Shown in pieces: positions 1-48,024 of a stretch of 48,024 nucleotides of DNA. Position numbers and translations under genes: made by a program. The notes beneath the pieces are model-generated. The model ran no database searches. It saw only the letters and a program-made list of their open reading frames with translations, and was not told the origin of the DNA. The DNA is from Schleiferiaceae bacterium (GTDB taxonomy: Bacteria > Bacteroidota > Bacteroidia > Flavobacteriales > Schleiferiaceae): assembly GCA_030833905.1 (NCBI GenBank), contig JAURGG010000005.1:1-48024 (forward strand), in the 5' to 3' direction. Every line of letters starts with the position of its first letter. Position 1 is the stretch's first letter.

Positions 1-1
1 C

Positions 2-262
2 ATGAAGAAGTTCCTTCGTTTTTCAGCCCTCGCCCTTGGTTCCACGGCACTTTTGATTGCGTGTGAGCCCGAAAACACCTGCCTTGAGTGCGAAGCATCT
101 CAGGTAACCACGGTTCAGGGCGAGCAGCCGGTCACGGTGCCCATTGGTCCGCTCGAACTTTGCGGAACCGAGGTGGATTCCGTCCTTACGGGCCCATTCA
201 CCCAAACCATTGATTTGGGTGGGGTGACGGCGACGCAGGTGACGACCTGGACCTGCCAGTAG
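2..262 (+). CDS. Small cysteine-containing lipoprotein, function unknown
   Basis: An 86-residue protein with an N-terminal basic stretch (MKKFLRF), a hydrophobic core and a lipobox ending LLIA-C, so Cys21 is the likely lipidated residue and the mature protein would sit on a membrane facing the periplasm or outside. The mature part is only about 65 residues and has four further cysteines (C27 and C30 as CxxC, C54 and C85), which could form disulphides or bind a metal. The start lies at the window edge, so its promoter is not visible. A stem-loop followed by a T-run lies just downstream. No family was recognised. Confidence 0.7.
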   Translation: MKKFLRFSALALGSTALLIACEPENTCLECEASQVTTVQGEQPVTVPIGPLELCGTEVDSVLTGPFTQTIDLGGVTATQVTTWTCQ

Positions 263-267
263 CCTCT

Positions 268-314
268 GCTTGGTGCTCGGCCTGCAACGGTCTTCGCACC
301 AAGCTTCGCTTTTT
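268..314 (+). terminator. Probable intrinsic terminator after the small lipoprotein gene
   Basis: GCTTGGTGC (268-276) and GCACCAAGC (296-304) are perfect 9-bp inverted repeats with a 19-nt loop. A T-run (310-314, then AATTT) follows five bases after the stem. The gene's stop codon is at 260-262. The loop is longer than in a classical terminator, so the call is moderate. Confidence 0.5.
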
Positions 315-320
315 AATTTA

Positions 321-410
321 AAAGGGGACTTTAGTCCTTTGCCACACTATTAGTGTGATGTTCGCCTCCGTGGAGCATGGCTCAGGACCGGAGGAGTCCA
401 ATGTTATGGA
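321..410. other. Cluster of inverted repeats, possible structured RNA
   Basis: No convincing ORF lies here. Consecutive stems can be drawn: AAAGG(GG)ACT with AGTCCTTT (321-340, two bulged G), CACACTA with TAGTGTG (343-357), CCTCCG (365-370) with CGGAGG (389-394) enclosing GAGC/GCTC (373-383), and TCCA/TGGA (397-410). Strand is unknown and no known RNA family was recognised. Confidence 0.35.
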
Positions 411-468
411 CGTACTTTAAAGCCGGAATCTCCAGCAAACTTGAGCCGCCGTATGGGTAGACAAATAC

Positions 469-927
469 TTAGTCTTCGACGGGAAAATCGAATTTTGATA
501 TTTGGCGCTCCATTAAGGCAATAAATTCATCTACCTCTTTATTACTTGGCCTGTCCCGAAACAGTTCAATTTGACCATGAATTCGGTTGGGGATGAGCAG
601 TAAATTTTCAAAGCTTAAATACGTCAAGAGCAGCATCGCACTGAATAATAAAAAAGGTCCAAGCACCATGAACCAGGTTGCTTCACCTTCAGTGGGATCT
701 ATCAGTTCGAAGAAATTAGAGGCGAAGACCACACCGGAAATTACGGTTAACAAAATGATCAAAAAGCCTGGTTTGTCTTTGGTGTACGTAATGTGCTTTG
801 TGTCAAATTCTGAAAGGGGGAAATACTCGGTGATTTTATCCGTTAAATCACTACGAGTAATTTTTAAATGGTAGTTTACAATCTCAAGTTCGCGGACAAA
901 CAAGAAACGACGTTGCACTAGTTTCAT
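469..927 (-). CDS. Two-TM membrane protein, shorter paralogue of the upstream gene
   Basis: A 152-residue protein. Its N-terminal half (MKLVQRR...ELEI, then FPLSEFD...ITYTKD) precedes two hydrophobic helices at about 54-72 and 84-104, followed by a cytosolic-type tail with IELFRDRPSNKEVDEFI. The protein aligns along its length with the product of the gene directly upstream, sharing the MKL-Q-R start, the ELEI motif, the two TM segments and the FFR..P..REV..F motif, but it lacks that protein's C-terminal SHOCT-like segment. Its ATG overlaps the upstream TGA (ATGA), which suggests translational coupling. Base composition is clearly AT-richer than the genes after 1.77 kb. Function unknown. Confidence 0.65.
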   Translation of the reverse strand: MKLVQRRFLFVRELEIVNYHLKITRSDLTDKITEYFPLSEFDTKHITYTKDKPGFLIILLTVISGVVFASNFFELIDPTEGEATWFMVLGPFLLFSAMLLLTYLSFENLLLIPNRIHGQIELFRDRPSNKEVDEFIALMERQISKFDFPVED

Positions 928-1556
928 TCAGACTGACGTTCGATCGAATCTTTATTAAATCCAATGTTCGTGGCCTTTATTTTTCCCGTTGCGAGTTGAT
1001 TTTTTAACTCCGTATACTCTTCTTCGGTAATCACTTCTATTTGGAGCAACCAGTTGAGCTTAGAGATTTGGTGTGCTACGGGCATGTCGGGGTCAATAAC
1101 GGCGTGCTGCTTGCGTATAGATTCTTTAACGGCGTTTTTCAAGTTGGATACAAACGCGTTGACCTCACGGTGAGTTGGAAGTGCCCGAAAGAATTCTACA
1201 TCTCCCGATTGCGTTGAGGGAAACTGAATGACATCCTTTGATTTTACATAAAGAAAAAACGAGGATACACTGAGTCCGATGATCAAGGGAACAATCATGG
1301 AAATTGATCCTGAATTTTCTTGGGGATCGGAAATAGAACGATATAAACTGATTACAAGAAATAATGAAAAAAAGCCTGTTATAAACATGGATTTACGGTC
1401 GATGGTCTTCAAATAAACCATCCGCGAAACATCGATTTCATCCAAGGGTATATTGACCTCTTTCGAGCCAGAATAGCTTTTTGTGCTGTACCGTAACGTG
1501 TTCTTGAGAATTTCAAGCTCATAACGCTGTAAGAGCCTTTCTTGAATCAGTTTCAT
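924..1556 (-). CDS. Two-TM membrane protein with C-terminal SHOCT-like motif
   Basis: A 210-residue protein when started at the ATG at 1556; this start aligns with the first residues of the downstream paralogue (MKLIQERLL...ELEI versus MKLVQRRFL...ELEI). A longer in-frame start at 1610 adds 18 residues with no counterpart. It has two hydrophobic segments (about 57-74 and 86-104), then the FFRALPTHREVNAFV motif shared with the paralogue. Near the C-terminus, ISKLNWLLQIEVITEEEYTE (about 164-183) resembles the SHOCT motif, a short oligomerisation-type helix pair found at the ends of many membrane proteins. AT-rich composition and nearby tandem repeats suggest acquired DNA. Role unknown. Confidence 0.65.
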   Translation of the reverse strand: MKLIQERLLQRYELEILKNTLRYSTKSYSGSKEVNIPLDEIDVSRMVYLKTIDRKSMFITGFFSLFLVISLYRSISDPQENSGSISMIVPLIIGLSVSSFFLYVKSKDVIQFPSTQSGDVEFFRALPTHREVNAFVSNLKNAVKESIRKQHAVIDPDMPVAHQISKLNWLLQIEVITEEEYTELKNQLATGKIKATNIGFNKDSIERQSE

Positions 1557-1665
1557 CAATGTTGATTGCAGAAGATTAATCGTTCGGCGCCAGATCCAGG
1601 CATAAAGCAATGTGCCATTTGTTGGCGCTTTGATCTTCCTGATGCAGCAAGGCGAATATAATGAC

Positions 1666-1734
1666 TTTACACTTTGAGTGAATTTTATTTTACACTTTGA
1701 GTGAATTTCATTTTACACTTTGTGGAATAAATGA
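1666..1734. repeat. 23-bp tandem direct repeat, about three copies
   Basis: Copies begin at 1666, 1689 and 1712, each starting TTTACACTTTG. The first two continue AGTGAATTT(T/C)AT and the third diverges after TTTACACTTTG. The period is exactly 23 bp. They sit between the AT-rich membrane-protein pair and the GC-rich conserved backbone. They could be a remnant of a mobile-element end, since some IS families carry multiple short repeats at their termini, or protein-binding iterations. No transposase gene is present. Confidence 0.75.
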
Positions 1735-1772
1735 CACGCACGTGCGAGGCGTCCGGTTTGCGGCCAAAAAGA

Positions 1773-2654
1773 TTACTGATCCGCGCTCAACCGCGCCACC
1801 GTACCCAACGGCAGCACCTTGCCAAACGAGTCGGCCACGGCGAGCTCGAGCAGTTCGGGTTCGCGCTTGAAGTGCTGGCTGATGAGCGTGTGGGCGACCA
1901 CAGCGCTCAGGCCCATGCTGTACAGATTGAGGGCGAGGAATCCGCCCGGAGCGAGCAGGGCCGCGCAGTCGCGCAGTAGGTCGTCGATTTGTTCTTCGAG
2001 CACCCATTTTTCGCCGGCGGGTCCGCGGCCGTAGGCCGGAGGGTCCAGCAAAATACCCTGGTAGGTCTTGCCGCGCTTGACTTCGCGGCGCACAAAGGCG
2101 GCGGCGTCTTCGACCACCCAGCGAATGCCGTCGAGGCCGCTGGAGTCCATGTTGCGACGGCCCCAGTCGACCACCTTGCGGACCGAGTCCACGTGTGTGG
2201 TGTCGGCGCCGGCAGCGCGGGCGGCCAGGCTGGCTCCGCCGGTGTAGGCAAAGAGGTTAAGAACCTTGGTGTCGGCTCCGGTGACGGCCACTTGGTCAAA
2301 AATCCATTCCCAGTTGGTCGCCTGCTCGGGAAAGATTCCGAGGTGCTTAAAGGCCGTGCGCTCCAGGTCAAAATGCAGCTGGGTTCCGCGCAGGTCGTAG
2401 GTCAGGGGCCACTGAGCAACGGTTCCGGGTTTGAGCGACCAGTCGCCCGACTCGGGGTTTTGCTTGGACCGGCTGAAGTGGGCGTCGGCCCGCTTTGACC
2501 ACTCGGCGGGGGCCATCGAGGGCGTCCACACGGCCTGGGGCTCGGGGCGCCACAGCGTTTGGTGGCCAAAGCGCTCGAGTTTGGCGAAGTTTCCGCTGTC
2601 GATCAGCTCGTAGTCTGTCCAGGGCGCGACGGCCACGTCAATGCGGAGGCTCAT
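1773..2654 (-). CDS. Class I SAM-dependent rRNA methyltransferase-like protein (RlmI/RlmK superfamily, no PUA domain)
   Basis: A 293-residue Rossmann-fold methyltransferase. The SAM-binding motif I is NLFAYTGG (133-140) and the catalytic-loop motif is LLDPPAYGRGP (202-212), as in the COG1092 family that methylates cytosine-5 or guanine-N7 in 23S rRNA. The usual N-terminal PUA domain is absent and is replaced by about 100 residues containing SGNFAKLERFG and LRGTQLHFDLERTAFKHLGIFPEQ. RNA, probably rRNA, is the expected substrate, but the exact base cannot be read from sequence. Its ATG overlaps the TGA of the upstream radical SAM gene (ATGA at 2651-2654), so the two are coupled. Confidence 0.85.
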   Translation of the reverse strand: MSLRIDVAVAPWTDYELIDSGNFAKLERFGHQTLWRPEPQAVWTPSMAPAEWSKRADAHFSRSKQNPESGDWSLKPGTVAQWPLTYDLRGTQLHFDLERTAFKHLGIFPEQATNWEWIFDQVAVTGADTKVLNLFAYTGGASLAARAAGADTTHVDSVRKVVDWGRRNMDSSGLDGIRWVVEDAAAFVRREVKRGKTYQGILLDPPAYGRGPAGEKWVLEEQIDDLLRDCAALLAPGGFLALNLYSMGLSAVVAHTLISQHFKREPELLELAVADSFGKVLPLGTVARLSADQ

Positions 2655-3997
2655 GCGCGTTTGGCGTTGTAGTAGGCCTGGGTTTCGGCCGCCGGGTTAA
2701 AGTATCCGTAGGCGATGTGCGGGTAGGTTTCGCGCACGCGGTGCATCAGTTCGAGGACGCCAAACGGATTGCCGTCGGGCTGCTTGCGCAGCTTTTTGAA
2801 GTACCAGTCGGGGTCGATGTTAAAGTTCCGCCACTGAATCATGCTCAGGTCGGTATCCTCGATGAGGCGTTGGAGTGCGTCCCACTCGGCCGGAGTGTCG
2901 GTGCAGCCGGGGAATACGAAGTAGTTGATGCTCGCCCATCCGCCGTGCTGGCGCACGACCTTCAGGCTCTGGGCAAGGGCCTCGAATTCGTAGTTCCGCG
3001 GCAGGTAGTAGCCGGTGTACCAGTCCTTTTGGGCGGAATTCATGCTCACGCGGATGCTGCGCAGTCCGGCCTCGCAGAGCTTGGCGACGTCGTCGGGGCG
3101 CGATCCGTTGGTGTTGATGTTAAAAATTCCGCGGTCGGTCACGGCGCGCACGCGGCGCATCGCCTCGGCCAGGGTGTCGGCCACCAGCAGGGGTTCGCCC
3201 TCGCAGCCTTGCCCAAACGACATGACGGGGTAGGGCGCCTGCTCGAGGTGGTGCAGGGCAATGTCGGCAATCTCCTGGGGGTCAGGGATGAACTTGAGGC
3301 GAAAGTGGGCGCTCGACACGTCCTCGTCTTCTTGCAGCGAAATGCATCCGAGGCAGGTCGCGTTGCAGGCGGGCGACGAGGGAATGGGCAGTTCCCAGCG
3401 CTCCAAAAAGAAGTTTTGGGCGGCGCGGCACTGGTAGCTTCCGGCGCATTGGGTCGACAGGTGTTCCACGAGGCGGTTTTCGGGGAAGCGCTTTTTCATG
3501 CGGTTCACCGCGCCCTCGATCATGGGGGCGTGGAACTGGCTCACGTCCTGGCGCAGGTCGGGGTCGACGCGCACCGCCGTGGTCCAAAATCGCCCGTCGA
3601 ACCAACCTAGGGCCGTGTAGGCATAGAGGGGTAGGATCGGAGCCGGTCCGTTTTTTTCGTAGGCCGCCAGGTAGGTTTGGGTGTGCGCGGGGCTCACGAA
3701 TGCGGCCACGGCGTCGCCGTCCATCAGCTCGGACTGCTGGGTTTCAGGGTTCCAACCCAATGGCTTGCGGCCGGGCAAGGCAAAAAATTCGGAACCCTCG
3801 GGCAGCGGAATAAAGTCTTCGGGGCGGAGCGGCACGACGTCGTTGCCCGTGCGGCCCATGCAGCGCAGGTAGGGATGCTCCTCGATCTGGCCCTCAGCGT
3901 CGGCCACTAGGGCAAAGGGCACCTCAGCGGGGTGCTCAATGGGTCGCGAGCGAAAAAGCGGGTGTTCTGGGGCGAAGTCGAGGCTGCGGGCGTGCAT
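2651..3997 (-). CDS. Radical SAM protein with long N-terminal region
   Basis: A 448-residue protein. The radical SAM cluster motif is CNATCLGC (C211, C215, C218), expected to hold a 4Fe-4S cluster that cleaves S-adenosylmethionine. A conserved-looking GQGCEGEPLL follows, as in the GGEP motif of the superfamily, then NINTNGSRPDD and RSIRVSMNS on the barrel strands. About 180 residues precede the core and contain two more cysteines just before it (C184, C190). The substrate is unknown. The overlapping downstream rRNA methyltransferase-like gene hints at RNA or ribosome modification. A TACCTTTG box ends four bases before the ATG. Confidence 0.85.
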   Translation of the reverse strand: MHARSLDFAPEHPLFRSRPIEHPAEVPFALVADAEGQIEEHPYLRCMGRTGNDVVPLRPEDFIPLPEGSEFFALPGRKPLGWNPETQQSELMDGDAVAAFVSPAHTQTYLAAYEKNGPAPILPLYAYTALGWFDGRFWTTAVRVDPDLRQDVSQFHAPMIEGAVNRMKKRFPENRLVEHLSTQCAGSYQCRAAQNFFLERWELPIPSSPACNATCLGCISLQEDEDVSSAHFRLKFIPDPQEIADIALHHLEQAPYPVMSFGQGCEGEPLLVADTLAEAMRRVRAVTDRGIFNINTNGSRPDDVAKLCEAGLRSIRVSMNSAQKDWYTGYYLPRNYEFEALAQSLKVVRQHGGWASINYFVFPGCTDTPAEWDALQRLIEDTDLSMIQWRNFNIDPDWYFKKLRKQPDGNPFGVLELMHRVRETYPHIAYGYFNPAAETQAYYNAKRA

Positions 3998-4001
3998 GGG
4001 G

Positions 4002-4009
4002 CAAAGGTA
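4002..4009 (-). promoter_or_regulatory. -7 promoter box of the radical SAM gene, leaderless arrangement
   Basis: On the minus strand TACCTTTG is followed by CCCC and then the ATG at 3997. It matches the Bacteroidetes -7 consensus TAnnTTTG perfectly. Transcription would begin at about the start codon. No clear -33 TTTG was seen. Confidence 0.65.
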
Positions 4010-4032
4010 GCGCGGAGCGTTCCGCGCCGAAA

Positions 4033-5205
4033 TCAGTACAGAAACGTATCAAACGGAAAGCGCACCGCGTGAATCGTCGACGCGTTGCGGTAGATCATAT
4101 CGCGCAGGGCGTCGAACTGGTCTTTGTGCAGGGCGCTGATGAACACGCACTGTCCGTTGGTGCGGCGGGCCCAGGCGGATTTGAGCTCGTCAAGGGTTCC
4201 GGCGGGGCGGCCCTCGTCGTCAGTCGGAGCCGTCCAGGCGTCAATCTTGTTGAATACGACGATCTGGGGAGTGTCCTGGCAGCCAAGCTCCTGAAGGATT
4301 GCGGCAACGGACTCCATGTGGTCCTCGTAGTTGGGGTGGGCGACGTCGACGACGTGCAGAAGGATGTCGGCCTCGCGCACCTCGTCGAGGGTCGATTTGA
4401 ACGACTCGACGAGCTGGGTCGGCAGCTTGCGGATGAAGCCCACCGTGTCGGTAAGCAGAAACGGAAGGTTGCCCACCACCACCTTGCGTACGGTCGTGTC
4501 GAGGGTCGCAAAAAGTTTGTTTTCGGCCAGGACCTCGCTCTTGCTGAGCGCGTTCATGAGGGTGGACTTGCCGACGTTGGTGTAGCCGATCAGGGCCATG
4601 CGCACGAGGGCTCCGCGGTTGCCCCGCTGGGTGGCCATCTGGCGGTCGATGACCGTCAGCTTCTCTTTGAGGTGCGCAATTTTTTGCTTGATGATGCGGC
4701 GGTCGGTCTCGATTTGGGTTTCGCCGGGGCCGCGCATGCCGATTCCGCCCTTTTGGCGCTCGAGGTGGGTCCACATGCGCGTCAGTCGGGGCAGCAGGTA
4801 CTCGTACTGGGCGAGCTCGACCTGGGTGCGGGCGTACGAGGTCTGGGCCCGTGCGGCAAAGATGTCGAGGATGAGGTTGGTGCGGTCCATCACCTTGCAC
4901 TCAAACAGGCGCTCGATGTTTTTGAGCTGCGACGGACTCAGTTCGTCGTCAAAAATGACGAGGTCAACCTCTTCGGCGTCAAGGTAGGCCTTGATTTCGT
5001 CCATTTTTCCGGAACCTAGAAAAAGTTTCGGATCCGGCTTGTCGAGTTTTTGAGAGAATACGGCGACGGTTTCGGCTCCGGCGGTCTCGGCCAAAAAGCG
5101 GAGCTCGTCGAGGTATTCGTTGGCCTTGGTTTCGTCTTGGAGGCGAGTTACGGCCCCAACAAGCACACAGCGCTCAGGGCCTTGGCGGGGTCGCCGATCA
5201 ATCAT
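4033..5205 (-). CDS. hflX: GTPase HflX, ribosome-associated
   Basis: A 390-residue GTPase of the HflX family, which binds the 50S subunit and rescues or splits stalled ribosomes under stress. The N-terminal HflX domain contains FLGSGKMDEI and the strongly conserved GGIGMRGPGETQIETDRR (about 153-170) before the coiled linker. The G domain carries the P-loop GYTNVGKST (207-215) and the DTVGF switch II motif. Length is normal for the family. The start ATG lies four bases after a perfect TAACTTTG promoter box whose first three bases are the stop codon of the upstream gene. Confidence 0.96.
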   Translation of the reverse strand: MIDRRPRQGPERCVLVGAVTRLQDETKANEYLDELRFLAETAGAETVAVFSQKLDKPDPKLFLGSGKMDEIKAYLDAEEVDLVIFDDELSPSQLKNIERLFECKVMDRTNLILDIFAARAQTSYARTQVELAQYEYLLPRLTRMWTHLERQKGGIGMRGPGETQIETDRRIIKQKIAHLKEKLTVIDRQMATQRGNRGALVRMALIGYTNVGKSTLMNALSKSEVLAENKLFATLDTTVRKVVVGNLPFLLTDTVGFIRKLPTQLVESFKSTLDEVREADILLHVVDVAHPNYEDHMESVAAILQELGCQDTPQIVVFNKIDAWTAPTDDEGRPAGTLDELKSAWARRTNGQCVFISALHKDQFDALRDMIYRNASTIHAVRFPFDTFLY

Positions 5206-5209
5206 GTAG

Positions 5210-5217
5210 CAAAGTTA
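5210..5217 (-). promoter_or_regulatory. -7 promoter box of hflX overlapping the upstream stop codon
   Basis: Minus-strand TAACTTTG, then CTAC, then the hflX ATG. The TAA is also the stop codon of the gene ending at 5215. This matches TAnnTTTG exactly and would give a leaderless hflX mRNA. Confidence 0.65.
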
Positions 5218-5649
5218 GAACAATCGGTCCCAGGGAACACGACTCGCGATGAGCAATAGTCCCAATCCGACGTACGCAATTACGGCCTGCTGCTTGCGGC
5301 GATCTGCTTCAAGTTTTTTGAAGCGCGAGCGGCCCACGGTGACGAGCACGATTCCGACCACATTAATGCTGATGTGCTCGACTGCAAAGTAGCGGAGTTC
5401 GGCGGTGCGCATGACTTCGCTGGCATTCTCGGCAAGGAGTCCGAACCACGGACCCACGAAGTAGAGCCCAAGGCCCAAAAGCAGCTGCAGGTGGCCCAGC
5501 GCCAGGGTGGCAATGGTGAGCCCGTTGAGCGCTTTGCTGGTCGGCTTGTTTTGAAGTCTGTTGACCAAGGCGAGCACAACAGTCGTTAGGGCCGAGAGCA
5601 AAAAGAGGTAAGCAAGGCTTCGGTGGCTGTGGAGCAGTCCAGTGTACAC
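5215..5649 (-). CDS. Four-TM membrane protein, cytochrome b-like annotation family
   Basis: A 144-residue protein with four hydrophobic helices: about 9-27 (starting SLAYLFLLSALTTVVLALV), 42-67 (LTIATLALGHLQLLLGLGLYF), 92-107 (INVVGIVLVTVGRS) and 124-138 (VIAYVGLGLLLIAS). Histidines near or in helices (H8, H10, H53, H92 region) recall small haem-binding membrane proteins, and similar flavobacterial proteins are often labelled cytochrome B; haem binding is not shown. Translation begins at GTG (5649), as no ATG lies in frame upstream. A TAACTTTG box lies 39 bases before it. hflX follows immediately. Confidence 0.7.
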   Translation of the reverse strand: MYTGLLHSHRSLAYLFLLSALTTVVLALVNRLQNKPTSKALNGLTIATLALGHLQLLLGLGLYFVGPWFGLLAENASEVMRTAELRYFAVEHISINVVGIVLVTVGRSRFKKLEADRRKQQAVIAYVGLGLLLIASRVPWDRLF

Positions 5650-5688
5650 GTTAAATGCGGATTAAATGGGTGATTCCGTTTGTTACCC

Positions 5689-5696
5689 CAAAGTTA
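5689..5696 (-). promoter_or_regulatory. -7 promoter box for the four-TM protein gene
   Basis: Minus-strand TAACTTTG matches TAnnTTTG and lies 39 bases before the GTG start at 5649, so this gene would have a normal short leader. It is the first box of the four-TM protein/hflX unit. Confidence 0.5.
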
Positions 5697-5732
5697 AGTC
5701 CGCAAAGTCACCTCGAATGTTAAATTTCGACG

Positions 5733-5740
5733 GACCTTTG
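5733..5740 (+). promoter_or_regulatory. Probable -7 promoter box of maeB (one mismatch)
   Basis: GACCTTTG followed by CAGCT and the ATG at 5746. It differs from TAnnTTTG at the first base only. The position five bases before ATG matches the leaderless pattern at other genes in the window. Confidence 0.45.
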
Positions 5741-5745
5741 CAGCT

Positions 5746-8025
5746 ATGAAAAAGACGCCGATTCGCAAGCGAGATATTCTAGAGTACCACGAAGGGCACC
5801 GCCCGGGTAAAGTAGAGGTGGTTCCGACCAAGCCCTCGAATTCGCAGCGCGACCTGAGCATTGCCTACTCACCAGGCGTGGCCGAGCCCTGCCTCGAGAT
5901 CGCCGCCAACCCCGAAGATGCCTACCGCTACACGGCCAAGGGCAACCTCGTCGCGGTTATCAGCAACGGAACCGCCGTGCTCGGCCTCGGCGACATCGGC
6001 CCGCTGGCCTCAAAGCCCGTGATGGAGGGCAAGGGCGTCCTCTTCAAAATCTTTGCGGACATCGACGTGTTTGACCTCGAGCTCGACACCAAAGACCCCG
6101 ACAAGTTTGTCGAGACCGTCAAGATTCTGGCGCCCACGTTTGGAGGCGTCAACCTCGAAGACATTTCGGCTCCCGACTGCTTTTACATCGAGAAGCGGCT
6201 GCGCGAAGAGCTCGATATTCCCATCATGCACGACGACCAGCACGGAACCGCCATCATTACCGGCGCCGCCCTGCTGAACGCCACCGAGATTGTGGGCAAG
6301 AAGCTGAGCGAAGTGCGCGTGGTGTTCAACGGGGCCGGAGCCTCAGCCATCAGCTGCGCCCGTCTGTACTTGGCCTTGGGCGTGAAGCCCGAAAACCTCA
6401 CCATGTGCGATTCCAAGGGCGTCATCCACGACGGCCGCGACGACCTGACTGAGGAGAAGATGGACTTCAAGCGCGCCACGCCGCACCGCACGTTGGCCGA
6501 GGCCCTGGTGGGCGCCGACGTGTTTGTCGGCCTGTCGAAGGGCAATATTTTGAGTCCCGAGATGGTAAAGTCGATGGCCGCCAACCCGGTGGTCTTTGCG
6601 CTGGCAAATCCGGACCCTGAGATCAACTACGACGTGGCGATCAAGACGCGCAAGGACCTGATTATGGCGACCGGCCGAAGCGACAATCCGAACCAGGTGA
6701 ATAACGTACTGGGCTTTCCGTACATCTTTCGCGGAGCACTCGACGTTCGCGCCACCAAGATCAACGAGGCCATGAAGCTCGCGGCGGTCAAGGCGATCGC
6801 CGACCTCGCCAAAGAGGCCGTTCCCGAGATCGTGAACCTCGCCTACGGCAGCCGCAATTTGTCGTTCGGAACCGACTACATTATTCCAAAGCCCTTTGAT
6901 CCGCGCTTGATTTATACCGTGGCCCCGGCCGTGGCCCGCGCAGCGATGGAGTCGGGTGTGGCCAAAAAACCCATCACCAACTGGGATTCCTACGAAGAGG
7001 AGCTTCGCAGCCGCCTTGGCCGCGACGACAAGTTCATTCGCCTGGCGGTCGAAAAAGCAAAATCTGCTCCCAAGCGGGTGGTATACAACGAGGCCGACCA
7101 CTACAGAGTACTGAAGGCCGCTCAAATCGCGATGGAAGAAGGCATTTGCCAGCCCATTCTGCTGGGCGACGTGGCCAAGATCAAGGCGCTCAACGAAGAG
7201 TACAATCTTGGCCTCGAAGAGGTTCTGATGATTGATCCGCGCAGCAATACGGCGCCCAATCTTGCCGACTACGCCGAGATGTTTTATGCATTTCGCCAGC
7301 GAAAAGGTGTGGGACGCGAGGAAGCGCGCCGCCTGATGCACAACCGCGACTACTACGGTCCGATGATGGTGCGCTGCGGGCATGCAGACGCCTACGTTAC
7401 CGGAGCCACTGTGAAGTACACCCGCGCCGTACGCCCCGTAATGGAGATTCTGGGGCCCAAAAAAGGCGGGTCGACCGTGGCCGGAGTGTACGTAATGCTG
7501 ACCAAACAAGGTCCGAAGTTTTTTGCCGACACGACCATCAACCAAGACCCCACCGCCGACCGCGTAGCGCAAATTGTGTGCGAGGTGTCGAAGATGGTGC
7601 GCAAGATGAATATTGTTCCGCGTGTGGCGCTTCTGAGCTATTCCAACTTCGGGTCGGGCGACGGCAAGACGCCGCGCAAAATGCGCGAGGCTCTCAGCCT
7701 AATCCGAGCTAAGGATCCGGACCTGGTTGCCGACGGAGAAATGCAGGCCAATTTTGCGGTGGACAATGCGCTGCTTGCCGAGCAGTTTCCGTTCAGCGAC
7801 CTGGTCGGAAAAGGTCCGAATGTGTTTGTCTTCCCCGGCCTTTCGTCAGCCAACATTTCGTACAAGTTGCTTCAGTCAATGGCCGGAATGGAGGCCGTCG
7901 GACCCTTGCTCGTAGGCTTGGATTACCCAGCGCACGTGCTGCAGCTCGGATGCAGCGTTCGCGAGATCGTGAATACGACCGCTATGGCTGTGATTGACGC
8001 CCAGTCGCGGGAGGTAGCTGGCTGA
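5746..8025 (+). CDS. maeB: NADP-dependent malic enzyme fused to a phosphotransacetylase-like domain
   Basis: A 759-residue cytosolic enzyme that decarboxylates malate to pyruvate with NADP reduction, feeding gluconeogenic or biosynthetic pools. The malic enzyme N-terminal domain shows YSPGVAEPC (41-49) and the catalytic region DDQHGTAI (163-170). The NADP-binding domain has FNGAGASAI (194-202). From about residue 430 a complete phosphate acetyl/butyryltransferase-like domain follows ([31 protein letters not shown]); in MaeB proteins this domain is usually regulatory and binds acetyl-CoA rather than catalysing. Length is typical. Its last 44 bases overlap the convergent MFS transporter gene. 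Confidence 0.96.
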
Positions 8026-9199
8026 ATCCGATCGCGGTAAGCACCGACAGGGCGGCTACTCCGTAGTAGAGCGTGCTGTACCCGAAGTGTTCGATGACGC
8101 GGGTTCCGAGTAGCGGAGCCAAGATGTGCCCCAGCGCGTAGGTCGCGGCGTAGAGCCCGAGGTAGCGTCCGCGGGACTGGTCGCCCGCGCGCAGCGTGAT
8201 CCACGAGATCATAAATGGCATCGCCAATATTTCAGATACGCTGAGAACCAGCATCGACGCGTACAGCCCCGGCAGACCCGTAGCCCAGTTAAGACTGGCA
8301 AAGGATAGTGCCATTACGAGCACCCCGATGGCGATGGCGTGCCGAGGGGCGATGCGGTTGTGGGCCCAGTTGACAAAGACCATTTCGACGGCCACAATGA
8401 GCAGGCCGTTAAAGCCAAGCAACAGCCCGATCTGTTCTTCTTGGAGGTTGAATACGTCCCGGTAGTAGAGCGGCATGGTTGAAACCAGCTGAAAGAACGC
8501 CAGGGCAAAGAGTAGCACCAGCGCAGAAAAGGCGAGTGCTCCGCGGTCGCGGTAGGGCGATCGGCCAGGAGTGACGGGTCGTTCGCGTTCGCGTCGAGGG
8601 CGGCGCTTGCGAAAGAATCCAACGAATAGAAGTCCGGCCGCCGCACAGGTGGCGGCGTCGGCCCAAAACAGGCCTTGGTAGCTCCAGGCGGCGATGATTC
8701 CGGCGGCGGCGGGTCCGACCGAGAATCCGAGGTTGATCGCCATTCGGTTGAGCGAGAATGCGCGGGTGACGTTGCCCTCTTTGGCGTACTCAAACACGGC
8801 AGACGAGTTGGCGGGCCGCACCATGTCCGCAACCGAGGTGAGGATGAATACGCCGAAGGCGAGCGACCAAAATTCCGTCAAAAAGCTCAGTCCCAAAAAG
8901 AGAAAGGCCCCTGTGAACAGGGCAAATTGCTGGACGCGGTACGACCCGAATCGGTCTGAAAGTGCGCCGCCCGTGAGGGCTCCGACCATTGAACCGACGC
9001 CGTAAAATGCCATGATCCAGCCGGTATCGGCGAGGCTGTAGCCCAGGCCTTCGCGCAGGTAGAGGCCGAGAAAGGGCAGCACCATGGTTCCGGCTCGGTT
9101 GACAAACATGACAGTGGCCAGCACCCACGCCTCTTGGCTGAGGCCTTCAAATGCGGCGCGGTACTGCCTCGCAACCCAACTAATCAACGGAATCTGCAC
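7982..9199 (-). CDS. MFS transporter
   Basis: A protein of about 405 residues with a pattern of roughly twelve hydrophobic helices and the MFS loop signature GALSDRFGSYR between helices 2 and 3. The central cytosolic loop is basic (RKRRPRRERER). It belongs to the drug/metabolite exporter type of major facilitator; the substrate cannot be told. The GTG at 9199 (GTG CAG ATT CCG, VQIPLISW) is preferred over a TTG at 9217 because the TTG overlaps the end of the promoter box and would not be transcribed. A TACCTTTG box ends seven bases upstream. The 3' end overlaps maeB by 44 bases in convergent orientation. Confidence 0.85.
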   Translation of the reverse strand: MQIPLISWVARQYRAAFEGLSQEAWVLATVMFVNRAGTMVLPFLGLYLREGLGYSLADTGWIMAFYGVGSMVGALTGGALSDRFGSYRVQQFALFTGAFLFLGLSFLTEFWSLAFGVFILTSVADMVRPANSSAVFEYAKEGNVTRAFSLNRMAINLGFSVGPAAAGIIAAWSYQGLFWADAATCAAAGLLFVGFFRKRRPRRERERPVTPGRSPYRDRGALAFSALVLLFALAFFQLVSTMPLYYRDVFNLQEEQIGLLLGFNGLLIVAVEMVFVNWAHNRIAPRHAIAIGVLVMALSFASLNWATGLPGLYASMLVLSVSEILAMPFMISWITLRAGDQSRGRYLGLYAATYALGHILAPLLGTRVIEHFGYSTLYYGVAALSVLTAIGFSQLPPATGRQSQP

Positions 9200-9206
9200 G
9201 GTCCCG

Positions 9207-9229
9207 CAAAGGTACAAGTACTACCTTTA
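9207..9229. promoter_or_regulatory. Mirror-image divergent promoter boxes
   Basis: Minus-strand TACCTTTG (9214..9207) serves the MFS gene and plus-strand TACCTTTA (9222..9229) serves the secreted protein gene. AAAGGTA (9208-9214) and TACCTTT (9222-9228) are perfect inverted repeats separated by seven bases. Both boxes lie 5-7 bases from their start codons, so the two polymerases would compete for one site. Confidence 0.6.
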
Positions 9230-9234
9230 GGCTC

Positions 9235-9810
9235 ATGAAGAAATTGCTTTCAGCTTTGGCGCTTGCCGCGGGTGTGCATTCAGCGTCCGCCCAGAATTCA
9301 ATCAAAGACGGCGAATGGTTTCACGCCGTGGGCTACGATTATGCGATTGGGATCGATTTGAGCACCCTCGCAATGCCGTTTGCGAGCAACGGGGTGACGT
9401 GGGCGCCGCGCTACACCTTTCCGGTAGGCGATGAAATGTCATTTGGCGTGGTGGCTCCAGTGGGCCTGGGCCTTGCCCAATCTTCGTTCGGCGGAATCAA
9501 TTTGGGCTACCACTACACGGTCGCCGCCACAATGCAGGTGGGGTTGGCGAGTACCCAGGCTTCGAATGCGTTCATCGGAGCCTTTGTCAACCTCGGCTAC
9601 GGCAGCTACGCACGCCAGGTGCGCAACAACAGCGGAATCGGACCAGCTTTTGTGCGCGACGGTTCCACCGGAGTTTTTTCAGAGGTTGGCGTGCGCTATG
9701 ACTACATGGGCAACGAGGTAAACCTCTCTGCCGGATTGTGGCGGGTACCCGCAAGTGCCGTCGATAAAGCAGATGTGGTTTCGCTTCGCCTGCTTTACGG
9801 GTTTTGGTAA
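9235..9810 (+). CDS. Secreted outer-membrane beta-barrel-like protein
   Basis: A 191-residue protein with a Sec signal peptide (MKKLLSALALAAGVHSASAQ, cleavage probably after ASA or SAQ). The mature part alternates hydrophobic and polar residues in strands rich in Gly and aromatic residues (VTWAPRYTFPV, FGVVAPVGLGLA, INLGYHYTVAATMQVGLA, VNLGYGSYARQV) and ends LRLLYGFW with a terminal aromatic residue, as expected for a small outer-membrane barrel. No named family was recognised. It is divergently transcribed from the MFS gene with the start five bases after a near-consensus promoter box. Confidence 0.7.
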   Translation: MKKLLSALALAAGVHSASAQNSIKDGEWFHAVGYDYAIGIDLSTLAMPFASNGVTWAPRYTFPVGDEMSFGVVAPVGLGLAQSSFGGINLGYHYTVAATMQVGLASTQASNAFIGAFVNLGYGSYARQVRNNSGIGPAFVRDGSTGVFSEVGVRYDYMGNEVNLSAGLWRVPASAVDKADVVSLRLLYGFW

Positions 9811-9823
9811 ACCAGCAACCAGC

Positions 9824-9838
9824 AGCTAGTAACTAGCT
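9824..9838. repeat. Short palindrome between convergent genes
   Basis: AGCTAGT-A-ACTAGCT is a perfect 7-bp inverted repeat between two stop codons. It is preceded by AACCAGCAACCAG. A related AACTAG-rich stretch occurs at 30003-30024. No T-run follows, so it is not a clear terminator. Confidence 0.5.
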
Positions 9839-9839
9839 T

Positions 9840-10298
9840 CTAGCTGAGCAGTGCCTTGACCTCAGCCGATACGGCTTTGCCGTCGGCACGTCCCGCAAGT
9901 GCCTTTGAAACCAATCCCATAGCCGGACCAAATTGCGCTGCACTGGTGAATCCGTGCTGGGCCAGTAGGTCACGAACCGCCGCGGTAAGTTCGGCACCTT
10001 CGAGCGCCGCCGGAAGGTATCCCTGAATTACCGCCAACTGCGCTTCTTCAACTACTGCGAGGTCCTTTCGGTCTTGAGCATTGAAAATTTCTGCAGATTC
10101 CACGCGCTGCTTTTTGAGGCGTTGAAGCACCGCAATGGCCTGGGCCTCGGTGAGGCTGCCTTGGTTGGCTGCAGAGGTTTTCTCAGTCGTGAGGGCTGCG
10201 CGAATGGAGCGAACCGCCTCTAGGCGAACCTGGTCTTTGGCCCGCATCGCGGTTTTCATGTCCTCAGTGAGCTGAGCTTCAAGGGCTTCAATCGACAT
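9840..10298 (-). CDS. GatB/YqeY domain protein
   Basis: A 152-residue cytosolic protein of the YqeY family, which is related to the tRNA-binding tail domain of the amidotransferase subunit GatB. It has the typical N-terminus (LEAQLTEDMKTAMRAKDQVRLEAVRSIRAAL) and the C-terminal segment FGPAMGLVSKALAGRADGKAVSAEVKALL. Length is normal. The biochemical role of stand-alone YqeY proteins is not settled. Its start overlaps the end of ftsZ by 11 bases, so it is the last gene of the dcw operon here. Confidence 0.93.
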   Translation of the reverse strand: MSIEALEAQLTEDMKTAMRAKDQVRLEAVRSIRAALTTEKTSAANQGSLTEAQAIAVLQRLKKQRVESAEIFNAQDRKDLAVVEEAQLAVIQGYLPAALEGAELTAAVRDLLAQHGFTSAAQFGPAMGLVSKALAGRADGKAVSAEVKALLS

Positions 10299-12633
10299 TG
10301 TCGTGCAAAAATGAGTTGTTTGGACGGAACTCTAAATCGTTCTTCTCTCCGCGAACCATGTGTTCACCCAGCGATTGCTCTTTGGAGTAGTTTGCAGACG
10401 CATCGAGGTTCCATCCCTGGCGCTCAAATGCGGGTCGGTCCATGTCTCCTTGCTGAATGCGCTGCTGGGCTTGGCCAAAACGGTGGCTGTAGGCCTGCAG
10501 GTAGGCGCGGCGTTCTTGGGCCATGCGGCGCATGGTGTCCTCGAGGCTGTCGCGGTCTGGGTCGATTTGAACGGGCTCGCGTTCGGCGACCATCGGGCGC
10601 ACTTCTACGCGAATTTCGCTCGGAACCTGCGGTGCAGCCGCGTGTGCCGCTACCTCAAACGAAGACTGTTCGCGCACCGGAGCCTCAAATTCAACCTCAA
10701 ACTTGGATTGTTCAAAACTCATGGGTGCTTCAATAGGAGCATCAAACGTTGCTTCAACTGCTTCCGCGAGGGGTGCGTCAAGCGATACCTCAACAGACTC
10801 CACGATGGGTGCATCGTAGGATGGTTCAATAGCTTCCGCGATGGGCGCATCGAATGATGACTCAACCGGCGCTTCAATGGGTACCGACGCTTCAAACGTT
10901 TCAAATGCTTCCGGCTGCGGAACAATAGGTGCAGGAACGTCACCGCGCAGCTGCGCCTCAAATGCCAATAGCTCGTCGAGACCGACGGTCTTGCGAATTG
11001 GCTCCTCGGCTACTGGTTCCTCGGCTACTGGTTCCTCGGCTACTGGCTCGTTGGCCACTGGCTCAAATGCCATGGGCTCCTCGGCGGTGATGTCGTCGTC
11101 CCAATCCAAGGTCCAGGTCATGGTGGGGGCGGGCTCTTCGTCGTAGGTGAGGGTTTCGCTGACGGGAGTCTCAGGGGCCCATTCGGGACTGTCGCCGAGT
11201 TCGAAGCTCATTTCTTCGAGTACGACTTCGTCGGCTGCGTGCTCAATGACCATTGACTCTTCAGCCACGGCCTCGATGGCAATGGGTTGCTCGATAGTCA
11301 TGGGTCCCTCGATGGCAATGGGCTGCTCGAGGGCAATGGGCTGCTCGATGGCCATAGGCTCCTCAGGCGCGAGCTCAAATGCCGCTGGGGCTGAGGGCTC
11401 TTGGGCTGCGGGTTCCCAAGCGATGGGCTCGTCGGCAGCATGGGGGGCTTCGACGAGGGGCATGTCGGTTACAGGCTCGGGGGCTGTGTGGGCTTCGCTA
11501 AGCGGAACCTCTACGGGGCTTTGCTGTGGCTCGACCGGAACGCTGCTGCGCACGGGCTCGTCAAAGAGGTTGAACTGTGAGCCGGGATTTGAATCGGGGC
11601 GGAGCTCGTAGACCACTTTTTCGGGTTCCGCGGGCTTCACCATACCAATCGGGTTGGTGGAGTTGAATCCGGTAGCGATCACGGTGACTTGAAGGGCGTC
11701 ACTGAGGTGCGCGTCTTCGCCAATACCCATGATGATGTCGACTTGACGGCCGGCTTGCTCTTGGATGTAGTCGTTGATTTCGCCGATTTCGTCGAGTGTG
11801 ACTTCGTGCTCGCCGGTTCCAGAAACGATGAGAAGCAGCACGTAGCGGGCGCCTTCGATGTGGTTGTCGTTGAGCAGCGGGCTGTCGAGGGCAGAACGCA
11901 CAGAAGTCAAGGCGCGCGTTGAGCCGGCGGCTTTGGCGCTGCCCATGATGGCGGTTCCGCTGTTGTGAAGCACAGTTTTGGCGTCGCGCAAATCGATGTT
12001 GACGCTGTAGTGGTGCGTGATGACTTCGGCGATTCCGCGGGCGGCAGTCGAGAGGACCTCGTCGGCCTTCATGAAGCCCTGCTTAAATCCGAGGTTGCCG
12101 TAGACTTCGCGGAGTTTGTTGTTGTTGATGACAATCAGCGAATCGACGTGCTCGCGAAGGCGCTCGACGCCCTGTTCGGCCTGGCGAAGGCGCATGTTTC
12201 CCTCGAACGAGAACGGAGCAGTGACGATGCCCACGGTCAGGATTCCGAGTTCGCGCGCGGCCTTGGCGATGACGGGAGCGGCTCCGGTTCCGGTTCCGCC
12301 ACCCATACCCGCAGTGATGAACACCATTTTGGTTTGGGTTCCGAGGGCGGCTTGAATTTCGGCGTAGCTCTCGAGGGCGGCTTGCTCGCCGACTTCGGGG
12401 TTGGCTCCGGCTCCGAGGCCTTCAGTAAGGGTCGCGCCCAACTGGATTTTGGTCTCTACAGGGCTGTGGGCCAAGGCTTGGCCGTCCGTGTTGCAGATGA
12501 TGAAATCTACCCCGCGAATGCCCTGGTTCTTCATGTAGTTGACGGCGTTTGAGCCGCCACCGCCTACACCTACAACCTTAATCGCTGAAGAGCGGTGCTT
12601 GGGTAAATCGAAATCTAAAGGATTGATGTCCAT
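10288..12633 (-). CDS. ftsZ: Cell division protein FtsZ with very long repeat-rich linker
   Basis: A 781-residue tubulin-like GTPase that forms the Z-ring. Residues 1 to about 330 are the normal globular FtsZ, with VGGGGSNAV (23-30 region), the tubulin signature GGGTGTGAAP (111-120) and the C-terminal subdomain. The rest, about 450 residues, is an acidic low-complexity linker made largely of repeats: P-I-A-I-E-Q type hexads, VAEEP pentads and about 12-residue S-x-DAP-[IL]-x-E units. It ends with the conserved tail NSFLHDNVD, the docking peptide for FtsA-type partners. Most FtsZ proteins have 350-500 residues; flavobacterial ones are longer, but this is long even so. Four bases separate it from ftsA. 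Confidence 0.97.
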   Translation of the reverse strand: MDINPLDFDLPKHRSSAIKVVGVGGGGSNAVNYMKNQGIRGVDFIICNTDGQALAHSPVETKIQLGATLTEGLGAGANPEVGEQAALESYAEIQAALGTQTKMVFITAGMGGGTGTGAAPVIAKAARELGILTVGIVTAPFSFEGNMRLRQAEQGVERLREHVDSLIVINNNKLREVYGNLGFKQGFMKADEVLSTAARGIAEVITHHYSVNIDLRDAKTVLHNSGTAIMGSAKAAGSTRALTSVRSALDSPLLNDNHIEGARYVLLLIVSGTGEHEVTLDEIGEINDYIQEQAGRQVDIIMGIGEDAHLSDALQVTVIATGFNSTNPIGMVKPAEPEKVVYELRPDSNPGSQFNLFDEPVRSSVPVEPQQSPVEVPLSEAHTAPEPVTDMPLVEAPHAADEPIAWEPAAQEPSAPAAFELAPEEPMAIEQPIALEQPIAIEGPMTIEQPIAIEAVAEESMVIEHAADEVVLEEMSFELGDSPEWAPETPVSETLTYDEEPAPTMTWTLDWDDDITAEEPMAFEPVANEPVAEEPVAEEPVAEEPIRKTVGLDELLAFEAQLRGDVPAPIVPQPEAFETFEASVPIEAPVESSFDAPIAEAIEPSYDAPIVESVEVSLDAPLAEAVEATFDAPIEAPMSFEQSKFEVEFEAPVREQSSFEVAAHAAAPQVPSEIRVEVRPMVAEREPVQIDPDRDSLEDTMRRMAQERRAYLQAYSHRFGQAQQRIQQGDMDRPAFERQGWNLDASANYSKEQSLGEHMVRGEKNDLEFRPNNSFLHDNVD
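10726..10870. repeat. 36-bp repeats in the ftsZ linker
   Basis: About four imperfect 12-codon units encode SFDAPIAEAIEP, SYDAPIVESVEV, SLDAPLAEAVEA and TFDAPIEAPM. Protein similarity exceeds DNA similarity, pointing to an older expansion. Confidence 0.6.
11003..11062. repeat. 15-bp tandem repeat in the ftsZ linker
   Basis: TCCTCGGCTACTGG(T/C) occurs at 11003, 11018 and 11033, with a degenerate fourth unit at 11048. It encodes VAEEP pentads. The first three copies are almost identical, so this is a recent slippage expansion. Confidence 0.85.
11272..11361. repeat. 18-bp tandem repeat in the ftsZ linker
   Basis: Five 18-bp units beginning CTCGATGGCAATGGG or a close variant start at 11272, 11290, 11308, 11326 and 11344. 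They encode the P-[IM]-[AT]-[IL]-E-[QG] hexads of the FtsZ linker. Confidence 0.85.
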
Positions 12634-12637
12634 GGGA

Positions 12638-14077
12638 TTATTTCAGGTCGTTGTCGTCAATAAGTTTCAAAAAGCCGTCGGCCCAGCGCTTGAAAAAGTC
12701 GCCTTTGCCGCGCGATTTGGCCTCGGCAGAGGGCTCAGTCGCCGCAGAAGTGCTTTCGACGAAGACTTCTTCGGTGCTGGCTTCGGTAAGGGATTCAACC
12801 TCGGCCATGGGTTGGGCGGGCTCGTCCCAAAAGGCTTGGGCGGCCTCGGGAGTAAATGCGGTGGCCGCATCTGTGGATTCAGGGGCGCTTTCGTGCACAA
12901 AACCCTCAACTTCGCGGCTGTCGAGGCCCTTCATGAGAAGGCCTACGGCGGTAGCGTACATGGGCGAGTTCAGCGGGTGGTCCGAAGGAAGGGCCGCCAA
13001 GTGCTCGTTGGGGTAGCCGATGCGGGTATCCATGCCCGTGAGGTATTCGACGAGCTGCTTCACGTGCTTGAGCTGGCTTCCGCCGCCGGTGATGACCACA
13101 CCTGCGATGAGTTTGCGGGTGGGTTGGTCGTACCCGTAGCTCTTGATTTCGGTAAACACGGCGTTCACGATCTCGGTGGTGCGCGCGTGAATGATTCGGC
13201 TCAAGGTCTTGAGGCTGATCTCTTTAGGGTCGCGTCCGCGCAAGCCGGGTATCGAAACGATCTCGTTCTCCTTGTTTTCGCCGGGCCACGCGGAACCAAA
13301 CTTCACCTTAAGCTGCTCGGCCTGCTTCTCGATGATGCTGCAGCCCTCTTTGATGTCGTTGGTGATGATGTTTCCGCCGTACGGAATCACCGCCGTGTGG
13401 CGAATGATGCCGTCTTTGAAGATGGCGATGTCGGTGGTTCCGCCGCCGATGTCGACGAGCACTACGCCGGCCTCTTTCTCTTCTTGACTCAGTACGGCCT
13501 CGGCGCTGGCCAGCGGCTCGAGGTTGATGGCCTTGAGGTCGAGGTCGGCCGACTTGACGCAGCGCGCGATGTTGCGGATGCTGGTCACCTGGCCCACGAC
13601 GATGTGGAACGTCGCCTCGAGGCGCGCGCCGTACATGCCGCGCGGCTCTTTGATGTCGCCCTGGCCGTCGACCTTGTACTCTTGCGGAATCACGTGAATG
13701 ATCTCTTCGCCCGGCATCATGGACAGCTTGTGCACGTTCTCGATCAGGCGCTCGAGGTCGCGGTCGCCAATCACTTCTTCGGAATCGGTACGGGTGATGT
13801 AGTCGCTGTGCTGAAGGCTGCGGATGTGCTGGCCGGCAATGCCTACCACCACACCAGAAATGTCCATTCCGCAGTCAGCTTGCGCGGCAGCGACAGCTTG
13901 CTGGATGGATTCGATGGTCTGGGTAATGTTGACGACGACTCCGCGCTGAACGCCGAGGCTGGGCGCGGTTCCGTATCCGAGGATCTCGAGCTTTTGGTGG
14001 GCGTCGTAGCGGCCGACGAGGGCGGCGATTTTGGTGGTTCCGATGTCGAGGCCGACAGCAATGCGGTTCGGGTTCAT
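12638..14077 (-). CDS. ftsA: Cell division protein FtsA
   Basis: A 479-residue actin-like ATPase that tethers FtsZ to the membrane and recruits later division proteins. The phosphate-binding motif is GLDIGTTKIAALVG (8-21) and a second is VDIGGGTTDIAIF. The C-terminus, after an acidic linker of about 90 residues, ends in FFKRWADGFLKLI, an amphipathic helix suited to membrane anchoring. The linker is longer than in most FtsA proteins, matching the extended FtsZ linker. Its ATG overlaps the ftsQ stop (ATGA at 14074-14077). Confidence 0.97.
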   Translation of the reverse strand: MNPNRIAVGLDIGTTKIAALVGRYDAHQKLEILGYGTAPSLGVQRGVVVNITQTIESIQQAVAAAQADCGMDISGVVVGIAGQHIRSLQHSDYITRTDSEEVIGDRDLERLIENVHKLSMMPGEEIIHVIPQEYKVDGQGDIKEPRGMYGARLEATFHIVVGQVTSIRNIARCVKSADLDLKAINLEPLASAEAVLSQEEKEAGVVLVDIGGGTTDIAIFKDGIIRHTAVIPYGGNIITNDIKEGCSIIEKQAEQLKVKFGSAWPGENKENEIVSIPGLRGRDPKEISLKTLSRIIHARTTEIVNAVFTEIKSYGYDQPTRKLIAGVVITGGGSQLKHVKQLVEYLTGMDTRIGYPNEHLAALPSDHPLNSPMYATAVGLLMKGLDSREVEGFVHESAPESTDAATAFTPEAAQAFWDEPAQPMAEVESLTEASTEEVFVESTSAATEPSAEAKSRGKGDFFKRWADGFLKLIDDNDLK

Positions 14078-14829
14078 TGGGCAGAAGGTGAAGAAGTTCG
14101 GGTAAAGACGACTTGGTCGTCGAAGCGCACGTCGATGCGCTCGAGCTGGTCGAGGTACTGGTGCTGCAGGGCGTGCGCGTAGAGCGCTTTGGTGCGGTGG
14201 GCCTTCTCGGCGAAGTCAGAGGCCTGACCCCACACGATGCGGTGGGAGTGCCATTCGGGGAACGCAGTGAAGCCCGTCTGGTCGTTCAAATCAAGGGCGT
14301 ACCAGCCGCCTGGAAAGGCCGAATGCTGGGCCGCGCGGTCCAAAAGTTGAAGCGCTTGTCGGATTTCTCGTGCCGTGTGTACGCCAGAAACGAGCGGAAG
14401 CCTTGGGCTGTCGTGCTTCGAAAGGGGGAACACGCCGCCTTTAGCGTCTGCGTAGACACTTTGCAATCCGCTGACAATGCGGGCTTTGGCTGTTTTTTGC
14501 TTCACGATCGTTCGGACTGTTCCATCCCACGTTGAAAATACTTCGGCCTTTTCGACGAAGTCGTGGGCGCGGAGCTTTTCTTCTAACAATGGAATGTTGA
14601 TTTCTTTAGTGCTGGCGCCGGTCCAAGGGGCGCCGACTGCGCGGAATTCGGGGGTGAGGTCAGCGACCACCAAAAGTGCCTGATCCTTGGGTTGGTGAAT
14701 GCGGACGGTGTGGCCGGTTACGACCCGGCTACCTCGGGGCTGGGACGCGACCCAAAGGCCCAAGCCAAGGCCTGCAAATCCAATGATCCACGAGCTGACG
14801 ATGACGGTGTTGCGCATCCAGGGTTTCAT
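14074..14829 (-). CDS. ftsQ: Cell division protein FtsQ
   Basis: A 251-residue bitopic division protein that links early and late divisome components. The ATG at 14829 (MKPWMRN) is chosen because it overlaps the murC stop as ATGA and gives the usual short cytosolic N-terminus followed by one TM helix (about 9-27, NTVIVSSWIIGFAGLGLGLWVA). A longer frame to 14928 would lie wholly inside murC. The periplasmic part has the INIPLLEEKLRAHDFVEKAEV segment typical of the FtsQ beta domain. Position between murC and ftsA is conserved. Confidence 0.93.
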   Translation of the reverse strand: MKPWMRNTVIVSSWIIGFAGLGLGLWVASQPRGSRVVTGHTVRIHQPKDQALLVVADLTPEFRAVGAPWTGASTKEINIPLLEEKLRAHDFVEKAEVFSTWDGTVRTIVKQKTAKARIVSGLQSVYADAKGGVFPLSKHDSPRLPLVSGVHTAREIRQALQLLDRAAQHSAFPGGWYALDLNDQTGFTAFPEWHSHRIVWGQASDFAEKAHRTKALYAHALQHQYLDQLERIDVRFDDQVVFTRTSSPSAQ

Positions 14830-16163
14830 GATTCTCCTCGGATTAAGCGTTCGACGTGCGGAACCAGTCGGTCGATGTCGCCCGCGCCCACCGTGGCCAC
14901 CACGGTGGCGGGCTGGCTCGCCAGCCATTCCGCGCCGCGGTCGTACGGCACGAGCTGCGCGCCCGGGATCCGGGCCGCCAGCATCGCGCTGTCGACGCCC
15001 GCCATGGCGCGTTCGCGGGCTGCATAAATGGGTAGAATGCCGACGAAGTCGGCGCCACTTAGGGCCTCAGCGAATCCCGCGGCGAAGTCGCGGGTGCGGC
15101 TGTACAGGTGCGGTTGAAAGAGCAAGGCAAGCTTTTCACCCGGGAACATTCCCCGAAGTGCTTCGATGAATCGGGTCAGTTCTGTGGGGTGGTGGGCGTA
15201 GTCGTCGATGTAGTTGCGGCCAGCGGCGCTTGCGCGGCGGTCAAACCGCCGCGCGACCCCGCGGAAGCTCGCGATCGCTTCGCCGATCGCGGCCGCGGGC
15301 ATGCCCACTGCGTGGGCCAGCGCCGCAGCAGCAACCGCGTTCTCGACATTATGCAACCCGGGGAGCCCGGCGTGGGTGGCGATCTCGGCTCCGTCGAGCA
15401 CGAGGGTGAAGGCCTGAACTCCGCCCTCGAGGCGCACGTCGCGGTAGGTGTAGCGGTCGCCGGGGCGACCGTAGGACTCGGCCCCGGCTAGGTCTGCGCA
15501 GCCCGGGCCCGCAAACAGCGGCCCCTTGACCTGCCCGGCAAAGGCTCTGAATCCGTCGACGACAGAATCGGCTTCGCCGTAAATGTCCAGGTGGTCGGCA
15601 TCGGTGCTTGTGATCACGGCGGCGCTGGGGTGCAGGTGCAAAAAGGACCGGTCGAACTCGTCGGCCTCGACCACGCTGATCTCGGCGGGTCCAGGGAGGG
15701 AGTTCGAATTGAAGTTGGTCGCGATTCCGCCCAAAAACGCTTGAATTGGTTGGTGCTGGCTGAGGATCCAGGCGAGCATGGCTGAGGTCGTGGTCTTGCC
15801 GTGGGTTCCGCCGACGGCCAAGCAGGTGCCGGCGTTGGCGATCTGGCCGAGGAGCTCGGCGCGCTTCATCAGTGTTCGGCCCTCGGCCTTGGCGGCCACC
15901 AGCTGCGGGTGGTCGGCCGGAATCGCCGGGGTGTAAATGATCCACGCGTCGGCGGGAACCTTCCAGGCCTCGAGCGATTCATCAAATCGTAGGGTTGCAC
16001 CTTCAGAAGCCAGAGCGTCCGTAAGCGAAGTTGGCGTTTTGTCGTATCCGGTCACGGGGATTCCGCGCGCCATCGCCCATCGGGCCAGCGACGACATACC
16101 GATGCCGCCGATGCCCAAAAAGTCGAGCGCGGGAATGCCGTCCGAAGCGTTTACGCGCGCCAT
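14826..16163 (-). CDS. murC: UDP-N-acetylmuramate-L-alanine ligase MurC
   Basis: About 445 residues. MurC adds L-alanine to UDP-MurNAc in the cytosol. The UDP-binding motif is FLGIGGIGMSSLA and the ATP P-loop is VGGTHGKTTTSAM, followed by the YDDYAHHPTE motif of Mur ligases. The start at 16163 (MARVNAS) is preferred; an upstream ATG at 16181 is also possible and adds six residues. The gene overlaps the end of murG by 13 bases. It is the usual neighbour of murG and ftsQ in the dcw cluster. Confidence 0.96.
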   Translation of the reverse strand: MARVNASDGIPALDFLGIGGIGMSSLARWAMARGIPVTGYDKTPTSLTDALASEGATLRFDESLEAWKVPADAWIIYTPAIPADHPQLVAAKAEGRTLMKRAELLGQIANAGTCLAVGGTHGKTTTSAMLAWILSQHQPIQAFLGGIATNFNSNSLPGPAEISVVEADEFDRSFLHLHPSAAVITSTDADHLDIYGEADSVVDGFRAFAGQVKGPLFAGPGCADLAGAESYGRPGDRYTYRDVRLEGGVQAFTLVLDGAEIATHAGLPGLHNVENAVAAAALAHAVGMPAAAIGEAIASFRGVARRFDRRASAAGRNYIDDYAHHPTELTRFIEALRGMFPGEKLALLFQPHLYSRTRDFAAGFAEALSGADFVGILPIYAARERAMAGVDSAMLAARIPGAQLVPYDRGAEWLASQPATVVATVGAGDIDRLVPHVERLIRGES

Positions 16164-17272
16164 GTCCAGAGTCGTTCGCATTCGTTGACGATGTCGGCCG
16201 CGGCGTGCGGCTTGGCGAGCTTGCGGGCGTTTCCGCGAAGCAGTTCGAGTTCGTCGGGGCGGTACAGCATCCCGTGCACATGCCCACAGAGGTTGGCGAT
16301 GTTGATTTCGGGCATGATGATGGCGGCGCCTGCGGCCACCAGGCTTTCGGCGTTGTGGGTTTGGTGGTCTTCGGCGACGTTGGGCGACGGAACCAGCACC
16401 GCCGCAGAACCCGCGCAGGTGAGCTCGCTAAGGGTGCCGGCTCCGGCCCGCGAGAGCACGAGGTCTGCGGCGCGAAGTACGCTCGGCATGTCGTCGATAA
16501 AGGCGCTGATTTGGCGTCCGCGACCCTGGCCAAATCGGGCAATGAGGTCTTGAGCATAAAAGCGCCCGCACTGCCAAAAGATTTGGATGTCGCTGGATCG
16601 CCACATGTTTTCGCAGGCTGCGACGCCCTCATTGATGGCACGGGCGCCTTGGCTTCCGCCAAGGATGAGTACCAGCGGCTTGATGGGGTCAAATCCGAGG
16701 GCCAATTTGGCGTCTGCCCGCAGTGCCTCGGTGGTCGGACTGGCTGCCAACGCCGCGAGGTCGGGCCGCACGGGGTTGCCGGTGAAGCGAATGCGGTCTG
16801 CGGGGAATGCCGATTCCATTCCAGGGTAGGCCACGCAGATGGCGCCGGCCTTTTTGCTCAGCCAGCGGTTGGTCCATCCGGCAAAGCTGTTTTGCTCCTG
16901 GATGAGGGTCGGAATCCCCATGCGCTGTGCCACCCAAAGAGTGGGTCCGCTGACGTAGCCGCCGGTTCCGATCACAAGGTGCGGACGTTCGCGCTCCATA
17001 ATGGCGCGGACGCGCTTCAGGCTCAACCATACTTTACCTGGAAGGCTCAAGTTGGCCCATAGCTTTTTGCGCTGAAACCCGGCGATGCGGATTCCTTCGA
17101 TCGGGAAACCTGCGGCAGGGACGCGTTCCATTTCCATGCGCCCTTCAGCGCCGACAAACAGAATGCGGGCATGGGGGTAGCGGGCTTGGATTTCGCGGGC
17201 GATGCTGACGGCGGGAAAGATGTGTCCGCCGGTTCCGCCGCCTGAGATGATGATGCGCAGTTGCTCAGCCAT
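16151..17272 (-). CDS. murG: UDP-GlcNAc:lipid I N-acetylglucosaminyltransferase MurG
   Basis: A 373-residue peripheral membrane GT-B glycosyltransferase that converts lipid I to lipid II at the inner face of the membrane. The N-terminal motif is IIISGGGTGGHIFPAVSIA (8-26), and the middle glycine-rich loop is LILGGSQGARAINEGV. The C-terminal donor-binding segment has SRAGAGTLSELTCAGSAAVLVPSP. Length is typical. It overlaps ftsW by 8 bases. Confidence 0.97.
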   Translation of the reverse strand: MAEQLRIIISGGGTGGHIFPAVSIAREIQARYPHARILFVGAEGRMEMERVPAAGFPIEGIRIAGFQRKKLWANLSLPGKVWLSLKRVRAIMERERPHLVIGTGGYVSGPTLWVAQRMGIPTLIQEQNSFAGWTNRWLSKKAGAICVAYPGMESAFPADRIRFTGNPVRPDLAALAASPTTEALRADAKLALGFDPIKPLVLILGGSQGARAINEGVAACENMWRSSDIQIFWQCGRFYAQDLIARFGQGRGRQISAFIDDMPSVLRAADLVLSRAGAGTLSELTCAGSAAVLVPSPNVAEDHQTHNAESLVAAGAAIIMPEINIANLCGHVHGMLYRPDELELLRGNARKLAKPHAAADIVNECERLWTWRA

Positions 17273-18458
17273 TGGGTAGGTTCGGTGCTTTGGCTTGGGT
17301 AATAGGTTCGCTGGATTCGTTCCAGTCGTTTTCGAGTGCGGCCGCGAGGTCGGGGTCGACGTCTTCGCCGTCGCCTTTGCCTCGGCTCACGGCAATGACC
17401 ATGGCCAGGGCGGCACAGGTGAGTAGGAGCGAGGTTCCGCCCGCGCTCACCAGCGGAAGCGTTTGACCCGTGACCGGAAAAAGTCCCGTCGCCACCGCCA
17501 TGTTGATGAAGGCCTGCAGGACGATAGCGTAGCCGATTCCGAGGGCCAAGAGCTTGCCGAAGAGGTCCTTGGCGCGCTTAGCGACGCGCACCACGGCAAA
17601 GAGGAGCCAGATGTACATGGCCAGCACGACGGTTCCGCCCACTAAGCCGTACTCTTCGACGATCAGGGCATAGACAAAGTCAGAGTTGTTCTGCGGCAAG
17701 AAGTGCTTGTGCAGGCCTCCGCCCGGACCCTGGCCAAAGATGCGGCCCTCGGCGATGGCTCGCTGCGCCGTAAGTGTTTGGTAGGTGTCGTCTTCGTTGC
17801 CTTGCCCCGAAAAGGTCTCGATGCGCGACTTCCACGTTTGGACGCGGTTGGGCATGAGGTCTGGCGCCACCATGACCGCTGCGACAAAAATGGCGAGGGC
17901 GGCTGCTCCCATTCCGGCGATACGCAGTAAGTACTTAAACGGGTAACCGCCTAATGCAAGTACCACGCTCGCGTTCACAAACACGAGTGCGGCGGTTGAA
18001 AAGTTGGCGGGCAGAATCAGGCCTACTGTAGCGAAGATGGCCCAGAGGACCTTGCCAAAGGACTGCCCGAATGTCCAATCTTCTTTGCGCTTGGCCATTT
18101 GGCGCGCGACGAACATGATCAGAACGACGTTGGCAAAGGCGCTGGTTTGAAACGAGATGCCGAAGATGCTGATCCATCGGCTGGCGTTGGCACCTCCGAT
18201 GGTGCGGCCTTGGGCCAGCGTGAAGGCGAGAAGCCCCAAGGTAAGGACCATCAGCAACCCCGCGACGCTACCAAAAAAGCGGTAGGGCGTGCGGTGCAGG
18301 GCAAATGCCAACCCCCAGCTGAGCATGATGAACGAGAAGTGGCTCAAGGTTCCGCCGCCGCTGTATACAGGAAGGAGCGAAAAAAGCGACAGCAAGAGCA
18401 TGCCCACCCAAACCTGGGTGCTACCCTGAAATATTTTGCTGAAGCCTTGGTTTTCCAT
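17265..18458 (-). CDS. ftsW: SEDS-family peptidoglycan glycosyltransferase FtsW
   Basis: A 397-residue polytopic protein of the SEDS family (about ten TM helices), the septal glycan polymerase partnered with FtsI. Recognisable stretches are LSHFSFIMLSWGLAF near the N-terminus, FGQGPGGGLHKHFLPQNNSDFVYALIVEEYGLVGG and the C-terminal FPVTGQTLPLVSAGGTSLL, all SEDS hallmarks. The short acidic C-terminal tail is cytosolic. It lies between murD and murG, as usual in the cluster. Confidence 0.97.
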   Translation of the reverse strand: MENQGFSKIFQGSTQVWVGMLLLSLFSLLPVYSGGGTLSHFSFIMLSWGLAFALHRTPYRFFGSVAGLLMVLTLGLLAFTLAQGRTIGGANASRWISIFGISFQTSAFANVVLIMFVARQMAKRKEDWTFGQSFGKVLWAIFATVGLILPANFSTAALVFVNASVVLALGGYPFKYLLRIAGMGAAALAIFVAAVMVAPDLMPNRVQTWKSRIETFSGQGNEDDTYQTLTAQRAIAEGRIFGQGPGGGLHKHFLPQNNSDFVYALIVEEYGLVGGTVVLAMYIWLLFAVVRVAKRAKDLFGKLLALGIGYAIVLQAFINMAVATGLFPVTGQTLPLVSAGGTSLLLTCAALAMVIAVSRGKGDGEDVDPDLAAALENDWNESSEPITQAKAPNLPNG

Positions 18459-18461
18459 GGT

Positions 18462-19811
18462 TTAGAGGGCGCGAACGCAGGTTTTGAATTGGCGTCCGCG
18501 GTCTTCGTAGTTCTGAAAGAGGTCGAAGCTGGCGCAGCAGGGGCTTAGCAGCACGGTGTCGCCCTTGCTCGCGAGCTGGTAGGCGGTGCGCACGGCATGC
18601 TCCATGCTCGCGGTCTCGGCGAGCAGGCTGACGCGGCCCTCAAAGGCCTCGACAATCTTGTGGTTGTCGGTTCCCATCGCCACGATGGCCTTCACCTTTT
18701 TCTCAACAAGGCGAAAGAGTTCGCTATAGTCGTTGCCCTTGTCCACTCCGCCCAGGATCAACACAGTAGGGGTCGTCATGCTCTCAAGCGCGTAGTACGT
18801 CGAGTTGACGTTGGTCGCCTTGGAGTCGTTGATGAAGTGGATTCCGCCCACGTGCGCCACGGATTCCATGCGGTGCTCGAGTCCCTCAAAATGGGCGAGC
18901 GATTCGCGAATGGCTTCGTCGCGAACCTGAAGGAGGCGCGCTGAAAGGCCGGCGGCAAGCGCGTTGAACGTATTGTGTTTGCCCTGCAGGGCGAGTTCGT
19001 CGATGGTCATTTCGGAATCAGCGGTTCTAATCAGGTAGTTCGGGGGAATGGGGGCGGCACCTTGGGCGGGCAGGGTAGCGGGCTCAGAGGTGTAGATGGG
19101 GTAGAGGTTGGCGGCCACGCGCTCGAGGTAGCGCTGGCTGACGGGGTCTTCGCCGTAGAAGACAAAGGCGTCTTCGCTGCGCTGGTGCTGGGCGATGGCA
19201 AACTTGGTCTCGGCGTAGGCCTCAAGGCTGCCGTAGCGGTCAAGGTGGTCGGGCGTAATGTTCGTGAGCACCGCCACGTCGGGCCTGAAGCTCGGGCAGT
19301 CCTCGAGCTGGTAGCTCGAAACCTCAAGCACGTAGACGTCGGCATCTGGCGCTAAGAGGAGGCGGCCGGCGCCCACCCCAATGTTGCCGCCTACCTGAAC
19401 GTTGGCTCCGGCTTGGCGCAAGATGTGGCCGAGCCAGCTCGTGGTTGTGGTTTTGCCGTTGCTGCCTGTAATGGCGGCGATTTTAGCGCTCGCGGGGCAG
19501 TTCATGTAGAACCACTCGATGTCGGACCAAATGGGTACACCTGCCTGCCTGAGGGCGGCAACAATGGGGTGGCTGGGCGGAATCCCAGGGCTCTTTACCA
19601 CCGCCTCAGCGGTCAGCAGTTGGTCGAGGCTGTGCTGGCCTTCTTCGAACGGAATCCCTGCGGCTTCGAGCTCAGCGCGGTATCCCGGACCAAGGTTTTT
19701 GCCCTCGCTCAAAAAGACGTCTACGCCGCGGTGCGCGGCGAGCAGGGCGGCTCCGATTCCGCTTTCGCCGCCGCCGAGTACGGCGATCCGATGGGGGAGT
19801 ACAGCGCGCAC
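18462..19811 (-). CDS. murD: UDP-N-acetylmuramoylalanine-D-glutamate ligase MurD
   Basis: A 449-residue cytosolic Mur ligase that adds D-glutamate. N-terminal UDP-binding motif IAVLGGGESGIGAALLA, ATP P-loop ITGSNGKTTTTSWL, NITPDHLDRYGS motif and the C-terminal FINDSKATNVNSTYYAL segment typical of MurD. The stop is separated from the ftsW start by three bases and the start lies four bases after the mraY stop. Confidence 0.97.
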   Translation of the reverse strand: MRAVLPHRIAVLGGGESGIGAALLAAHRGVDVFLSEGKNLGPGYRAELEAAGIPFEEGQHSLDQLLTAEAVVKSPGIPPSHPIVAALRQAGVPIWSDIEWFYMNCPASAKIAAITGSNGKTTTTSWLGHILRQAGANVQVGGNIGVGAGRLLLAPDADVYVLEVSSYQLEDCPSFRPDVAVLTNITPDHLDRYGSLEAYAETKFAIAQHQRSEDAFVFYGEDPVSQRYLERVAANLYPIYTSEPATLPAQGAAPIPPNYLIRTADSEMTIDELALQGKHNTFNALAAGLSARLLQVRDEAIRESLAHFEGLEHRMESVAHVGGIHFINDSKATNVNSTYYALESMTTPTVLILGGVDKGNDYSELFRLVEKKVKAIVAMGTDNHKIVEAFEGRVSLLAETASMEHAVRTAYQLASKGDTVLLSPCCASFDLFQNYEDRGRQFKTCVRAL

Positions 19812-19815
19812 GGGA

Positions 19816-21048
19816 CTAGCGGAGTTTGAGGGTGATGAGGGTGAAAATGGCCAAGAAGATGCCCGAAATCCAGAAGCGAGTCACGATTTTGGATTCGTGC
19901 AAGCCCTTCTTTTGGTAGTGGTGGTGCAGTGGCGACATCAAGAAGATGCGGCGGCCTTCGCCGTACTTCTTTTTGGTGTACTTGAAGTAGGCCACTTGAA
20001 TTACGACACTGAGGTTTTCGACCAAAAAGATTCCGGCCAAAATGGGGATCAGCAGCTCCTTGCGAATCGCCAAGGCGAACACGGCGATGATGGCGCCGAT
20101 CGAAAGGCTTCCGGTGTCGCCCATAAATACCTGAGCGGGGTAGGTGTTGTACCAGAGGAATCCAATGGCGGCTCCGAGGAAGGCGGCGGCGAACACGATC
20201 ATTTCGCCCGACATCGGAATGTACATGATGTCGAGGTAGCTGGCGAAGACGACCGATCCGCTGACGTAGGCAAGTACCGCAAGGGTGAATGCGATGATGG
20301 CTGAGGTTCCGCCCGCCAAGCCGTCGAGTCCGTCGGTCAAGTTGGCGCCGTTGCTGACCGCGGTGATGATGAAAATCACGATCGGAATGAAGAGCAACCA
20401 CGCCCATTCCGTTGGTTCGCAGTTAGAGCAATAAATTAGGTCGGCGTAGTCAAACGTCGAGTCCTTGATGAACGGAATCGTGGTGCGCAGGTGCTGCTCG
20501 GCCGCGCCAAACTTGGGCTTGCCTACGCTTACCTCGCCGTAGAGCTCGTCGAGTGCGGTGGCCGGTAGCTCCTCTTTCATGGTCACGTCGGGGTGAAAGG
20601 CCAGTACGGATCCGACTACGAGGCCCAGCGTGACTTGGCCAATGACTTTAAAAATTCCGCGAAGTCCCTGCTTGTTTTTGCGAAATACTTTGATGTAGTC
20701 GTCGGCGAATCCGATCGCGCCCATCCACACGGTAGTAAGCAGGAGCAATTGGATGTAAATGTTTCCGAGGTCCGCCACAAGCAGTACCGGTACAATGATG
20801 GCCGCGAGGATGATGAGTCCGCCCATGGTGGGAGTTCCGGCCTTGCTGAGTTGGCCTTCGAGGCCGAGGTCGCGCACGGTTTCGCCTACCTGGAGTTTGC
20901 GGAGGAGCTTGATCAGACGGCCGCCGAACGCCAAACTGATGGTCAGCGAGAGCAAGATGGCGAGGGCCGCGCGAAACGTCAGGTAGCTGAACAAGCCTGC
21001 GCCGGGCAGGTCGTAGGGCTTGAGGAGGTCAAATAGGGCGTACAGCAT
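19816..21048 (-). CDS. mraY: Phospho-N-acetylmuramoyl-pentapeptide-transferase MraY
   Basis: A 410-residue polytopic enzyme that makes lipid I from undecaprenyl phosphate and UDP-MurNAc-pentapeptide. The aspartate motif [17 protein letters not shown] and the later [12 protein letters not shown] and HHHYQKKG motifs carry the catalytic and Mg-binding residues of the family. An insertion of about 60 residues between cytosolic loops ([20 protein letters not shown]...) is longer than in proteobacterial MraY and is common in Bacteroidetes. Confidence 0.97.
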
Positions 21049-21051
21049 GGT

Positions 21052-22509
21052 TTACAGGTCGTTAAACTGGGCTTTGAGGGTGGCGACGTCGTCAAACGGG
21101 TGCTTGACTCCGGCGATTTCTTGGTAGGTTTCGTGGCCCTTGCCAGCGACGAGAATGACGTCTCCGGGGTTGGAGAGCTGTACCGCCAGCTTGATGGCCT
21201 GGGCGCGGTCGCTTATACGCAGGGTGCGGCGCTTTTGCACGGGGTCCAGACCGGCTTCCATGTCGTCGAGAATGGCTTCGGGGTCTTCGCTGCGCGGGTT
21301 GTCGCTGGTCAAAATGGCCTTGGTGCTGCGGTCTGCAGCGATGCGAGCCATTTCAGGGCGCTTGCCCTTGTCGCGGTCGCCTCCACAGCCGATCACGGTG
21401 ATGATTTGCTGGGCTCCTTGGTTGAGGTCCTGCAGGGTTTTGAGCACGTTTTCGAGGGCGTCCGGGGTGTGGGCGTAGTCGACGATGCCGATGCGGTTGT
21501 CGGGGCCGGCAATTTTTTGGAATCGCCCGTCGACGCTGCGCACCGCGCTCAACGCTTGAAGTGCTTCGTCTGCCGGAATCCCCAATTCCACCGCCACACC
21601 GTACATGGCGGCCATGTTGTACGCGTTGAATGCGCCGATGAGCTGCGACCAGCACTCGCGCTGGTTGATACTAAGCAGGGTGCCCTGCAGGTGCGATTCG
21701 AGGATTTTTACCTTGATGTCGGCCGGACGCTTGAGCGCGTAGGTGCGGGTGCGCGCTACGCAATCCAAAAGCATGGTTTCGCCGTGCGTGTCGTCAGAAT
21801 TTACCAAGGCAAACGCGTCGGACCCCAGTCCGTCAAACAGCATCTTTTTGGCGGCCACGTAGTTGTCCATCGTCTCGTGGTAGTCGAGGTGGTCGCGCGA
21901 GATGTTGGTAAACACGGCGCCCGCGAACTTCAGACCAGTCACGCGGTGCTGCACGAGTCCGTGCGAACTAACTTCCATGAACACCACCTTGCACCCGGCG
22001 TCGCGCATGCGGGCGAGGTGGCCCTGCAGCACCCACGCATCGGGGGTCGTGTGGGTTGCGGGCTCTTCGGCGGAATTCACACAGACCTTAACCGTGCTGA
22101 TAAGGCCTGTCTTTACACCGCGGTGCATCAGCATGTGGTAGAGTAGGGTCGCGGTGGTGGTTTTTCCGTTCGTCCCGGTGACGCCCACTACGGTCATGCC
22201 CTGGCTGGGTTGATCAAACCACGAACAGGCGATGCGGGCGTAGGCCTCAGAGCTGCTCGCCACGGTGATCCAGGTGACCCCTGGGGCCGCGTCGGCCGGA
22301 ACCTCTTCAACCACAATCGCCTTCGCGCCGGCAGCAATTGCTTGCGTCAGGTAGGAGTGGCCGTCGGAATGAGTTCCGCGCACCGCGACAAAAAGGCTGT
22401 CGGGTCGGACCTTGCGGCTGTCGGACGTAATCGACTCGACCGCCAAATTGGTACTGCCTTGAACGTCCACTAGGCGCACGCCGTACAAAAGGTTCTTTAG
22501 CAGCTTCAT
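21052..22509 (-). CDS. murE: UDP-MurNAc-tripeptide ligase MurE, meso-DAP type
   Basis: A 485-residue cytosolic ligase adding the third stem-peptide residue. The P-loop is VGVTGTNGKTTTATLLYHM. The specificity motif DNPR (403-406) is present, which in characterised MurE proteins selects meso-diaminopimelate rather than lysine, so a DAP-type peptidoglycan is inferred. The IVDYAHTPDALENVL motif follows the second domain. Its ATG overlaps the ftsI stop by four bases (22506-22509). No murF lies in this cluster. Confidence 0.97.
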   Translation of the reverse strand: MKLLKNLLYGVRLVDVQGSTNLAVESITSDSRKVRPDSLFVAVRGTHSDGHSYLTQAIAAGAKAIVVEEVPADAAPGVTWITVASSSEAYARIACSWFDQPSQGMTVVGVTGTNGKTTTATLLYHMLMHRGVKTGLISTVKVCVNSAEEPATHTTPDAWVLQGHLARMRDAGCKVVFMEVSSHGLVQHRVTGLKFAGAVFTNISRDHLDYHETMDNYVAAKKMLFDGLGSDAFALVNSDDTHGETMLLDCVARTRTYALKRPADIKVKILESHLQGTLLSINQRECWSQLIGAFNAYNMAAMYGVAVELGIPADEALQALSAVRSVDGRFQKIAGPDNRIGIVDYAHTPDALENVLKTLQDLNQGAQQIITVIGCGGDRDKGKRPEMARIAADRSTKAILTSDNPRSEDPEAILDDMEAGLDPVQKRRTLRISDRAQAIKLAVQLSNPGDVILVAGKGHETYQEIAGVKHPFDDVATLKAQFNDL

Positions 22510-24506
22510 CCGAGTACGAGGGTTATGGATTTGCGTCCCGATCCGGCAGACCAGGAGCGGACGCGGCCGTTACCGCGCACTTCGACGCGGTAGCCGTGCT
22601 TTTCGAGCAGCTGCACCACGTCGGCGCCCTTCCAGCCGGCCCAGTTGGGCATGCTTCCGCGCTCGAGTGCCTCTGAAGCGCTCGCCCAGGCCGACGTGGC
22701 GTCTTCGGCGCGCTTGGAAGCCGTCGATTCGAGGCCGTCGCTCCAGTACCCGCGTGGCGGAACCGTTTCGTCCGGCAAAAACTTGGTAATTCCGAGGGCG
22801 ATGTCCTGAAAAACGGGAGCAGCCACCACGTTCGCGTAGTAGCCCATGCTCTTGATCGGGCGCGAAACCACCACCACGCACGAATACTTTGGATTGTCAG
22901 CTGGGAAGTATCCGGCGAACGACGCCTGGTAGCCCATGCGCTCCGGATTCCAGTACTCCAGCTGGCAGGTGCCCGTCTTGCCCGCGAGCTTCAGTGAGTC
23001 GAGCTTGATGTTGGCTGCGGTTCCGCGAATCACAACCTTTTCCATCAGGTCGCGCACCTTGAGCACGTTTTCTTTCGACGCGATGCTGGTGCGGATGTAC
23101 TCCAGTTCAGACTGGGCCACCACTTGGCCGCGGTCGATCGTCCGCTCCCACAGGCGGGGGCGCACCATCTTACCGTCGTTGGCCAACGCATTGTAAAACA
23201 CGAGGGTCTGCAGCGGGGTGCACTGTACGCCGTACCCAAACATCATCCACGGAAGCGTGGTGCCGGACCAGCGCTTGCCTCCGGGTTGCGGAATAAAGGG
23301 CTTGCTCTCGCCGTTCACCTCAATTCCGGTCTTTTCGCCCAGACCCATTTGATACAGGCGGTCAATGAAATCCTGCGGATTCGCCAGGTACTTCGGGTAA
23401 ATGGCTTTGACCACCCCTGTGTTGCTCGATACCTCGAGTGCGCGGCCCAGCGAAATAACCCCGTAGCCGCCCTTGTGCGAGTCGTTGACTTTTTTGCCGT
23501 GCACGACATAGACCCCGCCGTCGGTGTCTACGCGCGTGTTGGTGTCAACGATTCCGTCCTCGAGTGCGGCAAGCAGGGCTGCAAACTTGAACGTTGACCC
23601 CGGTTCGGTCCTTTCCCAGACGGCGTAGTTGCGCAGCTCGGTATACACCGAATCGCCCTCTTCGCGGCCCAAATTCACCATGGCGCGGATTTTTCCCGTC
23701 GCCACTTCCATTACAATCACGGAACCGTGTTCGGCCCGGTACTTCTGAAGCCGTTCCAGTAGTGCGCGGTGGGCGATGTCCTGAATGCGGGAGTCTAGGG
23801 TGGTTTCGATGTCGGCGCCGTCGCGGGGCTCGACCTCGTAGTCGGCCTCGATCGGCTTCCATTGGCCCTTGCCGAAGTGCTGCATCCAGCGCCTTCCGTC
23901 TTGACCGTTGAGCACGCTTTGGTAGGCCGCCTCAAGCCCCGCCTTGGCATCGGGGCGCCAGTAGCCAATCGTGCGCTGCGCCAGCATGCCCATAGGCATC
24001 AGCCGCGTGTAGCGCTCTTCGGCAATCAAACCCGTTTTAAACGGACTTCCCTTGAACATGGGCAACTCCTTCACCTTGCGGTACAGACTGAAGCTCAGAT
24101 TTTTGGCAATAAAGGCATAGCGCTTCTTGTCGCGGTGCTGGTCGCGTAAAAAGCGGAACCATTCCGAAGCCGTCCTCTCCCCGAGCAGGCGCTGTAGTCC
24201 TTTGGCCGTCTCTTGGGCGTGCATCGCAAATCGCTCTTCGTCGACCACGGACGCGTCCCAGCGCAGCTCGTACACGGGCATCGACGTGGCCAGCAGCTGG
24301 CCGTCCGCCGAGTAAATGTTGCCGCGGCTGGCAGGAACCGACCGCTCCTGCACCACCCTGTTTCGCATGCTCTCGCGAAGCGCGGGGCCGTCTTTGAGCG
24401 ACACCATGTACAGCTTGACCAGCACTGCCAGTCCAAACACAAACAGGCCGCCCGTAATTCCGGCAACCCAGCGCGAGCTCAGTTGGTCAGGGTCATTCGG
24501 CGTCAT
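22506..24506 (-). CDS. ftsI: Septal penicillin-binding protein FtsI (PBP2-type transpeptidase) with PASTA domain
   Basis: A 666-residue class B penicillin-binding protein that cross-links septal peptidoglycan. After a short cytosolic part there is one TM helix (about 14-36), then the PBP dimer domain (SVPASRGNIYSADGQLLA). Transpeptidase motifs are STFK (Ser304-Lys307), SSN and AGKTGT. The C-terminus has a single PASTA-like module (NWAGWKGADVVQLLEKHGY). The ATG at 24506 (MTPNDPDQ) is preferred over 24548, since the longer start lies deeper within ftsL. It overlaps the end of ftsL by 14 bases. Confidence 0.95.
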   Translation of the reverse strand: MTPNDPDQLSSRWVAGITGGLFVFGLAVLVKLYMVSLKDGPALRESMRNRVVQERSVPASRGNIYSADGQLLATSMPVYELRWDASVVDEERFAMHAQETAKGLQRLLGERTASEWFRFLRDQHRDKKRYAFIAKNLSFSLYRKVKELPMFKGSPFKTGLIAEERYTRLMPMGMLAQRTIGYWRPDAKAGLEAAYQSVLNGQDGRRWMQHFGKGQWKPIEADYEVEPRDGADIETTLDSRIQDIAHRALLERLQKYRAEHGSVIVMEVATGKIRAMVNLGREEGDSVYTELRNYAVWERTEPGSTFKFAALLAALEDGIVDTNTRVDTDGGVYVVHGKKVNDSHKGGYGVISLGRALEVSSNTGVVKAIYPKYLANPQDFIDRLYQMGLGEKTGIEVNGESKPFIPQPGGKRWSGTTLPWMMFGYGVQCTPLQTLVFYNALANDGKMVRPRLWERTIDRGQVVAQSELEYIRTSIASKENVLKVRDLMEKVVIRGTAANIKLDSLKLAGKTGTCQLEYWNPERMGYQASFAGYFPADNPKYSCVVVVSRPIKSMGYYANVVAAPVFQDIALGITKFLPDETVPPRGYWSDGLESTASKRAEDATSAWASASEALERGSMPNWAGWKGADVVQLLEKHGYRVEVRGNGRVRSWSAGSGRKSITLVLG

Positions 24507-24831
24507 CCTGCGGTTTTTTAATGCGGTCCGGAGCCTTTTTGGGCGCAATCATTCCCAAGGTTTGGGCGCGCTGGCGCACGGAACCTTCGGTACCCATGCG
24601 CATCAAGGTCGATTTGGCTTCGAGGTACTCTGACTTGACTTCGCTGAGTTCTGCACTCAGTTTGCTGATTTGGCGGGCTTGCTGCTCGGCGCGGTGGGCC
24701 CAAAAAATGGCGAGCACACCGAGCGCACTTAAAAACGCCACAAAAGGTAGGTTGCGCACCACGTACGGATGCCCCAAAAAGCTTCCGCGCAGTACCGAAG
24801 CGAGTAGTCCCTTGCTGCCTTGCTTATCCAT
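24493..24831 (-). CDS. ftsL: FtsL-like small bitopic division protein
   Basis: About 112 residues when started at MDKQGSKG (24831), overlapping the rsmH stop by eight bases. A longer frame to 24894 would add 21 residues encoded inside rsmH. One TM helix (NLPFVAFLSALGVLAIFWA, about 26-44) is followed by a periplasmic coiled-coil segment (HRAEQQARQISKLSAELSEV...) and a basic tail. The family diverges strongly, so the call rests on topology, size and position between rsmH and ftsI. Confidence 0.85.
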   Translation of the reverse strand: MDKQGSKGLLASVLRGSFLGHPYVVRNLPFVAFLSALGVLAIFWAHRAEQQARQISKLSAELSEVKSEYLEAKSTLMRMGTEGSVRQRAQTLGMIAPKKAPDRIKKPQDDAE

Positions 24832-25729
24832 GGCTGACCTCGATTTTTTCTGCCGCGCGCAAGCGGGCTGACCGTGACCTTGGGTTTTCTTCAAGCTCGG
24901 CGGGGCTTGCGCTCACTGGCTTGCGGGTGAGTACGTGGAACGGAACCAGGCGGCGACCAAAATCGTCCCGTTCGGCTTCGCCGTCCAGTCGGCCTTCGCG
25001 CATCAGATTCTTTACGCGGCGGTCCTCAAGACTGTGGTAGCTCATGACCACGAGGCGTCCGCCCACCTTAAGCGAAGGGATGCAGTCCGTAAGAAACGTA
25101 TCAAGTACTTCCATTTCGCGGTTGACCGCAATGCGCACCGCCTGAAAGACGCGTGCCGGAAGCTTCGTGTTTCGTCCTCGCTGGCTAAATGGTTCCAGCA
25201 CGTCGCGGAGCTGGGCGGTGGTGGTTAGTGGGAGCGCACGCAAAATCGCGGCAGCCACGGCCGCAGGGCGTTCTACGTCTCCGAACTCGGCTAGCACCTT
25301 GCGCAGTTCGAGCTCGCCCACTTCGTTCAGCCATTCGCTCGCCGGCTGACCCGCCTCTGGATTCATGCGCATGTCGAGCGGGCCCTCGTACTTGTGGGCA
25401 AAGCCGCGCTCGGGGGCGTCTAGTTGGTGACTGCTGACGCCGAGGTCGGCCAAAATTCCGTCTACCTGAGCTGCTCCGTGCAGTTTCAAAAAGCGCTTGA
25501 GGTGCTCAAAGTTGTACGGGACCAACGTAAACCTCGGGTCGTCCAGCGCGTTGGCGTGGGCATCAGGGTCCTGGTCAAAGGCAATCAATCGCCCTTTGGG
25601 GCCGAGGCGCTCCAAAATTGCCCGACTGTGGCCTCCGCCCCCGAAGGTGGCGTCGACGTAGGTCCCGTCGGGACGGAGGTTTAAAAAATCAAGGCATTCG
25701 GCGAGTAAAACAGGGCTATGGTAGCTCAT
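24824..25729 (-). CDS. rsmH: 16S rRNA (cytosine-1402-N4)-methyltransferase RsmH
   Basis: About 301 residues (MSYHSPVLLAECLDFL start at 25729; an ATG at 25738 adds three residues). RsmH methylates N4 of C1402 in the decoding centre of 16S rRNA. Hallmarks are the N-terminal YHSPVLL, the SAM motif DATFGGGGHSRAIL, GILADLGVSSHQLD and the C-terminal VMSYHSLEDRRVKNLMRE. It overlaps the mraZ end by 14 bases, the standard dcw order. Confidence 0.97.
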   Translation of the reverse strand: MSYHSPVLLAECLDFLNLRPDGTYVDATFGGGGHSRAILERLGPKGRLIAFDQDPDAHANALDDPRFTLVPYNFEHLKRFLKLHGAAQVDGILADLGVSSHQLDAPERGFAHKYEGPLDMRMNPEAGQPASEWLNEVGELELRKVLAEFGDVERPAAVAAAILRALPLTTTAQLRDVLEPFSQRGRNTKLPARVFQAVRIAVNREMEVLDTFLTDCIPSLKVGGRLVVMSYHSLEDRRVKNLMREGRLDGEAERDDFGRRLVPFHVLTRKPVSASPAELEENPRSRSARLRAAEKIEVSHG

Positions 25730-26186
25730 GGTCCCCATTTTGTCCGCCCATCACATCCTCGGCGAGCTGGGCGAAATCCAGATCCGAAGGGTTTACTGCC
25801 GACTCGTAGGCCGAGCGGCTCCAAATTTCTACTCCAAAGGGAGTGCCCGAAAACACGAGCTCGCGCTCGAGGCCCGCGAAGCCGGCTAAGTCCTTGGCGA
25901 TCAAAATGCGCCCTGAGGCGTCGAGCTCGACCATCTTGACTCCGGCGTGAAAGAGGCGCACGAAATCCGCATTCTTCTTGACAAAGCGGTTGAGCTTGCC
26001 AATCTTCTCAGAAATCACGCGCCACTGGGCCATCGTGTGCAGCTCAAGACAGGGGCTGAACACGCTACGCTTCAGCACAAAACCCTCGTGCGCTGCAGCG
26101 TCCAACTGGCGCTTTAGGCCAGCTGGAAGTAGGACGCGGCCTTTGGCGTCCATACTGCATTCATATACACCGAGTACGGAATTCAT
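25716..26186 (-). CDS. mraZ: Transcriptional regulator MraZ
   Basis: A 156-residue protein with two SpoVT/AbrB-like swapped-hairpin modules: YECSMDAKGRVLLPAGLKRQL at the N-terminus and VELDASGRILIAKDLAGFAGL in the second half, each holding the conserved D-x-K/S-GR motif. MraZ binds repeated TGGG boxes upstream of its own gene and controls the dcw cluster. The ATG at 26186 (MNSVLGVYECS) is chosen because it begins directly before the first module; upstream codons to 26402 run through the promoter and operator. Three such boxes occur at 26226-26253. Confidence 0.96.
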   Translation of the reverse strand: MNSVLGVYECSMDAKGRVLLPAGLKRQLDAAAHEGFVLKRSVFSPCLELHTMAQWRVISEKIGKLNRFVKKNADFVRLFHAGVKMVELDASGRILIAKDLAGFAGLERELVFSGTPFGVEIWSRSAYESAVNPSDLDFAQLAEDVMGGQNGDHELP

Positions 26187-26209
26187 GGGATTTGAGCGAT
26201 TAGCTGCAT

Positions 26210-26217
26210 CAAAAGTA
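26210..26217 (-). promoter_or_regulatory. -7 promoter box of the dcw operon
   Basis: Minus-strand TACTTTTG matches TAnnTTTG. It lies 23 bases before the mraZ ATG and directly downstream of the MraZ-type operator boxes. Confidence 0.6.
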
Positions 26218-26225
26218 CCGAGTTC

Positions 26226-26253
26226 CTCCCACAAACACCCACTTTCTCCCACA
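26226..26253 (-). promoter_or_regulatory. MraZ operator: three GTGGG boxes at 10-bp spacing
   Basis: On the minus strand GTGGG occurs at 26252..26248, 26242..26238 and 26232..26228, an exact 10-bp period, so all boxes face the same side of the helix. Two of the three continue AG. This matches the known MraZ operator form of TGGG(N) direct repeats spaced by five bases. The boxes lie between about 9 and 35 bases upstream of the -7 box, where a bound multimer would block RNA polymerase. Confidence 0.85.
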
Positions 26254-26421
26254 ATTGTGAATAACTTTTCCAATTCGATGGTAATTGTCTGATTTTCAAT
26301 GTAGAACGACTGAATAACCGCTGCGCAGGGGTGAGGTCCAACGGGGTGGGTACATGTGCCGTTCAAACGCTGATTTTTGTACACGGCATTTACCTTCCAC
26401 AAGTCCTTTTGGCACTTTCCG

Positions 26422-26429
26422 TATCTTTG
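26422..26429 (+). promoter_or_regulatory. -7 promoter box of the alpha/beta hydrolase gene
   Basis: TATCTTTG matches TAnnTTTG and lies 21 bases before the ATG at 26451, giving a short leader. The region between this and the MraZ operator holds no ORF I can support. Confidence 0.55.
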
Positions 26430-26450
26430 CCGGATTCCTAAAACGCACCT

Positions 26451-27215
26451 ATGTCGACGCTGACCAACGACGGAACATTTGAATACCTCACCGAAGGCAC
26501 CGGAACCCCCATCGTATTCTTACACGGACTGATGGGAACCCTGAGCAACTTCGAGCACCAGCTGAACTACTTCAGCCAGCGTGGCTATGAGGTTACCGTC
26601 CCATTGCTTCCGCTGTACAGCATGCCGTTGGCGACGACCTCAGTGAAGAGCCTGACCAAATTTGTCAAGAAGTTCATCGACAAAATGGGCTATGACAAGG
26701 TCTACTTTGTGGGCAATAGCCTTGGTGGCCACATCGCGTTGCTCTTTCAAAAAATGTATCCAGAGCGCGTTGCGGGCCTTGTACTCGCGGGTTCAAGCGG
26801 CCTGTACGAGTCTGCAATGGGCAGCAGCTACCCTCGCCGCGGAGACCGCAACTACATCGCAGAGAAGGTGCGTGACGTGTTTGCCGTGAAAGAAGTAGCC
26901 ACCGAAGAACTCATTGATCAAGTGTTTGAAACGGTGAACGACCGGATGAAAGCCATCAAGACCTTGGCAATTTCAAAGTCAGCTATTCGCCACAACATGG
27001 CTGAGGACATTAAAACGTTTGACGTGCCCGTGTGCCTCGTTTGGGGTAAGCAGGATGCGGTAACACCCCCCGAAGTAGCTGATAAATTCCATGAGCTCCT
27101 TCCCAATTCCGAACTGAATTGGATCGACAACTGCGGACACGCGGCGATGATGGAACATCCCGAAGAGTTTAACGCAATTGTAGACCAGTGGCTTCAGAGC
27201 GTGAAGGGCGCCTAA
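26451..27215 (+). CDS. Alpha/beta hydrolase
   Basis: A 254-residue cytosolic alpha/beta-hydrolase fold protein. The oxyanion motif is VFLHGLMG (22-29), the nucleophile elbow is GNSLGG with Ser90, the acid is probably Asp201 (WGKQDAVTPP) and the base His229 (NCGHAAMMEHPEEF), so the catalytic triad is complete. The substrate is unknown; similar proteins are esterases or C-C bond hydrolases. It sits between mraZ (divergent) and engB, which it overlaps by 28 bases. This hydrolase-engB-gldC-gldB-nadE neighbourhood recurs in Flavobacteriia. Confidence 0.93.
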   Translation: MSTLTNDGTFEYLTEGTGTPIVFLHGLMGTLSNFEHQLNYFSQRGYEVTVPLLPLYSMPLATTSVKSLTKFVKKFIDKMGYDKVYFVGNSLGGHIALLFQKMYPERVAGLVLAGSSGLYESAMGSSYPRRGDRNYIAEKVRDVFAVKEVATEELIDQVFETVNDRMKAIKTLAISKSAIRHNMAEDIKTFDVPVCLVWGKQDAVTPPEVADKFHELLPNSELNWIDNCGHAAMMEHPEEFNAIVDQWLQSVKGA

Positions 27216-27829
27216 ACCTGCACGCCGAGTTCGTACTGTCGTCCCCTCGCGTGGATGAGTGTCCCGAGTGGGACCTTCCCGAGTACGCGTTTATTGGTCG
27301 GTCAAATGTGGGTAAGTCTTCGCTAATCAATAAGTTGGTTGGCAAAAAGGACCTTGCAAAGACCTCGGGTCGCCCCGGCAAAACACAGCTTATCAACCTG
27401 TTTAAAATTGACCGCGGAACCTGGGTTCTGGCCGACCTCCCGGGATACGGGTACGCCAAGGTGAGCAAGACCCAACGGGCCTCGTTCAGCGCGATGATTG
27501 GTCGCTACGTGCGCGAGCGCAAAAATCTTGCGCTTGTCTTTGTACTGATTGACAGCCGCCTCGAACCCCAGCAGGTTGATCTTGAATTTTTGAAGCAACT
27601 CGGATCCTGGCGCGTGCCATTTTCACTGGTGTTCACAAAGACCGATAAGATTTCAGGATCAGTCCTGATGAAGAACCGGGCGGCATTTGAAAAAGCCTTC
27701 CTCAAAGACTGGGCTGAACTTCCGCCCTACTTTCAAACGAGTGCCGAAACGGGATACGGCCGCGACAAACTACTTGCCTACATCGAGTCGGTCAACGCCG
27801 AACTCAGCGGGCGGGATCCATTAGTTTAA
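27188..27829 (+). CDS. engB: Ribosome biogenesis GTPase EngB (YihA/YsxC)
   Basis: About 213 residues. EngB is a TRAFAC GTPase needed for 50S subunit assembly. P-loop FIGRSNVGKSSLINKL, switch I GKTQLIN, G3 DLPGYGYAKV and G4 FTKTDK are all present. The frame opens at GTG 27188 inside the hydrolase gene; family alignment would begin near HAEFVLSSPRV, but no ATG is available there, so the GTG is kept with some doubt. Its 3' end overlaps the convergent gldC by 26 bases. Confidence 0.94.
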   Translation: MASEREGRLNLHAEFVLSSPRVDECPEWDLPEYAFIGRSNVGKSSLINKLVGKKDLAKTSGRPGKTQLINLFKIDRGTWVLADLPGYGYAKVSKTQRASFSAMIGRYVRERKNLALVFVLIDSRLEPQQVDLEFLKQLGSWRVPFSLVFTKTDKISGSVLMKNRAAFEKAFLKDWAELPPYFQTSAETGYGRDKLLAYIESVNAELSGRDPLV

Positions 27830-28136
27830 GGCGCTCGGCGAAGTGCCGTGCAAAGATCCGAAGGTCCTCAGCGGCCTCGGCCTCACTCGTGGCGCGCTCC
27901 AAACCGTCAGCAAGCGCCAAAAGGGTTTGGTGGTACATCTTTTTCATGTGGTCCATCTTCATCTCTTTGGTCCACAGGTCGATGCGAAGCAGTTCTTCGG
28001 CGCGCTCGTCCCACACTGAAAGCATAATTGCCGGAGAGTCGGACTTATCTACGCCCCCGTCGGGCGCAGACCACTGAATGCGTTCGGGGACGCGGTTTTC
28101 GTCCAGTTCGATGTCGAGGCTAATGTGTGATTTCAT
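27804..28136 (-). CDS. gldC: Gliding motility protein GldC
   Basis: A 110-residue cytosolic protein matching GldC of gliding flavobacteria: ISLDIELDENRVPERIQWSA near the N-terminus, LRIDLWTKEMKMDHMKKMYH in the middle and a helical C-terminus. GldC is required for efficient gliding, but its biochemical role is not defined. Its start overlaps the gldB stop (ATGA at 28133-28136), so gldB and gldC form a coupled pair. Confidence 0.92.
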   Translation of the reverse strand: MKSHISLDIELDENRVPERIQWSAPDGGVDKSDSPAIMLSVWDERAEELLRIDLWTKEMKMDHMKKMYHQTLLALADGLERATSEAEAAEDLRIFARHFAERLKLMDPAR

Positions 28137-29143
28137 GGTCGGTAGTTGGATTGCTGAATGAGTTCGGCACTTTTTGGGCTGGCTTCGAGCACTTCCCAGA
28201 GGCTAAGTTCGGGGTGCTCCCGCCAGTAGGCTTGCATGATGCGCCACCCGAGCCATGTTCCGATTTGACCCGGAACCTCTTGGTCGCGTTCGGAACCCAG
28301 CTTGCTGAACGGAGCCACCTCGACCAGCTTGCGCTTGAGGTCCAAACTCCGGTCGTACAGCCAGCGCTCGCGCACAAATGTTTCCCACAGCTCGCGTTCG
28401 TTCGTTGTTGCAAATTCCTGCTGGCCCGAGGTATACGTGAGGTAGCGGTATGCATCGTCTTCACTGAGCACAGTTTGAATGAAGAGCAACTGCTTGCCCT
28501 TGCGAAGCATTTCGTCAATCAACTGACCTCCTCCTGCGGAACTCGGGTTGTACAGCGCCGCTGCGATGGCCGCATAAATCCGTTCGGGATGGTGACGGGC
28601 CCGCAGGTACGTCGCCTCCTGGGTGTACAGCGGGTGGTCCGCCCCGAGAAATCGGTCCCATGCCACAAACAGGGCTCCCTCGGCCTGAATCACGTCGTAT
28701 TCTTCGGCCCTTGAGACGTACGTATAAATCCGCAAGCCTGTCGGTTGCCCCTGAAGACCGTCAACCCGATCCAGCATTTGACGCACGCGACGGTCAAATT
28801 CCGCGGTACTCGTGCGGACCTTTTCTGCATCCGCCCAAAGCTGACGCACGCCCTCATCAAGCAAGTAGGGGGGCAGGTTTTCGCGCCAATTCGGTTCAAA
28901 AATCAAAGGGTGGCGCGGGGCCATGGCCTCGAGCTTCACGTCTAGGGCGGCGGAATCTAGATCCAGCACCGAATCCGCGAAGTGCACAATTCGCAAAGGG
29001 TCCCGCTCAGCCAGCACGGCGGACTGAGCCTGGGCTTCGGCATCCTCACCGGCATTAACCCACGGATCGTTTTGGCATCCCAGTACCGCTGAAAGCACTG
29101 CACCTGTGAACAAAAGACCTAAATTTGGCGTCCTTCTAAGCAT
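28133..29143 (-). CDS. gldB: Gliding motility lipoprotein GldB
   Basis: A 336-residue lipoprotein with a signal peptide ending SAVLG-C (Cys23). It shows family features DSVLDLDSA, FEPNWRENLPPYL, YPSSAGGG-type region (NPSSAGGGQLIDEMLRKGKQLLFIQTVL) and the C-terminal SAELIQQSNYRP. In Flavobacterium johnsoniae GldB is essential for gliding and likely acts with the type IX secretion/gliding machinery in the envelope. A perfect TACCTTTG box ends four bases before the ATG. It is divergent from nadE with a 17-bp gap. Confidence 0.93.
   Translation of the reverse strand: MLRRTPNLGLLFTGAVLSAVLGCQNDPWVNAGEDAEAQAQSAVLAERDPLRIVHFADSVLDLDSAALDVKLEAMAPRHPLIFEPNWRENLPPYLLDEGVRQLWADAEKVRTSTAEFDRRVRQMLDRVDGLQGQPTGLRIYTYVSRAEEYDVIQAEGALFVAWDRFLGADHPLYTQEATYLRARHHPERIYAAIAAALYNPSSAGGGQLIDEMLRKGKQLLFIQTVLSEDDAYRYLTYTSGQQEFATTNERELWETFVRERWLYDRSLDLKRKLVEVAPFSKLGSERDQEVPGQIGTWLGWRIMQAYWREHPELSLWEVLEASPKSAELIQQSNYRP
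29120..29127 (+). promoter_or_regulatory. -7 promoter box for nadE inside the gldB coding region
   Basis: TAAATTTG matches TAnnTTTG and lies 33 bases before the nadE ATG, within the first codons of gldB on the other strand. It is the best candidate for nadE, as the 17-bp intergenic gap holds only the gldB box. Confidence 0.5.
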
Positions 29144-29147
29144 AACC

Positions 29148-29155
29148 CAAAGGTA
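29148..29155 (-). promoter_or_regulatory. -7 promoter box of gldB, leaderless arrangement
   Basis: Minus-strand TACCTTTG, then GGTT, then the gldB ATG at 29143. It is a perfect TAnnTTTG match four bases before the start. Confidence 0.65.
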
Positions 29156-29160
29156 GTCCG

Positions 29161-29988
29161 ATGAACGCCCCCGCCGTAACGCAGCACATAGTCGATTGGC
29201 TCCGCACCTACGCCCAGAAGGCGCGGGTACGCGGATTCGCAGTTGGCGTTTCGGGCGGAATCGATTCCGCCGTTACAGCCGGCCTCTGTGCGGCCACGGG
29301 CCTCGACGTCCACCTTCTCGAAATGCCCATCCACCAAGCACCCGACCAAGTGTCGCGCGCCCAAGAATGGATGCAGCTTCTAGCGGAACGCCACGCGGCG
29401 GTCTCCGCCCGCCGCGTGGACCTCACGGCCGTCTTCGACGCCCATGTGGGGGCTTTGGCTTTGCCTGATTCCGCCCAGCGCAACCTCGCCCTCGCCAACA
29501 CCCGCGCCCGACTGCGTATGGCCACCCTGTACGCAGAGGCCCAAAACCACGGCCTGCTCGTGGCCGGAACCGGCAACAAAGTCGAAGACTTCGGCGTCGG
29601 GTTCTTCACCAAATACGGCGATGGGGGCGTCGACCTCAGCCCCATCGCCGACCTCTACAAGTCCCAGGTTTACGAAGTAGCGCGCCACCTCGGAGTGCCC
29701 CAGTCCATCCTCGACGCACCGCCCACCGACGGCCTCTGGACCGACGGACGCACCGACGAAGACCAACTCGGAGCCACCTACGCCGAACTCGAATCCGCCA
29801 TGGAATTCGCCGACGCCCACCACTGGTCGCCCGAAACCACCGACGACCGCACCTGGGCCACCTCACGCGGCCTCACCGCTCGTCCCCTCGAAGTCTTTGC
29901 CATTTTTACCCGCTTTCACCGTGCCAACCTCCACAAAATGAGGCCGATTCCGGTCTGCACGATTGGCGAGGTTAGCAAGGTTGGCTGA
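29161..29988 (+). CDS. nadE: NAD+ synthase
   Basis: A 275-residue N-type ATP pyrophosphatase that amidates deamido-NAD to NAD, the last step of NAD synthesis. The PP-loop is VSGGIDSA (30-37). LVAGTGNKVEDFGVGFFTKYGDGGVDLSPIADL is the adenine/NaAD-binding hallmark, and PPTDGLWTDGRTDEDQLG follows. There is no glutaminase domain, so ammonia is the likely nitrogen source. nadE beside gldB is a recurring flavobacterial arrangement. Confidence 0.96.
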   Translation: MNAPAVTQHIVDWLRTYAQKARVRGFAVGVSGGIDSAVTAGLCAATGLDVHLLEMPIHQAPDQVSRAQEWMQLLAERHAAVSARRVDLTAVFDAHVGALALPDSAQRNLALANTRARLRMATLYAEAQNHGLLVAGTGNKVEDFGVGFFTKYGDGGVDLSPIADLYKSQVYEVARHLGVPQSILDAPPTDGLWTDGRTDEDQLGATYAELESAMEFADAHHWSPETTDDRTWATSRGLTARPLEVFAIFTRFHRANLHKMRPIPVCTIGEVSKVG

Positions 29989-30002
29989 GATTTGCTCGCA
30001 AG

Positions 30003-30024
30003 TAACTGGTAACTAGCAACTAGT
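30003..30024. repeat. AACTAG-type short repeat after nadE
   Basis: The stretch holds AACTGGTAACTAGC and the inverted repeat AACTAG-CAA-CTAGTT. A related AACTAG-rich element lies at 9811-9838 between other stop codons. Confidence 0.45.
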
Positions 30025-30068
30025 TCGCCCCGGCCCGGCCCCGAGCGCCTCAATCACCCCAAAACGTT

Positions 30069-30080
30069 CGGTTATAACCG
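30069..30080. repeat. 12-bp perfect palindrome CGGTTATAACCG
   Basis: Perfectly self-complementary 12-mer in the nadE/pafA convergent spacer, followed by an AT-rich stretch (30082-30140) and a small CTTTA-GCGAG-TAAAG hairpin (30134-30148). It could be an operator or a chance palindrome. Confidence 0.4.
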
Positions 30081-30178
30081 GATTTTACTTTTTCTCTCGC
30101 GCTCTGAAATCGCTATATAATTAATAATCAATACTTTAGCGAGTAAAGCCGTTTGCGAGAATCAAGCTCCAAAGTTGC

Positions 30179-30240
30179 CTTAGCCGCGAAGCGGCCCTAG
30201 CTGCGCAGCAGCCCTAGCCCGAGCGCCGAAGGCGCGAAGG
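30179..30240. repeat. REP-like array of three hairpins
   Basis: Two 17-bp units (30179-30195 and 30196-30212) and a longer third (from 30213) each begin C-[CT]-TAGC. Stems are GCCGC-GAA-GCGGC (30183-30195), GCTGC-GCA-GCAGC (30200-30212) and GCGCC-GAA-GGCGC (30223-30235) within an outer GCCC/GGGC pair. It lies between the nadE and pafA stop codons, a typical REP position. Confidence 0.65.
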
Positions 30241-30272
30241 GCAAAAAGCCAACGAGCCAACCTTGCCAAATG

Positions 30273-31871
30273 CTACTGCAGCGGCAACGGATCCCCCGTC
30301 GCACTGGAAGGCAGGGCGATTCCGAGCAGCATCGACCACGTTGGGGCGATATCGCGCGGGTGCACGCGTTCCCAGCGTGAAGCATTCGCGGGGATTCCGG
30401 GACCCATAAACACCACCGGAACGTGCGTGTCGTAGGCATGGCCGGAACCGTGTGTGCAACCGTCCGTTCCGTAGTTCATGTGGCCGGACTTGAGCTCGTA
30501 AAAGACCTGGCCGCTGCGCGCGTCAAAGGCGTTACGGCGCTGAGTAGCCTTCACATCACATGAATTTCGGACCTCTTCTGCAGTCCACGCCATCTGGACG
30601 GCGGGATGCTTCATGATGGCGTCGCGCACGAGCTCCCAGTCGTCGTCGTCGGTGCTTTTGAGGTGAATTTGGTCGTTTCCGATGTGCAGCACGCCGGGTT
30701 CGTCAAGAGAAAGTCCCGAAATCAACCCTTCAAACTGGGGCTGCAGTTCGGTGTTGCTCCAACTCCGCACCGCAAACCCGTCGAGGGCAGCTTGGTTGGA
30801 ATTGTCGCAGGCACCATGGTCGGCGGTGAGCGACACGTAGTAGTTTCCGCGTCCGAGGCGGGCGTCGAGCGCCTCAAATAGTTGGCCGAGCTGCAAGTCG
30901 AGTCGCAGGTAGACATCCATCAACTCTTGGGCGCGCGGACCCATCAGGTGGCCCAGGTGGTCGGGTGTCGAGAATGAGATGGCGAGCACGTCGGTGTGGG
31001 TTCCGCGCCCGAGCTGCTCGGCGTCCACGGCGGCAAGCGCCACATCGATAAGGATTTGGTTGCCGTGCGGCGTGTAGCGAATGAGCCCGGGATTGCCCGC
31101 ACCGAGCGCCGCGAGGTCGTAGGGGAACGAGCCGCTAGAGGCCCCGCGGAGCTTGCCTTCAAAGGGGCGCTCGTCGGACCCCGTAAACGACTCATAAACT
31201 GAGGGAGCCATCAGGCGATCCCACGAGCCCTTGAGGTAGCTGGCAGGGCTGTGCGCGGCATTAAAGGCTTGAATCCACTCGGGTAGCGCTGAAGCATAGT
31301 GCGAAGACGTCACAAACCCCACCTGGTCGTCCATCCAGAACGCGGCGTCCCCATAGTGCCCGGCGGCGGTAATGGCTCCGCGGTCTTTGAGCGAAAATCC
31401 GTACACCCGTGAAGCGCCTACGCTGGCCCACTCCAACTCGTCGGTCCAGGTGGTTGAACGAATGTTCTTAGGGCTGCGCTTGTCTGCTTCGCGCGTGCTG
31501 CCCACGGGCTGCACCTCAAGGTCTTCAACGCAGTACACGGTCCGGCCGAGGGCGGGATCGTACCAATCGTTCGCGATTAGCCCGTGGTTCGAAGGATCTG
31601 TGCCGGTGTACACCGTGGCATGACCAGGCCCTGTATAGGTTGGGGTATGCGTGTAGTGCGCGTTGCGAAAGACGTGCCCCTCGGTAACGAGTCGCTTAAA
31701 ACCACCCGTGTACAGCGGAGCAAATCGCGTCAGGTAGTCGGCGCGCATTTGGTCGACCACAATCGACACCGCGAGCTTGGGTTTGGCGGCAGGAGCTTGC
31801 TTTTTGGACTGGCCTGTAGCTGTGGCCGCTGCCAACAGCATCGCCATCGCGGTAAGAAGGGTACGCATCAT
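30273..31871 (-). CDS. pafA: PafA-like alkaline phosphatase
   Basis: A 532-residue exported phosphomonoesterase of the alkaline phosphatase superfamily. A signal peptide (MMRTLLTAMAMLLAAATATGQ) directs it to the periplasm or outside. The nucleophile is Thr80 in PTYTGPGHATVYTG. Asn101 and the LKDRGAI motif with Lys162 and Arg164 match the phosphate-binding residues of PafA, a calcium-tolerant flavobacterial phosphatase. Zinc-ligand motifs FSTPDHLGH, TADHGAC and HGSGHAYD are present. A perfect TAACTTTG box ends five bases before the ATG. Confidence 0.92.
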   Translation of the reverse strand: MMRTLLTAMAMLLAAATATGQSKKQAPAAKPKLAVSIVVDQMRADYLTRFAPLYTGGFKRLVTEGHVFRNAHYTHTPTYTGPGHATVYTGTDPSNHGLIANDWYDPALGRTVYCVEDLEVQPVGSTREADKRSPKNIRSTTWTDELEWASVGASRVYGFSLKDRGAITAAGHYGDAAFWMDDQVGFVTSSHYASALPEWIQAFNAAHSPASYLKGSWDRLMAPSVYESFTGSDERPFEGKLRGASSGSFPYDLAALGAGNPGLIRYTPHGNQILIDVALAAVDAEQLGRGTHTDVLAISFSTPDHLGHLMGPRAQELMDVYLRLDLQLGQLFEALDARLGRGNYYVSLTADHGACDNSNQAALDGFAVRSWSNTELQPQFEGLISGLSLDEPGVLHIGNDQIHLKSTDDDDWELVRDAIMKHPAVQMAWTAEEVRNSCDVKATQRRNAFDARSGQVFYELKSGHMNYGTDGCTHGSGHAYDTHVPVVFMGPGIPANASRWERVHPRDIAPTWSMLLGIALPSSATGDPLPLQ

Positions 31872-31876
31872 ACACC

Positions 31877-31884
31877 CAAAGTTA
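31877..31884 (-). promoter_or_regulatory. -7 promoter box of pafA, leaderless arrangement
   Basis: Minus-strand TAACTTTG, then GGTGT, then ATGATG. It lies just after the stop codon of the upstream ABC-F gene (31887-31889), so pafA probably has its own promoter. Confidence 0.62.
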
Positions 31885-31886
31885 GG

Positions 31887-33857
31887 TTACGCTTCTTCGG
31901 CGGCTGTTTTTGCGGCGTTAAATCGGTCCTGGGCCTCTGCCCACACTTCGAATTGGGCGTGCACGGCGTGCTGCAGCTCTTCATAGTTCTTAAAAAACGT
32001 CGGATCCATACTGCGCTCCTTAAATACCTCAGGGTTGGCCACCTCGGCATCCATGGCGTCCAGCGCCGCTTGCGCGGCTTCATAGGCCTTTTCGGCGGTT
32101 TCCATGGCCTTTTGGGCGCTCTTGAGTTCGGAATCCAAGCGCTTTTGGTCCTCACGGCTTCGCTTGGCTTCGGCCTTGGGTGCCGCGGCAGCTGCGCTGG
32201 CCGCGGCCGCCGCCTTCTGCGCGCCGGCTACTTCCATAGCCCGGAGCGATTCCACCTTGCGCTGCTCGAGGAAGTACTCGATTCCGCCCAAGTACGGCTT
32301 GATCTTGCCGTCGCGGAACTCAAACGTCAGGTCGCAGAGACCCTCCATGAACTCGCGGTCGTGCGACACCACGATGAGGGTTCCGTCGTACTGCATCAGT
32401 GCCTGCTTGAGCACGTCCTTGGCCGCCATGTCGAGGTGGTTGGTCGGTTCGTCGAGCACCAAAAGGTTGATGGGGTTCAGCATCAGCTGGCAGAGCGCGA
32501 GGCGTCCGCGTTCGCCGCCCGAAAGCACGCGCACCTTCTTTTCGACATCGTCGCCCGCAAACATGAAGTTGCCCAAAAGCTTGCGTGCGTTCTTGCGAAT
32601 CTCGTCCGGAGCCGCATCCTCAATCGTCTCTAGTACCGTTTTGGTGCCGTCGAGCACCTCAGCCTGGTTCTGGGCGTAGTAGCCGAGCTGAACCTGATGG
32701 CCCCACTCAATGGTGCCGTCGTAGCCGAGCGCCTCGGTCAAAATCTTGACCAAGGTCGACTTACCCTGGCCGTTTTGGCCCACAAAAGCGATCTTTTGGC
32801 CGCGCACAAACTCCACGTCGAGGCCGCGTAGCACGTGCTTGGGTCCGTAGTGCTTGTGAATGCCCTGCAGGCGGGCCATAATCTTGCCTGAATGCGGTGC
32901 GGGCGGAAACTTAAACCGCATCTGCCGCGTATCCTCATCGTCGACTTCGATCACATCGATTTTGTCAAGCTTTTTGATGAGCGACTGCGCAAACGACGCC
33001 TTGCTGGCCTTGGCCCGGAACCGTTCCACTAGCTCTTGCGTGTGCTTGATTTCTTTGTCCTGGTTGGCCTTGGCTTGGCGCTGCTTATCGCGGATTTCGT
33101 CGCGAAGCGTCAGGTACCTAAAGTACGGAACGTTATAGTCGTAGCTCTTACCGAGCACAATCTCAAGGGTGCGGTTGGTCGCGTTGTTCAAGAAGGTCCG
33201 GTCGTGCGAAACCAGAATGATTGCCTGGTTGCTCTCTGCCAAGAACTCTTCGAGCCACAAAATCGATTCGATGTCGAGGTGGTTCGTCGGTTCGTCCAAG
33301 AGCAGGACGTCGTGGTGCTGCAGCAGGATTTTGGCGAGTTCCACGCGCATTTGCCATCCGCCCGAAAACGAATTCAGCGGCTGGTGAAAGTCGGTCGCCT
33401 TGAATCCGAGGCCCAAGAGCACGCGCTCAAGATCTGCCTGGTAGGTGTAGCCGCCGATGTGCTGGTAGCGCTCCTGAGCGTGGTGAAATCGCTCGAGGAG
33501 GTCCATGTAGGCGTCGCTCTCATAGTCGGTACGTGTGCCCATCTCACCAGTCATGGACTCGATGTCGGCCTCGAGGCGCTTGATCTCAATAAAACTGGAC
33601 GCGGCCTCTTCCCACACGCTGGCGTTCGGGGCGGGCGGCATGTCCTGCGTCAAAAAGCCGATGCTGAAGTCGCTCGGGTAGCTGATTTTGCCGGTGTCCG
33701 GCTTGTAGCGACCCGCGATCAGCTTGAGAAGGGTTGATTTACCGGCTCCGTTGCGCCCTACCAGACCGATGCGGTCTCCGGGGTTTACTTGGAACGAAAT
33801 CCCTTTAAACAGGTCCGATCCGCCAAAACTCAAACTAACTTGGTGTACACTCAACAT
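31887..33857 (-). CDS. ABC-F family ATPase
   Basis: A 656-residue soluble protein with two ABC ATPase domains and no TM segments. Walker A motifs are GRNGAGKSTL (34-43) and GQNGQGKSTL; signatures are NSFSGGWQMRVELAKILL and VLSGGERGRLALC. The ABC-F linker between the domains (about 240-310) is helical and basic. An Ala-rich hinge and a coiled-coil tail (SREDQKRLDSELKSAQKAMETAEKA) close the protein, as in Uup-like members. ABC-F proteins act on the ribosome in translation or antibiotic protection; the exact subgroup cannot be fixed. A TACTTTTG box ends eight bases before the ATG. Confidence 0.94.
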   Translation of the reverse strand: MLSVHQVSLSFGGSDLFKGISFQVNPGDRIGLVGRNGAGKSTLLKLIAGRYKPDTGKISYPSDFSIGFLTQDMPPAPNASVWEEAASSFIEIKRLEADIESMTGEMGTRTDYESDAYMDLLERFHHAQERYQHIGGYTYQADLERVLLGLGFKATDFHQPLNSFSGGWQMRVELAKILLQHHDVLLLDEPTNHLDIESILWLEEFLAESNQAIILVSHDRTFLNNATNRTLEIVLGKSYDYNVPYFRYLTLRDEIRDKQRQAKANQDKEIKHTQELVERFRAKASKASFAQSLIKKLDKIDVIEVDDEDTRQMRFKFPPAPHSGKIMARLQGIHKHYGPKHVLRGLDVEFVRGQKIAFVGQNGQGKSTLVKILTEALGYDGTIEWGHQVQLGYYAQNQAEVLDGTKTVLETIEDAAPDEIRKNARKLLGNFMFAGDDVEKKVRVLSGGERGRLALCQLMLNPINLLVLDEPTNHLDMAAKDVLKQALMQYDGTLIVVSHDREFMEGLCDLTFEFRDGKIKPYLGGIEYFLEQRKVESLRAMEVAGAQKAAAAASAAAAAPKAEAKRSREDQKRLDSELKSAQKAMETAEKAYEAAQAALDAMDAEVANPEVFKERSMDPTFFKNYEELQHAVHAQFEVWAEAQDRFNAAKTAAEEA

Positions 33858-33865
33858 AAGGGTGA

Positions 33866-33873
33866 CAAAAGTA
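33866..33873 (-). promoter_or_regulatory. -7 promoter box of the ABC-F gene
   Basis: Minus-strand TACTTTTG followed by TCACCCTT and the ATG at 33857. It is a perfect TAnnTTTG match implying a leader of only a few bases. Confidence 0.6.
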
Positions 33874-33898
33874 CCACGATTCCCCGTGGCGCGTGGGG

Positions 33899-33906
33899 TA
33901 AATTTG
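33899..33906 (+). promoter_or_regulatory. -7 promoter box of the DUF983 gene
   Basis: TAAATTTG matches TAnnTTTG and lies 29 bases before the ATG at 33936. It supports the shorter start for this gene. Confidence 0.55.
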
Positions 33907-33935
33907 CACTCAGAACCCCATTCACCCTACACCCC

Positions 33936-34328
33936 ATGAAATTGATCGGAAAAGGCAGCAAGCCCTACAGCATCGCGACCGCCAAATGCCCCAAGTGCCA
34001 CGAGGGTGAAATGTTTGAGGACCCCAATCCCTACCACCTCAAAAACATGGACAAAATGTACGCATCGTGCAGCGTCTGCGGCCAGGACTACGAACCCGAA
34101 CCCAACTTTTACTACGGAGCCATGTACGTGTCCTACGCCTACACGGTGGCCTTATTTGTCGCCGTCTACATCATTTGCGGAGTGTGGCTCGGCTGGTCCA
34201 TGTGGCCCACGGTCGGAGCCCTCGCCGGCACCCTCGTCGTCCTCGGTCCCTACCTCTTTCGCATCGCCAGAGTCACCTACCTCAACTTCTTCGTCCACTA
34301 CGACGCGGACGCGGCTCCCAAGCGCTGA
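33936..34328 (+). CDS. DUF983 small membrane protein with two CxxC motifs
   Basis: A 130-residue protein started at MKLIGKGSKP; an open frame to 33789 runs through the promoter and is rejected. Two CxxC pairs (C18/C21 in CPKC, C45/C48 in CSVC) form a likely zinc ribbon ahead of two TM helices (about 62-82 and 86-106). This is the DUF983 pattern; its function is not established. The 3' end overlaps the convergent FAD oxidoreductase gene by 31 bases. Confidence 0.88.
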   Translation: MKLIGKGSKPYSIATAKCPKCHEGEMFEDPNPYHLKNMDKMYASCSVCGQDYEPEPNFYYGAMYVSYAYTVALFVAVYIICGVWLGWSMWPTVGALAGTLVVLGPYLFRIARVTYLNFFVHYDADAAPKR

Positions 34329-35281
34329 TCCCAAAGCTCCTGAGCGAGTAGGGGAGCGTGCAGCGTGCCGCGAGACCCGAGCCCGTTGAGCATTCCCAGT
34401 GTGGGGAGCTCGGGGTGCCATCCCCAGCGCGGCCGTCGGTCCTGCGTGTTGGGTCGGATTCCGGTCCATTGGGCCCTCACCTCAATACCACCGTCAACCC
34501 ACTCTCGTGCGGAATTCAGCAGTTCCTCTGCCTGGCTGGCGTTGGCCTCGGGGGGATCCTGGTCGCCGTGCTCGATGCCCCAACCAAAAGAGGCCCCGAG
34601 CTGGTAGCCACCACCGGCCTCCGGAAGCAAAAAATGGCTTCGGTGCAGCATCACGCCCAGATCTATGGTCAGCGCTACATTAAGTCCTTGTCCCCACGTA
34701 CGGGCAAAGCCCAGCGGACCCCAAAAGTGCTCTGTCCAGCGCGCCTGGTAGCCCTCAGCGAGTACGATTCGGTCGAAACGATCTATAGCGTTAACGAGCC
34801 ACGCCCCATCTGGCATCGGTTCGAGCGATTCTACGGACTCGTTTCGAACGTCTACTTGAGTCCTCATGTGCTCGAGAAAACCGACTACATTCAGTCGAAA
34901 GCTCCCTTGGACTTCGCCGAGGCCAACCCCGTGAACCCCTCCAGGAACGGGGTGAACCGCCCCCAAGTAGGCACCCATCGTGGGATGGTCGCTAAGTGCC
35001 GACCAGTCATTGAGTTCCTGCACCGTGCGTAGGACCTCATAAATGGATCCCGACGAACGCAGTTCGCTAGGGTAGGTTCGCAGCGCGACATCTAGGGCTT
35101 CGGCGGCGCGCCACACCACTCGGCGCCGCTTGAGTACAATAGGATTGACGAGTCCCGTGGCAACGCGTGACGAACACCGGCGGCCCGCCACGTCGAAGAC
35201 CACTAGCTCCACACCTTTGGGGGCTGTGGCGGCAAGAGACGCTCCTGCGATCCCAAAGCCTACGAGGGCAATGCGTTCCAT
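34298..35281 (-). CDS. FAD-dependent oxidoreductase (DAO family)
   Basis: A 327-residue flavoprotein of the D-amino acid oxidase superfamily. The dinucleotide-binding motif is ALVGFGIAGASLAATA (5-20). A second segment IDRFDRIVLAEGYQA and the C-terminal WTGIRPNTQDRRPRWGWHPELPTLGMLNGLGSRG match the FAD-binding closing strand of the family. Related proteins include ThiO and the MnmC C-terminal domain, but the substrate cannot be assigned. It is shorter than most DAO proteins (about 370). It lies downstream of the gld terminator. Confidence 0.85.
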   Translation of the reverse strand: MERIALVGFGIAGASLAATAPKGVELVVFDVAGRRCSSRVATGLVNPIVLKRRRVVWRAAEALDVALRTYPSELRSSGSIYEVLRTVQELNDWSALSDHPTMGAYLGAVHPVPGGVHGVGLGEVQGSFRLNVVGFLEHMRTQVDVRNESVESLEPMPDGAWLVNAIDRFDRIVLAEGYQARWTEHFWGPLGFARTWGQGLNVALTIDLGVMLHRSHFLLPEAGGGYQLGASFGWGIEHGDQDPPEANASQAEELLNSAREWVDGGIEVRAQWTGIRPNTQDRRPRWGWHPELPTLGMLNGLGSRGTLHAPLLAQELWDQRLGAASAS

Positions 35282-35301
35282 TGAGGGTGCAAGTTAGGAG
35301 C

Positions 35302-35327
35302 AAAAAAAAAGCCACCCGAAGGTGGCT
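35302..35327 (-). terminator. Intrinsic terminator of the gld operon
   Basis: On the minus strand AGCCACC-TTCG-GGTGGCT forms a 7-bp stem with a four-base loop, followed directly by nine T. It starts 18 bases after the gldN stop and is the strongest intrinsic terminator in the window. Confidence 0.92.
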
Positions 35328-35345
35328 CTGTGCTGTGGCGTTCGC

Positions 35346-36170
35346 TTAGAACTGCCAGTAGTCGTGCTCGCGGTTGCGAAGGTCTTCGCGAATGCGCTTG
35401 GACTCCAGCAACTGCTCCATCGGATTGTTGATTTTGTAGTCCTTAATCTCGCGGTCGTACACGTTGTCTTCTTTGGTCACTACCGCATTGAAGTAGCGCA
35501 TTTGAAAGATTTGGTCAAACGTCAAACGTCGCGTGTTGTTGTTCGGATTGTAGGCAATGTTCGTCGCAAACGCCTGGCGGGCGTCGGGGAACCATACCCA
35601 GAACAAGTTAACAATGTCGCCCTCTTGCGGATCCTTGATCACCGGCGAGATTCCGATGATGCGGCTCTTGAGTTCACCTCGCTGCTTGTCAAAGTACCAG
35701 TCGCTCTTGATGTCCCAAGCCACAATGTTGTTTGACTTGATCTCAATCGAGTCGATCGCCAAAATGGTTCCGTCGTCGTTGTCGCGAATGGTGTCGATGC
35801 GAAACAGGCGTCCACCCACTTCATTCATCGTCAACGGACGCAAGAACATGTCGTCGTCGTACACCTCGGTGATGCTGCCTTCGCTCAGGATGGCATCCTT
35901 CATTACGTCAAACAGTGACTTGCGGTCGGGCAAGGCCTGAATGGGGTAGTACAAGGGGTGGTTGAGCTTTTCAAGTGTGAAAATTCGCTCCCAGTGGCGC
36001 TTTGACCAGAGCATGTCGTCCTGGCGCAAGTGCGGGTAGGGAACCACACGGGTTTGCGAGTAGTGAATGTCGGACTTGGGAATCAAGCCGTCATCCTGCG
36101 GAGACAGTACCTGCGCTTCGAGGGTTGCACCCGCGAAGAGGACCGCCAATAGGAATGCGATTTTTTTCAT
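35346..36170 (-). CDS. gldN: Type IX secretion system protein GldN (PorN)
   Basis: A 274-residue exported protein with a signal peptide (MKKIAFLLAVLFAGATLEAQ). Family stretches are PYPHLRQDDMLWSKRHWERIFTLEKLNHPLYYP, YDDDMFLRPLTMNE and NLFWVWFPDARQAFATNIAYNP. GldN/PorN forms a periplasmic ring complex with the lipoprotein GldK at the outer membrane, and the GldL-GldM motor docks to it. It lies two bases after gldM and is followed by a terminator. Confidence 0.96.
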   Translation of the reverse strand: MKKIAFLLAVLFAGATLEAQVLSPQDDGLIPKSDIHYSQTRVVPYPHLRQDDMLWSKRHWERIFTLEKLNHPLYYPIQALPDRKSLFDVMKDAILSEGSITEVYDDDMFLRPLTMNEVGGRLFRIDTIRDNDDGTILAIDSIEIKSNNIVAWDIKSDWYFDKQRGELKSRIIGISPVIKDPQEGDIVNLFWVWFPDARQAFATNIAYNPNNNTRRLTFDQIFQMRYFNAVVTKEDNVYDREIKDYKINNPMEQLLESKRIREDLRNREHDYWQF

Positions 36171-36172
36171 GC

Positions 36173-37687
36173 TTACTGAACGTCGAGGACGATGTTAGAA
36201 ATGTTGTCAATGCGCGCACCTGCTGGGGTGTTTGCCTTGATTTTGCGAATGGTCACTGAAGAACCAGGCTTCAAGCGCTGGATTTGGTCACGCATATCGT
36301 TAGGAATCTTGTTACCGCGAACTTCAACGGCAGGCTTTCCTTCAAACTTGATGTCAAACCCTGTAACGGTCAACGGCAGGTCAAACGGGAAGTCTTGGTA
36401 CTCGGCTTCGATTACACCTTTTGAAAGCAAACTTGAAGAGATCAAGCCATCTTTCTTCTTGTAAATTGTGCCCACTGCCTGCGGAAGACCCTTGATGCGG
36501 TACAGCTTGGTACCCGCTTTACGAGTTTTGCCGTCGGCTTCTTTCACGTTGACGGTAATGGTTACTTCCTTGCCTTCGACTTTCGTCACGTTGGCGACGT
36601 AGTTACCAGCCTTGCCTGAAATTCCGGGACCTGACACCATAAGGTTCTCAGGAGCCACACCCGGTACCGATACTTCAATCGGGTTGTCTACGTTGCGGTA
36701 GAGCACATTCATCTTGGTGGCAGCGATAACCACGCTTGGTGGTGCTACAGTGTACGTCAATTCGAAGGGGTAGTCGGTGTCACCACCAGGAACGCGCATG
36801 CTGCCCTTCAGCGTTTTTGAACCGTTGCCCGAACCTTGAATACGGATCTTACCCACGCCATCTTCAATGGACTGCGGAGTAATTCCGACAAATTCAGGAT
36901 TCCGCCCCTTATCGTAGGCAGCTAGGAACACATCAGCCTCGAGGTAGTCGCCCTGCGTTACGTAGGTGCTGCGTGGCATCACGACAGCGCGAACGTTGTC
37001 GAACTTCAAGGTGTTGGCATCGATTTGACCATAAAGGTGCTCAATCGTCTTGGCCTCCATACGGCGTACGCGCGACTGCAAGTCGGTCAAGAATGGAACG
37101 ACACCCGCGAGCGGTAACTCCGCGAACGTAGCGCGCTCCCACGACATCTTTTTACCCTCTACAACTTCATCGTCAAAGGTGAACGTCTCGTCGACAATGC
37201 GTTTCATAGTTGCATCACCGTCAGACTGACCCTCTAGGAACGTGCGAAATGCCGCAAGTTTTTCTTTGATCTCCTTGGCTTTGCCCTGACCACCTATGCT
37301 CTTGTCATTCAACAGGTAGTTCTCTGGAATGTCCCGGTTGTCAGCGCCTTTGTAGCGCCCCTCTTCGTCAAGACCACCTGTAAGTGCGATCATTTCATCC
37401 TTGGTTGTCGCCAAAAGGGCAAAAATTTCATCAGATTGGGACTTGACTTGCTTTGCGCGCTCGTTGATTGGCACAGCACGAGGGTTTTCAGAAACCTGGG
37501 CTTGAATTGCTTGGTACAGCGTAGCTGTTCCGCGCTCTACTGTCGAAACAGTAGCATTCATACCAAGGTCAAGCTTGGCGAGCACCCGCAGGATGTCCTT
37601 TGAGACGTTCAATGCCAGCATGGCGGTCAACACGAGGTACATCATGTTGATCATTTTCTGACGCGGGGAAATATTGCCTGATGCCAT
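36173..37687 (-). CDS. gldM: Type IX secretion/gliding motor protein GldM (PorM)
   Basis: A 504-residue protein with one N-terminal TM helix (MINMMYLVLTAMLALNVSKDIL, about 11-32) and a long periplasmic shaft of beta-domains. With GldL it forms the proton-driven rotary motor that powers type IX secretion and gliding; the shaft spans the periplasm to GldK/GldN. The N-terminus (MASGNISPRQKMINMMYLV) is nearly invariant in the family. Length is typical. Confidence 0.97.
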   Translation of the reverse strand: MASGNISPRQKMINMMYLVLTAMLALNVSKDILRVLAKLDLGMNATVSTVERGTATLYQAIQAQVSENPRAVPINERAKQVKSQSDEIFALLATTKDEMIALTGGLDEEGRYKGADNRDIPENYLLNDKSIGGQGKAKEIKEKLAAFRTFLEGQSDGDATMKRIVDETFTFDDEVVEGKKMSWERATFAELPLAGVVPFLTDLQSRVRRMEAKTIEHLYGQIDANTLKFDNVRAVVMPRSTYVTQGDYLEADVFLAAYDKGRNPEFVGITPQSIEDGVGKIRIQGSGNGSKTLKGSMRVPGGDTDYPFELTYTVAPPSVVIAATKMNVLYRNVDNPIEVSVPGVAPENLMVSGPGISGKAGNYVANVTKVEGKEVTITVNVKEADGKTRKAGTKLYRIKGLPQAVGTIYKKKDGLISSSLLSKGVIEAEYQDFPFDLPLTVTGFDIKFEGKPAVEVRGNKIPNDMRDQIQRLKPGSSVTIRKIKANTPAGARIDNISNIVLDVQ

Positions 37688-37739
37688 TATTTAGTTCGTA
37701 TCTAGATTACAAGGAGTTGTCTGCGAATTGAAATTCCGA

Positions 37740-38402
37740 TTAGGCGCGAACGCTCATCGCGGTCAGCATGTTGCCGTATACGGAATTCAATTGAGCCAAG
37801 TTTTGACTGAGCTTGGTTACCTCTGCTGAAAGCGCCTCTGCACTTTGAGCTGAAGCGCCAAGCTTTTCAAGAACAGCGCTTTGGACTTCCATTTGGCTCG
37901 CTGAGCTTTCAAGTTGAACAGCGTACAAGGCGTTCAATGCCTCCATGTTTTTAGCTGCAGCACCGAGCTGATCGCTGTAGGCTGCAGTAGCACCAGCGGC
38001 ATCTGTAGCGGTATTTAACGAGGCTGCAGTTTCGCTCAATTTGCGCATTCCACTTGATAGGCTGTCGAGTAACTCGGGACCAATCTTCGCTTCTTCGAGC
38101 ATACGATCAAGTTCTTGAGTGACTGTGCCTCCACCAGAACGACGAATCTTCTTTTCTTTAGCGGGCTCGTTCTCTAGTTCAGGGTATGCGAGTGTCCAGT
38201 CGTATTCTTTAGGCTGGGCCTCAAACGCAGAGATCGCAAAGATGACAGCCTCTGTAGTCAAACCAACAATGAGCATCAAATCTGCACCCTTGAGGTGGAT
38301 GATCTTGAACAGTGCACCCATAATTACTACTGCCGCACCGATACCGTACAGCTTGGCCATGAAGTTCTTAAAGCGCTTACCGTTTACATCAATTAAAGCC
38401 AT
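37740..38402 (-). CDS. gldL: Type IX secretion/gliding motor protein GldL (PorL)
   Basis: A 220-residue inner-membrane protein with two TM helices (about 18-36 and 42-60) and a cytosolic tail. Charged residues in or near the helices (Lys33, Glu51, Glu61) resemble those proposed to carry protons in GldL. GldL forms the stator-like ring around the GldM TM helices. The C-terminal part is a helical, Ala/Ser-rich domain. It lies between gldK and gldM with gaps of about 50 bases. Confidence 0.96.
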   Translation of the reverse strand: MALIDVNGKRFKNFMAKLYGIGAAVVIMGALFKIIHLKGADLMLIVGLTTEAVIFAISAFEAQPKEYDWTLAYPELENEPAKEKKIRRSGGGTVTQELDRMLEEAKIGPELLDSLSSGMRKLSETAASLNTATDAAGATAAYSDQLGAAAKNMEALNALYAVQLESSASQMEVQSAVLEKLGASAQSAEALSAEVTKLSQNLAQLNSVYGNMLTAMSVRA

Positions 38403-38448
38403 GGTGAAGAAATATTGAGGTTAAGATTGAGGGGGTTGTTGGTTGTTC

Positions 38449-39882
38449 TTAAAAATCTTTGCGGTCGCGGCCAAGGAAGCTTTGTACCGTGCGGAATCCG
38501 ATGTAGGACTTAGCTGTATCCTGGTACTCGTAGTCGCGCATGCCATTTTGCATGAAAATGGCGACGTCCTTCCACGATCCACCGCGAATCACTTTTCGCT
38601 TCATCGTGACGGGGTCTGATTCTGCAGCGTTGTACTTGAAGTCAGGGTTGAGGTCGGCTACAAAGAAGTACGAAGCTTCGTCCCACGCGGTACTGGTCCA
38701 TTCCGCTACGTTACCGGCCATGTCGTAAAGTCCGTATCCGTTGGGCTCGTAGCTGTGCACACGTACAGGGTGGAATCCGCCATCCGCAACGAGGTTACCA
38801 CGACCAGGCTTGAAGTTGGCCAAGAAGCAACCTTTACTGTTCGTAGTGTAGGGGCCACCCCATGGGTAGGTCGTCAATTCAAATCCGCCTCGAGCTGCGT
38901 ATTCCCACTCTGACTCTGTCGGTAGGCGGAACTCGTTCTCGATGAAGTCGTTATTCTGCTTCAAGTACGTGTTGCGGTAGTGCGTGCGCCAGTTGGCGAA
39001 GGCAGTAGCCTGCTTCCAGCTCACGCCCACCACAGGGTATTCGTCGTAGGCGGGGTGCCAGAAGTAGTTGTCGTGAAGGTGTTCGTTGAACGAGTAGGTG
39101 AAGTCCGAGATCCACGCCAAGGTATCGGGGTACACGTTTACAATCTCTGACATAAAGAAGCTCGAGCGATCCGATACCTTCTTGCCGTTTTTGATGTAGT
39201 CTCGGTACGAGAACGTGCGTCCGTCTCCGTCGGCATCACGGAAGTCCTTCTGCCAACGGTTTTCTTTTGAGGCGGCTTTTTGCTTGTCTACCCAAAAGTG
39301 CAGGTAGTTGAGTTGGCGTGAATCAATACTGCGTCCGCCCAAGTAGCGCTCTTCAGGCGACAGGTACATGGATTCAATGATCTCAGTGTACTCCTCTGAA
39401 GGGTAACGGCTCGGATCCCACACCAAACGGCGAGACCAATCAAGGTAGGTCTGCATGCTATCTGGATAGTTCAATCCTACGTACTCCTCGAAGTAGGTGG
39501 GATTGTTCATGTCGGCATAGTTGATGTACTCGTAGTCTTCTACCATGCCTTCGGCGAGGCGGTAGCGCAGAATGGAGTCACGAACCCAGTGCACGAATTG
39601 GCGGTACTCGTTATTGGTAATTTCGGTTTCGTCCATGTAAAAGCTCGACACGGACACCGACTTGGTCGAAGCGGTGAGTGTGGCAGGAACATCGACATCG
39701 GAATTACCCATTGAGAAGTGGCCTTGTGGAATGTAGACCATTCCGTAGGGGTCCGAAGGATAGAAGTCGGGGCGGTCTTGTACGCCTACTAATTCCCCGT
39801 GGTCGCCTCCTGAGCAGGACGCGAGAACCACTGCTGCCAAAGCGGCAAGCGAGAAGGGATTAAACATTTTTACGTGCATCAT
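38449..39882 (-). CDS. gldK: Type IX secretion lipoprotein GldK (PorK)
   Basis: A 477-residue outer-membrane lipoprotein with a formylglycine-generating-enzyme-like (FGE-sulfatase) fold. The lipobox is VVLAS-C (about Cys23). The fold motifs are GMVYIPQGHFSMGN, EITNNEYRQFVHW, PVVGVSWKQATAFANWR, RLPTESEWEYAARGG and DMAGNVAEWTST, ending RGGSWKD. No enzymatic role is known; GldK forms rings with GldN. The start at 39882 is followed by a second ATG three bases on, so the exact first residue is uncertain. It lies 32 bases after porP. Confidence 0.96.
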   Translation of the reverse strand: MMHVKMFNPFSLAALAAVVLASCSGGDHGELVGVQDRPDFYPSDPYGMVYIPQGHFSMGNSDVDVPATLTASTKSVSVSSFYMDETEITNNEYRQFVHWVRDSILRYRLAEGMVEDYEYINYADMNNPTYFEEYVGLNYPDSMQTYLDWSRRLVWDPSRYPSEEYTEIIESMYLSPEERYLGGRSIDSRQLNYLHFWVDKQKAASKENRWQKDFRDADGDGRTFSYRDYIKNGKKVSDRSSFFMSEIVNVYPDTLAWISDFTYSFNEHLHDNYFWHPAYDEYPVVGVSWKQATAFANWRTHYRNTYLKQNNDFIENEFRLPTESEWEYAARGGFELTTYPWGGPYTTNSKGCFLANFKPGRGNLVADGGFHPVRVHSYEPNGYGLYDMAGNVAEWTSTAWDEASYFFVADLNPDFKYNAAESDPVTMKRKVIRGGSWKDVAIFMQNGMRDYEYQDTAKSYIGFRTVQSFLGRDRKDF

Positions 39883-39914
39883 GGCAATGAATTAACGTCG
39901 TTGAGGGCGCGATA

Positions 39915-40844
39915 TTACAAAAATCTTGGGTTACGATAGCTTCCATTCACCCGAGGAGGGATCTCAATCGTAAAACAATATGTGAGAAAAAGTTCGTGAG
40001 AGCCTGAAGAATAGGCACTTAGGCTCGAAGTGGTCAAGTCGTACGAATACGAAGCGCGAAGCGATGGCATGATCTGGTAACCCAGCATGAGGCTAATTGC
40101 ATCCTGATTCCTCCAGCCAAGGCCCGCATAAAGCTTCTCCATGATCAATGCGTTTGCATTGAGGTCCATGGAAATGTTTGAATTCAAGTCGGACTTGAGC
40201 AGTATGCTTGGGGTGATTTGAATGGGGGTTGAGGTAGGCAGGTCAAACGTAGCTCCGCCCGTGAGGAAGTAGTGCAGTTTGCTTTGAAAGCGCGCTCCTG
40301 TTCCGAAGCTTGCCGAACTCTGAAGCAATCGGCTTGAAGAAAGGCCTGCAAACCAGCGGTCGTTGGTGTAGTAGGCTCCGAAATTGAGTTCAGGGGTGAA
40401 CGAAGTCGCGCCCGAGTTCATCACCGCAGGATCAGAAGGATTGTCGGGGAAAATCCATGTCGCTTGGCGTACGTTTTTATTTTTGAAGTCGACGGCGAGT
40501 CCGAGACCAAGGGTTCCGCTACCCAATTCAAGTTGGTAGGCGTAGCCCACGGCGGCAGAAATGTCTTCAAAAAAACCGATGCGGTCGTTGACGACGTTGA
40601 CCATGAGACCTCCGTGCAAAAGATCCACCGGAATCGATGCATTAAGGTTCTGAGTGGTAGGGGCACCGTCAAATCCTACCCACTGTAGGCGTTGCCCCAA
40701 GTTGATGCAAATACCATCTCCCGTGCCTGCAACGCCTGGATTGAAGCCAAGTCGGTTGTGGTAGTACTGGGTGAACTGAACGTCCTGCTGCGCCCATAGC
40801 GCGCTGGATATCAGCACCAAAGCACTTGCAATAAGGGATTTCAT
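39915..40844 (-). CDS. porP: PorP/SprF family type IX secretion outer-membrane protein
   Basis: A 309-residue protein started at MKSLIASALVLISSALWAQ, a clean signal peptide; another ATG lies three codons upstream (40853). The remainder of the open frame to 41315 runs through the arginase-like gene and is rejected. The mature protein begins QDVQFTQYYHNRLGFNPGVAG, the PorP/SprF hallmark, and continues as alternating beta strands of an outer-membrane barrel. PorP links GldK/PorK rings or carries cargo such as SprB to the surface. Its place just before gldK matches the porP-K-L-M-N order of Porphyromonas. Confidence 0.93.
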   Translation of the reverse strand: MKSLIASALVLISSALWAQQDVQFTQYYHNRLGFNPGVAGTGDGICINLGQRLQWVGFDGAPTTQNLNASIPVDLLHGGLMVNVVNDRIGFFEDISAAVGYAYQLELGSGTLGLGLAVDFKNKNVRQATWIFPDNPSDPAVMNSGATSFTPELNFGAYYTNDRWFAGLSSSRLLQSSASFGTGARFQSKLHYFLTGGATFDLPTSTPIQITPSILLKSDLNSNISMDLNANALIMEKLYAGLGWRNQDAISLMLGYQIMPSLRASYSYDLTTSSLSAYSSGSHELFLTYCFTIEIPPRVNGSYRNPRFL

Positions 40845-40911
40845 ACGGTACATTCGGTGGGTCGGGGTCTTGCGAATCAGCGCTAAAAGTAGCAAATATT
40901 TAGTTTGTTCG

Positions 40912-42042
40912 TTACAAACCGCGTCGAACAATGCGCCACCATACGTTGGGGATGCTTCCGCTTTGTGCTTGGTCGTAGTCTTCGTATGAGCACGGAACCA
41001 ATTGGTGCCGAGCGTTTTCAGATGGATTGTTGGGTACTTCAATCCACCATCGCATGCTGAGCGGAGACTTGTAAAAAACCATTTCCCCTTGATCGTCAGG
41101 AAGCAGCACAGTGAATTTAAGGTTCTCGCTTTTGGGGCGGAGCGGGAAGTCGGCCACGCGGCCCGCCACACCATCCATGAAGTACCATAGACCTTGGGCC
41201 CAGAGGTGTGCGTTTTGGCCGTCAAGGTCTCGAGACCCCACAAAGTCGGTGAGGCAAAGGCTGCTGAGCTTGTCGCTGAATCCGGCGAAGCGCAGCAGCG
41301 CACAGAAGGACTCACCGCTCAGGCCGTTGGGGTTTGCTTCGTGCTGTGCGGGGGCGTCCGCAGCCCGCACCGCCGCATTGTGGACAATGGCCATGTCGGC
41401 GTCGCGCAACCATGGTTCTGCACGTTGAATGGGCTGCATTTCGCCCACGCGGTGTACTTCGAGGTGCATTTTCTCGGCGAGGTCCAGTGCAGATTGCGGA
41501 ACAAAGTAGCTCTGGTGGGCCAGGTGGCTCACGTGAAAGAGGTGGAACGGCTTGTGCGTAAGTAAGTGGGCGAGCAGGTTGCTACGGTCGGGCAGGCTGT
41601 GGTCGTCTCCGAGCGAAATGCGCGAGTTGATCAAGCACGCATTAATCGTTTGCTCCATCTTTCCATAGGCGCGGTAGACGCCCAAAGGCCAGTCAGACCC
41701 GGCTCCGAGGAACACGGGTATGCATCCGTACTTCATCACTTCGACGGCCAGCTCTTCGACGGCCACCAAGGTATCAACTCGGTCCCGGCCTGGCCTGAGG
41801 TTTCCGAGGTCGACCACGCGAAGGTCCCAGGGTCCCCAGTACAAAGGGTAGAGTGCGCGTCGTACGCTGTCTGCCACATCGTGAGCGGCTGCGCGTTGTT
41901 CGGGAACGCCGATCAGCGCGATTCGGGCACCTCTGAGGTCCGGAAGCTCATCACGGTTGAGTTCAATGCTGGCGCCCAGTGTCTCTGCGGGCCACTGCTG
42001 GCTAAAGTCCAGCGGAACGGGTTCAAGCCATTCAGTCCCCAT
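40912..42042 (-). CDS. Arginase/formimidoylglutamase-fold protein with degraded metal sites
   Basis: A 376-residue protein that aligns with flavobacterial proteins annotated as formimidoylglutamase (IALIGVPEQRAAA, FNPNGFNG-like ANPNGLSGESFCALLRFAGFSDK, FYKSPLSMRWWIEVP). True ureohydrolases bind two Mn ions with GGDH, DAHxD and SxDxD motifs. Here the corresponding stretches are GAGSD (113-117), INSRIS (138-143) and MAIVHNAAVR (217-226), so the His and Asp ligands are missing. It is probably not an active hydrolase. It lies three bases after topA and 67 bases before porP. Confidence 0.85.
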   Translation of the reverse strand: MGTEWLEPVPLDFSQQWPAETLGASIELNRDELPDLRGARIALIGVPEQRAAAHDVADSVRRALYPLYWGPWDLRVVDLGNLRPGRDRVDTLVAVEELAVEVMKYGCIPVFLGAGSDWPLGVYRAYGKMEQTINACLINSRISLGDDHSLPDRSNLLAHLLTHKPFHLFHVSHLAHQSYFVPQSALDLAEKMHLEVHRVGEMQPIQRAEPWLRDADMAIVHNAAVRAADAPAQHEANPNGLSGESFCALLRFAGFSDKLSSLCLTDFVGSRDLDGQNAHLWAQGLWYFMDGVAGRVADFPLRPKSENLKFTVLLPDDQGEMVFYKSPLSMRWWIEVPNNPSENARHQLVPCSYEDYDQAQSGSIPNVWWRIVRRGL

Positions 42043-42045
42043 TGC

Positions 42046-44421
42046 TTACTTTTTGGCACGTGTGCTTGTGGCGCGGCCTTTGGCTTTACCCGCGGTTTTG
42101 CCTGCGGATTTTGCCGAAGACTTGCCGCGGCCTTTGGCGCCGGTACTGGGTTGGTGCTTTGAGATGAGCTCGAGCACGTCGTCGGCGGTCAGGGATTCAG
42201 GCTCGGTTCCGCGCGGAATTTTCACATTTTCTTTACCCCACTTCAAATAGGGGCCAAACCGGCCCTTGCGAAGCTCGACCTCACCTTCAGGGGTAGAGAA
42301 GATCTTCATGACTGCTGCAGCAGCTGAGGCGATCTTGGCCTGGACTAACTCGATCGCTTCAGACTCGGTGACGCTCAGGGGCGTCATTGGGGCCGTGATG
42401 CTCGCAAACGTCTTATCCCACTGAACATAGGGGCCGAATCGACCAAAGTTGGCGCGCAACGGTTTGCCTTCGTAGGTGCCGACGACTCGGGGGAGCCGCA
42501 AGAGCTCAAGTGCGTCGGGTAGCGTGATTTTGTCGAGGGTAAAGGGTTCGGGGATTCCGACGAATTTGGCGTCTGCCTCATCGCCGTCGCCGCCTCCGAG
42601 CATGACTACAGGCCCGAACCGTGCAAGGCGTGCAGATACTTGGCGACCGCTTTCGGGATGGGTTCCGAGTACGCGGATCGAACGAACGCGCTCGCTCTCT
42701 TCAGACTGTGTGACCAGCGGGTGGAACTTCGAATAGAAGTCGCCCAAAATGGTCTGCCACTCAGCGCGACCTTCGGCCACTTCGTCAAATTGGGCTTCCA
42801 TCTTCGCGGTGAACGAATAGTCCATAACCCCACCAAAGTGAGCGACGAGGTAGTCGGTCACAAGGTTGCCGATGTCGGTAGGCACGAGGCGTCCCTTGTC
42901 TGAACCGAATTTTTCTTCGCGCTGTGCCCAGTTCCACTGGCTTCCGCCAGTCCATTCGGCAAAGGCCACGTGGCGAACCTCGCCTTCGCGCACTCCCTTG
43001 GCGACGTAGCCGCGCTTCTGGATGGTTGAAATAGTTGGAGCATAGGTCGACGGGCGGCCAATACCCTCTTCTTCAAGAGATTTGACCAAGGTGGCTTCGG
43101 TGAAGCGACCTGGAGGGCGCGTAAATCGCTGCGTGGCCATGGCGCTGCGGAGTTCAACCGAGTCGCCCTGCTTGAGCGGCGGAAGCATTCCGGCCTCGTC
43201 CTCTTCTTCGTCCACACCTTCGCGGTACACCTTGAGGAATCCTTCAAAGGCAATCATTTCGCCGCGGGCGATGAATTCGGCCGCGGAATTGCTCAAGTGC
43301 GCCACCGTGCGGTCGATTTGGGCATCGGCCATTTGGCTGGCGAGGGTGCGCTTCCAGATGAGTTCGTAGAGTTTCTTCTCTGCGGCGTCGCCTCCCGCGG
43401 ACTTCACCATCATGTTGGTCGGGCGAATGGCTTCGTGCGCCTCTTGGGCCCCTGCACTTTTGGTCGTGTAGCGGCGGGTTTGGGCGAAATCGGCACCGTA
43501 CATCTCGGTGATGGCGCTCCGTGCGCCGTTCACGGCTTCGTCTGAAAGGTTGACCGAGTCGGTACGCATGTAGGTAATGTGTCCATTCTCGTAGAGCTTC
43601 TGGGCCAAGCTCATTGTGCGGCTCACGGCCATTCCGAGCTTGCGCGACGCCTCTTGCTGCAGGGTTGAGGTGGTAAACGGAGCCGCCGGCTTGCGCGGCG
43701 CCGTCTTTTGCTCGAGGGTACGGACTCCAAATCCGCCGAGGGCAAGTGCTGCGGCAAGCGCATCAACTGCGGCTTGGTCGCCCAAGGATCCGTGGTATTC
43801 GGCGCTGAATCCGGTTCCGTTCGGAGCCGCAAAGCGGCCCTCCATGCGAAAGTCGATGTCAGAAACAAACTGATCAATGGCCCGCTCGCGCTCGACGATC
43901 ATGCGTACGGCCACGGACTGCACCCGGCCGGCGCTGAGTCCGGTGCGGACCTTCTTCCAGAGGACCGGTGAAAGTTCAAAGCCCACGAGGCGGTCGAGCA
44001 CGCGGCGCGCCTGTTGGGCATTCACCAGGTTCATGTCGATGTGCCGCGGGTTGTCGACGGCCTTCAAAATGGCCGTTTTGGTGATTTCGTGAAAGACGAT
44101 GCGCTTGGTTTTGCTCATATCGAGGTCCAGCGCCTCGGCAAGGTGCCACGAAATGGCTTCTCCCTCGCGGTCCTCATCACTCGCGAGCCAGACGGTCTCT
44201 GCGGTCTTGGCCAGCTTGCGGAGTTGGGCGACCACATCCTTTTTGTCGTCGCTGACCACGTATTCGGGGGCGAAGTTTTTGGCAACGTCAATTCCGATTC
44301 CGCGTTCAGGTAAGTCGCGAATGTGCCCAAAGCTAGAACGCACGGTGAAGGCGCTCCCGAGGTATTTTTCAATAGTCTTCGCTTTGGCTGGCGATTCGAC
44401 GATGACGAGGTTTTGGGACAT
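42046..44421 (-). CDS. topA: DNA topoisomerase I
   Basis: A 791-residue type IA topoisomerase that relaxes negative supercoils. The Toprim domain opens with LVIVESPAKAKTIEKYLG and holds ASDEDREGEAISWH. The catalytic tyrosine is Tyr284 in GHITYMRTDSVNLS. Downstream are Topo_C repeats with YVQWDK and YLKWGKENVKIP instead of zinc fingers, and a Lys/Ala/Gly-rich tail (GKGRGKSSAKSAGKTAGK...) for DNA contact. Length is normal. A near-consensus TACTTTG lies 19 bases before the ATG. Confidence 0.97.
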   Translation of the reverse strand: MSQNLVIVESPAKAKTIEKYLGSAFTVRSSFGHIRDLPERGIGIDVAKNFAPEYVVSDDKKDVVAQLRKLAKTAETVWLASDEDREGEAISWHLAEALDLDMSKTKRIVFHEITKTAILKAVDNPRHIDMNLVNAQQARRVLDRLVGFELSPVLWKKVRTGLSAGRVQSVAVRMIVERERAIDQFVSDIDFRMEGRFAAPNGTGFSAEYHGSLGDQAAVDALAAALALGGFGVRTLEQKTAPRKPAAPFTTSTLQQEASRKLGMAVSRTMSLAQKLYENGHITYMRTDSVNLSDEAVNGARSAITEMYGADFAQTRRYTTKSAGAQEAHEAIRPTNMMVKSAGGDAAEKKLYELIWKRTLASQMADAQIDRTVAHLSNSAAEFIARGEMIAFEGFLKVYREGVDEEEDEAGMLPPLKQGDSVELRSAMATQRFTRPPGRFTEATLVKSLEEEGIGRPSTYAPTISTIQKRGYVAKGVREGEVRHVAFAEWTGGSQWNWAQREEKFGSDKGRLVPTDIGNLVTDYLVAHFGGVMDYSFTAKMEAQFDEVAEGRAEWQTILGDFYSKFHPLVTQSEESERVRSIRVLGTHPESGRQVSARLARFGPVVMLGGGDGDEADAKFVGIPEPFTLDKITLPDALELLRLPRVVGTYEGKPLRANFGRFGPYVQWDKTFASITAPMTPLSVTESEAIELVQAKIASAAAAVMKIFSTPEGEVELRKGRFGPYLKWGKENVKIPRGTEPESLTADDVLELISKHQPSTGAKGRGKSSAKSAGKTAGKAKGRATSTRAKK

Positions 44422-44519
44422 GAGCAGAGTTTTACGCGTACAAAGTAACGTTCGGAATTTCGGCTAAGCATTTAAAAATTGGGGCTGACATTTTGTCGCG
44501 TTAGCTCGGACGTAGTCCG

Positions 44520-44527
44520 TATTTTTG
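44520..44527 (+). promoter_or_regulatory. -7 promoter box of miaB, leaderless arrangement
   Basis: TATTTTTG, then CAGC, then the ATG at 44532. A TTTTG about 24 bases upstream (44491-44495 region) may be the -33 element, though the spacing is slightly long. Confidence 0.65.
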
Positions 44528-44531
44528 CAGC

Positions 44532-46001
44532 ATGTCCAAAATTTCAGAAATCGAACGTGCCCCGCTCGGCGAAGAGCGCCAAGGTGAAGTCATGATCCGC
44601 GAAGGCCTGGGTCAGGGTAAGAAGCTCTACCTCGAGTCCTACGGGTGCCAGATGAATTTTTCGGACAGCGAGATTGTCGCATCCATTCTTCAAAAGGACG
44701 GCTACGAGACCACGAACAACCTCGAGGAGGCCGACTTGGTGCTGCTCAATACCTGTTCGATTCGCGAGAAGGCCGAGCAAACCGTGCGCAACCGTCTGGA
44801 CCAGTTCAATACGCTGAAGGCCAAGAATCCTGAACTCAAGATTGGCGTGTTGGGCTGTATGGCCGAGCGCGTTCGCGAGAAGTTTTTTGACGAAGAAAAG
44901 CTCGTCGACCTCGTGGTGGGCCCCGACGCCTACCGCGACCTGCCCAACTTGCTCGAGGAACTTGATGGGGGACGCAAGGCCGTCAATGTCATCTTGAGTA
45001 AAGAAGAGACCTACCACGACATCGAGCCCGTGCGCCTTGGCGGAAACGGAATCACCTCCTTTGTAAGCATCACCAGGGGCTGCGACAACATGTGCACGTT
45101 CTGTGTGGTTCCATTCACCCGGGGACGTGAACGGAGCCGCGATCCGCAAACCATCGTCGAAGAGGTGATTCAGCTTTGGAACGACGGCTACCAAGAAGTC
45201 ACCCTCCTCGGCCAGAACGTCGACTCCTACCTGTGGTACGGAGGCGGACTCAAAAAGGATTTTGCCAAAGCCAGCACAATGGCGCAGGCCACCGCAGTGC
45301 ACTTCGCTGACCTATTGCACATGGTGGCGCAGGCGGTTCCGGACATGCGCATTCGCTTCTCGACGAGTAATCCGCAGGACATGAAGGACGAGGTGCTGCA
45401 TGCTATTGCGGACCACCCCAACATTTGCAAGTACATCCACTTGCCGGTTCAGAGCGGATCTTCGCGCATCCTCAAAGAGATGAACCGCGGCCACAACCGC
45501 GAAGAATACTTCGCGCTGATTGACCGCATTCGCCGCATTATTCCGGGCTGTGGGCTGAGTCAGGATATGATCGCCGGCTTCCCTGGCGAAACCGAAGAAG
45601 ACCACCAGGACACACTGAGTCTCATGGAGTACGTGAAGTACGACTTTGGCTACATGTTCGCCTACTCTGAGCGCCCCAATACGTTTGCGGCCCGCAAGAT
45701 GGATGACAATGTTCCGCTTGAAGTCAAAAAGCGCCGACTCAACGAGATCATCGCCCTGCAGCAGAAGCACAGTGCAGAGCGCAACGCCGCTTATGTGGGC
45801 CAGACGTTTGAAGTGCTCGTCGAGGGCCGCTCAAAGCGCAGCGAAGATGATTTGTTTGGCCGCACGACGCAGAATACGGTGGTGGTGTTTCCGCGCGAAG
45901 ACTACCGAGCTGGGGAATGGGTGAATGTTACCGTCGAACGCAGTACTGCCGCAACCCTTCTGGGTAAAGCGGTCGGATACGCACGCCCTCCACGCCGATG
46001 A
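44532..46001 (+). CDS. miaB: tRNA-2-methylthio-N6-dimethylallyladenosine synthase MiaB
   Basis: A 489-residue radical SAM methylthiotransferase acting on A37 of tRNA. The UPF0004 domain has the auxiliary-cluster cysteines C39 (YGCQMN), C75 (NTCSIRE) and C109 (GCMAERV). The radical SAM triad is C184, C188 and C191 in GCDNMCTFC, followed by GRERSRDP. A TRAM domain closes the protein (FEVLVEGRSKR...). Length is typical. It heads a tight plus-strand operon; its TGA overlaps the ATG of the next gene (ATGA). Confidence 0.97.
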   Translation: MSKISEIERAPLGEERQGEVMIREGLGQGKKLYLESYGCQMNFSDSEIVASILQKDGYETTNNLEEADLVLLNTCSIREKAEQTVRNRLDQFNTLKAKNPELKIGVLGCMAERVREKFFDEEKLVDLVVGPDAYRDLPNLLEELDGGRKAVNVILSKEETYHDIEPVRLGGNGITSFVSITRGCDNMCTFCVVPFTRGRERSRDPQTIVEEVIQLWNDGYQEVTLLGQNVDSYLWYGGGLKKDFAKASTMAQATAVHFADLLHMVAQAVPDMRIRFSTSNPQDMKDEVLHAIADHPNICKYIHLPVQSGSSRILKEMNRGHNREEYFALIDRIRRIIPGCGLSQDMIAGFPGETEEDHQDTLSLMEYVKYDFGYMFAYSERPNTFAARKMDDNVPLEVKKRRLNEIIALQQKHSAERNAAYVGQTFEVLVEGRSKRSEDDLFGRTTQNTVVVFPREDYRAGEWVNVTVERSTAATLLGKAVGYARPPRR

Positions 46002-46396
46002 AAACGTTTGCAACTACGCTACTTCTCGTACTGGCCCTCGCGGCCGGAGCCCAAACACGCCTGCCCGACGGGAGTGTCCAGGATTTGAAGTTGGAGCTCG
46101 GCGTGCGCGCTGAAGCAATTAAACAGTCTGGAATTCTGCGCCTCTGCGTGGCTAAAGAGGGCCAGTGCATCGAGAATCTGACGCTGGGATTCACTGTTCG
46201 GATTTACGACGCCAAAGGCGTTGAGGTGTGGAATTCTATGTGGACGGGCCGCAGTTTGGACTTGAAGTTTAAAAAACCTGTTCCGACCGCCCACAAAGTG
46301 GTGGTAGAGGCGACCTCGGCGCAGGTGGTGAACAAGCTCACGGGCAACCCAATCAGCACGGGCAAGCCCCTTAAACTCGAATTTGTAGTCGAATGA
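45998..46396 (+). CDS. Small secreted protein, function unknown
   Basis: A 132-residue protein with a signal peptide ([19 protein letters not shown]). The mature part is about 113 residues with a predicted beta-rich pattern and two cysteines ([15 protein letters not shown]). No family was recognised. It overlaps miaB and the next gene by four bases at each end (ATGA), so it is firmly inside the miaB-regulator-lptE operon, which suggests an envelope role. Confidence 0.72.
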
Positions 46397-47622
46397 CGGT
46401 TCAGGAGGTAAAGCAGCGTTTTGGCATCATCGGAACCCAGTCTGCCCTTGATCGCGCCGTATTCAAGGCGATTCAGGTGGCGGCCACCGACATTTCAGTG
46501 CTCGTTACGGGCGAGAGTGGGGTAGGTAAGGAGAATATTCCAAAGATTATTCACCACCTTTCGCACCGAAAGCACGCGCCGCTCGTGGCCGTGAACTGTG
46601 GAGCAATCCCCGAGGGGACGATTGATTCAGAGCTCTTTGGTCACGAAAAGGGCGCCTTCACCGGGGCAGCTGGAGCGCGTAAAGGATATTTTGAAGAGGC
46701 CGACGGCGGAACCATTTTTCTCGACGAAGTGGGCGAGCTACCGCTCGGAACCCAAGTTCGACTGCTGCGTGTGCTCGAAACCGGTGAATTCATCAAGGTC
46801 GGCTCGTCCAAGGCTCATAAGGTCAATGTGCGCGTGGTCGGCGCCACCAACGTCGACATGCTTGAAAAAATCGACAAGGGCCAGTTTCGCGAGGACTTGT
46901 ACTACCGTTTAAATACGGTCGAGATTTCGCTTCCGCCGCTGCGCGAGCGCAAGGGCGACATTCATTTGCTCTTTCGCAAGTTTGCTCAGGACTTTTCTCA
47001 GAAGTACCGGGTTCCGGCCGTACGCCTGTCTGACGAGGCGGTTCGCGTCCTTGAAACCTACCGCTGGCCCGGAAACATTCGCCAACTTCGAAACCTGGTT
47101 GAGCAGCTCTGCGTGGTCGAAAGTGACCGCGAGATCAACGCCGAGGTGCTGCGCCAGTACATCCCTGAAATTGATCGACGCAGCGTGCCCGCACGCCGTG
47201 ACGATGCCCTGTCGCAGTCTGAGTTTCAGACCGAGCGCGAAATCCTATACAAGGTTTTGTTTGACATGCGCAACGACCTCAACAACCTCAAGCAGGTGGT
47301 TGCGGGAATCGCGGGCGGAAGCTTTCAAACTCCTCAGGCGCAGCCTGCCGAAGCCTCGCTTTCGGTGCTTCGCCACAACGAACCGGCTCCGGTACCAGAG
47401 GTTCCGCGCTACATGGACCTGCCGCAGGACGACGAAGAAGAGACATTGGACGTGGATTCGGCGGTTGAGCCCGACGAGCGCCTGTCGCTGCTGGACTTGG
47501 AGCTTGAAACCATTCGCCGCGTGCTCGAGCGCCACAAGGGTCGCCGCAAGAACGCCGCGGCTGAGCTCGGGATCAGCGAGCGCACGCTCTACCGCAAAAT
47601 CAAGCAATTCGGCCTGGACTGA
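46393..47622 (+). CDS. Sigma-54-dependent activator without receiver domain
   Basis: A 409-residue AAA+ enhancer-binding protein. Walker A is GESGVGKE (40-47), the sigma-54 contact loop is GAFTGA (87-92), Walker B is [11 protein letters not shown] and the sensor/R-finger region [14 protein letters not shown] follows. The C-terminal Fis-type HTH is [20 protein letters not shown] (about 379-398). The protein begins directly at the AAA+ domain, so it lacks the phosphorylation or ligand-binding module of NtrC-type activators. An acidic linker of about 100 residues precedes the HTH. The neighbours miaB and lptE are conserved in Flavobacteriia. Confidence 0.93.
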
Positions 47623-48024
47623 TGCGGAATCTGCTCGTTGCGCTGGTCGTACTGCTCGCTGCCTCATGCAAAGGCGGCTACTCATTCACCGGAGGTGACG
47701 TGGGCAGCGCCAAAACGTTGAGTGTTGCGGCCTTTGGAAACACTTCGGACCTCGTAAATCCGATGCTTGCCCAGCGCTTTACCACCGAGCTTCAGTCGGT
47801 GATGGTGCGCCAGACTCCGCTCTCGCTGGTGGGCCGCGACGGCGATTTGCAGTTTGGCGGAGCCATCGTCGAGTACAGCGTTCGCTCTGAGGCTCCTGCG
47901 GCCAACGACCAAGTGGCGCAAAGTCGCCTGAGCATGAGTGTCGAAGTCGAGTTCGTGAATACCCTCGACGGCAAAAAGTCATTTACCCAGCGTTTTTCGG
48001 CGTTTCGCAACTTCCCCGCGTCGA
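47622..48024 (+). CDS. lptE: LPS assembly lipoprotein LptE, truncated by the window end
   Basis: The first 134 codons are visible. A signal peptide ends LLAAS-C (Cys16), followed by GGYSFTGG and AAFGNTSDLVNPMLAQRFTTELQSV, typical of Bacteroidetes LptE. LptE plugs the LptD barrel and helps LPS reach the outer leaflet. The start overlaps the regulator stop as TGATG. No stop codon is reached before the window edge. Confidence 0.88.
   Translation, partial: MRNLLVALVVLLAASCKGGYSFTGGDVGSAKTLSVAAFGNTSDLVNPMLAQRFTTELQSVMVRQTPLSLVGRDGDLQFGGAIVEYSVRSEAPAANDQVAQSRLSMSVEVEFVNTLDGKKSFTQRFSAFRNFPAS

Follow-up and report, generated by a model that had tools for sequence, protein, structure and literature searches.

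Two small, overlapping genes for membrane proteins lie in AT-rich DNA near the left end of a contig from a Schleiferiaceae bacterium, and they raise the question of whether such a pair is an acquired working unit or a passenger without joint function. The window analysed here is the whole of that contig (48,024 nt), part of a 1.64-Mb genome in 193 contigs that is 94% complete. We approached the question through the site of the pair in related genomes, the protein family to which both copies belong and their predicted structures.

The gene pair and its site

The features are listed below, with positions in the window unless another contig is named.

2..262, plus strand: left flank, a small gene called lipoprotein-like for its signal-like start, conserved in part of the genus
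316..1770, no strand: inserted AT-rich segment, approximate ends, drawn from GC content and from homology to relatives' sites, which stops at ~310-320 and resumes at 1766-1791
469-927, minus strand: short gene, an ORF of 152 aa; predicted PH-like domain with an inserted TM hairpin, without a tail
924-927, minus strand: ATGA stop/start overlap of the long and short genes, read from the sequence
924-1556, minus strand: long gene, an ORF of 210 aa; predicted PH-like domain with an inserted TM hairpin, plus a SHOCT-like C-terminal helical hairpin
1666..1722, no strand: 2.5 tandem copies of a 23-bp direct repeat (97% matches), upstream of the long gene
1773..2654, minus strand: right flank, a SAM-dependent methyltransferase gene (PF10672, E 6.5e-13)
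L068 (G002:C18:8000-10000), 498-864: expanded site in congener G002, with direct and inverted hairpin copies
L073 (G008:C143:900-3175), 804-1858: mobile mystery proteins A and B in the site of congener G008, both over NCBIfam cut-offs

The initial annotation had placed the pair at 924-1734, a range that holds only the long gene and the repeat array; the short gene occupies 469-927. Its description of two overlapping, paralogous membrane genes held up. Both genes lie on the same strand and share 4 bp, an overlap that probably couples their translation; each protein contains two hydrophobic stretches, and a local alignment of the two scored 135 against a shuffle maximum of 58 (n = 300; z 20), so that at 24% identity they read as diverged paralogues. 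The long gene was started at ATG 1556, with relatives beginning at the matching position, and TTG 1610 is an alternative possible start. The earlier proposal of a duplication stands as paralogy, which supports an old event: we rejected a recent one given the 24% identity and the higher score of each copy against a single-copy relative in genome G138 than against its sister. A tree put both window proteins in one five-row clade with proteins from G138, G854 (copy a) and G897 (95/95), inside which the order is unsettled.

The pair had also been called AT-richer than everything downstream, and it is: positions 316-1767 have a GC content of 41.1% versus 58.0% for the contig, a gap of about 18 points, and the lowest other contig stretch of equal length reaches 48.7% (steps of 50 bp). 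A second lower-GC stretch lies at about 35250-41000 of the window (about 47-55%). Part of this AT-richness is a family trait: at 13 of 16 loci (14 genomes) the GC content of the family gene fell below that of the genes around it, with a mean difference over all 16 of 5 points. This weakens AT-richness alone as proof of transfer, and the case for transfer rests on empty sites.

Those sites bear it out. Of 21 genomes from the same genus, whose completeness is 63-98% (90% or more in 10), eight yielded the methyltransferase at 88-97% identity, three of them as fragments; in the other 13 its ortholog was not recognisable and the site was not judged. The left-flank lipoprotein was found at 76-92% identity over 86 residues in seven congeners (G001, G002, G005, G008, G017, G019 and G020), and as a partial match in G007 (52% over 44 residues). 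In the seven genomes whose contigs span the site, the lipoprotein and methyltransferase genes are neighbours, and the pair is absent from all seven, the site being empty or otherwise filled. Three of these genomes, G020, G005 and G019, have 97 bp between the two matches, G017 has 103 bp, and G007, with its partial lipoprotein match, has 39 bp. In G002, whose methyltransferase is the most similar among congeners (97%), the distance grows to ~365 bp through copies, some direct and some inverted, of a hairpin situated after the lipoprotein gene; in G008 it is ~1,371 bp, and in the window 1,516 bp. The G008 filler consists of mobile mystery proteins A and B (HTH and Fic), which exceed their NCBIfam cut-offs (134.5 versus 122.6 bits and 230.5 versus 124.4 bits, respectively). 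In G001, the contig continues past the lipoprotein gene into other DNA and ends within it (L075, G001:C92:6700-7779, about 680-1080); a plasmid search with that DNA returned no match.

The long protein had no match at E 0.01 in any of the 21 congeners. The presence/absence comparison that the initial annotation had proposed thus agrees with its view of an accessory pair and supports an acquired insertion of the two-gene segment. A chimeric contig was ruled out, as both insert flanks match one locus in congeners (the G007 lipoprotein partially). By reading, the left breakpoints of the window and G008 inserts differ, and the junctions carry no direct repeat of at least 6 bases that would mark a target duplication, their longest common word being 6 bases and inverted; the intergenic site is therefore a variable one and not evidently a specific attachment site. 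One intergenic site of a small-genome lineage is thus filled by differing small accessory pairs.

The 23-bp array may be an operator array or an insertion scar. It had been described as bounding the pair and as the point at which the island stops, but it lies on one side only, no left-hand partner of at least 12 bases was found, and the ends at ~316 and ~1770 instead follow from the empty sites of relatives. Searched with up to 3 mismatches allowed, the 20-bp core of the array recurs nowhere outside it, either in the window or elsewhere in the genome; at 3 mismatches, one match each occurs in three of the 21 congeners (G013, G015 and G016). The dyad within the repeat unit is weak (5 of 8 symmetric pairs, which 3.4% of window 17-mers equal). 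Upstream of the long gene, a search for a promoter motif that we take to be of the Bacteroidetes type found two -7 elements with one mismatch each, and no TTG accompanies either at the spacing tried. That the genes were carried in by an IS21-like insertion sequence, with the array as one of its ends, we consider highly improbable. It does lie near the right junction, ~45 bp from resumed homology, and the relative in G897 comes directly after an rve transposase; but the array is single-sided and without a second copy, the genome contains no rve domain (the only transposase family sought) and thus no DDE transposase with matched ends was seen, the paired 23-bp repeat has no exact match in genome_contigs or viral_contigs, and the junctions lack a direct repeat. 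We set the IS21-like origin aside on these grounds. Elsewhere in the window, tandem repeats occupy 10999-11064 and 11272-11364, with 15- and 18-bp units, both multiples of three, in 4.4 and 5.2 copies.

An unnamed family, usually in single copy

The profile searches suggested earlier were run with both proteins. No Pfam or NCBIfam cut-off was passed by either, no homology to a housekeeping family turned up, and neither PADLOC nor PHROGs yielded an assignment. The statement that no recognised family fits thus holds for named families; an unnamed family nevertheless exists, to which both proteins belong by sequence comparison, and the models of the two look PH-like. Several weak matches were discounted as chance or as confined to the tail: in Pfam, transporters, DUFs and 8xMP (E 0.0002); in NCBIfam, NF047680 (E 0.0057, residues 122-188); and in PHROGs, 2700 and 888 (E 0.0017 and 0.0042, C-terminal third, function not assigned). 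The best match of the family profile among PDB sequences, the Hsp70 C-terminal region (E 0.0066), was taken as a chance helix match. Among the open-licence PMC papers retrieved on SHOCT, on bacterial or split PH domains with transmembrane parts and on mobile mystery proteins, we recognised none as describing this family.

Members are scattered through the same class. Of 395 genomes searched in the order, 27 gave matches (E 0.01), 19 of which stood on reading of the frames; of 395 searched in the class, 10 did (E 0.001), seven standing on reading; and of 349 in the G138 family, 16 did (E 0.001). The three sets overlap and come from single-protein and profile searches. From the order set, nine of 29 match rows were left out as unrelated, partial or tail-only (L003, L016, L022, L023, L024 and L026-L029, with L024 left out on its stops), and two of the 19 genomes (G164 and G171) hold apparently broken copies. 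G620, G073 and G423 were left uncounted in the class set as weak partial matches, and L092, which shows no visible family frame, was left out of the GC and tree work. The 16-row member set and the 24-row tree are selections from the matches, not all those of the G138 family.

The members read are usually single genes, and their products run to about 200 aa: a strand-rich N-terminal part is followed by a TM hairpin, a helix and a bi-helical tail with a conserved WL, and many end in I/V-G-F/Y. Reading 4-12 kb of context around 16 loci, we found one family gene in 15; the remaining locus, G581, has a second adjoining family gene, both with tails. The short/long arrangement was seen in the window only, and at none of these 16 loci. 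Nearest to the long protein in the order are relatives in G854 (33%), G897 (32%) and G138 (31%), which share full-length similarity, the TM hairpin, the tail and a terminal GF/GY with it but, unlike the pair, are single genes in other contexts, with no short partner adjoining. G854 has three family members on three contigs (L114, L117 and L118). The G897 relative, a close one, comes directly after two transposase frames (HTH_Tnp_1 and rve, E 4e-23; L115, G897:C3:362000-370000, 2166-4068). No close relatives of the pair were found in genome_contigs, viral_contigs, plasmids or phages.

The initial annotation had suggested a hetero-oligomeric membrane complex, perhaps for sensing or defence, and these contexts bear on two further readings. 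The proteins could form a phage-defence or abortive-infection module that detects infection at the membrane and inflicts damage on it; this we regard as improbable. The pair is small and membrane-bound and sits in a variable site that in G008 holds a Fic-containing pair, whose Fic protein matches the PADLOC candidate PDC-S04 (E 4e-19), but both window proteins matched zero PADLOC families at E <=1 (a search to which a new system would be invisible), a tblastn search of phages and plasmids with the long protein gave no match, and relatives adjoin housekeeping genes such as those for AIR carboxylase and 3-hydroxyacyl-CoA dehydrogenase. A pair akin to toxin and antitoxin, with one membrane protein doing harm and the other holding it in check by way of the common domain, seems very unlikely. 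Small overlapping genes in an acquired segment would suit it, as would the other occupant of the site, which pairs an HTH with a Fic protein in a layout that we take to be like that of toxin-antitoxin pairs; against it, both proteins are of PH-TM type without a toxin family match, and relatives occur as single genes.

Predicted fold, topology and tail

Confidence in the AlphaFold models is limited: the only two rows of their alignment were the long and the short protein, neither model is independent of the other, and the pTM values are 0.42 and 0.49. In the long model (pLDDT 61) six strands are listed, with a two-residue seventh strand and a helix, followed by two tail helices; the short model (pLDDT 72.6) has seven strands and then a C-terminal helix. 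In both, the TM hairpin falls between strands 5 and 6. VIA-align, which only re-scores Foldseek candidates and whose own notes state that middling Z values are common and that a Z <8 may reflect a mere common arrangement, gave PH-superfamily domains as the best match of the long model (Z 9.8, rmsd 2.6 over 91 residues) and of the short model (Z 9.0, rmsd 3.1 over 86 residues), and scored the bacterial PHb structure 3hsa at Z 8.7 and 8.1, respectively. Judging by titles that we recognised, nearly all the VIA-align rows listed were presumably PH, PTB, FERM or GRAM domains, including two bacterial PHb structures. Foldseek itself returned no match to the long model at E <=0.001; its best row was a myotubularin (E 0.055), near which unrelated XLF/XRCC4 and CCDC61 chains ranked. 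No Pfam PH family exceeded its cut-off among the 16 members (GRAM reached E 0.37 in one), and hhalign with six-row alignments of YcxB and of bPH_2, tried as parent families, gave no profile match. A seven-stranded sandwich with a C-terminal helix cap is present in prediction only, and on these models the proteins probably have a PH-like fold split by a TM hairpin.

Charges flanking the hairpin point mostly to one topology, with the PH part and the tail cytoplasmic and a short acidic loop outside: K/R precede TM1 in both proteins and the inter-helix loop contains D/E only, although an arginine at the loop end of TM1 in the long protein runs counter to this.

The SHOCT-like end ascribed to one protein stood as a predicted helical hairpin, whereas its SHOCT assignment stayed below threshold. 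Only the long protein has a bi-helical segment after the domain (model helices 160-172 and 178-189), and the short protein ends just after the PH helix. Against Pfam SHOCT (PF09851) the tail scored 13.9 bits, the gathering score being 27; among the 16 members, SHOCT never exceeded the Pfam cut-off, with sub-threshold matches in three, and SHOCT_2 matched one. The tail also aligned with two L016 proteins over 37 columns (P 0.00078, hhalign probability 25%). In those two proteins bPH_3 and SHOCT both exceed their Pfam cut-offs, so PH plus SHOCT is a known combination; from such proteins the pair would differ, on the models, by the hairpin inside its PH-like domain. The comparison with the L016 proteins lends weak support to a SHOCT-like tail.

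The tailless form of the short protein could also mark it as a decaying duplicate of an ordinary acquired long gene, a passenger with no joint function. We consider this possible but rather unlikely. The long branches of both copies (1.12 and 1.27), the single gene at 15 of the 16 loci and the absence from the short copy of the tail's WL motif, among the most conserved positions of the family, fit such decay; yet the short frame runs unbroken as far as a stop just past the PH helix, no tail remnant was seen in three frames downstream of it, the short model is the more confident of the two, and the ATGA overlap has been kept.

A candidate mixed assembly and its known counterparts

The reading that we tentatively prefer, while holding it to be somewhat short of probable, is that the pair encodes an acquired membrane-anchored PH assembly, a mixed unit of tailed and tailless subunits. 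The two-gene cassette would have been acquired recently into the variable intergenic site. Each copy would be anchored in the inner membrane by its TM hairpin, which would interrupt the cytoplasmic PH-like domain between strands 5 and 6 and turn its acidic loop to the periplasm; the long copy would continue past the PH helix into the SHOCT-like helical hairpin, and the short copy would stop at the helix end. The overlap of the genes and their probable coupling in translation point to a mixed membrane assembly of PH domains as the likely functional unit. Beyond the insertion, paralogy, overlap and family membership observed above and the predicted fold and topology, we infer co-assembly, a dosing of tails and a role: tailless subunits would set the number of SHOCT-like tails displayed, and the assembly would perhaps serve as a scaffold or sensor for envelope stress. 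The single gene at 15 of 16 loci suggests that the short partner is not generally needed and that the family can work without it. A bolder version, a mobile two-component membrane machine in which a hairpin-threaded, PH-like mixed ring uses the tailed/tailless ratio to set its output in envelope stress or phage defence, strikes us as clearly unlikely.

Tail dosing draws on analogy. In PMC2817789, the rings that bacterial PHb domains build are C5 when a C-terminal helical hairpin is lacking and C12 when one is present, and its authors suggested PHb-mediated oligomers for membrane relatives. The pair resembles this with/without-hairpin contrast, and by that analogy we prefer a mixed assembly in which the short protein would dilute the tails. 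SHOCT-like domains have been proposed to aid the assembly of membrane-associated complexes (PMC11237479), but an oligomerization test of a SHOCT domain was negative (PMC3581485).

With this analysis, proteins that had no annotation gain a family and a probable fold, and a natural pair with and without the tail is a possible test bed for the job of the SHOCT domain. Three known systems offer comparisons. Mobile mystery proteins A and B (TIGR02612/TIGR02613) likewise form a two-gene cassette, at the same chromosomal site in G008, but they are unrelated proteins in the opposite orientation with a different left breakpoint by reading. SHOCT proteins (PF09851; PMC3581485), including the L016 bPH_3-SHOCT proteins, similarly join a PH-type domain to a C-terminal bi-helical tail; the family differs in falling below the gathering score and in its WL motif and frequent terminal I/V-G-F/Y, and the L016 proteins, unlike the pair, have no visible TM hairpin. 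Bacterial PH-like domains (PF08000/DUF1696 and membrane-anchored bPH; PMC2817789) share with the pair the seven strands and C-terminal helix predicted here, membrane anchoring and versions with and without a C-terminal helical hairpin, whereas the TM hairpin of the pair is predicted to lie inside the domain, between strands 5 and 6, and its profile matches neither bPH_2 nor YcxB.
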